Shown here: in pieces, positions 1 to 64,000 of the stretch
How positions within the stretch are numbered: the stretch's first letter is position 1
Layout: the number at the start of each line of letters is the position of its first letter
DNA from: Xylanimonas allomyrinae
Lineage (GTDB): Bacteria > Actinomycetota > Actinomycetes > Actinomycetales > Cellulomonadaceae
NCBI RefSeq assembly: GCF_004135345.1
Contig: NZ_CP035495.1
Span: 2,604,001-2,668,000 of the forward strand
Reading direction: 5' to 3'
Length of the DNA: 64,000 nucleotides
The notes under the pieces: model-generated
What the model saw: the letters and a program-made list of their open reading frames with translations, nothing else
Databases searched by the model: none
Told to the model about the DNA's origin: nothing
Made by a program: the position numbers and the translations under genes

Positions 1-736
1 TGGAGCATGCGCCCCCACGACGGCGTCGGGGGCGCGGTGCCGAGCCCGAGGAACGACAGCGCGGCCTCGGCGAGCACCGCGAGGCCGAAGTTGACCGAGC
101 ACTGCACCACGACGATCCCGGCGATGTTGGGCAGCACGTGCCGCCACGCGATCGCCCACGCCGGCCGGTTCGCGGCACGCGCCGCGAGCACGTAGTCGGT
201 GCGCATGACCTGGAGGGTGCCCGATCGTGCGACGCGCGCGAACGCGGGGATCGCGCCGATGCCGAGGGCGACCATCGCCGTCGTCGTCCCGGACCCGAAC
301 GCGGCGCCCAGGACGATCGCGAGCAGCAGGCCGGGGAAGGCGAGCAGCACGTCCGAGGCACGCATGAGCAGCAGTCCGGGCACCCCCCGGCGCATGCCGG
401 CCACGATGCCCACCGGCACGCCGACGACGGCCGCGATCCCGACGGCGACCACGCCGACGTACAGCGTGATGCGGGCGCCGGCCATGATCTGCGACAGCAC
501 GTCGCGGCCGAACCGGTCGGTGCCGAGCCAGTGCGCGGCGCTCGGGCCCTGGAGGCGGACGGCGGGCACGGCCCGCACCGGGTCGTACGGCGTCCACACG
601 AGCGAGACGAGAGCGGTCACGACGACGACGGCCACCAGCGCGGCGCCGATGACGAGCTGCGGGTGGACGCCGGGACGGCGCGGCGGTCCGACGGCGGCGG
701 TGTCGACGAGAGGGGTGCCGGGGGCAGGACGCTCAT
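1..736 (-). CDS. Peptide-type ABC importer permease, DppC/OppC-like (partial, apparent frameshift)
   Basis: Second membrane permease of a dipeptide/oligopeptide/nickel-type ABC importer; its C-terminus lies beyond the left edge. The hydrophobic frame gives a first membrane segment (LVIGAALVAVVVV), then WLGTDRFGRD, a coupling-loop region ending RHVLPN and, at the edge, EAALSFLGLG, all typical of DppC/OppC. The natural start is the ATG at 734-736, overlapping the dppB stop as ATGA, but that frame closes after about 39 codons. The permease frame is displaced by one base and has no start of its own before the first membrane segment. One extra base in the G5 run at 720-724 would join MSVLPP to the permease. 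Either a frameshift mutation or an under-called homopolymer. Family assignment is firm; intactness is not. Confidence 0.8.
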
Positions 737-1689
737 CGCGCCACCCGCAGCCGGGGGTCGAGCACCGTGTACAGCAGGTCGACGACGAAGTTGACCACCA
801 CGACGAGCGCCACGAGCACCACCACGATCGACTGGACGGCCTGCAGGTCCCGCTGCTGCACCGAGTCGACCAGCAGCGACCCGAGCCCCGGCACCACGAA
901 CACGCGCTCGACGACGACGGCACCCACGAGCATCGCCGCGAGCTGCACGCCCACGACCGTCACGACGGGCACGCCCGCGTTGCGCAGCCCGTGCCGCACG
1001 AGCGCCGACGTGCGCGTGTGGCCGGCGGCTCGCGCGGTGCGCAGGAAGTCCTCGCGCATGACCTCCAGCACGGCCGAGCGCACGTAGCGCGTCATGACGG
1101 CTGCCTGCACGGTGCCGAGCGACACCGCGGGGAGGATCGCGTGCCGCCAGAACCCGGCCGGATCGACCGCGGGCGGGGTCCATCCGCCGGCGGGCAGCCA
1201 GCCGACGTGCACCGCGACGAACGAGACGAGCAGCACGCCCACCAGGAAGTTCGGCACCGCCACACCCACCTGCGAGGCGCCCGCGATGACGGTGCCCCAC
1301 GCCGAGCGGTGCGTCACGGCCGCGATCGTGCCGAGCGGGACCGCCACGAGCACCGCGAGCAGCATGCCCAGCCCCACGAGAATGAGGGTCACCTGGACGC
1401 GGTCGGCGATCAGCGTCGTCAGGTCGTGGCCCGTGACGAAGGACGTGCCGAAGTCCCCGCGCAGCAGGCCACCCATCCAGTCGCCGTACTGGGCCAGCAG
1501 CGGCCTGTCGGTGCCGTGCTCGGCACGCCACCGCGCGAGGGCCTCGGGGGTCGCGTTGACGCCGAGCGCGACGACGGCGGCGTCGCCGGGCAGCACGCGC
1601 AGCACGAGGAACACGAGGGCGCTGGCCAGCGCGAGCGTCGCGACGAACTGCCCCGCGAGCCAGCCGACCTGTCGCCTCACAGGGACCAT
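733..1689 (-). CDS. Peptide-type ABC importer permease, DppB/OppB-like
   Basis: First membrane permease (318 residues) of the same importer, in the cytoplasmic membrane. It begins with VRRQVGWLAGQ and a membrane segment leading into LRVLPGDAA, a typical DppB N-terminus, followed by about five more hydrophobic segments. The coupling loop is visible as TARAAGHTRTSALVRHGLRN near residue 215, and it ends LLYTVLDPRLRVAR, the usual family C-terminus. It lies 64 nt downstream of the solute-binding protein gene and overlaps the next permease by ATGA, so the three are probably co-transcribed. ATP-binding subunits are not in the window and would be expected beyond the left edge. Substrate cannot be deduced. 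Confidence 0.9.
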   Translation of the reverse strand: MVPVRRQVGWLAGQFVATLALASALVFLVLRVLPGDAAVVALGVNATPEALARWRAEHGTDRPLLAQYGDWMGGLLRGDFGTSFVTGHDLTTLIADRVQVTLILVGLGMLLAVLVAVPLGTIAAVTHRSAWGTVIAGASQVGVAVPNFLVGVLLVSFVAVHVGWLPAGGWTPPAVDPAGFWRHAILPAVSLGTVQAAVMTRYVRSAVLEVMREDFLRTARAAGHTRTSALVRHGLRNAGVPVVTVVGVQLAAMLVGAVVVERVFVVPGLGSLLVDSVQQRDLQAVQSIVVVLVALVVVVNFVVDLLYTVLDPRLRVAR

Positions 1690-1753
1690 CCTGCAACCGG
1701 GGCGGCGGTTCGCGCCCGCTTGGCGTGGGGAGCACCCGCGCGGCCCGGCGGGG

Positions 1754-3382
1754 TCAGGAGGTCCACGCCAGGGTGGTCAGGTCCATGGACTCCGTGACGG
1801 CGTTCGCCGCGATGCCCGTCAGCCCCTTGTCGGCGACGATGAGCGTCGGGGCCAGGTACAGCACGACGCCGCCCGCGTCGTCGACGATCTGGCGCGCCAC
1901 CTGCTTCATGCCGGTGACGAACTCCTCGGGGGTGCCCGCGTCGGCTCGCGCGGCGATCGGGGCGATGACGGAGTCGTCGTAGCCGAGGTAGTAGTCGCGG
2001 TGGAAGACCGTCAGCATGTCGTTCGCCTCGGAGTGCTGGATGACCGACATCTGGAAGTCGTGGCGGGTGAACACCTTGTCGAGCCAGACGGCCGGGAACT
2101 CGAGCGTCGAGATGGTCGCGGTGACGCCCACCTCGGCGAGCTGGGACACGATGAGCTCGGCCGCCGTCGTCGCGTAGGCGAGGTTGGGCACGTCGAACGT
2201 GACGCGCAGGTTCTGCTGGCCCGCCTCGGCGAGCAGCGCGCGCGCCTTGTCCGGGTCGTAGGGGTGGACACCCGTGAGGTCCTCGTAGAACGGGTCCTGC
2301 GGTGTGACCATCGCGCCGACGAGCGTGCCGTACCCGGCCGAGGCGGTGTCCATGACGGCCTGGCGGTCGATGGCGTAGGCGAACGCCTGCCGCACGCGCA
2401 CGTCGTCGAACGGGGCGGTGCGGTTGTTGAACGACAGCAGCACGTCACCCGTCGAGGTGCCCTCGACGACCTGGAAGGCGGCGTTGCCCGCGAGCTGGCG
2501 CACCTGGTCGCCCGTGGCCGAGTTGAACAGCATGTCGACGTCGCCCGCGCGCAGCGCGTTGACCGCGGCCGTCGTGTCGGTCAGGTAGCGGACCGTGACC
2601 GTCGTGAGGCGGGCCGGGCCGCCCCAGTAGTCGTCGCGGCCCGCCAGGACGATGCGGTCGCCCTGGCGCACCTGCGTGACCTCGTAGGGCCCCGTGCCGA
2701 CCGCGGCCGTCTTGAGGTCGAAGTCGAGCGTCGCGGGGAAGATCGCGCCCACCGACGTGCCGAGGTTGAACAGCCACGCGTTCGACGGCTGCGACAGCGT
2801 CACGCGCACGGTCGCGTCGTCGACCTTCTCGGTGCTCGCGACGACGTCCATCTTGCCCTTGATCGCGTTGAGCCAGTCGGTGCGGACGCGGTCGAAGCTC
2901 GCCACGACGTCGTCGGCCGTGAACGGGCGGCCGTCGGAGAACGTCACGCCCTGGCGCAGGTGGAACGTGTACTGCGTGCGGTCGTCGGAGACGTCCCAGC
3001 TCGTCGCGAGCAGCGGCACGAGGCTGCCGTCCTGGTCGATCTTGACGAGCGTCTCGTAGACGTTGTTCATGAGGAGCTGCGGGATCGCGGCACCCGACGT
3101 CGTCGTGAAGTCGAGGTTGACCGGCTCCGCGCCGACGGCGATCGTGACGTCGGTGCGCGCCGCGCCCGGGCTCGCGCTCGGGTCCTGCGCGGTGCTGCCG
3201 GCCGTGCAGGCGGCGAGCGCGGCGACCATGAGAGCGGCGAGCGCGGCCCCGAAGGCATGGGGGCGGAGCCGGGCGCTGCGGCTGATGCTGCGCCGGGTTC
3301 CGCGCCGGGTTCCGTGCTGGGTTCCGTGCTGGACACGGTCAGGGGCGCTGGGGCTGGTGAGGCGCGAGGCGGGGCGTGCCAT
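1754..3382 (-). CDS. Extracellular solute-binding lipoprotein, family 5 (DppA/OppA-like)
   Basis: Substrate-binding protein (542 residues) of the importer, tethered outside the membrane. The start at 3382 is chosen because AAGGAG lies six bases upstream; an upstream in-frame start at 3421 has no such site. The N-terminus is basic and followed by a hydrophobic stretch ending in the lipobox LAAC. The mature protein carries family-5 features: VTIAVGAEPVNLDF, a segment like YTFHLRQGVTFSDGRPFTADDVV and, later, VRQAFAYAIDRQAV. The Arg/Thr-rich stretch before the signal peptide comes from a short tandem repeat in the DNA (3300-3340). Family 5 binds peptides, nickel, opines or oligosaccharides; no ligand is assigned. 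Confidence 0.9.
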   Translation of the reverse strand: MARPASRLTSPSAPDRVQHGTQHGTRRGTRRSISRSARLRPHAFGAALAALMVAALAACTAGSTAQDPSASPGAARTDVTIAVGAEPVNLDFTTTSGAAIPQLLMNNVYETLVKIDQDGSLVPLLATSWDVSDDRTQYTFHLRQGVTFSDGRPFTADDVVASFDRVRTDWLNAIKGKMDVVASTEKVDDATVRVTLSQPSNAWLFNLGTSVGAIFPATLDFDLKTAAVGTGPYEVTQVRQGDRIVLAGRDDYWGGPARLTTVTVRYLTDTTAAVNALRAGDVDMLFNSATGDQVRQLAGNAAFQVVEGTSTGDVLLSFNNRTAPFDDVRVRQAFAYAIDRQAVMDTASAGYGTLVGAMVTPQDPFYEDLTGVHPYDPDKARALLAEAGQQNLRVTFDVPNLAYATTAAELIVSQLAEVGVTATISTLEFPAVWLDKVFTRHDFQMSVIQHSEANDMLTVFHRDYYLGYDDSVIAPIAARADAGTPEEFVTGMKQVARQIVDDAGGVVLYLAPTLIVADKGLTGIAANAVTESMDLTTLAWTS

Positions 3383-3727
3383 GGGGCTCCTTCGAGTGCG
3401 AGCGCTGGAACCGAGTATCACGCGCCCAGGTCAACGGCTGACGCTAGAGCGCCAGGAGCGGTGAGCGCAAGCGCCTGTCGCTGACCTGGGGAAACACCGC
3501 ACCCATGACGCCCCCCGCTGCACCACCAGTCTGGGCCCGCGTCTCACAGCAGACGCGACTGCGTCTCACGCGCGGGGTGGCGCACCCGGTTGTCAGGTCG
3601 GCACTTAGTCGTCAGCTCGTGCGCCCGGGGCACGAGCTGACGACTAAGTGCCGACTCGGCAACCGGTCGCGGCGCCCGTGGCGGCCGCTCGGGCAGGTGT
3701 GTTGGCGGCGGCCTCTAGGGTGGCCGC
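3383..3727. other. Intergenic region between the divergent importer operon and exonuclease III gene
   Basis: This 345-base stretch has no convincing gene. It holds the SD site of the solute-binding protein gene, a widely spaced 9-bp inverted pair CCCAGGTCA (3425-3433) / TGACCTGGG (3482-3490), the small palindrome GCGCAAGCGC near 3463, two copies of GCGTCTCAC around 3540-3570 and the large hairpin listed separately. A promoter for each flanking gene must lie here, but I see no clear -10/-35 pair. Confidence 0.6.
3597..3655. repeat. Long perfect inverted repeat (26-bp arms, 7-nt loop)
   Basis: The left arm (3597-3622, beginning GTCGGCACTTAGTCG) and right arm (3630-3655) are exact reverse complements with loop GCCCGGG. 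Pairing can extend outward through CCGGTTG / CAACCGG with mismatches. It contains the least GC-rich sequence in the neighbourhood (CACTTAGTC). It lies between divergent start regions, about 70 nt from the exonuclease gene, with no U-tract, so it looks more like a repetitive palindromic element or regulatory structure than a terminator. No second copy is visible in the window. Confidence 0.85.
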
Positions 3728-4594
3728 GTGCGACTTGCCACCTGGAACGTGAACTCCGTCCGCGCCCGCGCCGACCGCGTCGTGGCCTTCCTCGAACGTT
3801 CGGGCACCGACGTGCTCGCGATCCAGGAGACCAAGTGCCGCGACGACCAGTTCCCCTACCTCGCGTTCGAGGCCGCCGGGTACGAGGTCGCGCACGTCGG
3901 GTTCTCGCAGTGGAACGGCGTCGCCGTGATCTCGCGCGTCGGGATCGACGACGTCGAGCTCGCCTTCGCGGGGCAGCCCGGGTTCGCCAAGGCCCCCGCG
4001 GTCGCCAGCGGCCCCGGCGTCGACGGCGGCGCGGGGCAGGCCCCCGCGGCCGAGGACGCCCCCGACCCGGTGCACGAGGCGCGCGCGCTCGGCGCGACGT
4101 GTGGCGGGGTGCGCGTGTGGTCGCTCTACGTGCCCAACGGGCGCGCGCTCGACGACCCGCACTACACGTACAAGCTGGCGTGGCTCGACGCGCTGCGCGC
4201 GCAGGCGACGCGCTGGCTCGGCGAGGACCCGGCCGCGCAGGTCGCGCTCGTCGGCGACTGGAACGTCGCCCCGCTCGACACCGACGTGTGGGACATGGCG
4301 CCGTTCGACGGCGCGACGCACGTCTCGGCGCCCGAGCGGGCCGCGTTCGCGGCGTTCGCGGACGCCGGCTACCGCGAGGTCTCGCGCGAGCACCTGCCGG
4401 CCGAGCACACCTACACGTTCTGGGACTACAAGCAGCTCGCGTTCCCGAAGAACAAGGGCATGCGGATCGACTTCGCGTGGGCGTCGCCCGCGCTCGCGGA
4501 GCGCGTGACGGGCGTGACGATCGACCGCGAGGAACGCAAGGGCAAGGGCGCCAGCGACCACGTCCCGGTCATCCTCGACCTCGACGGGGACTGA
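3728..4594 (+). CDS. xthA: Exodeoxyribonuclease III (AP endonuclease, ExoIII family)
   Basis: Cytoplasmic DNA repair nuclease (288 residues) of the ExoIII/EEP fold that cuts at abasic sites and trims 3' ends. Landmarks follow family order: LATWNVNSVRAR at the start (Asn7), IQETK with metal-binding Glu34, YVPNGR, GDWNVAP (catalytic Asp-Asn pair) and a terminal SDHVPV Asp-His pair. The GTG start at 3728 puts Asn7 and Glu34 where E. coli ExoIII has them. Between about residues 92 and 122 it carries a Pro/Ala/Gly-rich insert (GPGVDGGAGQAPAAEDAPDP) not typical of the family, probably a surface loop. It is monocistronic and convergent with the alcohol dehydrogenase gene, 21 nt away. Confidence 0.93.
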   Translation: MRLATWNVNSVRARADRVVAFLERSGTDVLAIQETKCRDDQFPYLAFEAAGYEVAHVGFSQWNGVAVISRVGIDDVELAFAGQPGFAKAPAVASGPGVDGGAGQAPAAEDAPDPVHEARALGATCGGVRVWSLYVPNGRALDDPHYTYKLAWLDALRAQATRWLGEDPAAQVALVGDWNVAPLDTDVWDMAPFDGATHVSAPERAAFAAFADAGYREVSREHLPAEHTYTFWDYKQLAFPKNKGMRIDFAWASPALAERVTGVTIDREERKGKGASDHVPVILDLDGD

Positions 4595-4615
4595 CGCCCC
4601 TGCCCTGCGTCGCCG

Positions 4616-5722
4616 CTATGCCCGCGGGAAGAGCAGCACGGGCTTGATGGTCGCGCCCGACTCGGAGTCGGCGAAGGCACGGTTGATGTCGGCGAACTCG
4701 TACGTCGTGACGAGCTTGTCGAACGGGAACTTGCCGGCCTCGTACAGGCTGATCAGCCGGGGGATGAACTCGCGGGGGATCGAGTCTCCCTCCACGATCA
4801 TCTTGATGGTGATGCCGCTGGTCAGCAGCGTGCCGATGTCGAAGGGCGCGTCCGTGCCGAGCGGCGCGGCCCCGACCAGCCCCCCGACACCCAGGAGGGC
4901 CAGCGATCTGGTCATCTGCGCGAACACCGCGGGGACGCCGGTCGTGTCGAGCGCGTAGCGCGCGCCGCCTCCGGTGATCTCCTTGATGCGCTCGACCGGG
5001 TCGGCCTCGGTGGAGTTGACGACGTGGGTGGCGCCGAGCTGGAGCGCGAGGTCCAGCCGGGACTGCACGATGTCCACCATGACGACGGTCGTCGCGCCGG
5101 CGGCGACCGCGGCGAGCATCGCCGCCATGCCGACGGCGCCGGTGCCGAAGATCGCGATCGAGTCGCCCGCGCCGGGGCGCAGCACGTTCAGGACGGATCC
5201 GGCGCCGGTCATGATCCCGCAGCCGAGCGGGCCGAGCAGTTCCAGCGGGACCGTGTCGCTCACGGTGACGGCGTTGCGGGCCTTGACGTTGACGTACTGC
5301 GAGAACGAGGACTGCCCGAAGAAGTTCGACGACACGGCCACGCCGTCGTCGGTGAACTGCGTCGAGCCGTCGGGCCGGGAGCCGCCGAAGTTGTAGGCGT
5401 AGAACTGCTCGCAGTACTGCGGGTGCCCGGCGATGCACTGCGTGCAGGCTCCGCACGACGCGGGAGCGAGCACCACCCTGTCCCCCGGCGAGAAGCCGGT
5501 CACGTCGGCGCCGACGGCCTCCACGACCCCCGACCCTTCGTGCCCCAGCACGGCGGGCAGCGGCGTCGGGTACCACTGGTCGCGGACGATCGCGTCGGTG
5601 TGGCACACACCGGAGGCGACCATCCGCACCCGCAGCTCGTCCGGGCGGCACTCGTCGAGCTCGAGCTCCGTGACGCTCAGGTCGGTCTTCGGAGCCGTCG
5701 CAACGGCAGCAAGAGTTCTCAC
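4616..5722 (-). CDS. Zinc-dependent NAD-linked alcohol dehydrogenase (aryl-alcohol type)
   Basis: Medium-chain dehydrogenase oxidising a primary, probably aromatic or unsaturated, alcohol to the aldehyde with NAD+. Catalytic zinc ligands are seen in GVCHTDA and GHEGSG; the structural zinc site is the cysteine cluster CGACTQCIAGHPQYC. The nucleotide fold is marked by IFGTGAVGMAA. The segment FYAYNFGGSRPDGST resembles benzyl-alcohol dehydrogenases, hence the subtype. The GTG start at 5722 is preferred because GGAAGGTGAG precedes it and the protein then opens VRTLAAV, the usual N-terminus; an ATG at 5758 would add 12 atypical residues. Length 368 fits. No neighbouring gene indicates the substrate. 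Confidence 0.85.
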   Translation of the reverse strand: MRTLAAVATAPKTDLSVTELELDECRPDELRVRMVASGVCHTDAIVRDQWYPTPLPAVLGHEGSGVVEAVGADVTGFSPGDRVVLAPASCGACTQCIAGHPQYCEQFYAYNFGGSRPDGSTQFTDDGVAVSSNFFGQSSFSQYVNVKARNAVTVSDTVPLELLGPLGCGIMTGAGSVLNVLRPGAGDSIAIFGTGAVGMAAMLAAVAAGATTVVMVDIVQSRLDLALQLGATHVVNSTEADPVERIKEITGGGARYALDTTGVPAVFAQMTRSLALLGVGGLVGAAPLGTDAPFDIGTLLTSGITIKMIVEGDSIPREFIPRLISLYEAGKFPFDKLVTTYEFADINRAFADSESGATIKPVLLFPRA

Positions 5723-5934
5723 AGCAGTCTCACCTTCCACCACGTCGGGGTGACCCATTCACGGCCGAGGGCGCGTCGTCGCCGACCGCAAGTCGTAGCC
5801 CGAAGCAACCCTCATCTCGCAGTGTGAGCGCCCTGCGGGCCGCGACCCGTCGCGCTGGCACGGGATGCGCGGCAGCGGCCGACGGCGTCGCGACCGCGCT
5901 GGTCCGTGCCCGGGCGCAGCCCGCGCGGGCCGGG

Positions 5935-6813
5935 TCAGACGACGAGCCGCAGCGCCGTCGGCGCGCGACCGACGCGGACCGTCTGGCCCCAGGTCAGGGT
6001 GAGCGCGTCGCTCTCGATGCCGTCGCCGAACGCGACCAGCCGGTCGGAGGCGACCGTCAGCGCGAGGTCGCTCCCGTCGAGCTCGCCCTCGGTCAGGCTG
6101 GCCCCCGTAGCGGGCGAGGGCCACGCCTCGCGCACGTACCAGACCAGCCGGCGCTCCGTCGGCGCGGGCAGTGCGAGCGGGCTGTGGCGTTCGCGGGCGA
6201 CCGACCGGCACCAGCCCGTCGCGCCCGTCCCGGTCGCCACGAGCACGCCCGAGGACGCCTGCGCCTCGACCTGGTCGTGCGGCGTGCGCAGCTCGTACCG
6301 TGCGGTCTGGTGGCTCGGGTGCCCGACGAAGACCTCGTTGAGGGCGAGCAGCACCTGCCCGTCGTCGGCCGTCGCACGCACCATGGTGCGCTCGGTCACC
6401 TGGCCGACGGCGTGCAGCAGGTCGCCGAGGTCGCGCGGAGCGTGCGTGACGAGCACGCCGGCGTTGCGACCGGGCTCGGGGTCGATGCCGATCACCGGCT
6501 GCCCGTCGAGGTACTTGGCCACGTTGGCGACGAGGCCGTCCTGCCCGACCACGACGACGACGTCGTCGGGGGCGAACAGGAAGCGGGCGACGTCACTCCG
6601 CTCGACGCTCCCGCGGCGCCAGTCGACGGGGACGGCCGCGGCCGCTGCCGCGACCGCCTGCCGGGTGCGCTGGTCACGCTCTTCGAGCTCGGCGATGTCG
6701 CGCCCGCGGCCACGCAGGAAGAACGCGGCCTGGCCGCGGGTGCCGTGCGTCGCGATCAGCTCGTCGTACTCGGTGCGGCGGTGGACGACGACGACGCGAG
6801 GCGTCTGGCTCAT
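5935..6813 (-). CDS. NAD(+)/NADH kinase-like protein
   Basis: 292-residue protein of the NAD-kinase/diacylglycerol-kinase fold. Recognisable elements are [22 protein letters not shown], matching the GGDGT loop region; LNEVFVG, matching the conserved Asn-Glu pair; and [15 protein letters not shown], matching the nucleotide-binding STPTGSTA segment. The signature reads GQDGL, so the essential Asp is kept but the flanking Gly and Thr differ. It may therefore be an atypical NAD kinase or an NAD-binding sensor. Its ATG overlaps the stop of the SPFH gene (ATGA), implying translational coupling. The adjacent NrtR gene and shared operators support a role in NAD(P) metabolism. Confidence 0.75.
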
Positions 6814-7814
6814 GCCGCCGCCCCCGTTCCGAACCGGGCCAGCGCCTGGGTGACCAGGTCGGGGCTGAGCACCAGCGTGTCGATCTTCGGCAGGTTCGCG
6901 GCGAGCTCCCGGACGGCGAGCGCGAGCAGCACCGCCTCGGGCACGTCGCGGTAGGCGGCGACCCGTGCGGCCTCGGCCTCGCCCTGGGCCGCCCCGGCGA
7001 GGCGGGTTTCCTCGGCCCGCGCCTGGGCGGTCGTGACGGTCCGGTCGGCCGAGGCCTGCGCGACGATGGCGTCGGCGGCCGCGCTCTCCTCGGCCTCGCG
7101 GCGGGCGTTGGCGCCGCGCTGGCGCACGAGCTGTTCCTCGCGGCGTGCGAGCTCGATCTTCGTCTGCAGCTCGTTCTCGCCGATCGCCCGCTCGCGTTCG
7201 ACGGCGACGGCGCGCCGTTCGAAGGTCGCCCGGTCGGCCTCCTGCTGGACGAGCTCGCGGGTCGGGGTCCGCAGCGCCTTCTCGACCTCGGGCTCGGGCC
7301 GCAGCGCGACCACGCGCACGCCGACGACGGTGAGGCCCGTCGCGGCCAGCCGTTCGTCGGAGCGCAGCCCTTCGGCGATGACGGCCCGGACGGGGCCGAC
7401 GCCACCCGCGGTGGCTCCGGCGAGGTCGACGGCGGCCAGCAGGTCGATGGCGTACTGCTGGGCCGACTCGGTGAGCATGCCCGCCACCTGATCGAGCGGG
7501 GTGCTGCGCCACCTGCCCGACGTCGGGTCGATCGAGAAGTCGATGCGGCCGGCGGCGGTCGCGGGGTCGGTCACGCGGTAGGTCACGGTGGCCTGCACGG
7601 TGACGTCCTGGAAGTCGCTGGTGCGGGCGTGGAACAGCAGGGGCAGCTCGCGGTCGTCGACGGGCACCTCGTTCAGGACGGCGCTCAGCGGCCGGAACCA
7701 GAACGACGCCCCGACGCCGGAGCGGACCGTGCGGCCCTTGCTGATCAGCTCGACGTGCGTGGTGCTCGACCCGCGCAGGTGGCGGCGGATGGGGTAGCGC
7801 GTGATGTCGGCCAT
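6810..7814 (-). CDS. SPFH/Band 7 domain protein
   Basis: 334-residue member of the stomatin/prohibitin/flotillin superfamily. Residues about 10-190 form the Band 7 domain ([52 protein letters not shown]). A long charged Ala/Glu/Arg coiled coil follows to about residue 290 and a hydrophobic C-terminal part ([18 protein letters not shown]). There is no clear transmembrane helix or signal peptide, so it may associate peripherally or as an oligomer. SD GAGAGGAG precedes the ATG. It is first in an operon with the NAD-kinase-like gene and diverges from nrtR. Its partner and function are unknown. Confidence 0.82.
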
Positions 7815-7832
7815 GGCCGGCTCCTCTCGTTG

Positions 7833-7853
7833 TTATCGTCAAACCGACAATAA
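7833..7853. promoter_or_regulatory. Putative NrtR operator 1 (SPFH side)
   Basis: Imperfect palindrome TTATCGTC-N5-GACAATAA, 19 bases before the SPFH start. It shares the core CGTCAAMCYGAC and AT-rich ends with a second site 34 bp away, both in the 90-bp divergent spacer. AT-rich flanks are conspicuous in this GC-rich DNA. Assignment to NrtR is inferred from position. Confidence 0.65.
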
Positions 7854-7866
7854 GCCAGAACGGTCA

Positions 7867-7887
7867 ATACCGTCAACCTGACGTTAA
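7867..7887. promoter_or_regulatory. Putative NrtR operator 2 (nrtR side)
   Basis: Imperfect palindrome ATACCGTC-N5-GACGTTAA, 17 bases before the nrtR start codon, aligning base for base with operator 1 in its core. The two sites lie almost symmetrically next to the two divergent start codons, so one regulator could repress both genes and itself. Confidence 0.65.
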
Positions 7888-7904
7888 GCGGGTAGGCTCG
7901 CCCC

Positions 7905-8595
7905 ATGCGGCGCGACAACCCCTACCCCCCGTCGCGGTCACGGTCGACCTCGTCGTCGTCACCGTGCGCGACGACCGGCTGCAAGCACTCACCATCCGGC
8001 GCGGCGAACCGCCCTTCGCGGGCCGGTGGGCGCTGCCCGGCGGGTTCCTGCGCCCCGACGAGGACCTGCCTGCGGCGGCGGCGCGCGAGCTGCTCGAGGA
8101 GACCGGGCTGCCCAGCGACCGGTTCCACCTCGAGCAGCTCGCCACCTACGGCGCCCCCGGCCGCGACCCCCGCATGCGAACCGTGACGGTCGCCTACATC
8201 GTGCTCGCAGCCGACCTGCCGTCCCCCACGGCCGGCACCGACGCCGCCGACGCACGCTGGCAGCCCGTCGACACGCTGCTCGCACGCGACGACACGCTCG
8301 CCTTCGACCACACGACCATCCTGCGCGACGGCGTCGAACGCGCCCGCGCCAAGCTCGAGTACACGCCCCTGGCCGCCGCGTTCTGCCCGAGCGGTTCACG
8401 ATCAGCGAGCTGCGGCACGTGTACGAGGTGGTCTGGGGCACCACGCTCGACCCGCGCAACTTCCACCGCAAGGTCACCGGCACCGCGGGGTTCCTGCGCC
8501 CGACCGACCAGACCACCACCCGCGACGGCGGGCGCCCCGCCCGCCTCTACGAGGTCGGGACGGTGGCACACCTGCACCCGCCCCTGCTGCGGTGA
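7905..8595 (+). CDS. nrtR: NrtR-type Nudix transcriptional regulator (two apparent frameshifts)
   Basis: Regulator of NAD metabolism with an N-terminal Nudix-like sensor and a C-terminal winged helix. The Nudix box is complete (GGFLRPDEDLP then RELLEETGL), so hydrolase activity cannot be excluded. The C-terminal part shows RFTISELRHVYEVVWG and DPRNFHRKV, the family's DNA-binding domain. The reading frame breaks twice: after MRRDNPYP at the C6 run 7925-7930 and at FCP/ERFT at the C3 run 8386-8388. Both need one extra C; the corrected protein has 230 residues, normal for the family. Known NrtR proteins respond to ADP-ribose or related NAD metabolites. The divergent NAD-kinase-like gene is the obvious target. 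Confidence 0.8.
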
Positions 8596-8658
8596 CCCGC
8601 GACGGCACCCCGCGCACGACCCTCGGCGGGCGGCCCGCGGCCTCGCAATCCCACCGTG

Positions 8659-8697
8659 CCCACAGCGCCCACAGCGCCCACAGCGCCCACAGCGCTC
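8659..8697. repeat. Short tandem repeat (9-bp unit CCCACAGCG)
   Basis: Four near-identical 9-base units lie between nrtR and the polyol dehydrogenase gene, the last ending in CTCC. They are in frame with an upstream extension of the dehydrogenase (Thr-Ala-Pro repeats) but precede its likely ATG, so they are probably untranslated. Confidence 0.7.
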
Positions 8698-8739
8698 CGC
8701 GCCGGGTGCGTGCGGCGAGACGACCCTAGGGTGGCCGCC

Positions 8740-9741
8740 ATGAGAGCAGCCCGCCTGCACGGCATCGGTGACCTGCGCGTCGGGCACGAGCCGCCGCCCT
8801 CCCCCGGCCCCGGAGAGGTGCTGGTGCGCGTCACCGCCGTCGGGCTGTGCGGCTCCGACCTGCACTGGTTCGCCGACGGCGGCATCGGCGACGCGACCCT
8901 CACCCGCCCCCTGGTGCTGGGGCACGAGCTCGGCGGCGTCATCGCCTCCGGGCCGCGCGCGGGCGAGCGCGTCGCCGTCGACCCAGCCGTGCCGTGCGGT
9001 CGCTGCGACCTGTGCGTCGAGGGCCACGGCAACCTGTGCCCGCAGGTGCGGTTCGCCGGCCACGGCGAGACCGACGGCGCGCTGCGCGAGCTCGTCGCCT
9101 GGCCCGAGGACCGGGTGCACGCCGTCCCGGACACGCTCGACGACGCCGACGTCGCCATGCTCGAACCGCTCGGCGTCGCCATCCACGCCGTCGACCTGTC
9201 GCACCCGCGCGTCGGCGGGACGGTCGTCGTCGTCGGCTGCGGGCCCATCGGGCTGTGCGCGCTCCAGGTCGCGCGGGCCGCCGGGGCGACGCGAGCCGTC
9301 GCCGTCGAACCGCTCGCGCACCGAAGGGCGGCCGCCGCCCGGTGGGCCGACGTCGTGCTCGACCCCGCCGCGGGCGGGTTCGCCGCCGCGCTGCACGACG
9401 CCGTCGGGCCCGGGGCGCACACCGTCATCGAGTGCGCCGGCAACGACGACGCCGTCGCGACCAGCGTCGCCGCCGCCCGGCCGGGTGCAACCGTCGTGCT
9501 CGCCGGCATCCCCGACGACGACCACACCGCGTTCCCCGCCGCGCACGCCCGCCGCAAGGGCCTCACGTTCCGCATGGCCCGGCGCATGAAGGAGGTCTAC
9601 CCGCGCGCGATCGACCTGGTCACCAGCGGGCGGGTCGACGTGCGCTCCCTGGTCTCGCACACGTTCACGCTCGACGACGCCGCCCGCGCCTTCGAGGTCG
9701 CGGTGGCGCGCCAAGGGCTCAAGGTCGTGGTGGCGCCGTGA
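8740..9741 (+). CDS. Zinc-dependent polyol (xylitol/sorbitol-type) dehydrogenase
   Basis: Medium-chain dehydrogenase of 333 residues expected to oxidise a sugar alcohol to a ketose with NAD+. Zinc ligands appear in GLCGSDLHWF and LGHELGG; the structural cysteine cluster is CGRCDLCVEGHGNLC; the dinucleotide fold is VVVGCGPIGLCALQ. GSDLH followed by an early glutamate pair is usual in polyol dehydrogenases. The ATG at 8740 starts at MRAARLHG; a longer frame from 8656 adds a repeat-derived Thr-Pro tail and is rejected. It overlaps the xylulokinase gene by GTGA, so the pair would convert xylitol (or D-arabitol) to xylulose and then xylulose 5-phosphate. Confidence 0.85.
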   Translation: MRAARLHGIGDLRVGHEPPPSPGPGEVLVRVTAVGLCGSDLHWFADGGIGDATLTRPLVLGHELGGVIASGPRAGERVAVDPAVPCGRCDLCVEGHGNLCPQVRFAGHGETDGALRELVAWPEDRVHAVPDTLDDADVAMLEPLGVAIHAVDLSHPRVGGTVVVVGCGPIGLCALQVARAAGATRAVAVEPLAHRRAAAARWADVVLDPAAGGFAAALHDAVGPGAHTVIECAGNDDAVATSVAAARPGATVVLAGIPDDDHTAFPAAHARRKGLTFRMARRMKEVYPRAIDLVTSGRVDVRSLVSHTFTLDDAARAFEVAVARQGLKVVVAP

Positions 9742-11360
9742 GCGGCGGCCCGCTCGTCGTCGCCGTCGACTGCTCGACGACGGCAGCCAAGGCGGTCGTC
9801 GCTGACGCGTCCGGGGCCGTCGTCGCGACGGGCGCCGCACCACTGACGACGGCGACACCCGCGCCCGGGTTCCACGAGCAGGACGCGACGGCATGGTTCG
9901 ACGCGACGCTCGCCGCGGTCGGCTCCGCCGTCGGCGCCCTGACCGGCGCCGACCGGGCGCGCGTGACGGCGATGGCGATCACCCACCAGCGCGAGTCGTT
10001 CGTGCTGCTCGACGCCGACGGCGCACCGCTGCGGCCCGCGATCCTGTGGGTCGACTCACGCGCGTCGAAGCAGATCGCGCGGCTCGGGTCGCAACCCCTG
10101 CCCGGCGGTCGGTCGGTGCACGACGTCTCGGGCAAGCCGCCCGACACGACGCCCGCGATCTACAAGCTCGCCTGGCTCGCCGAGCACGAGCCCGGCGTCG
10201 TCGCCCGCGCCGCGTACCTCGCGGACGTGCAGGCGTACCTCGCGCTGCGGCTGACGGGCCGGCTGGCGACGAGCCACGCGTCGGCGGACACCCTCGGCCT
10301 GTTCGACCTGGAGCACCTGACCTGGTCCCCCGCGCTCCTGACGGCGGCCGGGCTCGATGCTGCCGGGCTCGATGCGGCCGGGCTCGATGCTGCTGCCGGG
10401 CGTCCCCGTGTGTCACGACGAGGCGTGTCACGGGGAGAGGCCGCGACCGCCACGTCCCAGGACGCCCGCCCGGGCGGCATCGGGCTGCCCACGCTCGTCG
10501 CGGGCGGCGAGGCCATCGGGGGCCTGCTTCCCGACGTCGCCGAGCGGCTCGGGCTCGAGCCGGGCGTGACACTCGTCGCCGGCATCGGCGACGGGCAGTC
10601 GGCCGGGATCGCGCTCGGCGTCGAGGAACCGGGCGTGGCCTACCTCAACCTGGGCACGTCCATGGTGTGCGGGGTCGCGGCCGGCACCTACCTGACCAGC
10701 CCCGCGTTCCGCACGCTCGCCGGGGTGCGACCCGGCACATACATCCTGGAGACGGTGCTCAACGCGGCCGCGTACGTCGCCGACTGGGCCGCCCGGTTCG
10801 CGGGCTCCGACGTGACCACGATGGAGACGGCCGCAGCAGCGGTCCCGCCCGGAGCCGAGGGGCTGCTCGTGCTGCCCTACTGGAACGCCGCGCAGACCCC
10901 GCACTGGGACCCGCTCGCGCGCGGCGCCGTCGTCGGGTGGCACGGGCGGCACACCCCGGCACACCTGTACCGGGCCGTGCTGGAGGGCGTCGCGTTCGAG
11001 CTGCGGCTCCAGCTCGGCCTGCTGGAGGCCGCCACGGGCACGTCGGCGCGCGAGCTGCGCGCCGTCGGCGGCGGGGCGCGGTCACCGCTGTGGGCACAGG
11101 TCGTCGCATCGGTCACCGGGCGTCGCGTCCGGGTGTGCGCGGACGGCGAGGTGAGCGCCGCGGGCGCGGCGATCCAGGCTCACGCCTGGATCGCCGGACC
11201 CGCCGACGCGGGGCCGAGCCCCGTGAACCGGTTCGTCGCCGCAGGGCACGACATCGTTCCCGAGCCGGGCGACGTCGCCGTGTACGACGGGCTCTACCCG
11301 GCGTACGCGACGCTCTACCCGGCCCTGCGGGAGACGTTCGCGCGACTGTCCGGGGCCTGA
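9738..11360 (+). CDS. xylB: Xylulokinase-like FGGY carbohydrate kinase
   Basis: ATP-dependent sugar kinase (540 residues) of the FGGY family, probably phosphorylating D-xylulose. The N-terminal domain opens VVAVDCSTTAAKAVV (phosphate loop) and includes ITHQRESFVLLD and LWVDSRASKQ. The C-terminal domain has GIGDGQSAGIALG, LNLGTSMVCGV and a late AVGGGARSPLWAQVVASVTGR adenosine motif. The GTG start overlaps the dehydrogenase stop. Near residues 200-245 it carries an insert made of the tandem AGLDA repeat followed by a basic stretch derived from an inverted GTGTCACG element, not expected in the family. The kinase specificity is inferred from the neighbouring polyol dehydrogenase. Confidence 0.82.
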   Translation: MSGGPLVVAVDCSTTAAKAVVADASGAVVATGAAPLTTATPAPGFHEQDATAWFDATLAAVGSAVGALTGADRARVTAMAITHQRESFVLLDADGAPLRPAILWVDSRASKQIARLGSQPLPGGRSVHDVSGKPPDTTPAIYKLAWLAEHEPGVVARAAYLADVQAYLALRLTGRLATSHASADTLGLFDLEHLTWSPALLTAAGLDAAGLDAAGLDAAAGRPRVSRRGVSRGEAATATSQDARPGGIGLPTLVAGGEAIGGLLPDVAERLGLEPGVTLVAGIGDGQSAGIALGVEEPGVAYLNLGTSMVCGVAAGTYLTSPAFRTLAGVRPGTYILETVLNAAAYVADWAARFAGSDVTTMETAAAAVPPGAEGLLVLPYWNAAQTPHWDPLARGAVVGWHGRHTPAHLYRAVLEGVAFELRLQLGLLEAATGTSARELRAVGGGARSPLWAQVVASVTGRRVRVCADGEVSAAGAAIQAHAWIAGPADAGPSPVNRFVAAGHDIVPEPGDVAVYDGLYPAYATLYPALRETFARLSGA

Positions 11361-11366
11361 CGCCGC

Positions 11367-14030
<2,664 letters not shown>

Positions 14031-14087
14031 ACGTGCTCCGCGAGTGATCCGGGATGGGTGGCGGTTGCCTGCCGGGGCAACCATCGC

Positions 14088-14114
14088 AAAGTTGAGTCTA
14101 TTCCGCTCAACTTT
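14088..14114. promoter_or_regulatory. HAIR element (HspR operator) upstream of clpB
   Basis: Inverted repeat AAAGTTGAG-N9-CTCAACTTT. Its core TTGAGT-N7-GCTCAA matches the actinobacterial HAIR consensus CTTGAGT-N7-ACTCAAG with few mismatches. It lies 58 bases upstream of the clpB start, where HspR is known to act in actinobacteria, and 63 bases before the divergent hydrolase. Confidence 0.85.
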
Positions 14115-14176
14115 GAATGCCAACCGGGAACCCGCAGGCCAGGCCGACCTGGCAGCATGGACGCATGCACCGAGGC

Positions 14177-15132
14177 ATGAGCGACGCACCCCGCTGGCAG
14201 CCCGACGTCCTGGGCGAGGAGTTCGAGCAGCGACCGCTCCCCTGCGCGACGGCGCGCAGGCCACGCTCGTGCGCCACACCCCGTCGGTCGACGGCGACGA
14301 CGGCCCGCGCCCGGTCGCCGTGCTCTACGTCCACGGGTTCGTCGACTACTTCTTCCACCCGCACGTCGCACGCGCGCTCGCGGCCGCGGGCTACGCCTTC
14401 TACGCCGTCGACCTGCGCGGATACGGGCGGTCCCTGGCGGCGCACGCCGCCGCGGGCCACGACCCCAACCTGGTCCCGGACATCGCGCTGCACGCGCGCG
14501 ACCTGGACGCCGCGGCCGGGGCCGTGCGCGCGGCCGGGCACACGACGCTCGTGGTCCTGGCCCACTCGATGGGCGGCCTGGTGACGTCGCTCTGGGCCGC
14601 GAGCCGGCCCGGACGCGTCGATGCCCTCGTGCTCAACAGCCCGTGGTTCGACCTCAACGAGAACTGGCTGCTGCGCGGGCCCGTGACGCGGCTGGTCGAC
14701 GTCGTCGGACGCGTCGCGCCACGGCTCCCCCTCGGCGGGCTGGGCGAGCACTACGGGCGAGCGCTGCACGAGGCCTGGGGCTACGACCTCGCCTGGAAGC
14801 CGGTCGAGGGCTTCCCCGTGCGGGCCGGCTGGTTCCGGTCCGTGCGCGCGGCACAGCGGCGGCTCCGGCACGGACTCGACGTCGCGGTGCCGACGCTCGT
14901 GCTCGTCTCGGCACGGTCGGGGCCGCACCGGCACGCCCACGACGCGCTGCTGACCACCGACTCGGTGCTCGACGTCGCACACATCCGGCGCGGCGCACGG
15001 CACCTGGGGCGCGACGTGCAGCTCGTGACGGTCGAGGGCGGCGCGCACGACCTCGCACTGTCGCCGCCGCCCGCGCGCGAGGAGTACCTGCGGGCGGTCG
15101 TCGACTGGCTGGGAGCGCGCGTGCCCGCGTGA
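14177..15132 (+). CDS. Alpha/beta hydrolase, monoacylglycerol-lipase-like (one apparent frameshift)
   Basis: Serine hydrolase with [10 protein letters not shown] as oxyanion region, VDLRGYGRS, nucleophile elbow LAHSMGGL and a C-terminal VEGGAHDL carrying the catalytic His, as in monoglyceride lipase/lysophospholipase relatives. The plausible ATG at 14177 ([13 protein letters not shown]) is in a different frame from the hydrolase body. One extra C in the C4 run at 14239-14242 gives FEQRPLPLRDG and a continuous 318-residue protein. No signal peptide is seen, so it is probably cytoplasmic. The clpB HAIR element lies between the two genes, but heat control of this gene is only a possibility. Substrate unknown. 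Confidence 0.75.
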
Positions 15133-15227
15133 GGCACCGGCTCGCGCGGCGGCGTGGCGCGACACCTCACGCCGTCATGTCCGAATCCCGCTAGCCGCGA
15201 CGAGCCGCGGCAGGTCACGATGGCCGC

Positions 15228-17200
15228 ATGACCGCCACCGGGACCGACCTGTTCGCCGAGCGCTACCGCGCGATCGCCGCGCGCGACGCCCGGTTCGACG
15301 GGCAGTTCTTCACGGCCGTGCACACCACCCGGATCTACTGCAGGCCGTCGTGCCCGGCACGCACCCCGCGGCCCGAGAACGTCACGTTCTACCTCACGTC
15401 CGCCGCCGCCCACGAGGCCGGCTACCGCGCCTGCAAGCGCTGCCTGCCCGAGGCGGCACCCGGCACGCCCGCGTGGAACCTGCGCCGCGACCTCGCCGGG
15501 CGGGCCATGCGCCTGCTCGCGGACGGCGTCGTCGACCGCGAGGGCGTCGCCGGGCTCGCGGGGCGGCTCGGCTACAGCCCCCGGCACGTCCACCGGCTGC
15601 TCGTCGCCGAGCTCGGCGCCGGGCCGCTCGCGCTCGCCCGCGCGCAGCGGGCGCAGACGGCGCGGGCGCTGCTCGCCGGCACCGACCTGAGGCTCGCCGA
15701 CGTCGCCTTCGCGGCCGGGTTCGGGTCGATCCGCCAGTTCAACGACACCGTGCAGGACGTCTTCGCCACGACGCCCGGAGCGCTGCGGGGGGCGGCCACG
15801 CGGGTCCGCGCAGGGCGGCGGGGCCAGGCGGCACACGACCGGGCGGCACACAACAGGGCGGCACACGACCGGGCGGCACACGACGAGGCGGCACACGACG
15901 AGGCGGCCCGCGCCCCGGTCCCCGCACCGAACCGCGGCCCCGCACGCGACCCAGGCCCCGCACGCGGCGAGGCTCCACGCGGTGCCGGTGCGGCCGAGAG
16001 CCTGCGCGGGGCCGACGGCGGCGACGGCCTGCGCGGCCCCGACGGCGCAGACGGCCTGCAGGGCGCCGACGGCCACGACCACGGCCCGGGCCATGCGCCG
16101 GCACGCCCGGCCGACGGCGAGCGTGCGCACCCCGCGCGAGTCCTGCCCCGCGCGGAAACCACCGTGCGCCTCGCGCTCCGCCTGCCCGTGCGCGCCCCGT
16201 TCGACGCGCCCGGCATCTTCGCCTTCCTCGCGGCGCGCGCCATGGACGGCGTCGAGTCCGCATCCCTCGACCCCTCAGCGCTGCGCTACGCCCGCACGCT
16301 GACCCTGCCGCACGGCCCCGCCGCGCTGGAGGTCACGGCCACCCCGACGGTGTCGCCGGAACCGGGCCCGCGGCGCGCCGGGTGCGCCGCGACGCGGCAG
16401 GCGTGGACCCTGCGGCTGCGCGTCGAGCTCACGTCCCTCGCCGACGTCGCCGCCGCCGTCGCGCGCGCACGGCGGCTGCTCGACCTCGACGCGGACCCGG
16501 TCGCCGTCGACACCGCCCTCGCCGTCGACGCCGCGCTCGCCCCGCTGGTCGCCGCGACGCCGGGCATCCGCGTCCCCGGGGCGGTCGACCCGCACGAGCT
16601 GGTGCTGCGCGCGATCGTCGGGCAGCAGATCTCCGTCGCGGCGGCGCGCACCCACCTGAGCCGGCTCGCGGCCCGTCTCGGCACGCCGTACGCCTCGGGG
16701 TTCGCCGGTCTCACGACGCTGTTCCCCTCGCCCGCGACGATCGCCGCGGGAGTCCCCGTCGCGGACCCCGGCAGCCCCGCGGCGTCCGACCCGGACCGGC
16801 CGCTGCGCCTGCCCGCGCGCGGCGTGTCCGCCGTCGTCGGCGCCGCACGCGCCCTCGCCGACGGCACCCTCGCGGTGGACGTCGGCGCGGACCCCGAGGC
16901 GTTGCGGGCTGCGCTCACCGCCCTGCCCGGCGTCGGCCCCTGGACGGCCGCGTACGTCGCGATGCGCGTGCTCGGCGACCCGGACGCGTGGCTCGACGGC
17001 GACGTCGCCCTGCTCGCCGGGGCCGCCGCGGCGGGCGTCGCGCCCCCTGCCGGCCTGCCCGCAGGGCGACGGCACCGCGACCTCGCCGCACGCGCCGCCG
17101 CCTGGGCGCCCTGGCGCTCGTACGCCGCCATGCACCTGTGGCGTGCCGCCACCACGCCGGACGCCGCCCCGGCGCCCAGACCCGAGAGGACCCCTCATGA
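15228..17200 (+). CDS. Ada-AlkA fusion: AraC-type DNA methylation regulator plus 3-methyladenine glycosylase (apparent frameshift at end)
   Basis: Bifunctional alkylation-repair protein. Residues about 1-80 form the Ada zinc/methyl-acceptor domain ([29 protein letters not shown]; four cysteines). Residues about 85-190 are an AraC-type helix-turn-helix ([22 protein letters not shown]). A long linker has tandem RAAHD-type pentapeptides and a Gly-Ala-Asp-rich run. Residues from about 305 are the AlkA fold with [25 protein letters not shown] and the catalytic Asp segment. The frame runs past MHLWR into the next gene; one added C at 17191-17194 gives a stop overlapping the MGMT start (ATGA) and 657 residues. 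Confidence 0.83.
15828..15915 (+). repeat. In-frame 15-bp tandem repeat in the Ada-AlkA linker
   Basis: About six copies of a 15-base unit (GGCGGCACACGACCG and variants) encode [10 protein letters not shown] pentapeptides between the AraC and AlkA domains. Several units differ by single bases, as in a minisatellite. Confidence 0.85.
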
Positions 17201-18060
17201 CCGCCCGCTCCGCCACCCTCGCCACGCCCGACGGACCCTTCACCGTCGTCGTCTGCGACGACGCCGTGCTCGCGTCCGGCTGGACCGACGACGTCGCGGC
17301 GCTCGTCGCGCTCGTCCACCCGTCGCTGCGGCCGCCGTCGGTCGTTCCCGACGCCGGCACGACGGTCGGCGCAGCGGTCGGCACAGCGGTCGGCGCAGCG
17401 GTCGGCACCACGGACGACGCTGCGGTCGGAACAGCGCACGCCACCACAGCCGACGCAACGGTCGGTACCACCGGCGGCGCAGCGGTCGGCACCACGGACG
17501 AGGCTGCGGTCGGAACAACGCACGCCACCACAGCCGACGCAACGGTCGGCACCACCGTCGGCACAGCGGTCGGCACCACGGACGACGCTGAGGTCGGAAC
17601 AACGCACGCCACCACAGCCGACGCAACGGTCGGTACCACCGTCGGCCCAACGGTCGGCACCACCGTCGGCAGCACCGCCGCGAGCGCCGGCACCGACAGC
17701 CGACCCGCCCGCGACACGCTGGCCGACGCCGTCGCCGCCGTCGAGGCGTACTACGCGGGCGATCTCGCCGCGCCCGCGGCGGTCCCCGTGCGGCAGCGGT
17801 CGGGCGAGTTCCGGCAGCACGCGTGGGACGTGCTGCGCGGCGTCGAGCCGGGCGAGGTCGTCACGTACACGCAGTACGCGCAGCGGTCGGGCCGGCCGGC
17901 GGCCGTGCGCGCGGCGGCGGGGGCGTGCGCGATGAACGCGGCGGCGCTGTTCGTGCCGTGCCACCGCGTGCTGCGCACGGACGGGACCCTGGGCGGGTTC
18001 CGCTACGGGCCCGGGATCAAGAAGGCGCTGCTGGCGCGTGAGGCCGGGGCGGGCGTGTGA
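17197..18060 (+). CDS. ogt: Methylated-DNA--[protein]-cysteine S-methyltransferase with repeat insert
   Basis: Suicide repair protein removing O6-methylguanine. The C-terminal half has [37 protein letters not shown] with the acceptor cysteine in PCHR, and [15 protein letters not shown], all standard. The N-terminal half starts as in the family ([12 protein letters not shown]) but between about residues 50 and 165 carries a Thr/Ala/Gly-rich insert of VGTT-type units arranged in an 84-bp (28-residue) higher-order repeat. This makes it 287 residues instead of about 170. Its ATG overlaps the expected end of the ada-alkA gene, so the two form an alkylation-response operon probably controlled by the Ada protein itself. 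The active-site domain looks intact. Confidence 0.9.
17361..17685 (+). repeat. In-frame 84-bp tandem repeat inside the MGMT gene
   Basis: Two to three near-identical 84-base units (28 codons, [25 protein letters not shown]), flanked by shorter GGTCGGCRCMRC subunits. All length changes preserve the frame. The segment lies in the linker between the N-terminal and catalytic parts. Confidence 0.9.
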
Positions 18061-18209
18061 GGTCCGCGGGCGCGCCGGACGTGCGTCGGACGCGTATCGG
18101 CGCGTCGTGGAGTCCGATGCGCGTCGCGGGAGCCTGCCAGGAGCCGCAGCGGCCCGGCGCCCCGTCGAGGGTGCACCGGTTGCCGCGTGCGTCGCGGGCC
18201 CGGGTGCCG

Positions 18210-18569
18210 CTACCGCCCCGAGCCTGACAGGTCGTCCACGTCCAGGTCCTGCGAGCGCACCTTGCCGGTGCGGAACCCGGCGCGCCCCACCATGTGCGCG
18301 GCGACCGGGCTGGTCAGGAGCTGGAACACGACCACGAGGCCGAGCAGCGTCAGCGCCGCCCCGCTGCGCAGGCGCAGCGCGACACCGGCCAGGAGCAGGA
18401 TCAGGCCCAGGACCTGCGGCTTGGTCACGGCGTGCATGCGTGCCAGCAGGTTCTCGAACCGCAGCACGCCCACCCCGGCGGAGAACGTCAGGAACGCCCC
18501 GAGCAGCAGGCAGACGGCCGCGACGACGTCGGCCACGCCCGTCCAGAACCCTGGCTCGACGTGCGTCAT
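18210..18569 (-). CDS. mnhG: Na+/H+ antiporter subunit MnhG/MrpG
   Basis: Small membrane subunit (119 residues) of the Mrp sodium/proton antiporter. Three hydrophobic segments (VADVVAAVCLLLGAFLTFSA, VLGLILLLAGVALRL, LTLLGLVVVFQLLTSP) and the family motif RFENLLARMHAVTKPQ are visible, ending in a short hydrophilic tail. It is last of six overlapping genes; its ATG overlaps the mnhF stop. The downstream 150 bases to the convergent MGMT gene show no gene. Confidence 0.9.
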   Translation of the reverse strand: MTHVEPGFWTGVADVVAAVCLLLGAFLTFSAGVGVLRFENLLARMHAVTKPQVLGLILLLAGVALRLRSGAALTLLGLVVVFQLLTSPVAAHMVGRAGFRTGKVRSQDLDVDDLSGSGR

Positions 18570-18964
18570 GGCTGTTCCTCCTCGGCGTTCTTCTTCAGCT
18601 CGGCGCTCTCGGCGCGCCGGCGTGCCGCGTCCCGGGCGTCGAGCGCGGCCTGCCGTGCGGCGTCCTCGGCGGCGACCTCCTCCGCGGTGCGGATGCGGCC
18701 TTCGCCCTCGGGCTCGACGGCGGCGAACCGGGCGATCGTCACCGACCCGACGAAGCCCACGAGCGAGAGCACCACGAGGATCGGGATCGACTCGGTGCGC
18801 CGCGACCACGCGGCCTCGACGGCGATGGCGCCGACGATCGTCGTCGTCAGCAGGTCGAAGGCGACGGTGCGGTCGAGCATCGACGGGCCTCGTTCGAGTC
18901 GCACGAGCGCGAGCACCGCCGCGGCGGCGATCATCGCCGTCGCGATCACCACGACGAGCATCAT
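18566..18964 (-). CDS. mnhF: Na+/H+ antiporter subunit MnhF/MrpF
   Basis: Membrane subunit with three helices: VVVIATAMIAAAAVLALVRL, then GPSMLDRTVAFDLLTTTIVG (conserved family segment), then ILVVLSLVGFVGSVTIARF. After residue 85 there is an unusually long acidic/basic tail rich in Ala, Glu and Arg (AAEDAARQAALDARDAARRR), making it 132 residues against about 90 in common MrpF. Overlaps both neighbours by ATGA. Confidence 0.9.
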   Translation of the reverse strand: MMLVVVIATAMIAAAAVLALVRLERGPSMLDRTVAFDLLTTTIVGAIAVEAAWSRRTESIPILVVLSLVGFVGSVTIARFAAVEPEGEGRIRTAEEVAAEDAARQAALDARDAARRRAESAELKKNAEEEQP

Positions 18965-19575
18965 GGCTGCTCCTCCTCGGGCACGGTCGCGCCGGTGGCG
19001 GGCGCCGCCTCACGCTGCAGGAGGCCGGCGCGGGCGAGGGCCGGCCGGGAGGCGAAGGCGCGCAGCACGCGTTCCTCCAGGTGGAGGGTCTGCTGGCGTA
19101 CGCCGTCCGCACCGCCCGCGGTGGCAAGGTCGAGCACGTGCAGGTAGAGCACGCAGCGCTCGGTGTCGGCCTCCACCACGAGCGACCCCGGGACCAGCGA
19201 CGACAGCTCGGCCGTCATGGCGAAGAACACGTCGGGCGCCGGGCGCAGCGGCACGGCCACCACTCCCCCGCGCGGCGCCGGCCCGGGCCGCAGCGCCGTC
19301 CACGCGACCTGGAACGACGCGACCACGAGGTCGGTCGCGAACCGGAAGGCGAGCACCGCCGCCCGCCACGGGCGGATCGTCCCGCGCACGCCCACGGGCG
19401 GCAGCGGCAGCACCGCCACGACGACGGCGCCCAGCAGCACGCCCGCGACGAACGTCCCCCAGGTGATCGTGCCCCACAGCGCGACCCACAGGACGCCCAG
19501 CAGCAGCAGCGCGGGCCACTGTGCGGCGACGCGGCGCAGCCGCCGCCGACGTCCGGGTGGGGTGAGGTCCGGCAT
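18961..19575 (-). CDS. mnhE: Na+/H+ antiporter subunit MnhE/MrpE
   Basis: 204-residue membrane subunit. Hydrophobic segments at about 17-60, then the MrpE hallmark DLVVASFQVAWTALRPG followed by MTAELSSLVPGSLVVEAD and a soluble part with YLHVLD. The start MPDLTPPG at 19575 overlaps the mnhD stop. The C-terminal tail is longer than usual and ends in acidic EEEQP. Confidence 0.9.
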   Translation of the reverse strand: MPDLTPPGRRRRLRRVAAQWPALLLLGVLWVALWGTITWGTFVAGVLLGAVVVAVLPLPPVGVRGTIRPWRAAVLAFRFATDLVVASFQVAWTALRPGPAPRGGVVAVPLRPAPDVFFAMTAELSSLVPGSLVVEADTERCVLYLHVLDLATAGGADGVRQQTLHLEERVLRAFASRPALARAGLLQREAAPATGATVPEEEQP

Positions 19576-21233
19576 CAGTGCCCCACCTTCGCCGTCTTGG
19601 CCGTGGCGGTCGCGTCGTCGGACTCGCCCACGCCGCGGTCGCCCCCGCCGGGGAACACCGCGTCGATGTACGCGTGCCCGCCGGTCAACGCGTTCGCGGC
19701 CCGCTGCGCGTACCCGTAGACGGGCCCCGCGAAGACGGTCAGCGCGAGGCTGAACCCCACGAGGGCGGACGTCGCGGCGACCATGCCCCACGGGAGGCGG
19801 GCCTCGTCGCGCGCACCCGGCTCGGCGTCGTCGGGCGCCATCTGCCAGAACGCCTTGTTCCACGCCTTGACCAGCGCGTACAGGGTCAGCAGGGACGTCA
19901 CGACGGACCCGACGACGAGCATCCACGCGAGCGGCGACCCGTCGCGCACACCCGCCTGGATGAGCCCGACCTTGCCCAGGAACCCCGACATGGGCGGGAT
20001 GCCCGCGAGGTTCATCGCGGGCACGAAGAACAGCACCGCCAGCCCGGGCGCGACGCGTGCGAGCCCGCCCAGCCGGTCGAGCGACGTCGTCCCGCCCCGC
20101 CGCTCCACGAGCCCGACGACGAGGAACAGCGCCGTCTGGACGGTGATGTGGTGGACGACGTAGAACACCGCGGCGGCCGTGGACGCCGGCCCGGCGAGCG
20201 AGACGCCGAAGATCATGTAGCCGATGTGGCTGACGAGGGTGAACGACAGCAGTCGCTTGATGTCGTCCTGCGCGACGGCGCCCAGGATGCCCACGAGCAT
20301 CGTCGCCAGCGCGAGCACCATGAGCACCTGGTCGACGCGTTCGGACCCGGCTCCGGCCGCCGGGAACAGCAGGGTCTGGGTGCGGATGATCGCGTAGACG
20401 CCCACCTTGGTGAGCAGGCCGGCGAACACCGCCGTCACGGGCGCGGGCGCGGTCGGGTAGGAGTCGGGCAGCCAGGCCGACAGCGGGAAGATGGCCGCCT
20501 TGATCCCGAACCCGAGCAGCAGCAGGAGCTGGATGCCCAGGCGCACCGCGGGGTCGACGTCGGGCAGGCGCTCGGCAAGCTGGGCGAGGTTGACGGTGCC
20601 CGTCGCCGAGTAGGCGAGGCCCACCGCCGTGAGGAACACGAGCGAGCTGACCAGCGCGACGACGACGTACACGCTGCCGACCCGGATGCGGTCGCCCGTG
20701 CCGCCGAGCGTCAGCAGCACGTACGACGCCGCGAGCAGTACCTCGAACCCGACGTACAGGTTGAACAGGTCACCCGCGAGGAACGCGTTGGCGACCCCGG
20801 CGGCGAGCACCAGGAACGTCGGGTGGTAGATGGCGACCGGCAGCAGGTCACGCCGGTCGGCCTCGTCGGGGTCGCCGTCGGTGCCCGCACCCACCACGCC
20901 GACGTCGTCGCCGCCGTCGGCGACGCCCTGCGCCATGGAGTACAGCAGCACGCACAGCAGGACGACGCCGCTGACCAGCAGCATGAGCGCGGCGAGCCGG
21001 TCGGCCACGAGGTCGATGCCCACGGGCACCGACCAGTCGCCGATGACGGCGACCACCGGCCCGCGGTCGGCGGCGGCGACGAGCGCTGCCGCGGTGGCGA
21101 CGACGATGCCGAGCGCGACGACGGAGATGACGCGCTGGGCGCGCGGGCGCCGGTGCAGGGCGAGCGTGAGGCCAGCGGCGAAGAGCGGCACGAGCACCGG
21201 CAGCGGCAGGAGGCTGGCGACGGACCAGGTCAT
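19575..21233 (-). CDS. mnhD: Na+/H+ antiporter subunit MnhD/MrpD
   Basis: Large proton-translocating subunit (552 residues) homologous to complex I antiporter subunits. Around 14 hydrophobic segments are visible, with conserved pieces GDLFNLYVGFEVLLAASYVLL carrying the key membrane glutamate, FGIKAAIFPLSAWLPDSYPT with the central lysine, and LLSFTLVSHIGYMIFG. The complex exports Na+ in exchange for H+ and supports pH and salt homeostasis. Overlaps mnhC (4 nt) and mnhE. A C-terminal hydrophilic tail (GDRGVGESDDATATAKT) follows the last helix. Confidence 0.93.
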   Translation of the reverse strand: MTWSVASLLPLPVLVPLFAAGLTLALHRRPRAQRVISVVALGIVVATAAALVAAADRGPVVAVIGDWSVPVGIDLVADRLAALMLLVSGVVLLCVLLYSMAQGVADGGDDVGVVGAGTDGDPDEADRRDLLPVAIYHPTFLVLAAGVANAFLAGDLFNLYVGFEVLLAASYVLLTLGGTGDRIRVGSVYVVVALVSSLVFLTAVGLAYSATGTVNLAQLAERLPDVDPAVRLGIQLLLLLGFGIKAAIFPLSAWLPDSYPTAPAPVTAVFAGLLTKVGVYAIIRTQTLLFPAAGAGSERVDQVLMVLALATMLVGILGAVAQDDIKRLLSFTLVSHIGYMIFGVSLAGPASTAAAVFYVVHHITVQTALFLVVGLVERRGGTTSLDRLGGLARVAPGLAVLFFVPAMNLAGIPPMSGFLGKVGLIQAGVRDGSPLAWMLVVGSVVTSLLTLYALVKAWNKAFWQMAPDDAEPGARDEARLPWGMVAATSALVGFSLALTVFAGPVYGYAQRAANALTGGHAYIDAVFPGGGDRGVGESDDATATAKTAKVGH

Positions 21234-21772
21234 CGGGCGTCACCGTCCCGCGGGTCGTGCGGGGCGACGCCCGGGGCGTCGGCCGGGTCGGCGGGCGCGA
21301 AGCCCTCCTCGATGTCGTCGTGGATCTCGGCGGCCTCCTCGTCGAGCGTCTCGCCCGTCTCGGCGGCGTCGAAGTCCGCGTACGCGGCCTCGTTGCGTGC
21401 GGCGCGGCGGGCGATGCGCCGGTCCTCGTCGTCGTCCTGGACCTCGTCGTGGCCGTTGAGCTGCCACGAGCGGTAGGCCATCGCGAGCACGAACGCGGTC
21501 AGGGCGAGCGTGATGACGATCGACGTGAGAACCATCGCCTGCGCGAGCGGGTCGCTGAGCGCGATCGCCGGGTCGGCGTTGCCCACGATGGGTGCCGTGC
21601 CCGCGCGTCCGCCCGCGATGAGCAGCGCGAGGTTGGCGCCGTTGCCGACGAGCACGAACCCGAGCAGCACGCGCGTCAGCGACCTTTCGAGCAGCAGGTA
21701 GACGCCGACGGCGAACAGCACGCCCACGGCGAGCACCAGCGCGGCGGAGGGCACGTTGTCGAGGACGATCAT
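21230..21772 (-). CDS. mnhC: Na+/H+ antiporter subunit MnhC/MrpC with acidic C-terminal extension
   Basis: NuoK-like small membrane subunit. Three helices: ALVLAVGVLFAVGVYLLLER, LGFVLVGNGANLALLIAG and AMVLTSIVITLALTAFVLAM, with the NuoK-like membrane residues. The start at 21772 (MIVLDNVP) has SD GGGGCGGTGAG four to six bases upstream; an ATG at 21796 would add eight residues. After the third helix it has about 80 extra, strongly acidic residues (AAYADFDAAETGETLDEEAA), so 180 residues against about 115 usual. The tail would face the cytoplasm or cell surface; function unknown. Confidence 0.9.
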   Translation of the reverse strand: MIVLDNVPSAALVLAVGVLFAVGVYLLLERSLTRVLLGFVLVGNGANLALLIAGGRAGTAPIVGNADPAIALSDPLAQAMVLTSIVITLALTAFVLAMAYRSWQLNGHDEVQDDDEDRRIARRAARNEAAYADFDAAETGETLDEEAAEIHDDIEEGFAPADPADAPGVAPHDPRDGDAR

Positions 21773-21776
21773 GTGC

Positions 21777-24700
21777 TCACCGCCCCTCGAGCTCACGCTG
21801 GTGGTCGATCTCGGCGCCCAGCGACCGCAGGATGTCGAGCACGAGCCCGACGACGACGAGGAACACCCCGAGGTCGAAGAACAGCGACGTCACCAGGTGG
21901 ACCTCGCCGAACAGCGGCAGGTGCAGGTCCACCAGGAAGCTCTCGAGCGCGTGCTGCCCGGCCAGCAGGGACACCAGCCCGACACCCGCGGACAGCACGA
22001 GGCCCGTGCCGAGCACGCGGCCGGGGTGGACGGGAGCGGCCTCGCCCAGCTCGTAGCGCCCGCCGGCCAGGTAGCGCACCGCGAGCGCCAGCCCCACGAC
22101 GAGCCCGGCCGCGAACCCGCCGCCCGGGGCGTTGTGCCCGCGGAACAGCAGGAACAGGGCGAAAACGATCATCGCGTGGAAGACGACGCGCGTGACGACC
22201 TCGAACATGATGGAGCGCCGTTCGGGGGCGAGCGTGGGCCCGGCGACGATCCACGCGGTGCGCCGCGGCCGCGTCGCGACGCCCGGCTCGACGGCTGCCG
22301 CGGGGCGGGGGCGCGCGCCCGGCCCCTTGTCACGCACGCGTGGCACGCGCCCCGAGCGCTGCCGGAGGAACACGAGCGAGGCCACGCCGGTCGCCGCGAC
22401 GAGCAGCACGGAGATCTCGCCCACGGTGTCCCATGCGCGCACGTCGACGAGCGTCACGTTGACGACGTTGCGCCCGCCGCCCCACATGACGGCCTCGTCG
22501 GGGAAGTCGACGGCGATGGGCAGGTGGGTGCGGGCGAGGGGTGCCGCGGTGACGAAGAGCATCATGACGAGCCCGACGCCGACGCCGATCGCCAGGCGCA
22601 CCCAGCGGCTCGCGGCCAGCGGGCGGTCGGAGAAGTACGGGGGCAGGCGCCGCAGCACGAGCACCATGACGACGAGCGTGACGGTCTCGGTGAGCACCTG
22701 GGTGAGCGCGAGGTCGGGTGCGCCGTGCAGCAGGAACAGCACGGCGTTGCCGTACCCGGTGACCCCGACTAGGAACACGGCCTTGAGGCGGCGGCGGGCG
22801 CGGGCCGCGAGCACGGCTCCGGCGCCGATGACGAGCACGATGACGAGCTGCACGGCCCGGTCGAACGGCACGAGCGCCAGCGGCCCGATCTGGAACGCGC
22901 CGGCGCGCCCGGCCGCGTCGAGGGTGCCGGGCAGGGAGGCGCCGCGCAGGCCCCAGGCGAGCGCGAGCCCGGGCCCGGCGACGAGGACCAGCAGGATGAC
23001 GCCGAGGTAGAACGGCAGCGAACCGCGCTGCGTGACGGCGGTGACGTCCGCGGCGAGGTCGTCGAGCCGCCGCATGGAGCGGCGGTAGACGAGGTCCGCG
23101 CCGAGCGGGGACCACAGCCGGTCCTGGAGGCGTTCGATGCGCGCGCGCTGCCAGAACGCGGCGGCCCCGAGCGCGAGCACGGCGAGCGTGACGGCGAGCG
23201 TCGGCGTGAAGCCCGCCCACAGCGTCAGGTGCCCGGTCTCGCCCTGCGGGTAGGTCGCGGCGTGCGGCGCGAGCAGGTGGTCGCCGACCTGCGGCAGCAG
23301 CGCGACGACGAGGCCCAGGACGGCGAGCACGAGCGGCGGCGCGACCAGCAGCACCGGGGGCCGCCGCACGACGCCCGACGCGGGCGCGGCCGTCGCGGTG
23401 CCCACGGTCACGGGGTGGGCCGCGCCCGCCGGCGTCGCCGCCGTCGCGGGCTTCGCCGCCGTCGCGGGCTTCGCGCCCGCGGGCGCGACGATCTCCATGA
23501 CGGGCACGACGGTGGCCCGGCGCCCGAACGCGCCCCACGCGAACCGCAGCCCGTAGGCGACCGTGAGCACCGACCCCGCGGCGACGACGACGGTCAGCAC
23601 CACGCCCATCGCGTCGTCGCCGTGCGCCCACGCCTCGAGCGCGGCCTCCTTGGCCACGTAGCCCGCGAACGGGGGCAGCCCGATCATCGACGCCGTCGCG
23701 AGCACGCCCGCGGCCGCCGTCAGCGGGAGCTGTCGCGCCAGGCCCGCCAGGCGCCGCAGGTCACGCGTGCCGGTCGCGGCGTCGACGACACCGACGACGA
23801 GGAACAGCGACGCCTTGAACATGGCGTGCGCGCCCAGCAGCGCAAGCCCCGCGAGCGCGGCCTCACGGGTGCCGTACCCCAGCAGCAGCACCAGCAGCCC
23901 GAGCTGGGAGACGGTGCCGAACGCGAGCACGAGCTTGAGGTCGTGCTGACGCAGCGCGCGGTAGCCGCCCAGCAGCAGCGTCGCCGATCCGAGCACGACG
24001 ACGACCCACCGCCACGCGGCGAGGTGCGAGAACGCGGGCGCGAACCGCCCCACGAGGTACACGCCCGCCTTGACCATCGCGGCCGCGTGCAGGTACGCCG
24101 ACACGGGTGTCGGGGCGGCCATGGCGGCCGGCAGCCAGAAGTGCGTCGGCACGAGCGCCGACTTGGTCGCGGCCCCGGCCAGCAGGCACAGCGCGGCGAC
24201 GACGGCGGGTGTCCCCGTGGGCGGGTCGGCGAGCACCTGCGAGATCTGCCAGGTCCCGGTCGACACCCCCAGGACGACGATCCCCACGAGCATGGTCAGC
24301 CCGCCCGCCGTCGTGACGACGATGGCCTGCATGGCGGCGCGACGCGACGCCTTGCGCTCGGCGTGATGGCCGATGAGCAGGTAGGAGAAGACCGTCGTCA
24401 GCTCCCAGAACACGAACATCAGCAGCAGGTTGTCGGCGGTGACGAGGCCCGCCATCGCCCCGGCGAACGCGACCAGCACGGCCGCGAACTTCGTCATGCC
24501 GACGGCGCCGCGCGCGAAGTAGGCGGAGCAGTACAGCAGCACGAGCGCCCCGACCGCGCCCACCACGAGCAGCAGCAGCCACGAGAGCGTGTCGAGCCGG
24601 AAGTCGAGCGAGAGCCCCAGGGCCCGCACCCAGGCCACCCGCTCCACGGGCCCGTGCCCGCCGAGCACCGCGCCCGTCTGCGACAACGCGTACCCGGCGG

Positions 24701-24809
24701 CGGCCGCCGGCCCGGCGGCCAGCACCCAGAACGCACGGCGCCCGAGACGCGCGACCAGGACGGGCGCGGCCAGGGCCAGCAGCAGGTGGACGACGACGAC
24801 GGTCAGCAC
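21777..24809 (-). CDS. mnhA: Fused Na+/H+ antiporter subunits MnhA and MnhB
   Basis: 1010-residue main subunit. Residues 1 to about 770 correspond to MnhA (NuoL-like core: VFWELTTVFSYLLIGHHAER, ATKSALVPTHFWLPAAMAAPTP, AFGTVSQLGLLVLLLG). The extended C-terminal part includes the MnhB-type domain (VVFHAMIVFALFLLFRGHNAPGGGFAAGLVVG) in the last ~150 residues. Fusion of A and B is common in actinobacteria. A low-complexity Ala/Thr/Pro insert (ATAAKPATAATPAG) lies near residue 450. First antiporter gene of the operon, 4 nt before mnhC, and 6 nt after the unknown gene at 24816-25951. Confidence 0.93.
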   Translation of the reverse strand: MLTVVVVHLLLALAAPVLVARLGRRAFWVLAAGPAAAAGYALSQTGAVLGGHGPVERVAWVRALGLSLDFRLDTLSWLLLLVVGAVGALVLLYCSAYFARGAVGMTKFAAVLVAFAGAMAGLVTADNLLLMFVFWELTTVFSYLLIGHHAERKASRRAAMQAIVVTTAGGLTMLVGIVVLGVSTGTWQISQVLADPPTGTPAVVAALCLLAGAATKSALVPTHFWLPAAMAAPTPVSAYLHAAAMVKAGVYLVGRFAPAFSHLAAWRWVVVVLGSATLLLGGYRALRQHDLKLVLAFGTVSQLGLLVLLLGYGTREAALAGLALLGAHAMFKASLFLVVGVVDAATGTRDLRRLAGLARQLPLTAAAGVLATASMIGLPPFAGYVAKEAALEAWAHGDDAMGVVLTVVVAAGSVLTVAYGLRFAWGAFGRRATVVPVMEIVAPAGAKPATAAKPATAATPAGAAHPVTVGTATAAPASGVVRRPPVLLVAPPLVLAVLGLVVALLPQVGDHLLAPHAATYPQGETGHLTLWAGFTPTLAVTLAVLALGAAAFWQRARIERLQDRLWSPLGADLVYRRSMRRLDDLAADVTAVTQRGSLPFYLGVILLVLVAGPGLALAWGLRGASLPGTLDAAGRAGAFQIGPLALVPFDRAVQLVIVLVIGAGAVLAARARRRLKAVFLVGVTGYGNAVLFLLHGAPDLALTQVLTETVTLVVMVLVLRRLPPYFSDRPLAASRWVRLAIGVGVGLVMMLFVTAAPLARTHLPIAVDFPDEAVMWGGGRNVVNVTLVDVRAWDTVGEISVLLVAATGVASLVFLRQRSGRVPRVRDKGPGARPRPAAAVEPGVATRPRRTAWIVAGPTLAPERRSIMFEVVTRVVFHAMIVFALFLLFRGHNAPGGGFAAGLVVGLALAVRYLAGGRYELGEAAPVHPGRVLGTGLVLSAGVGLVSLLAGQHALESFLVDLHLPLFGEVHLVTSLFFDLGVFLVVVGLVLDILRSLGAEIDHQRELEGR

Positions 24810-24815
24810 GGGCGC

Positions 24816-25951
24816 CTACAGGTCGTCCGGGTCGACCAGGAAGTCCGACTCGTCGGCGATCTCGCCTCCCGCGGCCTCCCACAGTGCACGAGCCAGCCGA
24901 GCGACGAGCTCGGCCGAGCGCCTGCGCGCGACCAGATGACCGTGCGACGGCAGCTCACGGTTCGCGTCGACCAGGTCCGGCGGGTCCCAGTGGACGCGGT
25001 AGGCCACGCATCCCCGCGCACCCACGGCAGGTCACGCAGCAGCAAGGGCACGACGTCGTCGCCCGCGACCTCGACCGAGACGTAGCCGTCGACGCCGAGG
25101 TCGGCCACGACACCGAACCCGTCGAGCACCTGCGGCTGCTGGAGCGCGGCGATGTCGAACTCGTCGGCCGCGGCGTGCAGGTCGCGGCGCGCCTGCGGGT
25201 CGAGCTTCTCGCCCGGGTACAGCGGCAGGTCGGCGATCCCCGGCGGCGGCCCCTGGTAGGGCGCCCCCTCGGTGGCCAGCACCGCGCGCGGGTGGACGCC
25301 CTGGACCACGCGGTGGCACGCCTGCGGGTCGAGCCACACGTCCGAGTACAGCGTCAGGTCGACGGCGGCGCCGGGGTCGGGCGTCAGCACCACGCCCGTC
25401 CCGACCCGCGTGGCGGGCGCGCCCGGCCGGGCCACGTCCCACATGCCGCCGACGTCGACCCGCACCGACCCGCCGAGGCGGCGCGCCACCGCGACGAGCC
25501 ACGTGACGACGCGTTCCTCCTCACGGTTGGGCAACCCCGCGGGGAAGGACCGTGCCAGGCCGTCCTTGTCGCCCCCCTCGGCAGGCGGCGCGTCGCCCCA
25601 CCGCTCACGCGGGCACACGACGTCGAACACGAACGCGGTGCCGGGCGGCAGCCCGGCGTCGAAGCCCACGCCGACGGGCGCGTACGGCCCCGTCAGCACC
25701 GAGTGCCGGCTCACGCGCAGCACCCCCGGCTCCCCCTGCCCGGCCATGCGCCCCACCGGCACGTCGGCGCCCGGCATCTCGCGCGGCACCACGTCCCAGC
25801 GCGCGGCAGCGAACCGGGACAGGGCGAGCACCTCGATCTCGCCGACCTCCACGTCGGCGGGCAGCGCCAGCAGGTGCCGGGCCTCGTGGCCGCGCGTCAC
25901 GGCGCGCGGCAGCACGGGGTATTCCGGCTGGTCCCCTGCGGTCTGACCCAT
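24816..25951 (-). CDS. Conserved-looking hypothetical protein upstream of the Mrp operon (one apparent frameshift)
   Basis: I do not recognise this protein. The start is secure (GGAAGGAG eight bases before ATG 25951). Soluble, no signal peptide or membrane helix. Residues 1-150 are Pro/Gly-rich with RHLLALPADVEVGEIEVLAL. The middle has VVTWLVAVARRLGGSVRVDVGG and DLTLYSDVWLDPQACHRVV; later come LPLYPGEKLDPQARRDLHAAADEFDIAAL and VDGYVSVEVAGDDVVPLLL. The frame breaks at the C4 run 25012-25015. One added base continues into CVAYRVHWDPPDLVDANRE and ends at an acidic DFLVDPDDL, giving 378 residues. It ends 6 nt before mnhA, so it is probably the first gene of the Mrp transcript. Confidence 0.72.
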
Positions 25952-26073
25952 TCGGCGCTGCTCCTTCCGGGAGGGAATGGGGGCACGACGCGTGCGCGCA
26001 CCCCCGTGGCGCGACCGAGCGTATCGGTGCGCGGGCGCACCTCTCCCCGGGGTCTCGTCGCGGAGCCCCCCGC

Positions 26074-26649
26074 TCACACCGCCGTCCGGTGAAAGCTCTG
26101 CCACGAACGGCTGGCCGTCGGCCCCCGCTGGCCCTGGTAGCGCGAGCCGTACTGCGACGAGCCGTACGGGTGCTCGGCCGGGCTGGACAGGCGGAAGAAG
26201 CACGTCTGGCCGATCTTCATGCCCGGCCAGAGCATGATCGGCAGAGTCGCCACGTTGCTCAGCTCGAGCGTGACGTGACCGCTGAACCCCGGGTCGATGA
26301 ACCCGGCCGTGCTGTGCGTCAGCAGCCCCAGCCGGCCCAGGCTGGACTTGCCCTCGAGCCGGGCCGCGACGTCGTCGGGCAGCGTGATCGACTCGAACGT
26401 CGACCCGAGCACGAACTCCCCCGGGTGCAGCACGAACGGCTCGTCCCCCGTGACCTCGACCAGGCGGGTCAGGTCCGGCTGCTCCTGCGACGGGTCGATG
26501 TACGGGTACTTGTGGTTGTCGAACAGGCGGAAGTAGCGGTCCAGGCGCACGTCGATGCTGGACGGCTGAAGCATGGCGGGCTCGTACGGATCGAGGACGA
26601 CGCGCCCTTGGTCGAGCTCGGCCCTGATGTCACGATCGGAGAGCAGCAC
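26074..26649 (-). CDS. dcd: dCTP deaminase
   Basis: Deaminates dCTP to dUTP (or directly to dUMP in bifunctional forms) for thymidylate synthesis; cytosolic trimer of the dUTPase superfamily. Seen: [11 protein letters not shown] at the N-terminus, [46 protein letters not shown] with the catalytic Glu, and a C-terminal [16 protein letters not shown] that closes the active site. The GTG start at 26649 gives 191 residues, as usual; upstream in-frame starts would extend into the tRNA gene region. Stands alone, divergent from tRNA-Gly. Confidence 0.95.
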
Positions 26650-26802
26650 GGCCCCACCGTATCCGGCGCTCGCGGCCCGTGCCGTCGCACGGTCGCAGCG
26701 TGCGCCGCGCCACCTGCCGCCGGGCCGGTTCGGTGCCGCGGCCCGGTATGGGTATGATCGGGGCCGCACCCCGTCGGCGCGCGAGCGCTCGGAGGGGACT
26801 GC

Positions 26803-26876
26803 GCGGGTGTAGTTCAATGGTAGAACTTCAGCTTCCCAAGCTGACAGCGCGGGTTCGATTCCCGTCACCCGCTCCA
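26803..26876 (+). tRNA. tRNA-Gly (anticodon CCC)
   Basis: Complete cloverleaf: acceptor stem GCGGGTG/CACCCGC, D arm GTTC-GAAC with loop AATGGTA, anticodon arm TCAGC-TTCCCAA-GCTGA with CCC at 34-36, a five-base variable loop, T arm with TTCGATT, discriminator T and an encoded CCA (26874-26876). It decodes GGG. Confidence 0.96.
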
Positions 26877-26966
26877 CCACGAGCAGGCGCCCCGGTCAGC
26901 GGGCGTGCCGCCACTGTCCGGTCACCACGTCGACCGACCCTCCCGTCGCCCGCGCCGGGCACCGCT

Positions 26967-28010
26967 TCATGTCGCGCTCGGCCTCGTGCGCGGCCGCAGC
27001 CGCACGTCGGGCAGCGTCGGCGCGCGCAGCGGACCGCCCGCGTAGCCCGCCACGTGCCCGAACCGCCGGTCGCCCGCGCCGGGCGTGTAGACGGTCGCGA
27101 CGCCGTCGGCGGCGTCGCCCACCTGGGCCATCCAGTCCGCGCGGGCGCGGGCGACGTCGTCGTGCGTGCGGCCCACGAAGTTCCACCACATGACGATGTC
27201 CTCCTCGAAGGGGACGCCGCCGAGCAGCACCGCGCGTGCCGGGCCGCCCGGCCCGGCCTCGATCGTGAGCGAGTCCCCTCCGGGCGCGGCGTAGCCGAGC
27301 TGGTCGCGCGGCACGACGACGCCCTGGAATCGCACGTCACCGGCGTCGGCCAGGAGCGCGTGCTCGAACCTCTCGTCGGCCGCGACCTGGATGCGCGCTC
27401 CCGGGGCGAGGTCGACCTGGGCGCCGACGAGCGGCGTGTACGTGCGGGCCGGCGAGACGAGCGCCTGCCCGGCGACGGTCAGCGACCCCATGAAGACCTG
27501 CACGCGGCCGCCGTCGACGGCGACGGCGGGCAGGTCGGCATGGTGCTCGAAGTGCGGGTCGGTCCCCAGCGCGGCACCCGGCAGCGCGGTCCACAGCTGG
27601 ACGCCGTGCAGCACGGGCGGGCGCCCGGCCGCGGGCGACTCCTCGGAGTGCGAGATGCCGACGCCGGCCGTCATGAGGTTGAGCTCGCCCGGGCGCACCG
27701 TCTCCAGCGAGCCGACCGAGTCGCGGTGCAGTATCTCGCCCTCGAACAGCCAGGTCACGGTCTGCAGGCCGGTGTGCGGGTGCGGCGGCACCTGCATGCC
27801 GGCCGAGCGCGTGACGTCGTCGGGCCCGTAGTGGTCGCAGAAGCACCACGCGCCGACCATCGAGCGGATCCGCTGGGGGATGGTGCGCCGCACGGTCATC
27901 GCGCGCGGGCCTCCCAGCGGCACGTCCCGCGCGGTGAGGAGCTGGACTCCGGCGTCGGCGCTCCCGGCCGAGCAGACCCGCTCGGCCGGACGGCTCTCGA
28001 GGTTGCTCAC
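26967..28010 (-). CDS. Pirin family protein (cupin; possible quercetin dioxygenase)
   Basis: Bicupin of 347 residues. The pirin N-terminal domain is clear: PPHPHTGLQTVTWLFEGEI with metal-binding His residues, LNLMTAGVGISHSEESP with a further His, and LHGVQLWTALP. The C-terminal domain has FVGRTHDDV, as in other pirins. Family members bind iron and some have quercetinase activity; the role here is unknown. ATG at 28010. Single gene, transcribed toward the tRNA-Gly gene. The Arg/Pro C-terminal tail is variable. Confidence 0.88.
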   Translation of the reverse strand: MSNLESRPAERVCSAGSADAGVQLLTARDVPLGGPRAMTVRRTIPQRIRSMVGAWCFCDHYGPDDVTRSAGMQVPPHPHTGLQTVTWLFEGEILHRDSVGSLETVRPGELNLMTAGVGISHSEESPAAGRPPVLHGVQLWTALPGAALGTDPHFEHHADLPAVAVDGGRVQVFMGSLTVAGQALVSPARTYTPLVGAQVDLAPGARIQVAADERFEHALLADAGDVRFQGVVVPRDQLGYAAPGGDSLTIEAGPGGPARAVLLGGVPFEEDIVMWWNFVGRTHDDVARARADWMAQVGDAADGVATVYTPGAGDRRFGHVAGYAGGPLRAPTLPDVRLRPRTRPSAT

Positions 28011-28141
28011 CCTCCGACCCTAGGGCCTGCGCAGCTCCCGCGGTGGGCCGGAGGGGAAGCCCTCGGCACGGGCGGCCCGTGAGCCAGACCCTGCGTGGTG
28101 CTGGCGCTGCCGGCTGCGACGACGGCCCCCGACCTCTCGCG

Positions 28142-28333
28142 TCAGGACCGGCGTCGCCGGATGCGCATGCCGACCAGCGTCAGCGCCCAGATGCCTACCA
28201 CCACGGCGAGCAGCTTGTTGAGCTCGTGCGTGGTGGTGGCGGAGAGGAACCCGGCATTGACGAGCTCGATGACGACAGCCAGGACGAGAAGGCCGACGGG
28301 GCGGTTGCACCGAGTCGGCTGCGCGACGTTCAT
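28142..28333 (-). CDS. Small putative membrane protein (63 residues)
   Basis: Two hydrophobic segments, VGLLVLAVVIELVNAGFL and LLAVVVGIWALTLVGM, are separated by a short polar turn (SATTTHELNK) and followed by a basic C-terminus RIRRRRS, consistent with a two-helix membrane hairpin with cytoplasmic ends. No family recognised. The SD is weak (GGGACG). The two-helix pattern with a positive stop argues that it is real despite its size. Confidence 0.55.
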   Translation of the reverse strand: MNVAQPTRCNRPVGLLVLAVVIELVNAGFLSATTTHELNKLLAVVVGIWALTLVGMRIRRRRS

Positions 28334-28669
28334 GACGCGTCCCGGTCGAAGCGGCGGCGCACCGGGCGCATGCGCAGCATGCCGGGGAACCGGGTGGTGG
28401 CGGGGGCGGCGACAGTCACAACGACTCCCATCTCCCGTGCGGCGTCAGTGCGCGCGGAACTCGACGATCTCAGGAACACCACTGCACGCCCACCCCTCGC
28501 CGGTGAAGGCCGGGCGATCTGTTCGGGCTGAGCGGCGAAAGCGTACCGCTCGAGGGTGTCGAACGCGGTCCCCGATGCGCACCATGCGAGAGCGACGCGT
28601 CTGGGGGCGCGGTCGGGGGGCTCCAGCGCCGCGCGCCGGGGGCTCGGAGGCCTCGGACTACACCGCGGA

Positions 28670-28701
28670 CCCCTGGCTCGGGAGAAACCCTGAGCCAGGG
28701 G
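28670..28701. repeat. Hairpin, 10-bp arms
   Basis: CCCCTGGCTC and GAGCCAGGGG flank a 12-base loop that can pair further (GGG/CCC). No U-tract on either strand. Confidence 0.75.
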
Positions 28702-28738
28702 CGCCGCGCGTCGACGACACGGCCCCGGCGGCCCGCCG

Positions 28739-28773
28739 GGCCGGGGGTCTGTCCTCGCGAGGGACCCCCGGCC
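28739..28773. repeat. GC-rich hairpin, 11-bp arms with inner palindrome
   Basis: GGCCGGGGGTC and GACCCCCGGCC enclose TGT plus the perfect palindrome CCTCGCGAGG. Very stable; no U-tract. Confidence 0.75.
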
Positions 28774-28904
28774 CGCTTCCACGGGCCTGCGGACGCGGGT
28801 GGTCTTCCGGCCCCGCTCGAGCACCTGCGTCGTCACCCGCAGCCCGCACCGCGGTACGGGGTGGCTCGTCGTTCTCCGGTCGACCGTGTCTCTGGGCGGC
28901 GGGC

Positions 28905-28928
28905 GGCGACCCGCTGCAGCGGGTCGCC
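28905..28928. repeat. Perfect 24-bp palindrome
   Basis: GGCGACCCGCTG is followed immediately by its reverse complement, with no loop, as in a dimeric protein-binding site or cruciform. Confidence 0.75.
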
Positions 28929-29419
28929 GGTACGCCGTCGCGGAGACCAGTAGCCACGATTCAACCCCCCTCGCGGCGACCGTGCAAGGGATCCGGCGCG
29001 GTCGGCGGCGCTGAAGAATCACCCGCCCCGTCGTCCACAGAGAGTGCCGCGGAATCCCCACACCGTCCACAGCCCTGGGGACAAAAGATGTGGACGCCGG
29101 GTGAACGGCAGACGTCCTGCGAGCGTGAGTTTCGCGTCACCGGCCCGCCCCGCGCGGACGCGTCCGCGTCGAGACAGGCGCCGCGTGCCCGCTCTCCCCT
29201 GGCGGCGCCCGGCCCTGCCCGCGACGCACCGGACCGCTGCAACGCGTGCGCGAGCCGCGCGATCTCGCGGCTGGGGCGGGTCCTGGGCCCTGCTCCTCGC
29301 AGGGCGACGGCACGCAGACCCCACGGCCCGGTCGCGCCGGTCGCCCGGCCGGTTCCAGCCACGGTTCATGTCACGAACGAGGGGCTGAACCGTTTTCGCA
29401 GGTGAGGGCCTCTCACCCG

Positions 29420-29447
29420 TTCTGTCCACACAGGAGTGTGGACAGAA
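29420..29447. repeat. Hairpin TTCTGTCCACAC / GTGTGGACAGAA
   Basis: 12-bp perfect arms with loop AGGA, followed by TGTGGAAAACTT. Adjacent GGTGAG/CTCACC (29401-29417) forms another small hairpin. Lies just past the stop of the minus-strand DinB-like gene (29471), so one possible role is transcription termination. The GTCCACA core also resembles a DnaA box. Confidence 0.65.
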
Positions 29448-29470
29448 GCTGTGGAAAACTTCGGCTCGGG

Positions 29471-29998
29471 CTACGCACCGACGTCGTGCAGGTGATGCGC
29501 CACGTCGTGGAGGAAGTACTGCCCCAGCGTGCGGACGGTGAAGACCGACCCGTTGGAGCGGCGCCCCGGCCTGCCCAGGTCCCCCGGCCCGACGACGTCG
29601 AACCGGGTCGCGACCGACTCGCCCGCCTCCACCAGCTCGCGCGCGACGACACGCGGGTCCTGGTGGGCGTAGTCGGCGTCGAGCGCGGCGGCGTCCTGGT
29701 CCCAGTTGGCGAACAGGGGGTCGTCCGACGTGAGCATCGACGCCAGACGGCCGTCGAAGACGCGGAAGACGTCGCGCACGTGGGCGCCGTACTCGAGCGT
29801 GGACCACACGCCGGGCTCCGGGCGCACCCGCACGTCGGGGTGCGCGAGCGCCGCGACCCACCGCGGGAGCATCGCCCTGACCTGCGCGCCGACCGTGAGG
29901 GGATCGACGCTCGCGGCGTCGAAGCCGCACTCCGGGCACCTCCGCCCGAGCACCCAGGTCCAGTCCTTGGTGTCGGGGGTGACCCCGTCGTCGCGCAT
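29471..29998 (-). CDS. DinB-like superfamily protein
   Basis: 175-residue protein resembling DinB/YfiT-type four-helix metal-binding proteins. Seen: a Cys pair RRCPECGFDAASV at the N-terminus, WSTLEYGAHVRDVFRVFDGRL (first His-bearing helix), DQDAAALDADYAHQDP, and C-terminal YFLHDVAHHLHDVGA with the His motif expected for the metal site. Relatives act in thiol (mycothiol/bacillithiol) chemistry or are of unknown function; no activity is assigned. ATG at 29998, divergent from the TetR gene with 66 bp between. Confidence 0.75.
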   Translation of the reverse strand: MRDDGVTPDTKDWTWVLGRRCPECGFDAASVDPLTVGAQVRAMLPRWVAALAHPDVRVRPEPGVWSTLEYGAHVRDVFRVFDGRLASMLTSDDPLFANWDQDAAALDADYAHQDPRVVARELVEAGESVATRFDVVGPGDLGRPGRRSNGSVFTVRTLGQYFLHDVAHHLHDVGA

Positions 29999-30052
29999 CC
30001 GCGCAGAGTACAGGAGGCGGTGTCCGGGTCCTGTGTACTGACAAGCTCGCCC

Positions 30053-30066
30053 TATGATGTCATCAT
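30053..30066 (+). promoter_or_regulatory. Putative leaderless promoter -10 (TATGAT) and autoregulatory palindrome of the TetR gene
   Basis: TATGAT (30053-30058) lies seven bases before the ATG at 30065, the spacing expected for a leaderless transcript starting at the start codon. Over it sits ATGATG-T-CATCAT (30054-30066), a perfect short palindrome that a TetR dimer could bind to block its own promoter. No SD sequence precedes the ATG. Confidence 0.5.
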
Positions 30067-30667
30067 GCCCAAGATCATCGGGAAGAGCCTGCACGAGCAT
30101 CGCCAGATGACCCGGCAGCGACTCTTCACCGCACTGTCCGCACTCATGGCCGAGCGCGGGTTCGACACCATCACCCTCGCCGACATCGCCGCCGCCGCGG
30201 GAGTAGGCCGCACCGCGGTCTACAACCACTTCCCCGACAAGGAGGCGCTCCTCCTGGGCTTCATCACCCACGAGACCGAGGAGTACGCCCGCCGCCTCGA
30301 ACGAGCGCTCGACGGCATCGACGACCCCGTCGAGCAGATGCGCACCTACATCCGCCAGCAGGCTCAGCTCTCGCGCATGTTCCACCTCGCACCCGGGCCC
30401 GACCTGCGCACCGTCCTGTCCCGGCCCACCCTGCAGCGGCTGCGCGAGCACGCCGAGATCGTCGAGATGATCCTGCGCCGCATCATCGCGGCCGGGATCA
30501 CGTCGGGAGAGTTCCCCGAGCAGGACGTCGACCCGACGGTGCAGCTCGTCAACGCCTGCCTGTCGGGGCGACTGATCCCCGAGGAACCCGCCGCGCGCGA
30601 CCGCGCCGTCCGGGCGACGGAGCAGTTCATCCTGCGCGCCGTCGGCGCCCGCGAGGTCGCCGCCTGA
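30065..30667 (+). CDS. TetR family transcriptional regulator
   Basis: 200-residue repressor. N-terminal helix-turn-helix is clear: RQRLFTALSALMAERGFDTITLADIAAAAGVGRTAVYNHFPDKEALLLGF. The C-terminal ligand domain is helical (EEYARRLERALDGIDDPVEQMRTYI, then VQLVNACLSGRLIPEE). The start at 30065 leaves a short basic N-arm (MPKIIGKSLHEHR). The only adjacent gene in the divergent direction is the DinB-like protein, a candidate target along with itself. Effector unknown. Confidence 0.9.
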   Translation: MPKIIGKSLHEHRQMTRQRLFTALSALMAERGFDTITLADIAAAAGVGRTAVYNHFPDKEALLLGFITHETEEYARRLERALDGIDDPVEQMRTYIRQQAQLSRMFHLAPGPDLRTVLSRPTLQRLREHAEIVEMILRRIIAAGITSGEFPEQDVDPTVQLVNACLSGRLIPEEPAARDRAVRATEQFILRAVGAREVAA

Positions 30668-30713
30668 CCCAGGTCGCCGGCCAGACGCTGACCGGTCGTG
30701 CCAACGCGGCCGG

Positions 30714-31544
30714 TCAGCTCGCCAGCTTGGAGCGCAGCTCCGACGGGGTCGCTCCCGTGGCGGACTGCACCGCGCGGCGCAGGGCCAGCGCGCTCCCGTA
30801 GCCGCACAGCTCCGCCACGTCCTCGAGCGTGACGTTCGCGTAGCGCGGGTCGTGCAGCCGCGACAGCGCGGAACGCAGCCGCTCGTGCGCGATCCACCCG
30901 CACACGGTGCGCTCCTCGCCCTCGAACAGCCGGTGCAGCGTGCGCGTCGAGACACCGAAGTGCTCGGCGATCACCGCCGGGGTGAGGTCGCGCTCGGCGT
31001 GATGCACGGCGATGTGCTGGATGACGCGCGAACGCTCCACCTGCTCGAGCAGCGCCGCCGAGCGGGTCTCCGGCCGGCATGTCGCGACGGCACCCACGAG
31101 CTGCTCGACGATGCGCACCGACTCCGCACGCACCTCCGGCACCACGCCGGGCTGGCACACCAGCTCACGCAGCGCCGACGCCGTCGCGCTCGGCAGCACC
31201 GTCTCGGGGCCCCACACCGTCAGCGGGGTGTCGTCGAACGTGCCACGCATCGCCGTGCGCTCCACGGCCACGTCCACCTCGACGAGCAGCGCGCCCGGCG
31301 ACGAGACCTCCAGGGGCCGCCAGCCCACCGCGAGCGCCGCGGCGCGGGGCCCGAGCACCTCGATGGTGCCGGCCGTCTTGATGGTGACCTCGCCGTCGAG
31401 CACCACGACGAGCCGCACGGCACGCCACGGGTGACCGAAGTTGTCGCCCGGTACACGTGTCGTCATCGGCCCGAGCTGGACCAAGGAGACGAGGTACGCA
31501 CCGAACCGTGCCGAACGTCGTCGCCCTGCTTGCACGGATGCCAT
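30714..31544 (-). CDS. AraC family transcriptional regulator (paralogue of 34652-35719)
   Basis: 276 residues. The C-terminal AraC/XylS helix-turn-helix pair is seen as LTPAVIAEHFGVSTRTLHRLFEGEE and VTLEDVAELCGYGSALALRRAVQSATGATPSELR. The N-terminal part is a cupin-like AraC-binding domain (FGAYLVSLVQLGPMTTRVPGDNFGHPWRAVRLVVVLDGEV). Sequence and layout closely resemble the regulator at 34652-35719 (both have NFGH, RMVVVLDGE or equivalent, GSALALRRAVQ), so the two probably arose by duplication around the LuxR gene. The ATG at 31544 lies eight bases after a 36-codon membrane peptide gene. Confidence 0.87.
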   Translation of the reverse strand: MASVQAGRRRSARFGAYLVSLVQLGPMTTRVPGDNFGHPWRAVRLVVVLDGEVTIKTAGTIEVLGPRAAALAVGWRPLEVSSPGALLVEVDVAVERTAMRGTFDDTPLTVWGPETVLPSATASALRELVCQPGVVPEVRAESVRIVEQLVGAVATCRPETRSAALLEQVERSRVIQHIAVHHAERDLTPAVIAEHFGVSTRTLHRLFEGEERTVCGWIAHERLRSALSRLHDPRYANVTLEDVAELCGYGSALALRRAVQSATGATPSELRSKLAS

Positions 31545-31552
31545 GGCCGGAC

Positions 31553-31663
31553 CTATCCCACCGTGACGATCGGCAGGCTGAGGACGACGGCGAGCAGCGA
31601 TCCCACCAGGAGATCGCGCGCGACGACCCGTCCGATGGTCCAGCGGTACGTCGTCGCGTCCAC
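31553..31663 (-). CDS. Tiny membrane peptide (36 residues) upstream of the AraC gene
   Basis: A GTG start at 31663 follows an excellent SD (GGGAGGATTC). The product has a polar N-terminus (VDATTYRWTIGRVVARD) and one hydrophobic segment, LLVGSLLAVVLSLPIVTVG, ending at a TAG eight bases before the AraC ATG. It could be a real small membrane protein or a leader peptide coupling translation of the regulator. No family recognised. Confidence 0.5.
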   Translation of the reverse strand: MDATTYRWTIGRVVARDLLVGSLLAVVLSLPIVTVG

Positions 31664-31733
31664 GAATCCTCCCTGGTCTGTCGGCTGACCGGGGGCCTGG
31701 CCCGTGGCCCGGCACCCGATCTGAGGGGCGGTC

Positions 31734-31769
31734 GACGTCCGCGCGCACGGGGGATGTCGCGCGGACGTC
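31734..31769. promoter_or_regulatory. Inverted repeat in the AraC-LuxR divergent spacer
   Basis: GACGTCCGCGCG and CGCGCGGACGTC are perfect 12-bp arms separated by 12 bases. It sits about 70 bp upstream of the tiny peptide gene and 177 bp before the LuxR gene; a candidate operator for one of the three clustered regulators. Confidence 0.5.
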
Positions 31770-31945
31770 GGCCCTTCGCGGCGTGACCGGCACGGACGAC
31801 GAGGGGACGGTTGTCGCCCGGGCTTGGGGATCGCTCCCTGCCGCGGTTCTCCTACCTTTGTCGGCCCGTCCTCGCGCGAACGCAGATTGGCGCTGCCTGC
31901 GCGACCGCCTGGCACCGACTGTCATGCTGAGTCACGATGTGATTC

Positions 31946-34570
31946 ATGACGCCGCATGGGACCCTGCACGGCCACGTGCGCGACGACGCAGTCAAACACC
32001 TGCTGACGGGGACGAGCGTCGATCTCCAGGGGCTTCCCGGCTCCGGCCGCAGCGTGCTGGCGCGTGCGATCGCGACCGAGCTGGAGGACGCCGGCTGGCA
32101 GGTGGTCCAGGCGCACGGCGTCCACGCGCTGCGCGACCGGCCCCTCGAGGCGCTCGCCGTCGCGGGGCTCATGGCCCGCCAGGGCAGCGGCCCGCAGGCC
32201 CCGGCGACGGCGGTGTCCGCCGCCGTCCAGGGCATCGCCGCGGCCACGCGCGGCGGGAGCACGCTGCTGGTGGTCGACGACGCCGACGACCTCGACGACC
32301 TCTCGGCCGGCGCGCTCACCGCAGCCCACGCGCAAGCCCCCTTCCCGCTGCTGACGACGTCGCGGCAGACGCCCCGCGCGCTGCGCGCCTCGACGCGTGC
32401 GTCGGCGACGATCCTGCCGGGCGTGACCCTCCAGGTCCCCCCGCTCGGGTACGTGGACACCCAGACGCTGCTCATCGAGGCGCTCGGCGGGCCCATCGAG
32501 TCCACGACCGTCAGCCGGGTGTTCTCCGGCTCGGGCGGCCTGCCGGCGCTGACGCTCGCGCTCGCCGAGAGCGCGCGGCTGCACGGCTCGCTGCGGCGGG
32601 TCGAGGGCCTGTGGGCGGCCGGGCCCGAGCTGTGGACGCCCGAGATGGTGCGCGCCGTCGACCCGCTGCTCCAGCACCTGAGCGCCGAGGGCCTCGACGG
32701 CCTGCACACCCTCGCGCTCGCGGGAACCATCGACGTCGCGATGGCTCGCCGCCTCATGCCGTGGGAGGTGCTCGAGGAGCTCGACGGGTACGCGTTGCTG
32801 CGGTTCGTGCCGCGCGACGACAAGATGCTGGTCAGCCTCTTCCCGCCGGCCATCGTCGAGTACTTCCGCAACCAGGGTGTCGGGGCGCGGCACCTGCGTG
32901 TCGACGAGGCCGTGACCAGCGCGTTCGGCGGGCTCGCGACCCAGCGGCCGCCGATCGTGCTCGCGCCGTGGCGGTTCGTGGGCCCCACCGACGCGGGCGG
33001 GCCGACGCGTGCCGCGCTCGGCGCGGCCGGCGAGGCCGACGTCATCGTCAACCGCCTCCTGCACGAGCACTGGCACCGCGAGCTGCTCGTGCGGCGCACC
33101 GAGTGGGAGGAGGCGCCGACGCCCCGCACGGCCGCGACGCTGCTGCGCACCATGCTCGTGACGGGCGCCGACGCCGAGTCGGTGCTCGCCGTGCGCGAGG
33201 CGACGCCACGCATCGGCGACCCGCGAGACCTCGTGGCCTTCGACGACTGGTACGCGCTGTTCCTCGGCGCCGTCGAGCACAACCTCGAGTGGGTGCACGC
33301 GGTGCTGGAGCAGGCGCGTGACGAGGCAGACGAGTGGGTCGACCTGGTCGACGGCATCGAGGCGTTCATCGTGCTGCTCGTCGACCACGCGCCCGACCCC
33401 GACCTGCTGCCGAGCGCCGAGGCGACCGCGGCCGCCCCCACCGACACGCGCGAGATCGTGGGCACCGTCCGCGCCGAGCTGCTGCTGGCGCGCGGCCGCT
33501 CCGCCGAGGCGCTCACCGTGATCGACGACCTTGCCCCGGTGACCTCGACGTTCGCGCTCGCACGGGTGACGTCCCGCCCGTGGGCGCTCATGCTCGAGGC
33601 GCGCCTGGACGAGGCCCTCGCCGAGGCGCAGGCCATGCTCACGGAGGCTCGCCGCGAGCACGACGTCGAGGGGATCGTGGGAGCCGCTTACGTCGCCGCG
33701 CAGGTGCTCACCATGCGCGGTCGTGTCGCGGAGCTGCGCAACCTGCTCGGCTCGGTGCTGTCGTCGGGGGTGCTGCCCGCGCTGGAGCGCCCGCAGCACG
33801 TCGCGCTGCTGTCGATGGCGGCCGGGCTCGCCGCCGACGAGGGGCGCGGCACGACGGCACGCACGCTGGCGCAGCAGGCCCTGGCGCTGCGCACAGGCCC
33901 CGGGCCGTTCCCGCTCGGTTCCCCGACGCTCGCGAGCGCCCGCCTCGACGGCGCCGACCTGCCGCCAGTGCAGGCGCGGACGCTGGCCGCCGAGCGCCTG
34001 TGGGCCGAGACCCAGACGCTGCTGGCCAGCGGCTACCTGGTGTCCGGGTACGTGTGCGGCATGCTCGCCGTCGTCGAGGAGCCGACGCCCGAGCGCGGGG
34101 CGGTGCTGGCGCGCGTCGCCGACGAGATGCCCGCGCCTCTGGTGCGGCAGTTCGACCGGTTCGTCCAGGCGTTGTGCGACGGCGACCCCGAGGTGCTCGT
34201 CGCGGTCGCCGACCGGCACGCGGACGCGGGCCTGGTGTGGACCGCGACGCGCGCCTACACCGCGGGGCTGTCGGCGCTGCGCGCGTCGGGATCGGCTGCC
34301 CGGGCCGCCGAGGTGCACGAGGAGGCGCGCCGGCGGCTCGAGGTGTGGGGCGCGGAAGCGGCGTCGGGCATGCGCTCGGCGGCCGAGGGCGCGGAGCTGA
34401 CGGCACGCGAGGAGGAGATCGCCCGCCTGGCGGCGTCGGGCATGACCAACCAGGACATCGCGCGGCGCCTGCTGATCTCGGTGCGCACGGTGGAGAACCA
34501 CCTGCACCGCGTGTTCCGCAAGCTGGGTGTGGACAACCGCACGGACATGTCCCGCGTCCTGACGGCCTGA
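31946..34570 (+). CDS. Large LuxR-type regulator with STAND-like NTPase domain
   Basis: 874 residues. N-terminal P-loop domain: VDLQGLPGSGRSVLARAIA (Walker A region, residues 29-36) and TLLVVDDADDLDDL (Walker B). The Walker A lysine position holds arginine (GLPGSGRS), so ATP hydrolysis may be weak or absent. A long helical, TPR-like middle follows (repeated Ala/Glu helices, about residues 350-790). The C-terminus is a LuxR/FixJ helix-turn-helix: LTAREEEIARLAASGMTNQDIARRLL and VENHLHRVFRKLGV. Flanked on both sides by paralogous AraC regulators and ended by a strong hairpin. Target genes are not evident. Confidence 0.88.
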   Translation: MTPHGTLHGHVRDDAVKHLLTGTSVDLQGLPGSGRSVLARAIATELEDAGWQVVQAHGVHALRDRPLEALAVAGLMARQGSGPQAPATAVSAAVQGIAAATRGGSTLLVVDDADDLDDLSAGALTAAHAQAPFPLLTTSRQTPRALRASTRASATILPGVTLQVPPLGYVDTQTLLIEALGGPIESTTVSRVFSGSGGLPALTLALAESARLHGSLRRVEGLWAAGPELWTPEMVRAVDPLLQHLSAEGLDGLHTLALAGTIDVAMARRLMPWEVLEELDGYALLRFVPRDDKMLVSLFPPAIVEYFRNQGVGARHLRVDEAVTSAFGGLATQRPPIVLAPWRFVGPTDAGGPTRAALGAAGEADVIVNRLLHEHWHRELLVRRTEWEEAPTPRTAATLLRTMLVTGADAESVLAVREATPRIGDPRDLVAFDDWYALFLGAVEHNLEWVHAVLEQARDEADEWVDLVDGIEAFIVLLVDHAPDPDLLPSAEATAAAPTDTREIVGTVRAELLLARGRSAEALTVIDDLAPVTSTFALARVTSRPWALMLEARLDEALAEAQAMLTEARREHDVEGIVGAAYVAAQVLTMRGRVAELRNLLGSVLSSGVLPALERPQHVALLSMAAGLAADEGRGTTARTLAQQALALRTGPGPFPLGSPTLASARLDGADLPPVQARTLAAERLWAETQTLLASGYLVSGYVCGMLAVVEEPTPERGAVLARVADEMPAPLVRQFDRFVQALCDGDPEVLVAVADRHADAGLVWTATRAYTAGLSALRASGSAARAAEVHEEARRRLEVWGAEAASGMRSAAEGAELTAREEEIARLAASGMTNQDIARRLLISVRTVENHLHRVFRKLGVDNRTDMSRVLTA

Positions 34571-34581
34571 CCCCGGACGCG

Positions 34582-34619
34582 CCGCAGGCCCGCGAGCACG
34601 AGTGCTCGCGGGCCTGCGG
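34582..34619. terminator. Bidirectional terminator-like hairpin between luxR-type and araC-type genes
   Basis: 17-bp perfect arms (CCGCAGGCCCGCGAGCA and complement) with loop CGAG, 12 bases after the LuxR stop and 33 bases after the convergent AraC stop. No U-tract, as is common for actinobacterial hairpin terminators. Confidence 0.8.
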
Positions 34620-34651
34620 TCACGCTGGAGGACGCGGGAGGACGCAGTGGG

Positions 34652-35719
34652 TCAGTTTGCCGCCCAGCCGGAGAGCGCCTCCTGGCGCAGGGCGGACGGC
34701 GTGCGGCCCGTGGCCGCCTGGACCGCCCGGCGCAGGGCGAGCGCCGAGCCGAAGCCCGTCAGCACGGCCAGCTCGTCGAGCGAGGTGCCGGCGTAGCGCG
34801 GGTCGCGCAGGCGCAGCAGCACCTGGTCGACGCGCTTGGCCTGGACGAGCTGCGAGACCGACATCTTCTCGCCCTCGAACAGGCGCTGGAGCGACCGCTT
34901 CGACATGCCGAGGTGCGCGGCCAGCGTCGTCGGGCCGAGCTGCGGGTCGGCGTAGTGCGTCGCGATGTAGCGCACGACGTGCATGCGCTGGCTGCGGCGG
35001 TTCCAGTCGCCACCCGAGGGGACGGCGAGCGTCGAGACCGTGCCCGAGTACAGCGACTCGAGCGAGTCGGTCACCTGGGCGCGCACGGCCGGGGTGAGCG
35101 TCTCCACGTCCTGGCGCAGCAGGTCGAGCGCGAACGCGGCGAGCGCGGACAGCAGCGCGGTCTCCGAGCCGCCGACGACGAACGGCGCCGTCTCGGGCAG
35201 GCCCACGAGGGCGTCGTGGTCGGCGGGCACGTCGACGACGACGACGCGCGCGGGCGTCGCGGCCGTGTAGGTCACCGGCGCCCAGCCGACGATGAGGGCA
35301 CCGTCGCGCCGGCGCAGCGTGGCCTGCTCACCGTGGAGCGCGTCGCCCGTGCGGAGCACGATCTCGCCGTCGAGCACCACGACCATGCGCAGCGTCTTGA
35401 CGTCGTGGCCGAAGTTGTCGGACGCGCCCTCGAAGCGCAGCGGGCCGTGCACCATGTAGGTGACGTCGAACGCACCGAAGCGCGCCGTGCGGGTCTGCAC
35501 GTGGAAGGACTCGGGCCGCGCGGTCACCGCGACCAGTCCGGAGAGCTGAGCAAGCGCTTCCTCGCCCTTCCACTCGCGCACGCTCACGGCGGCGCCTGTC
35601 TCGGGCTCGAACGGGCACCCGGTCGTGGTACGTGCCGTGATGCGGGTGGGGCGGGCGGCGGGGGCGGCCATGGCCGTGCGACGGGTCATCGGGCGGGCCA
35701 GCGGGGCGGTCATCGTCAT
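34652..35719 (-). CDS. AraC family transcriptional regulator
   Basis: 355 residues with SD GAGGAGG before the ATG at 35719. A Thr/Arg/Ala-rich basic N-terminus of about 40 residues precedes a cupin-like sensor (FGAFDVTYMVHGPLRFEGASDNFGHDVKTLRMVVVLDGEIVL). The C-terminal AraC domain shows LGPTTLAAHLGMSKRSLQRLFEGEK and LDELAVLTGFGSALALRRAVQAATGRTPSALR. It resembles the shorter regulator at 30714-31544 and is convergent with the LuxR-type gene. Ligand and targets unknown. Confidence 0.88.
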   Translation of the reverse strand: MTMTAPLARPMTRRTAMAAPAARPTRITARTTTGCPFEPETGAAVSVREWKGEEALAQLSGLVAVTARPESFHVQTRTARFGAFDVTYMVHGPLRFEGASDNFGHDVKTLRMVVVLDGEIVLRTGDALHGEQATLRRRDGALIVGWAPVTYTAATPARVVVVDVPADHDALVGLPETAPFVVGGSETALLSALAAFALDLLRQDVETLTPAVRAQVTDSLESLYSGTVSTLAVPSGGDWNRRSQRMHVVRYIATHYADPQLGPTTLAAHLGMSKRSLQRLFEGEKMSVSQLVQAKRVDQVLLRLRDPRYAGTSLDELAVLTGFGSALALRRAVQAATGRTPSALRQEALSGWAAN

Positions 35720-35887
35720 GGGGTCGTCCTCCTCGTGTCGACACGACCCTCCGTGCCGCGACGGGCACCCTGGCGCGCATCGTCGGCCACGTGAGTGGTC
35801 GCGGAGGCCGATGTGAGTACGTGTCGGACACGGTTCCGTGCATTTCGCGCCTGCCCCTGGGCCAAAGCGCCTTCCGGTGTCGTCACG

Positions 35888-36289
35888 TCAGCGCTGCCCG
35901 GACTCGCCGGAAGCCCCGACCGCCCACCGCAGGGCGCGCAGGAGGGAGTCGCGGGACGGGCACGTGCGGTCCGGGAGCCCGAAGGCGTAGACGATGTCGC
36001 CGAGCGTCATCCCGAGGGGCGAGGGGTCGGCGAGACCGGGCAGGTAGGTCGCCGGTCCCGACCGGAGCGTGGGCGTGACCTCGACCTCACGGACCTGCTC
36101 CCAGAGGTCCTGGGTCGGGTTGTCCAGCAGGGCGAAGAGCGCGGCGCGCAGAGCGCTCTCACCGTCGCCGTCCGCTCCGACGGCGGAGCGCGCGACGCAG
36201 ACGGCGTCGAGGGTCTCGGCAATCTCGAGGAGGGTCGCGGGGCCGACTGCCACGACGCCTCCCCGTTGGCTGCGGTGCGTGTGGGTCAT
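35888..36289 (-). CDS. Hypothetical protein (133 residues)
   Basis: Unrecognised soluble protein with SD GGAG before the ATG at 36289. It contains a helical N-terminal half (TLLEIAETLDAVCVARSAV, LRAALFALLDNPTQDLWEQV) and a C-terminal DPSPLGMTLGDIVYAFGLPDRTCPSRDSLLRALRWAVG. Its composition is balanced, unlike random frames in this DNA, and it has no overlapping competitor. Function unknown. Confidence 0.6.
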   Translation of the reverse strand: MTHTHRSQRGGVVAVGPATLLEIAETLDAVCVARSAVGADGDGESALRAALFALLDNPTQDLWEQVREVEVTPTLRSGPATYLPGLADPSPLGMTLGDIVYAFGLPDRTCPSRDSLLRALRWAVGASGESGQR

Positions 36290-36473
36290 GCAGGCTCCAG
36301 GGTCCGCCCGGGCGTGCGCCGGGTACGGTCCACCGTCCGCCTGTGAGCGAGCGCACGCGCTGCCGAGGCGCTCATCGAACGTTGGCGTGGCGCTGGACTA
36401 TCGCCCGTGACGGCGCGTCGCCCGTGGCGCGCTGGTACGGCGTCTCACGATGCGGACATCGTGGGTTCGCCGA

Positions 36474-37328
36474 TCACCACGCGTCGGCCGGCAGATGGTG
36501 ATGCTCGGCGGCCGGCGGCCGGTACGCCGTCGGCACAGGCGCCAGGTACGAGCGCGCAAACGTCAACGCCGCCTCGAGATCGCCGTGCCGCTCGTGCGCC
36601 GACCGGTCCCGGCGCGTCGAGATCTCGACCACCACGTCACCCCGCCACCCACGCCGCGCGAGCTCGACGAGCACGTCGGCACAGTCCATCGAGCCACGGC
36701 CCGGCACCAGGTGCTCGTCACGCGGGGCCCCCGTGCCGTCGGCAAGGTGCAGGTGCCGCAGCCGGTCCCCGAACGCCGCAACCAGCTCCAGCCCCGACTG
36801 GCGCGCCACCGCGGCGTGCGACAGGTCGAGCGTCACGCAGTCGTAGTCGTGCTCCGTCGCGTCCCAGCCCGGCAGATAGGCCACATAGTGCCGGTCGCTG
36901 CGACCCCGCGCCTTCCACGGGTACATGTTCTCGACCGCCAGCGTCACGCCCGACTCCGCCTGAAGCTCGCGCACCTGGTCCTGGAAACCGCGCGCGTAGC
37001 GGTACTGCCACCGGAACGGCGGGTGGACGACGACGGTGCCCGCGCCCAGCTCGAGCGCCATGTCGACGGTGCGCCGCAGCTTGGTCGCGGGGTCGCGGCC
37101 CCACACGCCCTGACTGACGAGCAGCGTCGGAGCATGCAGGCTGCGAACGCGCACGCCGTGGTGGGCGGCCAGGCGCGCCAGAACGGCCGGGTCCTGCGAC
37201 GCCGGGTCCGACCACACCATGACCTCGACGCCGTCATACCCCAGCTCGGCAGCCGACTCGAACGCGTAGGCGGCCCGCCGCGGGTACACCGAGGCAGTCG
37301 AGAGGGTGACCGGGATCGCCGGGTCCAT
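36474..37328 (-). CDS. Sugar phosphate isomerase/epimerase family protein (xylose-isomerase-like TIM barrel)
   Basis: 284-residue TIM-barrel protein of the AP-endonuclease-2/IolE/hydroxypyruvate-isomerase group. Barrel strands and metal-site residues are visible: VTLSTASVYP at the start, DGVEVMVWSDP, VRSLHAPT, GAGTVVVHPPF, VTLAVENMYPW (metal Glu), VTLDLSHAAV (metal Asp/His), LRHLHLADG (His) and VVVEIST with the final Glu. A start at 37340 (MVRTMDPA) is also possible. Divergent from the EIIA operon, separated by 94 bp. Substrate cannot be told; a sugar or keto acid isomerase role fits. Confidence 0.83.
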   Translation of the reverse strand: MDPAIPVTLSTASVYPRRAAYAFESAAELGYDGVEVMVWSDPASQDPAVLARLAAHHGVRVRSLHAPTLLVSQGVWGRDPATKLRRTVDMALELGAGTVVVHPPFRWQYRYARGFQDQVRELQAESGVTLAVENMYPWKARGRSDRHYVAYLPGWDATEHDYDCVTLDLSHAAVARQSGLELVAAFGDRLRHLHLADGTGAPRDEHLVPGRGSMDCADVLVELARRGWRGDVVVEISTRRDRSAHERHGDLEAALTFARSYLAPVPTAYRPPAAEHHHLPADAW

Positions 37329-37422
37329 GGTGCGAACCATACGTGCCCGCGCCCGGTGACGACGGGCGGGCGGTACGGTCTGCTCGTCGCCACCCGGCAC
37401 CGTCCGTTCGGGAGGACCATCC

Positions 37423-37953
37423 ATGCTCGAACCGCTCACCGTCCGCTCCCCCGTCACCGGGAACGTTGTCGACGTCGCCGACGTCCCCGACCCGGTGTTC
37501 TCCGGCGCGCTCGTCGGCTGCGGCATCGCCGTCGTGCCCGACCCCGCGACGGGCGGGCGCGTCGTCGCCCCCGTCGACGGCACCGTGGCCAAGCTGCACC
37601 CGCACGCGTTCGTCGTCACCGCGGACGACGGCCCGGCGGTACTGGTCCACCTCGGGATCGACACCGTCGAGCTGCGCGGCGTCGGGTTCGTCACACACGT
37701 CACCGAAGGCGACCACGTCACGGCCGGACAGGTCGTCACGACGTGGGACCCCGAAACCGTCCGCGGCGGCGGCCGATCACCCGTGGTGCCCGTGATCGTG
37801 CTCGGCACGGCACCCGAGGCGCTCGCGGGACTGCCCCGCGTCGGTGCGCCCGTGACGACGTCCGACGTCCTGTTCACGATCCAGGGCACCGTCGAGCGCA
37901 CCCCCGACCGCCCCCTGACCGGTTCATCGCCCGCGCCACGGCCAGCCGCGTAG
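37423..37953 (+). CDS. PTS glucose-type EIIA component (Crr-like)
   Basis: Soluble phosphocarrier of the PEP:sugar phosphotransferase system (176 residues). Seen: VRSPVTGNVVDVADVPDPVFSG at the start, GGRVVAPVDGTVAKLHPHAFVV with the first active-site His, and VLVHLGIDTVEL with the phosphorylated His, followed by VTEGDHVTAGQ. A Pro/Arg tail follows the domain. No EIIB or EIIC is fused or adjacent, so it serves another PTS or acts as a regulator. First of four closely spaced genes ending in PPDK, a PEP-forming enzyme. Confidence 0.9.
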   Translation: MLEPLTVRSPVTGNVVDVADVPDPVFSGALVGCGIAVVPDPATGGRVVAPVDGTVAKLHPHAFVVTADDGPAVLVHLGIDTVELRGVGFVTHVTEGDHVTAGQVVTTWDPETVRGGGRSPVVPVIVLGTAPEALAGLPRVGAPVTTSDVLFTIQGTVERTPDRPLTGSSPAPRPAA

Positions 37954-37963
37954 GCTGCCGCCC

Positions 37964-38704
37964 ATGGTGCGCGCGGTGGTGTTCGACGTCGGCGAGACAC
38001 TCGTCGAGGAGACGCGCATCTGGACCGGCTGGGCCCGCAGGCTCGGCGTCCCGCCGCTCACGTTCCACGGCGTGCTGGGCGGCTGCGCGGCGCTCGACCT
38101 GCCCCACAGCGCCGCGTTCGAGATCGTCCGACCGGGCTGCGACCTGGAGGCCGAGGAGGCCGCCTGGGCCGCGGAGGACCCCGACGGGCTGCGCAACGGC
38201 TTCGATGCCGACGACCTGTACCCCGACGTCGTCCCCGCCCTCACCGCGCTGCGCGACGCCGGCCTGCGGCTCGTGATCGCGGGCAACCAGCCGCCGCGCG
38301 CGCTCACCGCACTGCGCGCGATGGACCTGCCGGTCCACGAGATCCGCAACTCCGCCGAGCTGGGCGTCGAGAAGCCCGACCCGGCGTTCTTCGCCGCCGT
38401 CGCCACCCTGGCCCAGGCCCCCGCACACGAGATCGCCTACGTCGGCGACCGCCTCGACAACGACGTGCTGCCCTCCGCCGCCGCGGGCATGGTCCCGGTG
38501 CTCATCCGGCGTGGCCCCTGGGGCTACCTGCACGCCCGCAGGCCCGAGGCGGCCCGCGCCCACGTGATCGACTCGCTGCTCGACCTGCCCGGCCTCCTCG
38601 CGCCCGACGACGCTCAGAACGCGTCGGCTCAGGGCGCTCCTGAGCGACACGGGGACGAACGCACAAGGCCGCCCACAGGCACCGCCGACGCGGGCGCGGC
38701 CTAG
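37964..38704 (+). CDS. HAD family hydrolase
   Basis: 246-residue haloacid-dehalogenase-type phosphatase. Motif I reads FDVGETL, so the general acid/base Asp position is Gly, as in a known HAD subgroup. Motif II is LVIAGNQ, motif III the Lys in GVEKPDP, and motif IV VGDRLDND. A helical cap lies between motifs I and II. The final ~30 residues (ASAQGAPERHGDERTRPP) are low-complexity. Ten bases separate it from both the EIIA gene and the PPDK regulator gene, so it belongs to the same transcript. Substrate unknown. Confidence 0.85.
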   Translation: MVRAVVFDVGETLVEETRIWTGWARRLGVPPLTFHGVLGGCAALDLPHSAAFEIVRPGCDLEAEEAAWAAEDPDGLRNGFDADDLYPDVVPALTALRDAGLRLVIAGNQPPRALTALRAMDLPVHEIRNSAELGVEKPDPAFFAAVATLAQAPAHEIAYVGDRLDNDVLPSAAAGMVPVLIRRGPWGYLHARRPEAARAHVIDSLLDLPGLLAPDDAQNASAQGAPERHGDERTRPPTGTADAGAA

Positions 38705-38714
38705 TCTGAGTGGC

Positions 38715-39622
38715 ATGGCCGCACCGGTGCGCGTAGTCGACATCCACGTGGTCGCCGACTCGACCGGCGACACCGGGGCCCGTGTCGCCCGCGCGGTGCA
38801 GGCCCAGTACCCCACCCTCGAGGTCGTCGTCGTGCGCCACCCGCGCATCCACGACACCTCGGGGGTCGACGACGCGATCGCGCTGCTGCGTGAGTCGCCG
38901 GGCAACGCCGTCGTCTTCTGCACCATCGTCGACCTCGGCCTGCACGAGCGCATCGAGGCCGCGTGCCGCGAGCTGGGCGTCCCGTTCGCCGACCTCATGG
39001 CACCCGCGCTCGACGCCGTGTTCACCCGTGTCGGGCAGCACCCCTCACGCATCGTGCAACCCGTCGGGCTCGCGGCCGACTACTTCGAACGCATCCACGC
39101 CATGGAGTTCGCCGTCGCCAACGACGACGGCAACCTGTCCGACAGCCTCACCGAGGCCGAGATCGTCCTGGTGGGCGCCTCGCGCACCGGCAAGACGCCG
39201 TTGTCGATGTACCTCGGCTACCTCGGGTACCGGACGGCCAACGTGCCGCTCGTGACGGGCGTCGCCCCGCCGCCCGCGCTCTTCGAGGCCGCACCGTGGA
39301 AGGTCGTGGGGCTCACCATCGACCCCGAACGCCTGCTCGCGATCCGGCGCCGCCGCGTCGACCTCATGGGCGCGGGCGGCCTCCACGTGGCAGGGTCGGA
39401 CGGCGGGCACCTCGGAGGCTACGCGGACCTCGGCCGCATCTACGACGAGCTCGACGAGGTCGCCCGCATCCAGCGGCGCCTCGGCTGCCCCGTGCTGGAC
39501 ACCACCTCCCTCGCACTGGAGGAGGCCGCCGGCCGGGTCATCGAGCTCGTCACCGCACGTCGTCGGGCGCACACCGCGTCCGTCGCCCCGTTCCCCAGCC
39601 AGCTCTCGGAAGGACCGGATCG

Positions 39623-39626
<4 letters not shown>
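38715..39626 (+). CDS. ppsR: Pyruvate, phosphate dikinase regulatory protein (bifunctional kinase/phosphorylase)
   Basis: 303 residues of the DUF299/PPSR family, which inactivates PPDK by ADP-dependent phosphorylation of an active-site Thr and reactivates it by Pi-dependent removal. Seen: VDIHVVADSTGDTG at the N-terminus, P-loop VGASRTGKTPLSMYLGY, YRTANVPLV, and a VVGLTIDPERLLAIRR segment followed by YADLGRIYDELDEV. The stop overlaps the ppdK start (ATGA), and its predicted target is encoded immediately downstream. Confidence 0.93.
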
Positions 39627-42313
<2,687 letters not shown>

Positions 42314-42556
42314 CCCCGGGCTCGCTCGGCCGGGCGACCCCGCTCGGCTGGGCGACCCCCGTCCGGCTGGGCGACCGGCCCCTGCCCGTCCGGCAGGGCG
42401 ACCGACCCGACCCCGTTCGGCCGAGCGACCGATCCCGGCCCGCTGGGCTGCCCACCACAGGCGCGTCCAGCCGGACGGACGCCAGCCCGCCGACCCCGAC
42501 CCACCCGTACCCTCACCGACCACCACGAACCGCCCGAGCGAGACGGCACCCACCGC

Positions 42557-42628
42557 CGGTCTGGTCGTCGGTTTGGGGTCTGGTCGTCGGTCCGATCTGA
42601 CGACCAGACCCCAAACCGACGACCAGAC
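42557..42628. repeat. Hairpin cassette, copy 1 (31-bp perfect arms)
   Basis: Arms 42557-42587 and 42598-42628 (starting GGTCTGGTCGTCGGTTTGG) are exact reverse complements, loop GGTCCGATCT. The left arm is one 19-bp unit TCTGGTCGTCGGTTTGGGG plus a partial unit. No U-tract; arms are lower in GC than the surroundings. Confidence 0.9.
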
Positions 42629-42987
42629 CGCTGGCCCCGCTGGCCCCGCTGGCCAACCGGTCAGCGGGCCCGCCGGTGCCGAGCGGGCGGCCAGGCGGCC
42701 GCCGGGCCGGGGTCGCCCGGCAGGGCGACCCGGCCCGGCAGGGCGACCCGGCCCGGCGGAGCGACCCCGGCCCGGCGGAGCGACCCCGGCCCGGCAGGGC
42801 GACCGACCGCACCCCGCCCGACCGGGCGACCGATCCGACCCCGTCCGGCCGAGCGACCGATCCCGGCCCGCTGGGCTGCCCCGCCACAGGCGCGTCCAGC
42901 CGGACGGACGCCAGCCCGCCGACCCCGACCCACCCGTACCCTCACCGACCACCACGAACCGCCCGAGCGAGACGGCACCCACCGCCG

Positions 42988-43092
42988 GTCTGGTCGTCGG
43001 TTTGGGGTCTGGTCGTCGGTTTGGGGTCTGGTCGTCGGTTTGGGGTCTGGTCGTCGGTTTGGGGTCTGGTCGTCGGTTTGGGGTCTGGTCGT
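42988..43092. repeat. 19-bp tandem array (five full units plus partial)
   Basis: TCTGGTCGTCGGTTTGGGG is repeated five times without variation, then 10 bases of a sixth. In copy 1 the same place has a single full unit, so the array differs by exactly four units. Confidence 0.93.
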
Positions 43093-43133
43093 CGGTCCGA
43101 TCTGACGACCAGACCCCAAACCGACGACCAGAC
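43062..43133. repeat. Hairpin cassette, copy 2 (31-bp perfect arms)
   Basis: Arms 43062-43092 and 43103-43133 pair perfectly around the same loop GGTCCGATCT. Because the left side is a multi-unit array, the right arm can pair with alternative registers. The third block copy lacks the cassette. Confidence 0.9.
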
Positions 43134-43531
43134 CGCTGGCCCCGCTGGCCCCGCTGGCCAACCGGTCAGCGGGCCCGCCGGTGCCGAGCGGGCGGCCAGG
43201 CGGCCGCCGGGCCGGGGTCGCCCGGCAGGGCGACCCGGCCCGGCAGGGCGACCCGGCCCGGCGGAGCGACCCCGGCCCGGCAGGGCGGCCGACCGCACCC
43301 CGCCCGACCGGGCGACCGATCCGACCCCGTTCGGCCGAGCGACCGATCCCGGCCCGCTGGGCTGCCCCGCCACGGGCGCGTCCAGCCGGGCGAACGCCAG
43401 CCCGCCGACCCCGACCCACCCGTACCCTCGCCCGCCACCACCAACCGCCCGAGCGAGACGGCGCCCACCGCCGGCCCCGCTGGCCAACCGGTCCGTGGGC
43501 CCGCCGGTGCCGGGCGGCAGGCGGTCGGGCG

Positions 43532-45534
43532 TCAGGGCGGCCGGGGCGGCCGGGGCGGCGGGTGGGTTCGGGTGTTAGCCGCGGAGGGGAGGGTGAGGGT
43601 GGTGGCGCCCTCGGGGGTGACGACGACGGGGACGCCCCAGTCCTGCTGGGCCAGGTGGCAGGCCGGGAACTCGCCCTCCGCGTCGCAGCTCGCCGCCTTG
43701 GCGGTGACGTGGAGAACGCCCTCCGGGATCGCCGGGTTGATCCGCAGGTCACGGACCAGGTCCGTCGCGTCGCCGGCCCCCGCCAGCAGCAGCTCCGGGG
43801 GTGTCGCGCTGACGTGCAGCGACGTCGACGGACCCCAGCGGTCGTCGAGCTTCTGGCCCGGTGCGGGCGTGAACGGGACGTCCAGGCGCAGCGACCCCGG
43901 CCCGACGGCGGTGGCCGGGCGCTGCGTGCGGCGCGCCCCGCCGTCGAGCACCTCGCCCGCGAGCGACGCCGGCAGGGCCACACGCGTCAGCCGGTGCGCA
44001 GCCGACTCGACCACCAGCAGCCGCACCGCGTCGCCGTCGACCTCGACGACGACGCCCGACGGTTCGGCAAGGCCCGTGGCGAGCGTGGTGACCTCGTCGG
44101 TGGCCGGGTCGACGCGGCGCAGCGCGCCGTTGTAGGTGTCGGCGACGACGACGGAACCGTCGGGCAGCACGGCCACGCCCAGCGGATGCTGGAGGAGCGC
44201 CTGCGCGGCGGCTCCGTCACGGTGCCCGAAGTCGAACAGCCCCTGGCCGACGGCGGTGGCGACCTCGACGTCACCCGGCGCGGCGTCCGGCCGCACCGTG
44301 ACACGGCGCAGCGCCGACGTCTCGGAGTCGGCGACCCACAGCACGTCCGTCGTCGCGCCCGTGGCCGGGTCGGTCTCGCGGCGCACCGCCAGGCCGGAGG
44401 GCTGCGCGAACCACGACGCGAGCCCGGCGCCGTCCTCCAGGCCCTCGTTCATCGACCCCGCGATCTGCACGAGCGAGCCCTGTTCGCCGTCGAACGCCCA
44501 CAGCGTGTGGTTGCCGGCCATGGCGACGACGAACGCGCCGAGATCCTGCACCCACGCGACGTCCCACGGGGACGAGAGCCGGACGTGCGTCGGCGCGTAC
44601 GACGCTCCGGGCTCGTAGACTCCGGCGCCCCCGCCCGGCCCTCGTCGACGTTCTCCCGGCCCCCGACCATGAACTGCCGGCCCGTCCCGGCGACCGTGGT
44701 GACCGCGCCGTCGTCGAGCCGCACTCCGCGCAGCACGTGGTTCACGGTGTCGGCGACGAGCACGTCGTACCCGAGCGAGGGCCGCAGCTCCACGGGCACG
44801 AGGCACAGCCCGTTGGGCTCGGAGAACCGGGCGACCCCCGCAGGACCGTCGACCAGTCCGCGCTCGCCCGAGCCGATGCGCCGCACGAGCGTCTCGCCGT
44901 CGGGAGCCAGCTCGGCCAGCGAGTGGTGCCCGGCGTCGGCCACGAGCAGCGTCCCGCCTGGCAGGGTGATCGCCTTGGCCGGGAAGCGCAGCGTGCCCTC
45001 GCGCGGGGCGGGCGCGACGTACGGGCCCTCGCCGCGGCGCAGCGTGCCCTTCGCCTCGTGCTCCACCACGAGCTCGCGCACGAGGGCGGCCAGCGCCGAC
45101 GCGTGCCCCTCGCCGGCCATCTGCGCGACGACGTACCCCTCGGGGTCGATGACGACGAGCGTCGGCCACGCCCGCGCCGTGTACGCACCCCAGGTGACCA
45201 GGTCGGGATCGTCGAGCACCGGGTGGGCGACCGCGTACCGCTCGACGGCGGCCGCGAGCGCCACCGGGTCGGCCTCGTGCTCGAACTTGGGCGAGTGCAC
45301 GCCGACGATGACCAGGACGTCGCGGTGCTGCTCCTCGAGCTCGCGCAGCTCGTCGAGCACGTGCAGGCAGTTGATGCAGCAGAACGTCCAGAAGTCGAGG
45401 ATCGTGATGCGGCCGCGCAGGTCGGCCAGAGTCAGGGTCTTGCCGCCGGTGTTGAGCCAGCCTCGGCCGATCAGCTCGGAGGCGCGGACACGCGGGGTAC
45501 GGATGGCTGTCACACGCCCATTCTGGTGCGTCAC
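43532..45534 (-). CDS. NHL repeat-containing thioredoxin-like protein (one apparent frameshift)
   Basis: NHLRC2-like protein with an N-terminal thioredoxin/AhpC-type domain (LDFWTFCCINCLHVLDEL, a CxxC redox centre; then WPTLVVIDPEGYVV) followed by a six-bladed NHL beta-propeller (repeats such as ITLPGGTLLVADAGHHSLAE, PSLGYDVLVADTVNHVLRGV, GVAVLPDGSVVVADTYNGAL). A C-terminal beta domain follows. The frame breaks inside the propeller at the C5 run 44628-44632; one added base joins DEGRAG to GAGVYEPGAS and gives 667 residues. A start at 45513 (GTG) is an alternative. No signal peptide, so cytoplasmic. Partner unknown. Confidence 0.83.
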
Positions 45535-45584
45535 GGCCTTCGTGGTACACGCCGTCTCGGCTCCGGGCTGGGGCGGGCTGCACC

Positions 45585-45642
45585 CGGCTCGCGGGGCCCG
45601 GCTCGCGGGGCCCGGCTCGCGGGGCCCGGCTCGAGGGGCGCC
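45585..45642. repeat. 14-bp tandem repeat (CGGCTCGCGGGGCC)
   Basis: Three exact units plus a fourth with GAGGGG lie between the NHL-thioredoxin start and the 73-residue protein gene. A GC-rich minisatellite without coding role. Confidence 0.8.
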
Positions 45643-45703
45643 GTCGAGCGACCAGCGGGGCGGGGCCCCGCCTCAGCATCGGCTCGACGGGCCGGGCGCG
45701 TCG

Positions 45704-45925
45704 CTAGAGCGCCCGCACCGCCCCCACCACCCGCACCACCACGGGCACGCCCTCCATCGCGGGCGGCACGTCCTTGCGGGCGCGGATCGTCGCGACGTTG
45801 ACCTGAAGCACCCAGTCCTCCGGCCCGCCGCGCTGCGCGATCCCGACTCCGGCGATGCCCTCGACGGCCGCCAGGGCGTCCCGCAGCGGTTGCTTCGCGG
45901 CGCGAGCCGCGTCGATCGTCGCCAT
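45704..45925 (-). CDS. Small hypothetical protein (73 residues) resembling a serine-protease-associated N-terminal module
   Basis: Starts at ATG 45925 after AGGAGGTGACG, an excellent SD. The sequence runs LRDALAAVEGIAGVGIAQRGG, WVLQVNVATIRA and ends GVPVVVRVVGAVRAL. This pattern (small helix, VGVGI strand, a valine-rich strand, a GVPV..V..IRAL ending) resembles the N-terminal domain of bacterial trypsin-like proteins. The S1-type gene at 46844 also has RYRLGVPAARAVV and GRIRAL at the end of its N-terminal domain. No catalytic residues. May be a freestanding partner domain. Confidence 0.72.
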   Translation of the reverse strand: MATIDAARAAKQPLRDALAAVEGIAGVGIAQRGGPEDWVLQVNVATIRARKDVPPAMEGVPVVVRVVGAVRAL

Positions 45926-45977
45926 CGTCACCTCCTGGGGAGTGCCCTCCCATTCTCCCCCACGACGGCGTGCCGCG

Positions 45978-46820
45978 TCAGCGATCCGTCCGGTTCTCGG
46001 TGTCCGGGTGGGATCCCGTGCGCCCGTCGCGGTCGAGGGCGTCGATCGCGGCCACGTCGGCGTCGTCGAGCGTGAACCCGAAGATGTCGGCGTTCTCGAC
46101 GATCCGCTCGGGGGTCGCCGACTTGGGGAAGACGACGTCGCCGCGCTGCACGTGCCAGCGCAGCACCGCCTGGGCCGGGGTGACGCCGTGCCGGGCGGCG
46201 ACGCCCGCGATGACGGGGTCGCCGAGCACCGTCCCTCGGCCGAGCGGCGACCACGCCTCGGTGACGATGCCGTGCGCGGCGCCGTAGGCCCGGACCTCGT
46301 CCTGCCGCAGGTAGGGGTGGACCTCCACCTGGTTGACGGCGGGCACCACCGTGCCGGTCTTCAGGATGCGGTCCAGGTGGGCGGGCTGGAAGTTGGAGAC
46401 GCCGATGGCGCGCGCCCGCCCGGACGCGAGGATCTCCTCGAGCGCGGCCCACGCCTGCGGGTACAGCCCGAGGGCGGGCACGGGCCAGTGGATGAGGAAC
46501 AGGTCGACGTAGTCGGTGCCGAGCGCGTCGAGCGAGCGGTCGAAGGCGGCGAGCGCGTCGTCGTGCGCGTGGAACGCGTTGTTGAGCTTGGTGGTGACGA
46601 ACACCTCCGACCGGGGCAGGCCGCCGGCGCTGACGGCCTGGCCGACCTCGCGTTCGTTGCGGTACATCTGCGCGGTGTCGACGTGCCGGTACCCGGCGTC
46701 GAAGGCACGCAGCACGAGGTCGCGGGTCTGCGCGGGCGGCAGCTTGTAGGTGCCGAAGCCGAGCTGCGGGATCTCGACGCCGTTGTTCAGCCGGAGGGTG
46801 GGGATGGTCACGGGCACCAT
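45978..46820 (-). CDS. Aldo/keto reductase
   Basis: NADPH-dependent oxidoreductase (280 residues) of the AKR5-type group, reducing aldehydes or ketones such as 2,5-diketo-gluconate or methylglyoxal. Catalytic tetrad visible: Asp and Tyr in FDAGYRHVDTAQMYRNE, Lys in VFVTTKL, His in LFLIHWPVP. Cofactor-site pieces are GVSNFQP, NQVEVHPYL and FPKSATPERIVEN. SD AGGGGTGACG precedes the ATG at 46820. Lies 23 nt downstream of the protease gene on the same strand. Physiological substrate unknown. Confidence 0.92.
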   Translation of the reverse strand: MVPVTIPTLRLNNGVEIPQLGFGTYKLPPAQTRDLVLRAFDAGYRHVDTAQMYRNEREVGQAVSAGGLPRSEVFVTTKLNNAFHAHDDALAAFDRSLDALGTDYVDLFLIHWPVPALGLYPQAWAALEEILASGRARAIGVSNFQPAHLDRILKTGTVVPAVNQVEVHPYLRQDEVRAYGAAHGIVTEAWSPLGRGTVLGDPVIAGVAARHGVTPAQAVLRWHVQRGDVVFPKSATPERIVENADIFGFTLDDADVAAIDALDRDGRTGSHPDTENRTDR

Positions 46821-46843
46821 CGTCACCCCTCGTGGGGCGTGGG

Positions 46844-47886
46844 TCATCCGAGCGTGACGCCCAGCGCCTCCAGCACCGCGTCGATCGGGTTGACGTACGT
46901 CAGCCCAGAGCCGTCGGACCCGCCCGTCTCGGACCCGGCGAACAGCAGCCCGAGCGCGACGCCGTCCTCCCGGTAGACGAGCGACCCCGAGTCGCCGCCG
47001 CGCGAGAAGGGCCCCCGGCGTCCCCCTCGACCTCGATCTGCCCGTCGAAGCCGAGCACGCCGAGGTCGTCGCCGTACCCGACCAGGACGTCGTCGAGCTC
47101 GATGGCGCTGACCCGCCCGCGGGTGTGCGACGTCGTGCGGCCCACCTTGGCGACGCGCTCGCCGCCCACGGCGAGCGCCGTCGTCGTGACCGGCCCGACC
47201 GGGTAGGTCGCGTCGACGGGCACGTCGTCGTCGAGGCGGGCGAGCGCCGCGTCGACCTGGTGGTGCTCGCCGGGGGCGAGCGGTGACCAGCGGGCGAGCA
47301 CCCCGATCCGGTCCCGCGGCGCGGCGCCGCCGTCCGCGGGTCCCGGCTGGACGACGACGTCGCCCGCCCCGGCCTGCGCGGACCCCGCGAGCACGTGCCA
47401 GTTCGACAGCACGTACCGCGCGTCCGGGGACGCGTCGGGAGCGTCGGCGACGAACGCGCCCACCGTGCCCGCCGTGACTGCGACGTGCCCCACGGAGACG
47501 CCTGGGCGCAGCGGCCGCACGCGCCCCGTCTCCCCCAGCGCGCGCGCCGTGGCCACGGGAGGGTTGATGGCCGCCAGGGCCCGGATGCGGCCCGTGCGCC
47601 GGACGTCGGCCTGGGCGCCGGCCTCGGCTGCGACCTTGCGGACGACGGCGCGTGCGGCCGGGACGCCGAGCCGGTAGCGGACCGCGACGGCGTACCCGCC
47701 GTCCTCCGGCCCGCCGCCGGGTGCGAGCCCGAGCGCGAGCGTCGGGGCGCGTACCGCGTCGGACGACGACGCACCACCCTCGACGGCGGAGACCGTCACC
47801 GCGCCGAACCTCTCCGCGAGCTCGAGCGCGAAACCGTGCAGCTGATCCTTGAGGCGGCGCGCCTCCGCCAGGTCCATCCACGTCAT
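46844..47886 (-). CDS. Trypsin-like (S1-family) serine peptidase without signal peptide (one apparent frameshift)
   Basis: Chymotrypsin-fold domain with the complete triad: His in YVLSNWHVLAG, Asp in HQVDAALARLDDD and Ser in RGGDSGSLVY. An N-terminal domain of ~110 residues (GGYAVAVRYRLGVPAARAVV ... GRIRAL) precedes it. No signal peptide or membrane helix, so it appears cytoplasmic or exported by another route. The frame breaks just before the active-site serine, at 47009-47016 (GGGGGCCC on the coding strand); one added base gives GGPFSRGGDSG and 347 residues. As written the protein would lose its nucleophile. Upstream of the aldo/keto reductase gene. Confidence 0.82.
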
Positions 47887-48038
47887 GCGCCGAGTGTGAG
47901 CCGCACCACCGACACCCTGGGGCGGGCGCGCCGTGACACCCCTCACGACACCGGCTTTCGCCGCGCCGCGCGCGCCCTTGTACCCTGCCCGCAAGCCGAC
48001 GGGGCCGCAGGGGGCGCGCGGGCGAAGCAAGGGGAACC

Positions 48039-48251
48039 ATGTCACGACCACCACACGGGACGGCGCCGTTGGCCGACCCGACGCCCGAGGAGCTCCAGGC
48101 GGCCCGCGTCTGGGCGCTCGAGCACGACCACGAGGCACTGCTCGCGCATCGCGTCGCACTGCTGACGCAGGCGTCGTGGGAGGTGCAGTCGGACGCGGAA
48201 CGGCACCTGGTCGCACGGCACCGGGAGCACGCCCGGACACTCGTCCACTGA
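48039..48251 (+). CDS. Small hypothetical protein (70 residues)
   Basis: ATG at 48039 follows AAGGGGAACC. The sequence is mostly helical and rich in His/Ala/Glu: PEELQAARVWALEHDHEALL, then RVALLTQASWEVQSDAERHL. No membrane segment and no recognised family. Composition and the good SD support expression. Divergent from the protease gene; downstream is a 15-bp GGGCCCGTCCAGC repeat (48258-48295). Confidence 0.65.
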   Translation: MSRPPHGTAPLADPTPEELQAARVWALEHDHEALLAHRVALLTQASWEVQSDAERHLVARHREHARTLVH

Positions 48252-48327
48252 GCCTGTCCACGGGCCCGTCCAGCGGGCCCGTCCAGCGGGCCCGCTAGCG
48301 GGGCGCACCGGGTGCGCCCCGCGCTGC

Positions 48328-50694
48328 TCATGCCGCCGCGAGCAGCCTGGTCACGCGCACCGTGCGCGCCCGTGCCGTGGCGAGCACCGTGAGGCCGAGC
48401 CCCGCGACACCCCACACCACGAGCCCCACGAGGGCGGCACCCACCCCGCCGGCAGCCGGCACCACGAGGCCCACGAGGGCCTGGCGTGCGTCGCCGATCG
48501 CGAGCAGGTCGGCGATCGAGCTCAGCCACCCGGGCACCGTCGCGACCACACCCGTCGCGATGACGAGCACCGCCATGAGCAGGCTGACGCCGCGCGCCAG
48601 GTCGCCCAGCAGCAGGCTGAACCCCTGGTGCAGGGTCACGAACACCACCGAGGCGAGCACCCCGAGCGCGATCGCCCCGAACCAGCCGCCCACCGACAGG
48701 TGCTCGACGGCCGCGATCACCACGCCGACGACGGCACCCGTCACGGCGGCGACCGCCGCGGGCAGCGCGAGGTCGGAGACCGCGAGCCGCAGCGCGCCCC
48801 TGGTCGCACCCAGTGCACGCGCACGCGACGGACGCACCACCGTGGTCAGGCCGAGCGCACCGAGCCACAGCGCGACGACGGCGAACAGCGGCCCCGTCGA
48901 CCCGGTGTCGAGCGCGTCGTCGCCGGGGGCCCGGACCGGGTCTGAGACCACGGACGCGAGCGTCGCGCGCTCGCCGTCGCTGTAGCTCGGCACCTGGTCG
49001 ACCGCCTGGCCGAGCCCGTCGGCGAGGTCCCCGGCACCGGACGCGAGCAGGCCGGCGCCCGTGGCCAGGCCCTGGGCGCCGCTCGTGACGCCGTCGGCCC
49101 CGGACGCGAGCAGGCCGACCCCGGACGCGAGCCCGTCGGCCCCCGAGGCGACGCCCGACGCGCCCGTCGCGAGCTGGCGGGTGCCGCTCGCGAGGTCGCC
49201 CGCACCGGCGGCCACCTGGCTCACACCGCCCTGCAGCAACGTCGTCTTCGAGGCGAACTGCTGCGCGCCGTCCTGCAGCCCGTCCGCCCCGGTGGCGACC
49301 TGGGCGGCACCGGCCTGGAGCTGCCCGAGGCTCGTGCCGAGCTTCTGTGCGCCGGTCTGGAGCGCGCCCGCACCCTGGTCCGCGGCGGCGGTGAGGCCGT
49401 TCGACAGCGCGTAGAGGGTCGTCGACTGCGCCGGGTCGTCCTGGGGCGTGCCGGCGGCGGCCTTCAGGCCCGCGACCGCGCCGCTGAGCCCGGGCGTGGT
49501 GGTCCCGTCCCCGTCGAGCACGACGGGGATCGTCGCCATGGCGGTGAGGAGATCGGCGTGCGTGGCGCAGTCCGGGCCGGGCTGTGCGACGTCACACCCG
49601 TCCAACCGCAAGAACTCGGCCAGCGCCCGGTTCGTCGCGGTGGTCGCGGTCCGCAGGGCGTCGACGCCGCCGCCGATGTTCGTCGCGGCGCCCGCGAGAC
49701 CCTGAGCCGCGCCCGACGCGCCCGCGGCCGCCGTCGTGAGCTGGCCCTTGAGGTCCCCCGCCCCGTCGGCGAGGTCGGTCGCGCCCTTCGTGGCGAGCCC
49801 GAGCCCGTCCGACACCTGGCCTGCGCCCGTGGCGATCCCTCCCGCGCCGTCGGCCAGGGTCGACGCGCCCGCGGCGAGCTGGGCCGCGCCCGACGCGGCC
49901 TGGGACGCCCCGGACGCGAGTGCCGTCGCGCCCCCCGACGCCGACCGAGCCCCGGTGGCGAGCTGCTGCGCACCGTCCGCGAGGTCACCGGCTCCGCTCG
50001 CCGCCGACGTCGCGCCGGCAGCGAGCTGCGAGGCGCCGTCCGCGAGCTGCGTGGCACCGTCTGCGGCCGACGTGGCGCCGTCCTGCAGCTGTGTGGCTCC
50101 GTCAGCCGCCTGCCCGAGCTGGTCGGACAGCGTGGTGAAGCCGACCAGCACGTTGTCCACGAACGTCTGCGTGAGCGACGAGCCCAGCACCGACGTCGCG
50201 GTCGAGGCGACGACGCGCGCGAGCACGGCGTCCGCGACGCGCCCGCCGGGCGGGGTCGCGACGTCGATGGTCGCCTGCCGTGCCTTGCTCGGGTCGTCCC
50301 CGCCGAACGACGTCGCGGCCGCCGAGAAGTCCTCCGGGATGGTCACGACGGCGGCGTAGGTGCCGTCGGCCAGCCCGGCGCGGGCCTGGGCCGCGTTCGT
50401 GAGCTGCCACTCGTAGCTCGCGTCCGAGGCGGGCGCGGCCTTGACGGTCTGCTCCGTCGACGGTGCGGCACCCGAGACGAGCCCTGCCGCGAGCTGGCGC
50501 CCGAGCGGCACGAGCTGCCCGTCCACCGTGACGGGCACGTCGTTGTTGACGATGGCGGCCTTGACGGTGTCGAACCGCTCGGCGGGGTTCCACAGTGCGG
50601 TCAGCAGCAGCCCGAGCACGAGGATCGGCAGCAGCGCGACCGCGGCCAGCCGCCAGACTCCGGCGCGGGTGCCGGTGCGGATCAGGGCGTTCAC
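48328..50694 (-). CDS. YhgE/Pip domain membrane protein
   Basis: 788-residue membrane protein related to Bacillus YhgE and phage infection protein (Pip), ABC-2-like exporters. One N-terminal helix (LAAVALLPILVLGLLLTALW), a large extracellular region opening with a Pip domain (ERFDTVKAAIVNNDVPVTVDG), then a long run of seven-residue repeats (ATQLADGASQLAAGA, GADGLASGVG) forming a coiled coil, and five to six C-terminal helices (LFAVVALWLGALGLTTVV onward). The GTG start at 50694 overlaps the mmpL stop and has SD GGAGGTG. Co-transcribed with the MMPL gene and probably repressed by the divergent TetR. Confidence 0.88.
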   Translation of the reverse strand: MNALIRTGTRAGVWRLAAVALLPILVLGLLLTALWNPAERFDTVKAAIVNNDVPVTVDGQLVPLGRQLAAGLVSGAAPSTEQTVKAAPASDASYEWQLTNAAQARAGLADGTYAAVVTIPEDFSAAATSFGGDDPSKARQATIDVATPPGGRVADAVLARVVASTATSVLGSSLTQTFVDNVLVGFTTLSDQLGQAADGATQLQDGATSAADGATQLADGASQLAAGATSAASGAGDLADGAQQLATGARSASGGATALASGASQAASGAAQLAAGASTLADGAGGIATGAGQVSDGLGLATKGATDLADGAGDLKGQLTTAAAGASGAAQGLAGAATNIGGGVDALRTATTATNRALAEFLRLDGCDVAQPGPDCATHADLLTAMATIPVVLDGDGTTTPGLSGAVAGLKAAAGTPQDDPAQSTTLYALSNGLTAAADQGAGALQTGAQKLGTSLGQLQAGAAQVATGADGLQDGAQQFASKTTLLQGGVSQVAAGAGDLASGTRQLATGASGVASGADGLASGVGLLASGADGVTSGAQGLATGAGLLASGAGDLADGLGQAVDQVPSYSDGERATLASVVSDPVRAPGDDALDTGSTGPLFAVVALWLGALGLTTVVRPSRARALGATRGALRLAVSDLALPAAVAAVTGAVVGVVIAAVEHLSVGGWFGAIALGVLASVVFVTLHQGFSLLLGDLARGVSLLMAVLVIATGVVATVPGWLSSIADLLAIGDARQALVGLVVPAAGGVGAALVGLVVWGVAGLGLTVLATARARTVRVTRLLAAA

Positions 50695-53693
50695 TTCGAC
50701 ACCTCCGAGTCGTCGTTCGCGGTGAGCGCGCCGACGGCGGCTCGGGCCGGGGCCGTCGCCCCGGCCGGCGTGTGCGCGGGTTCGGGCCCGCCGGGGGGTG
50801 GGCAGTCGCCGAGGTCCACGACCTGCGCGTCGGGCAGCAGGTCGGACGCGTCGGCGCCGGTCGTGCCCACGAGCACGGCGACGCCCGCCGAGCGCGCGGC
50901 CCCGAGCGCGTACGCCAGCGCCTCGCGCCCGCCCCTGTCTCCCAGGGCGTGCACGCGCAGCACGACGACGGCGCGCGGGGAGTCCTCGAGCGCGTCGACG
51001 ACCGCGCCGGCGACCGCCAGCCCGTCCGGTGAGGGGCCGTGGGCGGAGCCGCCGTCGGCGGCCGAGGCGTCGAGCACCGCGACCCGCGACCGGACCGCGG
51101 CCGCCCGCTCGGGCAGCACGTAGCCGGCGACCTTGACCGCACCCGCGGACCCCTCCGAGGGGTGCAGCCGCAGCCGTCCGGCGAGGGCGAGCAGCACTGC
51201 GTCCGCGGACGCCGCGGCGTCGGCGCGCACGACGAGCGCCCCGCCGTCGGGCACCCGCACCGTGACCGGGCCGGCGAGCGGCTCGCCACCCGGGCCGTCG
51301 ACCACGAGCCCGTGCGCGACGACGGCGTCGTTCGCGCCCGGCTCGGGCCAGTCGGCGAGCGCGAGCTCCTTGGCGACGCTCTCCCCCTCGACGTCGAAGT
51401 GCGGCAGCAGCCGGTCGAGCCACCGGGGGATGTACCAGGCGTGCTCGCCGAGCAGGGCCATGACGGCGGGCACCAGCACCATCCGCACGACGAAGGCGTC
51501 GACCGCCACGCCGACGGCCAGGCCGAGCGCGATCGGCTTGAGGTTCATGTCGCCCTCGGGGACGAACGCCGCGAAGACGGCGAACATGATGACGGCCGCG
51601 GCGGTGACGACGGGAGCCGACCCCTGGAAGCCCGAGAGCACCGCGCGGCGGGCCCGCGCCCGCGTCCCGCCCGCCGCGGAGCGGTCGCCGTGGACGAAGT
51701 CCTCGCGCATGCGCGACACGAGGAACACCTCGTAGTCCATGGCGAGCCCGAACAGCACGCCCATGAGGACGATCGGCATGAAGCTGATGACCGGGCCCGT
51801 GCGCGTGACCTGGAGCAGGTCGGCGAGGAACCCGTGCTGGAACACGAGCGTGACGACGCCGAACGCCGACCCCACGCTCAGCAGGTACCCGAGCGACGCC
51901 TTGACGGGCACCCACACCGACCGGAACACCATGGTCAGCAGCACCAGGCACAGCCCGACGACGACGAGCCCGAACGGCAGCAGGGCCTCGCCCAGCTTGG
52001 CCGAGACGTCGATGCCCACGGCGGTGAACCCGGTGACGGAGATGTCGACGCCGTACTCCTGCAGGAAGTGCGGGCGCAACCCGCGGATCTCGTGGACCAG
52101 GTCCTCGGTGGCGACCGACGTCGGGCCGCCCTCGGGGATGACCTGGACGATGCCGGTGTCGGCGGACTCGTTGGGGGTGGCGAGCGGCACGTCGGCGACG
52201 CCGGGCAGCGCGCGGATCTCGTCGGCCATCGCGTTCATGAGGCCGACCGGGTCGGTGCTCGTGACGATCGAGCCGGTGACGATGAGCGGGCCGTTGAAGC
52301 CCTCGCCGAACTCCTGCGAGACCAGGTCGTAGGTGATGCGCGCGTCGCTGTCACGGGGCAGCACCCCGGCGTCGGGCAGGGCCAGGCGCAGGCCGGTGGC
52401 CGGCCAGCTGAGCGCGGCGAGCGCGGCGACGACGAGCACGATCGTGACGACGGGCCACCGGGTGACGCCGCGCACCCACGTGGCGAAGAAGCCGCCCCGA
52501 GGGGCGGTCGCGGGGGCCGGACGGGAGGTCGCGTCGTCGTGGGCGGGGGCGGCGTCGGGCGTGGCGTCGGGCGCGGCCTTTGCGGCGGCGACGGTCGCGG
52601 TCCCCGTGCCCGCTGCCCCAGCAGCTGCCGCGGTGCGCTTCGCACGGCGACGGCCGCGCGGGGCGCGCGGCGCGGGTCGCAGCCGCTCGCCCGCGAACCC
52701 GAGCAGCGCGGGCAGCAGCGTGAGCGACACGAGCACGGCGACGCCCACGCCCCCGGCGGCGGCCACGCCCATGACGGTGAGGAACGGGATGCCCGCGACG
52801 GCGAGGCCCACCAGCGCGATCATCACGGTGAGCCCGGCGAAGACGACGGCGGAGCCCGCGGTCGCGGTCGCGCGCGCGACCGACTCCTCGACGGCGAGGC
52901 CGTCGCGTAGCTGGTCGCGGTGCCGCGAGACGATGAACAGCGCGTAGTCGATGCCGACGGCGAGGCCGAGCATGACGGCCAGCATCGGCGTCGTCGACCC
53001 GATGGTGGCGACCGACGTCGCGGCGAACAGCAGGCCCATGCTCACGCCGACGCCCACGAGGGCGTTGGCCAGCGGCAGTCCTGCGGCGACGAACGAGCCG
53101 AGCGTGAGCACCAGGACGACGAGCGCGACGACCAGGCCCAGCCCCTCGGTGACCGAGATCGACGGGAACTCGGTGGCGAAGAGCTGGCCGCCGAGCTCGG
53201 CGCGGGCGCCGTCGGGCAGCGCCGACCGCAGCTGCGTGGTCTCGTCCTGGAGCGCGTCCTTGGTCGAGTCGAGGATCGACCCGAGGTCGCCGTCGAGCTG
53301 CACCTGGAGGATCGTCGCGTTCCCGGCGTCGTTGACCGACGCGGCCATGGTCTCGTCGTACGGAGAGGTCACGGCGACGACCTGGTCGAGGTGGCCGAAG
53401 GCCGTGACGGCGGCCTCGACGGGCGCCCTCATGCTGGCGTCGGTGATCGCCCCGCCGTCGGGGGCGACCACGATGACCTGCGCGGACACCCCGCTGACCT
53501 GGGGGAACGTTGCGGCGAGGCGTTCGAGCGCCTGGTTGGCCTCGGTACCGGGGATCGTCACCTCGTTGTCGAGGCCCTGCATCACCAGGCCCGCGGTGCC
53601 GCCGACGACGGCGAGGACCACCACCCAGCCGATGACGACGAGGCGGCGGGCGCGCAGCGCCCATCGGCCGAGCTGGTAGAGGACGGAGGACAT
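50691..53693 (-). CDS. MMPL family transporter with a C-terminal ABC-ATPase-like domain lacking Walker A
   Basis: 1000-residue RND-type transporter. Residues 1-780 have the MMPL arrangement: N-terminal helix, outer loop, helices with GLAVGIDYALFIVSRHRD, a second loop, and LMGVLFGLAMDYEVFLVSRMRED. A cytoplasmic Ala/Pro linker lies near residue 390. After the last helix, residues about 790-960 look like an ABC nucleotide-binding domain: LAGPVTVRVPDGGALVVRA, VLLALAGRLRLHPSEGSAG, AVVVLRVHALGDRGGREALA, GVAVLVGTTGADASDLLPDA. At the Walker A position is ADAAASADAV with no GxxxxGK, and the Walker B acidic pair is absent. Probably non-catalytic. Confidence 0.88.
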   Translation of the reverse strand: MSSVLYQLGRWALRARRLVVIGWVVVLAVVGGTAGLVMQGLDNEVTIPGTEANQALERLAATFPQVSGVSAQVIVVAPDGGAITDASMRAPVEAAVTAFGHLDQVVAVTSPYDETMAASVNDAGNATILQVQLDGDLGSILDSTKDALQDETTQLRSALPDGARAELGGQLFATEFPSISVTEGLGLVVALVVLVLTLGSFVAAGLPLANALVGVGVSMGLLFAATSVATIGSTTPMLAVMLGLAVGIDYALFIVSRHRDQLRDGLAVEESVARATATAGSAVVFAGLTVMIALVGLAVAGIPFLTVMGVAAAGGVGVAVLVSLTLLPALLGFAGERLRPAPRAPRGRRRAKRTAAAAGAAGTGTATVAAAKAAPDATPDAAPAHDDATSRPAPATAPRGGFFATWVRGVTRWPVVTIVLVVAALAALSWPATGLRLALPDAGVLPRDSDARITYDLVSQEFGEGFNGPLIVTGSIVTSTDPVGLMNAMADEIRALPGVADVPLATPNESADTGIVQVIPEGGPTSVATEDLVHEIRGLRPHFLQEYGVDISVTGFTAVGIDVSAKLGEALLPFGLVVVGLCLVLLTMVFRSVWVPVKASLGYLLSVGSAFGVVTLVFQHGFLADLLQVTRTGPVISFMPIVLMGVLFGLAMDYEVFLVSRMREDFVHGDRSAAGGTRARARRAVLSGFQGSAPVVTAAAVIMFAVFAAFVPEGDMNLKPIALGLAVGVAVDAFVVRMVLVPAVMALLGEHAWYIPRWLDRLLPHFDVEGESVAKELALADWPEPGANDAVVAHGLVVDGPGGEPLAGPVTVRVPDGGALVVRADAAASADAVLLALAGRLRLHPSEGSAGAVKVAGYVLPERAAAVRSRVAVLDASAADGGSAHGPSPDGLAVAGAVVDALEDSPRAVVVLRVHALGDRGGREALAYALGAARSAGVAVLVGTTGADASDLLPDAQVVDLGDCPPPGGPEPAHTPAGATAPARAAVGALTANDDSEVSK

Positions 53694-53733
53694 GCGTCTC
53701 CCAATCGAAGTGCGGAGCTGGCGCGGTTCGATA

Positions 53734-53775
53734 CATGACTGTATCCGATACAGCGGTGTATCGGATACAGTCATG
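53734..53775. promoter_or_regulatory. TetR operator between mmpL and tetR
   Basis: Perfect 42-bp palindrome: CATGACTGTATCCGATACA, four bases GCGG, then its reverse complement. Each half holds a (C/G)TGTATC-C/G-GATACAG palindrome, so two dimers could bind. It lies 40 bp before the MMPL start and three bases before the TetR GTG, ideal for repressing both. Confidence 0.88.
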
Positions 53776-53777
53776 AC

Positions 53778-54404
53778 GTGACCGACCTTCCGGCGATCTC
53801 ACCCCGGCGCGAGCGCACGCGCGAACGACTGCTCGACGCCGCCGCCGAGGTCTTCGCGCGCGTCGGCTTCGGGGCAGCCTCGGTCGAGGCCATCGCCGAC
53901 GCCGCCGGCTTCACCCGCGGGGCCTTCTACTCCAACTTCGAGAGCAAGGAAGCCCTGTTTCTCGCGCTCATCGAACGGCAGGGGCGCCGGCACGTCGCCG
54001 CGCTCGAGGCAGCGGTCGCCCGGCTCGACGCCGACGTCGTCCGCGCCCGCCACCTCAACAGCGACGCCATCCGCTCGGTGCTCGCCGCCGTCACCCAGGG
54101 GAAGGTGCCCGAGAGCGGCTGGTACCTCATGAACTCCGAGTTCGAGCTGCTGGCGATGCGCGCGCCCGGCATCGGGGCCGCGTGGATGGCCCAGCAGCGC
54201 GCGATGCGCGCCGAGCTCAGCGGCGTGCTCGACCGGCTCCTGGGCGGCCTCGGCCTACGGTTCACGACCGACCCTGCGATCGCCGTCGAACTGCTGCTCG
54301 GCGCGTGGGCCGCGAGCGCCCGCGACGCGTCGGTCGCGGGCGAGCCCGAGGTCGCGCCCGAGGCGTTGGAGGCCCTGGTCGACCTCCTGATCACGGAAGC
54401 GTGA
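53778..54404 (+). CDS. TetR family transcriptional regulator of the MMPL-Pip operon
   Basis: 208 residues, GTG start. The helix-turn-helix is seen in RERLLDAAAEVFARVGFGAASVEAIADAAGFTRGAFYSNFESKEALF; GAFYSNF is the classic recognition-helix end. The ligand domain has LMNSEFELLAMRAPGIGAAW and a helical dimer interface at the C-terminus. Divergent from the MMPL gene across 84 bp containing a perfect palindrome adjoining its start codon, so it very likely represses itself and the transporter pair. Effector unknown; hydrophobic compounds or lipids are typical for such systems. Confidence 0.93.
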   Translation: MTDLPAISPRRERTRERLLDAAAEVFARVGFGAASVEAIADAAGFTRGAFYSNFESKEALFLALIERQGRRHVAALEAAVARLDADVVRARHLNSDAIRSVLAAVTQGKVPESGWYLMNSEFELLAMRAPGIGAAWMAQQRAMRAELSGVLDRLLGGLGLRFTTDPAIAVELLLGAWAASARDASVAGEPEVAPEALEALVDLLITEA

Positions 54405-54576
54405 CCGCGGAGGCATGAGCACCGAGGCATGAGCACCGAGGAATGAGCGCCGAGGCATGACCACGTGGGCCTAACCACGTGGGCATGACCACGTGGGCCT
54501 GACGTCGGCGGTGCCCGGTCGCGAGCTGGCGCCGTCGCCCTGGGCGGGTCAGCCTGGGCCGGTCAGCCTGGGCCGG
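54405..54576. repeat. Three short tandem repeats downstream of tetR
   Basis: Four units of a ~15-base GAGGCATGAGCACC type (54411-54460), three of CCACGTGGGCMTRA (54460-54502), then three of a CAGCCTGGGCCGGT type (54549-54595, running into the end of the CopD-CtaG gene). No gene is present. Confidence 0.8.
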
Positions 54577-56831
54577 TCAGCCTGGGCCGGGTCGGTCCGG
54601 GCCGGGTGCGTCGGCCGGTGCGGTGAGCGCGGTCGGCTCGGCCGCCGCCCCCGGCGCCGCCGCGTCGGGCGCCCGGCCCGCCATCTTCGCGAGCATCGCG
54701 TTGTACTCCGCGAGCTCGGCGTCGCCGTCGCGGTCGGCCTGGCGGTCGCGTCGGCGGGCCTCACGCTCGTCGGAACGCGTCCACAGGACGGCCACCCCGA
54801 TCGCGAGCCCCAGCGTCGGCAGCTCGCCGATGCCCCAGGCGATGCTGCCACCGGTCTGCTGGTCGACGATCGCCGAGTCACCCCAGGGCCGGCCCATGTT
54901 GCCGAACCAGTCCGCGGCCAGCAGCGACGTCTGCATCATGAGGGCCACGCCGAAGAACGCGTGGAACGCCATCGTCGCGAACAGCAGCAGGAGCCGCTGC
55001 GGGTAGGCGGGGCGGTTCGGCCCCGGGTCGATGCCGATGAGCGCGTTGGCGAACAGGTACCCCGCGAGCGTGAAGTGCACGACCATCCACACGTGCCCCA
55101 CGTGCGAGCGCAGGGACCAGTCGAACAGCGGCGTGAAGTAGAAGACGATCATCCCCACGACGAACACCACGCCGGCCACGATCGGCTGCGACACGACCCG
55201 CCCCCACCGCGAGTGCACGAACCCGAGCACCCACTCGCGCGGCCCGCGCGACCCGTCACGCCGCCCGGGCACCGCGCGCATCAGGAGCGTGACGGGCGCC
55301 GCGAGCACCAGCAGCATCGGCACCAGCAGCGCGAGCACCATGTGCTGCACCATGTGGGCGCTGAACAGCACCTCGCCGTAGATCGTCGGCCCCCGTTGGT
55401 GTCCCAGGCGATGACGGCCATGCCCAGGCACCACGCGACGGTGCGGCCCACGGGCCAGCGGTCGCCGCGCCGGGCGAGCCGGCGCGTCCACACGACGTAG
55501 ACGACGACGGCGGCCGCGCACGCGAACGCGGACAGCGGGTCGAGCCGCCACTCCGTGAACCAGCGTGCCCCCGTCAGCTCGGGCGGCAGCGGCGACCCGG
55601 TGAGCTGGTAGGCGGGGCTGGTGTCGACCGGGACGTCGTCGGGCACCGGGGGTGCGGACGCCGCCAGGCCGACGGCGACCCCCATGACGGCACCCATGAC
55701 GATCAGCTCGACCGCGGCGAGCCGGGCGAAGGCCCACGCGCGCGCCGGGCCGAGCAGCGCCGGGCGGCGACGCGCTGGGCCGCGCGCCTGCGGCCCGCCG
55801 CTCCCGGCGTCGGGAGCGAGCAGGCCCAGGTCCCGCAGCACGCGGCGGCGATGAGCCCAGCCCAGTGCACCGAGACCCGCGAGAAGCACGGCCTTGACGA
55901 CCAGCAGCAGGCCGTACCGGCTGCCGAGGTCGCCGAGGTTCCCGACCCGGATCCACGCGGACACCACACCGGAGAACCCGACCGCCACGAGGCACCACGA
56001 GGCCACGTGGGAGTACCGCGGCACCGCGGCCTCCCACCCGTCGGGTCCGCTCGGCTCCGCCCCGGGCTTGCCCCGCGATCCCGCGTGCGGCTCAGACGCC
56101 GCGCCCACGCTGGGCGTGCCCGCGGGACGTGTGCGCCCGGCGGCGAGCACGAGCACCCCGATCGCCCCGAGCCCGCCCACCCACAGGGCGGCCCCGACCA
56201 GGTGCAAGGTCATCGCACCCACGGCCAGCGAGTGGCTCGCAGCGCCGGCGGCGTGGCCCGTCGAGGCCTGGTAGGCGAACGCGGCGAGCGGCGCCACACA
56301 CGTCCACAGGGCACCGACGGCGCTCGTCGAGGCGAGCGCCATCGCCGACGTCACCGCCGCCAGGATCACGATCGCCAGCCCCGTCCGGCCCAGCTCGATC
56401 TCGGTGAGGAACTGCCACAGCCCCTCCCCGAAGCCTGTGGCGTCGAGCCGCGTCGCCGAGATGTCCGCGTACTGCAGCACCAGCCCCGCGACGCCGGCCA
56501 GGGCCCAGACCGCGGCGGCGGCGCCCGCCGTCGTCAGCGCCGTACGCTGCCACCGGCCGGGCCCGACCAGGGCCGCCGCGGTGACCAGCGCGCCGAGCGT
56601 GAGCGCCGAGGCCAGCCCGGTCGTCACGTCGAGGACCGGCAGACCCCAGCGCACGACGGCGCCCACATCGGTGAACTCCGCGAGCGCTGCGAACGCTCCG
56701 GTGAACGCACCTGCGCCCAGGGCGGACGCCAGCGCGACGACGACGGCGGCCGGCCCGGCGACGACGAGCCACCGCGCGCGACGGTCGCGGTCAGCGGCAG
56801 GGACCTCGGCGGGGGCGGTTCGCACGGTCAC
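54577..56831 (-). CDS. CopD-CtaG fusion: copper import/cytochrome oxidase assembly membrane protein (one apparent frameshift)
   Basis: Polytopic membrane protein. The N-terminal ~380 residues include the CopD copper-resistance domain (LHLVGAALWVGGLGAIGVLVL with the conserved His; PRYSHVASWCLVAVGFSGVVSAW). The C-terminal ~300 residues are caa3-type CtaG (YGEVLFSAHMVQHMVLALLVPMLLVLAAP; MVVHFTLAGYLFANALIG; His-rich helices). The frame breaks at the C5 run 55390-55394; one added base joins WDTNG to GPTIYGE and yields 751 residues. Fusions of these domains are known in actinobacteria and are thought to supply copper to the oxidase. GTG start at 56831. Pro/Ala tail overlaps a 14-bp repeat. Confidence 0.85.
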
Positions 56832-56867
56832 CCGACCAGCCTAGGCGGGCGCGACTCGCGGACGTGA

Positions 56868-57010
56868 CCGGGTCCCTCGTGACAGGTTCGCTGGCGGCAG
56901 GTTCGCTGGCGGCAGGTCCCCCGCGACGCGCGCGGCCGTGGCCGGCGCGTGCGACGCCGGTCCCCCGCGAACCGTCCGGCAGCGAACCGTCCGGCAGCGA
57001 GCGCCGTGGC
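56868..57010. repeat. Opposed minisatellites between CopD-CtaG and E2 genes
   Basis: About two units of a 14-base GGTTCGCTGGCGGCA type (56886-56918) are followed, after CCCCCGCGA, by two of CGAACCGTCCGGCAG (56978-57004), nearly inverted relative to the first. The two arms could form a long imperfect hairpin. No gene. Confidence 0.7.
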
Positions 57011-57027
57011 TCGCGCGCGACCACCCC

Positions 57028-58710
57028 TCAGGCCCAGATCAGACCTCGGGCGGGTTCCTCCAGCACGCGTGCGACGTCGGCCAGGAAGCGGGCGCCGAGC
57101 TCGCCGTCGACGAGCCGGTGGTCGAAGCTCAGCGCGAGCTGGGTGACCCAGCGCGGCTTGATCTTGCCCTTATGGACCCACGGCTGCTGGCGGATCGCGC
57201 CGAACGCGAGGATCGCCGCCTCGCCGGGGTTGAGGATCGGGGTGCCGGTGTCGGTCCCGAAGACGCCCACGTTGGTGATCGTGATGGTGCCGTCGGACAT
57301 GTCGGTGGGGGTGGTGCGGCCGGCGCGCGCCGTCGCCGTGAGGTCGGCGATCGCCTGCGCGAGGTGGGTCAGGTCGAGCCGGTGGGCGTCCTTGATGTTG
57401 GGCACGACGAGTCCGCGCGGGGTCGCGGCGGCGATGCCGAGGTTCACGTAGTGCTTGTAGACGATCTCGCGTGCGTCGTCGTCCCAGCTCGCGTTGATCT
57501 CGGGATGCCGGCCGACCGCCATCAGCACGGCCTTCGCCGTGATGAGCAGGGGCGTGACGCGCACGCCGGAGAACTCGCGGTCCTCCTTGAGCGCGGCGAC
57601 GAGCTTCATCGTCTTGGTGACGTCGACCGTCTGGAACACGGTGACGTGCGGGGCCGTGAACGCGCTCGTGACCATCGCCTCGGCGGTGCGCTTGCGCACG
57701 CTCTTGACGGGCACGCGGGTGCGGCGTCCGTCGGGCGAGACGGAGCCGGAGGCGAGCCACGGCTGGTCGTCGTCGGGGTAGGTGGCGAGCGCCTGCGGCT
57801 TGGCCGCCTCGGCCTGCGCGACGACGTCTTCGCGGGTGACGATCCCGCCCGGCCCCGTGGGGTGGACCGAGGCGAGGTCGACGCCGAGGTCCTTGGCGAG
57901 CTTGCGCACGGGCGGCTTGGCGAGCACCCGGCCGAACGCCGTGCTCGCACCGGGCGCGGCCGGCACGGAGATCACCCCGGGGTCGGGCGCGACCGGCCGG
58001 CCGTTCTCGGTGTCGCGGCCAGTGTCGCGGCCCGAGTCGCGGCCCCAGTCGCTCCCCCGCTCGGACGCCGCCCCGCCGGAGGCGCGCGCGGTCACCTGCT
58101 CGTGAACCTGCGCCGGGCGAGCGTCACCGCGGGTCTCGACGGCGGAGGCGGCCGGCGCGACGGCGGCGGGCGTCGTCGTCGCAGGGGCGGCGGGTGCAGA
58201 GGCGGCGGGTGCGGAGGCGGCGGGTGCGGAGGCGGCGGGTGCAGGGGCGGCGGAGGTTGCCGGCGCGACGGCAGCCGGGGCTGCCGCGACGGCTGCCGGG
58301 GCGTTCGCCGCGGCGCGGCGACGGCGACGACCGGAGCCCGCTGCGCCGTCGGCCGTCCCGTAGCCGACGAGCACCGAGCCGGAGCCCTCCGCGGCAGGCG
58401 GCTGCGCCGCGCCCGGCGTCGCAGCGCCATCCGCGCCCGCGGACGGCGCCGAGCCGCCCGGGCCCGCAGCGGCCGTCGTGACCTCGATGATCGGCGTGCC
58501 GACGTCGACCGTGTCGCCCTCGGCGACCAGCAGCGCGGCGACCGTCCCCGCCCACGGCGAGGGCAGCTCGACGAGCGACTTGGCGGTCTCGATCTCGACG
58601 ATCACCTGGTTGACGGCCACGACGTCGCCGGGCTTGACGCGCCACTCGACGATCTCGGCCTCGGTCAGTCCCTCACCGACGTCGGGCAGGGGGAAGCGCT
58701 GTGTGCTCAC
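57028..58710 (-). CDS. bkdC: 2-oxoacid dehydrogenase complex E2 (dihydrolipoamide acyltransferase)
   Basis: 560-residue core subunit transferring the acyl group to CoA. N-terminal lipoyl domain with lipoylated Lys44 in [12 protein letters not shown]. An Ala/Pro-rich linker ([18 protein letters not shown]) follows, then a peripheral subunit-binding domain ([28 protein letters not shown]), and the catalytic domain ending [19 protein letters not shown] with the active-site His in DHRxxDG. One lipoyl domain is typical of branched-chain complexes, but pyruvate is not excluded. Last of the E1a-E1b-E2 set; E3 (lipoamide dehydrogenase) is not in the window. Confidence 0.92.
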
Positions 58711-58734
58711 GGATGATCCTCTCTGCGGCCGCGG

Positions 58735-59757
58735 TCAGAAGGCGAGCGAGCGGTCGACGGCGTCGAGCACGCGGTCCACGCTCGGCAGGTAGTCGTGCTC
58801 CAGCTTGGCGACCGGGTAGGGCGCGTGGAACCCGCCGACCCGGATGACGGGCGCCTCCAGGTAGTGGAACGCCTCCTCGGTCACGCGGGCCGCGACCTCG
58901 GCGCCCACGCCGTGCACCGTGGGCGCCTCGTGCACCACGACGCACCGGCCCGTACGCCGCACGCTCGCGACGACGGCCGGGATGTCGAGCGGCGAGACGG
59001 CCCGCAGGTCGACCACCTCGGCCGAGGTGCCCTCCCCGGCGAGCGCGTCCGCGGCCTTGAGGGCCGTGGCGACCGTCGGCCCGTAGGCGACAAGCGTGAC
59101 GTCCGTCCCCGGGCGTGCGACGCGCGCGGTGTCGAGGATCCCCGGTGCGGGGGGCGCGGACAGGTCGACCTCGCCCTTCGACCAGTAGCGGCCCTTGGGC
59201 TCCAGGAAGATCACCGGGTCGGGCGAGGCCACGGCCGCCCGGATCATGTCGTACGCGTCCTGCGGCGTCGACGGCGAGACCACACGCAGGCCGGCGGTGT
59301 GCGCGAACAGCACCTCGGGGCTCTCGGAGTGGTGCTCGACGGCGCCGATGCCGCCGCCGAACGGGATGCGGATCACCACGGGCACCTGCAGGCGACCCCG
59401 CGAGCGGTAGTGCATCTTCGACAGCTGCGTGGTGATCTGGTCGAACGCCGGGAACACGAACCCGTCGAACTGGATCTCGCAGACCGGCCGGTAGCCGCGC
59501 AGCGCCAGCCCGATCGCGGTGCCGACGATGCCCGACTCCGCGAGCGGGGTGTCGACCACGCGGTCCTCGCCGAACTCGGCCTGGAGCCCGTCGGTCACGC
59601 GGAACACGCCGCCGAGCCGGCCGACGTCCTCGCCCATGATCAGGGACTTGTCGTCGGCCGCGAGCGCCGCGCGCAGGCCGAGCGTGATCGCCTTGGCGAA
59701 CGTGAGGGTCGTCGCGCCCGTGGGCGTCGTGGTCGGTGCCAGGAGCTGTGCGGTCAT
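58735..59757 (-). CDS. bkdB: 2-oxoacid dehydrogenase E1 beta subunit
   Basis: 340 residues. Thiamine-diphosphate-binding half of E1: LTFAKAITLGLRAALAADDK, IMGEDVGRLGGVFRVTDGL, VDTPLAESGIVGTAIGLALRG with the conserved Glu, FDQITTQLSKMHYRS, GGGIGAVEHHSESPE with catalytic His, and EPKGRYW near residue 210. Overlaps E1 alpha by ATGA; 24 nt before E2. Product, with E1 alpha, decarboxylates a branched-chain or other 2-oxoacid. Confidence 0.94.
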   Translation of the reverse strand: MTAQLLAPTTTPTGATTLTFAKAITLGLRAALAADDKSLIMGEDVGRLGGVFRVTDGLQAEFGEDRVVDTPLAESGIVGTAIGLALRGYRPVCEIQFDGFVFPAFDQITTQLSKMHYRSRGRLQVPVVIRIPFGGGIGAVEHHSESPEVLFAHTAGLRVVSPSTPQDAYDMIRAAVASPDPVIFLEPKGRYWSKGEVDLSAPPAPGILDTARVARPGTDVTLVAYGPTVATALKAADALAGEGTSAEVVDLRAVSPLDIPAVVASVRRTGRCVVVHEAPTVHGVGAEVAARVTEEAFHYLEAPVIRVGGFHAPYPVAKLEHDYLPSVDRVLDAVDRSLAF

Positions 59758-60908
59758 CGGGTCGCCTCCGTCGCGGTCTCGTGGTCGGCCGGCTCGTCGG
59801 CCTGCTCGTACTCGGCCAGCCAGGCGCGTTCGTCGGCGACCGTCGCATGGGGTGTGGCGTACACGTGCTCGAACATCGCGGCCGTGGGCGGGGCGCCCAG
59901 CGCGCGGACCTCGGTGCGCAGGCGCTCGCCGAGCGCCTCGGCCTCGGCCTCGACGCCGGCGGCCCACACCTCGTCCCACTCGCCCTCGGCGCGCAGCAGC
60001 GCGCCCAGCCGGTCGATCGGGTCGCGGCGGCGCCAGTACTCCTCCTCCTCGCGCTCGCGGTAGCGCGTGGGGTCGTCCGACGTCGTGTGCGCGCCCATCC
60101 GGTAGGTGAACGCCTCGACGAGCGTCGGGCCGCCGCCCGAGTGCGCCCGTTCGAGCGCTTCGAGCGTGACGGCGTAGCAGGCGAGCACGTCGTTGCCGTC
60201 GACGCGCACGCCGGGGATGCCGAACCCGAGGCCGCGCTCGGCGAGCGGCACGCGCGCCTGGCGCGTGGTCGGCTCCGAGATGGCCCACTGGTTGTTCTGC
60301 ACGAGGAACACCTGCGGGGTGTTGTTGACGGCCGCGAACACGAGCGCCTCGTTGACGTCGCCCTGAGCGGTGGCCCCGTCCCCGAAGTAGACGACGACGG
60401 CGGTGTCGCGCGCCGGGTCGCCCGTCCCGACCAGGCCGTCACGCTGGACGCCCATCGCGTACCCGGTCGCGTGCAGCGCGTGCGAGCCGATGACCAGCGT
60501 GTACAGGTGCGTGTTGTGCTCGGTCGGGTCCCAGCCGCCGTGGTCCTGGCCGCGGAACAGGCGCAGCCGGTCGACCGGGTCGACGCCGCGCACGTGCAGC
60601 ACCCCGTGCTCGCGGTAGCTGGGGAAGACGTAGTCCTGGGGAGCCATCGCGTGGGCCGAGCCGACCTGGGCGGCCTCCTGGCCCCGCGACTGGGCGAACA
60701 GGGCGAGCTCACCCTGGCGTTGCAGAGCGGTGGCCTCGTCGTCGAACCGCCGGGTCAGCAGCATGTCGCGGTACATGCCGCGCAGGTCGTCGCCCTTCAC
60801 GTGGGCGACCCGCTCCCGGTATGACTCGTTCTCCGGTGTGGTGACCCGTGCGCCTTCGGGATCGAGAAGCTGCACCAGCCCCGTCTCGCCCGTGCTCCTG
60901 CTGCTCAC
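59754..60908 (-). CDS. bkdA: 2-oxoacid dehydrogenase E1 alpha subunit
   Basis: 384 residues. ThDP motif GDGATAQGDVNEALVFAAVNN ends in the NN that binds Mg; also MLLTRRFDDEATALQRQGEL, YREHGVLHVRGV, and the phosphorylation-type loop YRMGAHTTSDDPTRYR. The GTG start at 60908 (VSSRSTGETG) has SD GGAGGGAGTC; in-frame starts upstream would run through the operator-like palindrome. First gene of the E1a-E1b-E2 transcript, downstream of a same-strand aminotransferase gene. Confidence 0.93.
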   Translation of the reverse strand: MSSRSTGETGLVQLLDPEGARVTTPENESYRERVAHVKGDDLRGMYRDMLLTRRFDDEATALQRQGELALFAQSRGQEAAQVGSAHAMAPQDYVFPSYREHGVLHVRGVDPVDRLRLFRGQDHGGWDPTEHNTHLYTLVIGSHALHATGYAMGVQRDGLVGTGDPARDTAVVVYFGDGATAQGDVNEALVFAAVNNTPQVFLVQNNQWAISEPTTRQARVPLAERGLGFGIPGVRVDGNDVLACYAVTLEALERAHSGGGPTLVEAFTYRMGAHTTSDDPTRYREREEEEYWRRRDPIDRLGALLRAEGEWDEVWAAGVEAEAEALGERLRTEVRALGAPPTAAMFEHVYATPHATVADERAWLAEYEQADEPADHETATEATR

Positions 60909-60922
60909 GCCGACTCCCTCCG

Positions 60923-60957
60923 AACCTACGGTTACGTAGCCTACGCAAGCGTAGGTT
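60923..60957. promoter_or_regulatory. Operator-like inverted repeats before the E1 alpha gene
   Basis: Outer arms AACCTACG (60923-60930) and CGTAGGTT (60950-60957) enclose GTTACGTAGC; an inner palindrome CCTACG-CAAG-CGTAGG occupies 60940-60955. Located 15 bp upstream of the start. The CTACG/CGTAG half site occurs four times, suggesting cooperative binding of a dimeric regulator not found in the window. Confidence 0.65.
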
Positions 60958-61147
60958 GGCGGGAGCCGACAGCGGTGTGCCACCGAAGGCCAATGTCGTC
61001 GGCATGTGTTTGGAGGTTCCCCACAAGAACGGGCGCAGCGCGGGCGTGTCGCGCGAATGCCTCACGGCCAGGACGGGCGTACGCCGTCGAATGCGGGCGG
61101 AGGCAGCGTCCGCTTCACCCCAGGTCGCCGCCCCGCACCCGCTGGCG

Positions 61148-62308
61148 TCAGCGGTCCGCGAGCCAGCCCTGCGCGACGGCGAGGAAGGCGTCGTTCGCCT
61201 CGCGCTCGCCGATGCTCACACGCAGGCCGTCCCCGGCGAACGGCCGCACGAGCACCCCGGCCGCACGCGCCTGCTTGGCGCGCTCCGAGGTCGCCTCGCC
61301 CAGCGGGAACCACACGAAGTTGGCCTGGGACTCGGGCAGGTCCCAGCCCTGGGCGCGCAACGCCGCGACCACGCGCTCGCGCTCGGCGACGAGCGCGTCG
61401 ACCCGCGCGAGGAGCTCGGCCTGCGCCTGGGGCCGCAGCGACGCGAGCGCCGCCTGCTGGGCGACGTGCGAGACCCCGAACGGCGTCGACACCGCGCGGA
61501 TGCCGTCGGCGATCCGCGCGGGCGCCACGGCGTAGCCCACGCGCAACCCGGCGAGCCCGTACGCCTTGGACAGCGTGCGCAGCAGCACGACGTTGCCGTG
61601 CCGGCGCAGCACGTCGACCGCCCCCGCACCCCGCGCGTCCGCCGCCGCACCGGGCGCCTGCGGGTCGCGCACGAACTCCAGGTACGCCTCGTCGACGACG
61701 ACGAGCACGTCCGAGGGCACGGCCGCGAGCAGCGCGTCGAGCTCGTCGGCATGAACTGCCGGTCCCGTCGGGTTGTTGGGCGTGCACACCAGCAGCACGC
61801 GCGTGCGCGGCGTCACGGCCGCCGCCATCGCGGGCAGGTCGAGCCGGCCGTCGCGCGCCAGCGGCACCATGACCGACCGGCCACCCGCGACGGACACCGC
61901 GATCGGGTAGGCCTCGAAGGAACGCCACGGGTAGACGACCTCGTCGCCCGCGTCGACCACCGCGGCGAGGATGTGCGCGAGCACCGCCACGGAACCGTTG
62001 CCGACCACGACCTGCTCGGGCAGCACCCCCACATGGGCCGCGAGCGCCTCGACGAGCTCGCTCGCGTACATGTCGGGGTACCGGTTCGCGTCGGCCGCGG
62101 CCTCGGCGATGGCCGCCACCACGGACGGGAGCGGCCCGTACGGGTTCTCGTTGGACGACAGCTTCCACAGCCGCTCGCCGGCCGCGGGCCGGGCACCGGG
62201 GACGTACGGAGGCAGCGCCTCCACGGCGGCCCTCAGCGGAACGTGCTCCCGAGCGTCACGCGAAGGGTCGGAAGGGCGGTTCACGGCTGTCTCCACGGCG
62301 TCCAGCAT
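61148..62308 (-). CDS. HisC-like pyridoxal-phosphate aminotransferase (histidinol-phosphate or aromatic)
   Basis: 386-residue fold-type I aminotransferase. Seen: KLSSNENPYGPLPSV, YPDMYASELVEALA, VVGNGSVAVLAHILAA, VCTPNNPTGP, VVVDEAYLEF with the PLP Asp, and TLSKAYGLAGLRVGY with the Lys that forms the Schiff base. The last part has GVLVRPFAGDGLRVSIG, typical of HisC and of actinobacterial 'phenylalanine' aminotransferases. It is not beside his genes but precedes the branched-chain-type E1a-E1b-E2 set, so a role in aromatic or branched-chain amino acid transamination is possible. Confidence 0.88.
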   Translation of the reverse strand: MLDAVETAVNRPSDPSRDAREHVPLRAAVEALPPYVPGARPAAGERLWKLSSNENPYGPLPSVVAAIAEAAADANRYPDMYASELVEALAAHVGVLPEQVVVGNGSVAVLAHILAAVVDAGDEVVYPWRSFEAYPIAVSVAGGRSVMVPLARDGRLDLPAMAAAVTPRTRVLLVCTPNNPTGPAVHADELDALLAAVPSDVLVVVDEAYLEFVRDPQAPGAAADARGAGAVDVLRRHGNVVLLRTLSKAYGLAGLRVGYAVAPARIADGIRAVSTPFGVSHVAQQAALASLRPQAQAELLARVDALVAERERVVAALRAQGWDLPESQANFVWFPLGEATSERAKQARAAGVLVRPFAGDGLRVSIGEREANDAFLAVAQGWLADR

Positions 62309-62323
62309 GCCACGATGACGTGC

Positions 62324-62725
62324 ATGAACTTCGTCGTGCGCGTCCTGGTGACCGCCCTCGCCCTGTGGGTGACGAGCCTCGTCATCCCCGCTCATGTCGA
62401 CATCATCGACGATGGGACGCGGGGCGGGACGGTCCTCGCCGTGCTCGTCGTCGCGCTCGTCTTCAACCTGGTCCACCTCGTCGTCAAGCCCGTCGTCAAG
62501 GTGCTCTCCGTACCGCTGTACATCCTGACCCTCGGGCTGTTCACGCTGGTGGTCAACGCCTTCATGCTGTGGCTGACGACGTGGATCACCGACAAGAGCT
62601 GGTTCGGGGACCAGCCGTGGGGCCTCGACATCAACGGCGGCTTCTGGTGGTACGTGCTGGCTGCGCTGATCATCGCGATCCTCCAGGTGGTCATCGGGGC
62701 GTTCGCCCCGAAGCGTCGCTCCTGA
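62324..62725 (+). CDS. Phage holin superfamily 4 / YvlD-like membrane protein
   Basis: 133 residues, four helices: VVRVLVTALALWVTSLVI, TVLAVLVVALVFNLVHLVVK, VLSVPLYILTLGLFTLVVNAFML and YVLAALIIAILQVVIGAF. The KPVVKVLSVPLYILTLGLF segment is the family hallmark. Family members are chromosomal membrane proteins, not proven holins; no phage genes are nearby. An upstream ATG at 62315 adds three residues. Divergent from the aminotransferase gene (15 bp apart). Confidence 0.9.
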   Translation: MNFVVRVLVTALALWVTSLVIPAHVDIIDDGTRGGTVLAVLVVALVFNLVHLVVKPVVKVLSVPLYILTLGLFTLVVNAFMLWLTTWITDKSWFGDQPWGLDINGGFWWYVLAALIIAILQVVIGAFAPKRRS

Positions 62726-62781
62726 CGCACCCCGCCCCTCCCCCGGGTCCCCGGAAGGCAGGTGCGCCGGCGTCCGGCCGG

Positions 62782-64000
62782 TCACGGCTGCCCCGCCCAC
62801 GCGCGGCGCGCCGTGTAGAACCGGGTCTGCGCGGAGGCTCCCCGCAGCAGCGGCTCGATCCTGCCGAGGACGTCGGCCACCTGGGCGTGGCCGGTCTCGC
62901 GCGCGAGACCGAGCGTCCGCAGGTGGGTCCCCAGCCCGTGGGCCGACGGGATGGTGCCCGCCGCGGCGCGGTCCACGGGCGACGACGACGCCCCGAGCCG
63001 CCGCGTGACGGTGACCCGGTCCGCCGTACGCGGGTTCTCGAGCCCCGAGCGCCCGTCGGTGGCCGACACCAGCTCCTCGTCGTTCTCCAGGTGCAGCACG
63101 GGCACACCGCGCGGGGCGGTGAAGCTCGCGGTCGGCGACCCCGCGGTGACGACGGCTCCCAGGCGGTGTCGCCGCAGGAACGCCGGCGACGACGCGAGGG
63201 ACATGGCCGCGATCCCGCCGAGGCTGTGCCCCACGAGCACGACGGGCTCCTCGGGCTGCGCGCCCGCCTCGTCGAGCGCGTCCGAGACCGCGGTGGTCAC
63301 GTCGGCGGCTCGGTGTGCCATGAGGTCGACGTCGGTGACGCCGTCGAACGGGTGCACCAGGCTCACGACGTCCTGCGTCCCCGGGACGAGGACCGTCCAG
63401 GACACGGTGCCGTCGTCGTGCACCACACGCTCGACGGCCAGCGTCCCAGCGGGCGCACGCACCGGGGCGCGGCCTGGGAACACGCCGTTGCCCGTCAGGT
63501 CGGCGACGCGGGCGAGCGCCTCGTCGACGCTGCCCGTGGGGGTGCCCCGCCACGCCTGCGCCCCGGGCGTCACCTCGCCGACCGAGACGCGCGAGGTCGG
63601 CAGCAGGTCGTGAACCATCGTGCTGAGCACCCGGGCACCGCCCGTGACGGACACGTCGCCGCGCGACTCCGCGGGCCGTGCCGCCGCGACGCCGACGCCG
63701 AGACCCGTGATCACCTCGTCGCCCCAGAGCGCCCCCACCGCGGTCAGCGCCCTGACGGCGGCGTTCTCCTTGTCGTGCGAGCCCGCGCTGTCACGCGCGC
63801 CAGGCTCGTCGCGTGCGCCAGGCTCGTCGCGTGCACCCGTCTCGTCGCGTGCGCCCGCCTCGTCGTCGTGCGCGCCCGCGGCCAGCCGGGCAGCACCCGC
63901 GGTGCCCACCACGACCGCCCCGAGCGTCCGGCGCAGCTGCGGCGACGACGCGTAGAGGTAGGCGGCCGATGCGGTGCCGACGCCGACGAGCGCACCGACC
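62782..64000 (-). CDS. Lipase-like alpha/beta-hydrolase protein (5' end outside window)
   Basis: The 5' end lies beyond the right edge; inside it, a hydrophobic segment (GALVGVGTASAAYLYASSPQ) suggests an N-terminal helix. Next comes an Asp/Gly/Ala-rich run of five-residue GARDE-type repeats at about 63770-63880. The hydrolase domain has a nucleophile elbow VVLVGHSLGGIAAMSLAS, preceded by TVLVPGTQDVVSLVHPFDGV, and a late HGLGTHLRTLG. VVTAGSPTA follows the nucleophile strand, as in class 3-type lipases. Substrate and localisation are not settled; export is possible given the N-terminal helix. Confidence 0.75.
   Translation of the reverse strand, partial: VGALVGVGTASAAYLYASSPQLRRTLGAVVVGTAGAARLAAGAHDDEAGARDETGARDEPGARDEPGARDSAGSHDKENAAVRALTAVGALWGDEVITGLGVGVAAARPAESRGDVSVTGGARVLSTMVHDLLPTSRVSVGEVTPGAQAWRGTPTGSVDEALARVADLTGNGVFPGRAPVRAPAGTLAVERVVHDDGTVSWTVLVPGTQDVVSLVHPFDGVTDVDLMAHRAADVTTAVSDALDEAGAQPEEPVVLVGHSLGGIAAMSLASSPAFLRRHRLGAVVTAGSPTASFTAPRGVPVLHLENDEELVSATDGRSGLENPRTADRVTVTRRLGASSSPVDRAAAGTIPSAHGLGTHLRTLGLARETGHAQVADVLGRIEPLLRGASAQTRFYTARRAWAGQP

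Follow-up and report, generated by a model that had tools for sequence, protein, structure and literature searches.

The C-terminal extension of an MMPL (RND) transporter, encoded in the 64,000-nucleotide stretch of DNA analysed here (the window), is predicted to form an ABC-type nucleotide-binding domain (NBD), and its sequence marks it as a catalytically dead one. Its nearest relatives, judged by sequence comparison, are free-standing ATPases encoded directly upstream of YhgE/Pip genes, a kinship newly observed here. We favour, with somewhat more confidence than doubt, the view that Pip's former ATPase, once fused to MMPL, became a docking adaptor that joins MMPL and Pip in a hybrid RND/ABC-2-like exporter. 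A literature search covering mostly papers readable without subscription found no relevant description of MMPL with YhgE or of MMPL with degenerate NBDs. Such an arrangement would link the RND and ABC exporter superfamilies through one polypeptide and bear on envelope export in actinobacteria. It would also provide a lead to the function of YhgE/Pip, as an ABC-2-like permease with an ATPase partner that is either encoded alongside or survives as a dead adaptor, and open to testing how an ABC-type permease could run without ATP hydrolysis.

Table 1. Features of the MMPL and Pip genes and their surroundings, in window positions.
Feature	Position	Strand	Basis
YhgE/Pip protein, 788 aa	48328..50694	-	TIGR03061, TIGR03057, TIGR03062
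Predicted cytosolic loop after first helix of Pip C-terminal half	48796..48837	-	model helix limits, inferred topology
Overlap of 4 bp (GTGA) between MMPL stop codon and Pip start codon	50691..50694	-	sequence
Gene of MMPL/RND transporter fused to pseudo-NBD; longest ORF 1027 aa	50691..53774	-	PF03176
Predicted degenerate ABC NBD (pseudo-NBD), residues ~814-991, without helical/LSGGQ subdomain	50802..51335	-	AF2 model, fold and profile searches, alignment
H-loop equivalent VAVLVGTTGADASDLLPDA, residues 965-983, His lost	50826..50882	-	alignment
Walker B remnant AVVVLRV, residues 935-941, acids lost	50952..50972	-	alignment
Best-conserved pseudo-NBD stretch GAVKVAGYVLPERAAAVRSRVAVLD, residues 878-902, up to Q-loop position	51069..51143	-	alignment
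Walker A remnant ADAAASAD, residues 851-858, Lys lost	51201..51224	-	alignment
Conserved hinge AWYIPRWLDRLLPHFDVEGE, residues 779-798	51381..51440	-	alignment
Divergent TetR-family regulator	53778..54404	+	PF00440, E 1.3e-16

The MMPL transporter and its C-terminal domain

The MMPL ORF matched PF03176 in two stretches, well above the cut-off of 20.5 bits (E 3.9e-80, 269.7 bits). Like other members of the MmpL3/MMPL family of RND transporters (PF03176, NF052608), its product has two MMPL halves with a DY motif in each, and in the translation both motifs are intact (GIDYALF and AMDYEVF). By analogy to MmpL3 we take these Asp-Tyr pairs to be the proton relay, which makes proton drive of the MMPL part likely. 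The protein matched the MmpL3 model best over residues 428-790 (E 1e-55), but remained far under that model's cut-off (189.6 vs 1400 bits). The hinge connects the last MMPL helix with the extra domain and is found too in MMPLs that terminate just beyond it. In the window's protein an extension begins after residue ~800, leaving about 230 extra residues C-terminal of the hinge; the cytosolic tail of MmpL3 is not known to have an ABC fold.

A family profile was made from an alignment of 30 in-frame homologues, which share 48-71% identity with the window's domain and have dozens of invariant residues; fused ORFs with the domain occur in many genera of the window's order. When this profile was compared with the PDB, ABC ATPases ranked first (EcfA2, 3e-5; CbiO, 1e-4), and the mycobacterial ABC protein 6tqe was also matched (0.0055). 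For the window's domain, AlphaFold2 produced a model (pLDDT 77.8, pTM 0.73) with 898 Foldseek matches at E<=1e-3, the best at E 3.5e-9, and among the 50 matches listed all were ABC proteins or known by entry title only. VIA aligned the model with ABC NBDs at Z 14-16, the best alignment (Z 16.3) covering 169 residues at 3.1 A (model residues 36-213). The predicted domain is thus an ABC NBD with a RecA-like core. The AlphaFold2, Foldseek and VIA matches bear out the earlier note on this DNA, which had read an ABC fold from the letters within 50691-51320, a span that holds all of the domain except its first strand; structure prediction and profile searching, which the note had proposed, returned an ABC ATPase fold and not an unrelated one.

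The motif order that the note had described is recognisable in the alignment: strands, a degenerate P-loop, LLALAGRL, VVVL at the Walker B position and VLVGTTGADASDLLPDA at the H-loop. Its claim that the Walker A glycines and lysine and the Walker B acids are missing also held. None of 58 homologues has the Lys of GxxGxGK[ST], the column being occupied by Val (29), Arg (19), Ala (4), Gly (3) and Thr, Ser or Pro (one each), and the working Walker A that closer alignment might have brought to light was found in none of the 58. At the Walker B position the window reads VVVLRV, without Asp-Glu, and at the H-loop VGTTGAD, without His. Alignment with 32 other ABC ATPases found the segment with the helical subdomain and LSGGQ absent from the fused domains. 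The pattern kept most, G..K..G..LP.....VR..V, lies beyond Walker A, ahead of the Q-loop position, and not near Walker B. On this evidence the domain is, to judge by its motifs, a pseudo-ATPase. The least degenerate fused copy (L105) has GPHRSGRT and VVVVDDLD and appears by sequence to be a natural intermediate of the decay. In one genus (g31; L069, L072, L074, L080 and L084) the degenerate P-loop is three residues shorter, for example ASGQ---ARKALLL, a further decay step.

A Pfam search with the window's own extension sequence found no match, so the gathering score of ABC_tran (PF00005) was not reached, and 2 of the 30 family members matched ABC_tran weakly. These results would fit a spurious resemblance to ABC ATPases of a domain unrelated to them. 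We regard such a coincidence as barely conceivable, however, because fold, profile and profile-profile searches are concordant and graded intermediates such as L105 are known. Weak Pfam matches of some homologues to dehydrogenases and other families (Ldh_2, DapB_N) were dismissed as chance, since the fold comparison and the profile searches both point to ABC. A second reading frame that stays open across the domain also has matches, which we put down to an artefact of GC-rich DNA. The Pip frame is likewise open far upstream, across the MMPL C-terminus (48328-51951, a 1207-aa ORF), and was interpreted in the same way.

Free-standing ATPases upstream of YhgE/Pip genes

Free-standing ABC ATPases were found at 34 places among the matches listed for the family profile, and their neighbours were inspected. 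Twenty-two lay directly upstream of a YhgE/Pip gene, one stood at a contig end and 11 had no Pip; eight of these 11 appear to be orthologues of one another, copies of an ordinary ATPase in a single genus. The ten top matches, all above 47.2 bits, were Pip-linked without exception. The earlier note's association of the domain with Pip was thereby strengthened, as the closest free-standing relatives are ATPases directly upstream of Pip genes. A search for the domain free-standing between MMPL and Pip genes, which the note had proposed, found none: the free-standing loci hold no MMPL, and where a Pip gene is present the ATPase gene stands directly before it. In a reverse search starting from TIGR03061 Pip genes, 29 loci could be evaluated, and in about 22 of them the gene immediately upstream codes for an ABC ATPase or a fused MMPL; the others include Pip-Pip pairs or are unclear. 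Tandem Pip-Pip pairs without a recognised upstream ATPase were seen in some genomes of the order (L146, L148, L149).

Phylogeny and profile comparison agreed with this picture. In a maximum-likelihood tree of the domain (69 rows, 161 shared core columns), the fused and Pip-linked forms were united with support 100/98.5 against 32 other ABCs, which include four no-Pip matches of the same profile. Within this tree the fused group formed a single clade with moderate support (78/88). The fused profile aligned by hhalign with the Pip-linked set at E 1.2e-18 (score 125, 33% identity), compared with E 6.5e-6 (score 44) for the ordinary ABC ATPases of the window's genome.

The free-standing Pip-linked ATPases (L087-L091, L094-L096, L103, L104, L126, L187-L193) come from the window's order, stand beside the fused domain in the tree and have LLLxLAGRxxP and G..LP..A..VRRxVA in common with it. 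Unlike the fused domain, they are encoded by a separate gene and their Walker A is mostly intact. The helical segment is present, with LSGGQ replaced (by FVSDLxPLER in many), and Walker B is mostly VDD. All 13 that were scanned matched ABC_tran, and their motifs characterise them as a non-canonical ABC ATPase group. One further free-standing ATPase-like protein adjoining Pip (L205; G224:C31, about 174141) has lost the Walker A Lys (GDPGPAATT) and has a very long branch; its sequence looks like an independent decay of a Pip-linked ATPase.

The Pip partner, gene linkage and selection

The neighbouring gene had been named YhgE/Pip in the earlier note and likened to ABC-2 permeases; the name was confirmed, and the predicted fold agrees with the likeness. 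The N-terminal domain matched TIGR03061 (2.8e-28, 98.6 bits) above the cut-off of 96.15, and the C-terminal domain matched TIGR03062 at 43 bits, under the cut-off of 102.2. In the AlphaFold2 model (pLDDT 77.0, pTM 0.51), the membrane domain is split by a long helical coiled coil of heptad repeats, of which the sequence has 11 stretches. VIA aligned the membrane part with ABCG5/G8 (Z 17.4, 221 residues at 3.9 A) and found it to resemble Pdr5, CcmB and NosY as well. Foldseek on the whole Pip chain gave no match at E <= 0.001, so the ABCG/ABC-2 assignment rests on VIA and on PF12698, which the window's Pip matched at 29.4 bits (cut-off 31.6) and 27 of 29 Pip homologues matched with E down to 9e-22. 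On these grounds the predicted membrane fold of Pip is that of an ABC-2/ABCG-like permease. Its predicted cytosolic loop (Table 1) is at the coupling-loop position of ABC-2 permeases and can be aligned between MMPL-linked and ATPase-linked Pips. The Pip N-terminal domain is shared with the phage infection proteins of L. lactis (Pip) and E. faecalis (PIPEF), but the window's Pip differs in its linkage to an MMPL with a pseudo-NBD and in its TIGR03062 score below cut-off. The enterococcal PIP has been described as having a YhgE/PIP domain without known function and an MFS-like C-terminus (PMC4999554), whereas the fold modelled for the window's Pip is ABCG/ABC-2-like.

We inspected 66 distinct fused loci, one of which ended at a contig end, and in all 65 readable loci YhgE/Pip lay directly downstream on the same strand. 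By comparison, Pip stood beside none of 31 domain-less MMPLs ending after the hinge, a few of whose contigs end soon after the gene; a profile scan of genome contigs, which matched only the MMPL hinge (profile residues 1-38), contributed to this control set. A Pip start codon was available at a 4-bp overlap with the MMPL stop in most of the 30 loci with full flanks, as counted by a script that preferred this position whenever available. The fused MMPLs form one clade in a quick tree (SH-aLRT 99), and therefore the 65 loci are not independent events; one fusion followed by long retention is indicated, and the perfect Pip linkage may reflect a single inherited event. In a sample of 246 genomes of the phylum, strong domain matches were confined to the window's order, save for one genome from a different order in the same class. 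The fusion of ATPase and MMPL appears to have happened about once, in actinobacteria.

Purifying selection acts on the domain. Its median dN/dS was 0.21 in 63 close pairs, which are not independent of one another, compared with 0.06 for the preceding MMPL half, which means a faster rate of change in the domain than in the MMPL core. Loss of every catalytic motif, together with variable length and loops, might suggest a decaying vestige without function. This we consider very improbable given the dN/dS values, the identity and invariant residues among the 30 homologues, the compact and confident predicted fold and the retention of the domain across the order.

A candidate hybrid exporter

In the explanation we prefer, the ancestral ABC ATPase of YhgE/Pip would have become joined to the C-terminal end of an MMPL (RND) protein in an actinobacterial ancestor. 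It would then have lost the Walker A Lys, the Walker B acid, the H-loop His and the whole helical/signature subdomain while its core was kept. The pseudo-NBD could now serve as an adaptor that docks on the coupling loop at the cytosolic side of Pip, which would be co-translated with MMPL, and so tethers MMPL and Pip in one complex; it may have been retained because of this tethering. MMPL would supply energy from the proton gradient, and Pip would contribute another route through the membrane together with a long coiled coil outside the cell. The cargo moved across the envelope might be a lipid-like or other hydrophobic substrate. Since the MMPL and Pip genes overlap and MMPL carries a remnant of a Pip ATPase, they probably function together as a single hybrid machine, and we infer, as the earlier note had proposed, a hybrid RND/ABC-like exporter.

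The main rival to docking on Pip is that the pseudo-NBD regulates MMPL itself, for instance by sensing a cytosolic ligand or lipid without touching Pip, the adjacency of the two genes being a relic of the fusion. The NBD core and the helical subdomain of ABC transporters grip the coupling helix between them; since the helical subdomain is deleted here, docking on Pip would have to differ, and regulation of MMPL alone gains from this loss of part of the usual grip on the permease. It would also agree with the single clade of fused MMPLs, whose linkage to Pip could be historical, and with a domain that outpaces the MMPL core in evolution. Over such distances, however, neighbouring genes seldom stay in order, and the constant position of Pip directly downstream in many genera, usually with a start codon that would allow a 4-bp overlap, as well as the coupling-loop segment kept in Pip, make regulation of MMPL alone unlikely in our estimation.

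Two further readings concern how Pip would be powered. The proton-driven RND cycle of MMPL might move the dead NBD and thereby drive Pip, an ABC permease then running on the proton gradient and not on ATP; we find this possible, if doubtful. Alternatively, the pseudo-NBD could be one half of a heterodimer with a single degenerate site, the other half being an intact ABC ATPase from another locus, and Pip would still be driven by ATP. Degenerate NBDs occur in heterodimeric ABC exporters with one such site, for example TmrAB and CFTR, in which the weakened NBD is kept as a structural part, as it is in the fused domain. Partners would be available, with 133 ABC_tran matches in the window's genome and a free-standing Pip-linked ATPase also in some genomes. 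However, exporters of the TmrAB/CFTR type keep Walker A and a partner NBD, whereas the fused domain is joined to an RND pump and has neither Walker A nor the signature motif, so that it cannot provide its share of either ATP site in a dimer. Moreover, the best other match of the profile in the window's genome reached only E 0.0016, and the single Pip gene of this genome adjoins the fused MMPL. We hold the pairing with an intact ATPase in trans to be improbable, and less likely than regulation of MMPL alone.

The divergent TetR-family gene is a probable local regulator. The likely true start of MMPL, judged from the sequence, is Met28, at about 53693. A start at the ATG at 53774 would place about 27 more residues ahead of MSSVLYQLGRWALRARR and leave no space before the TetR ORF.
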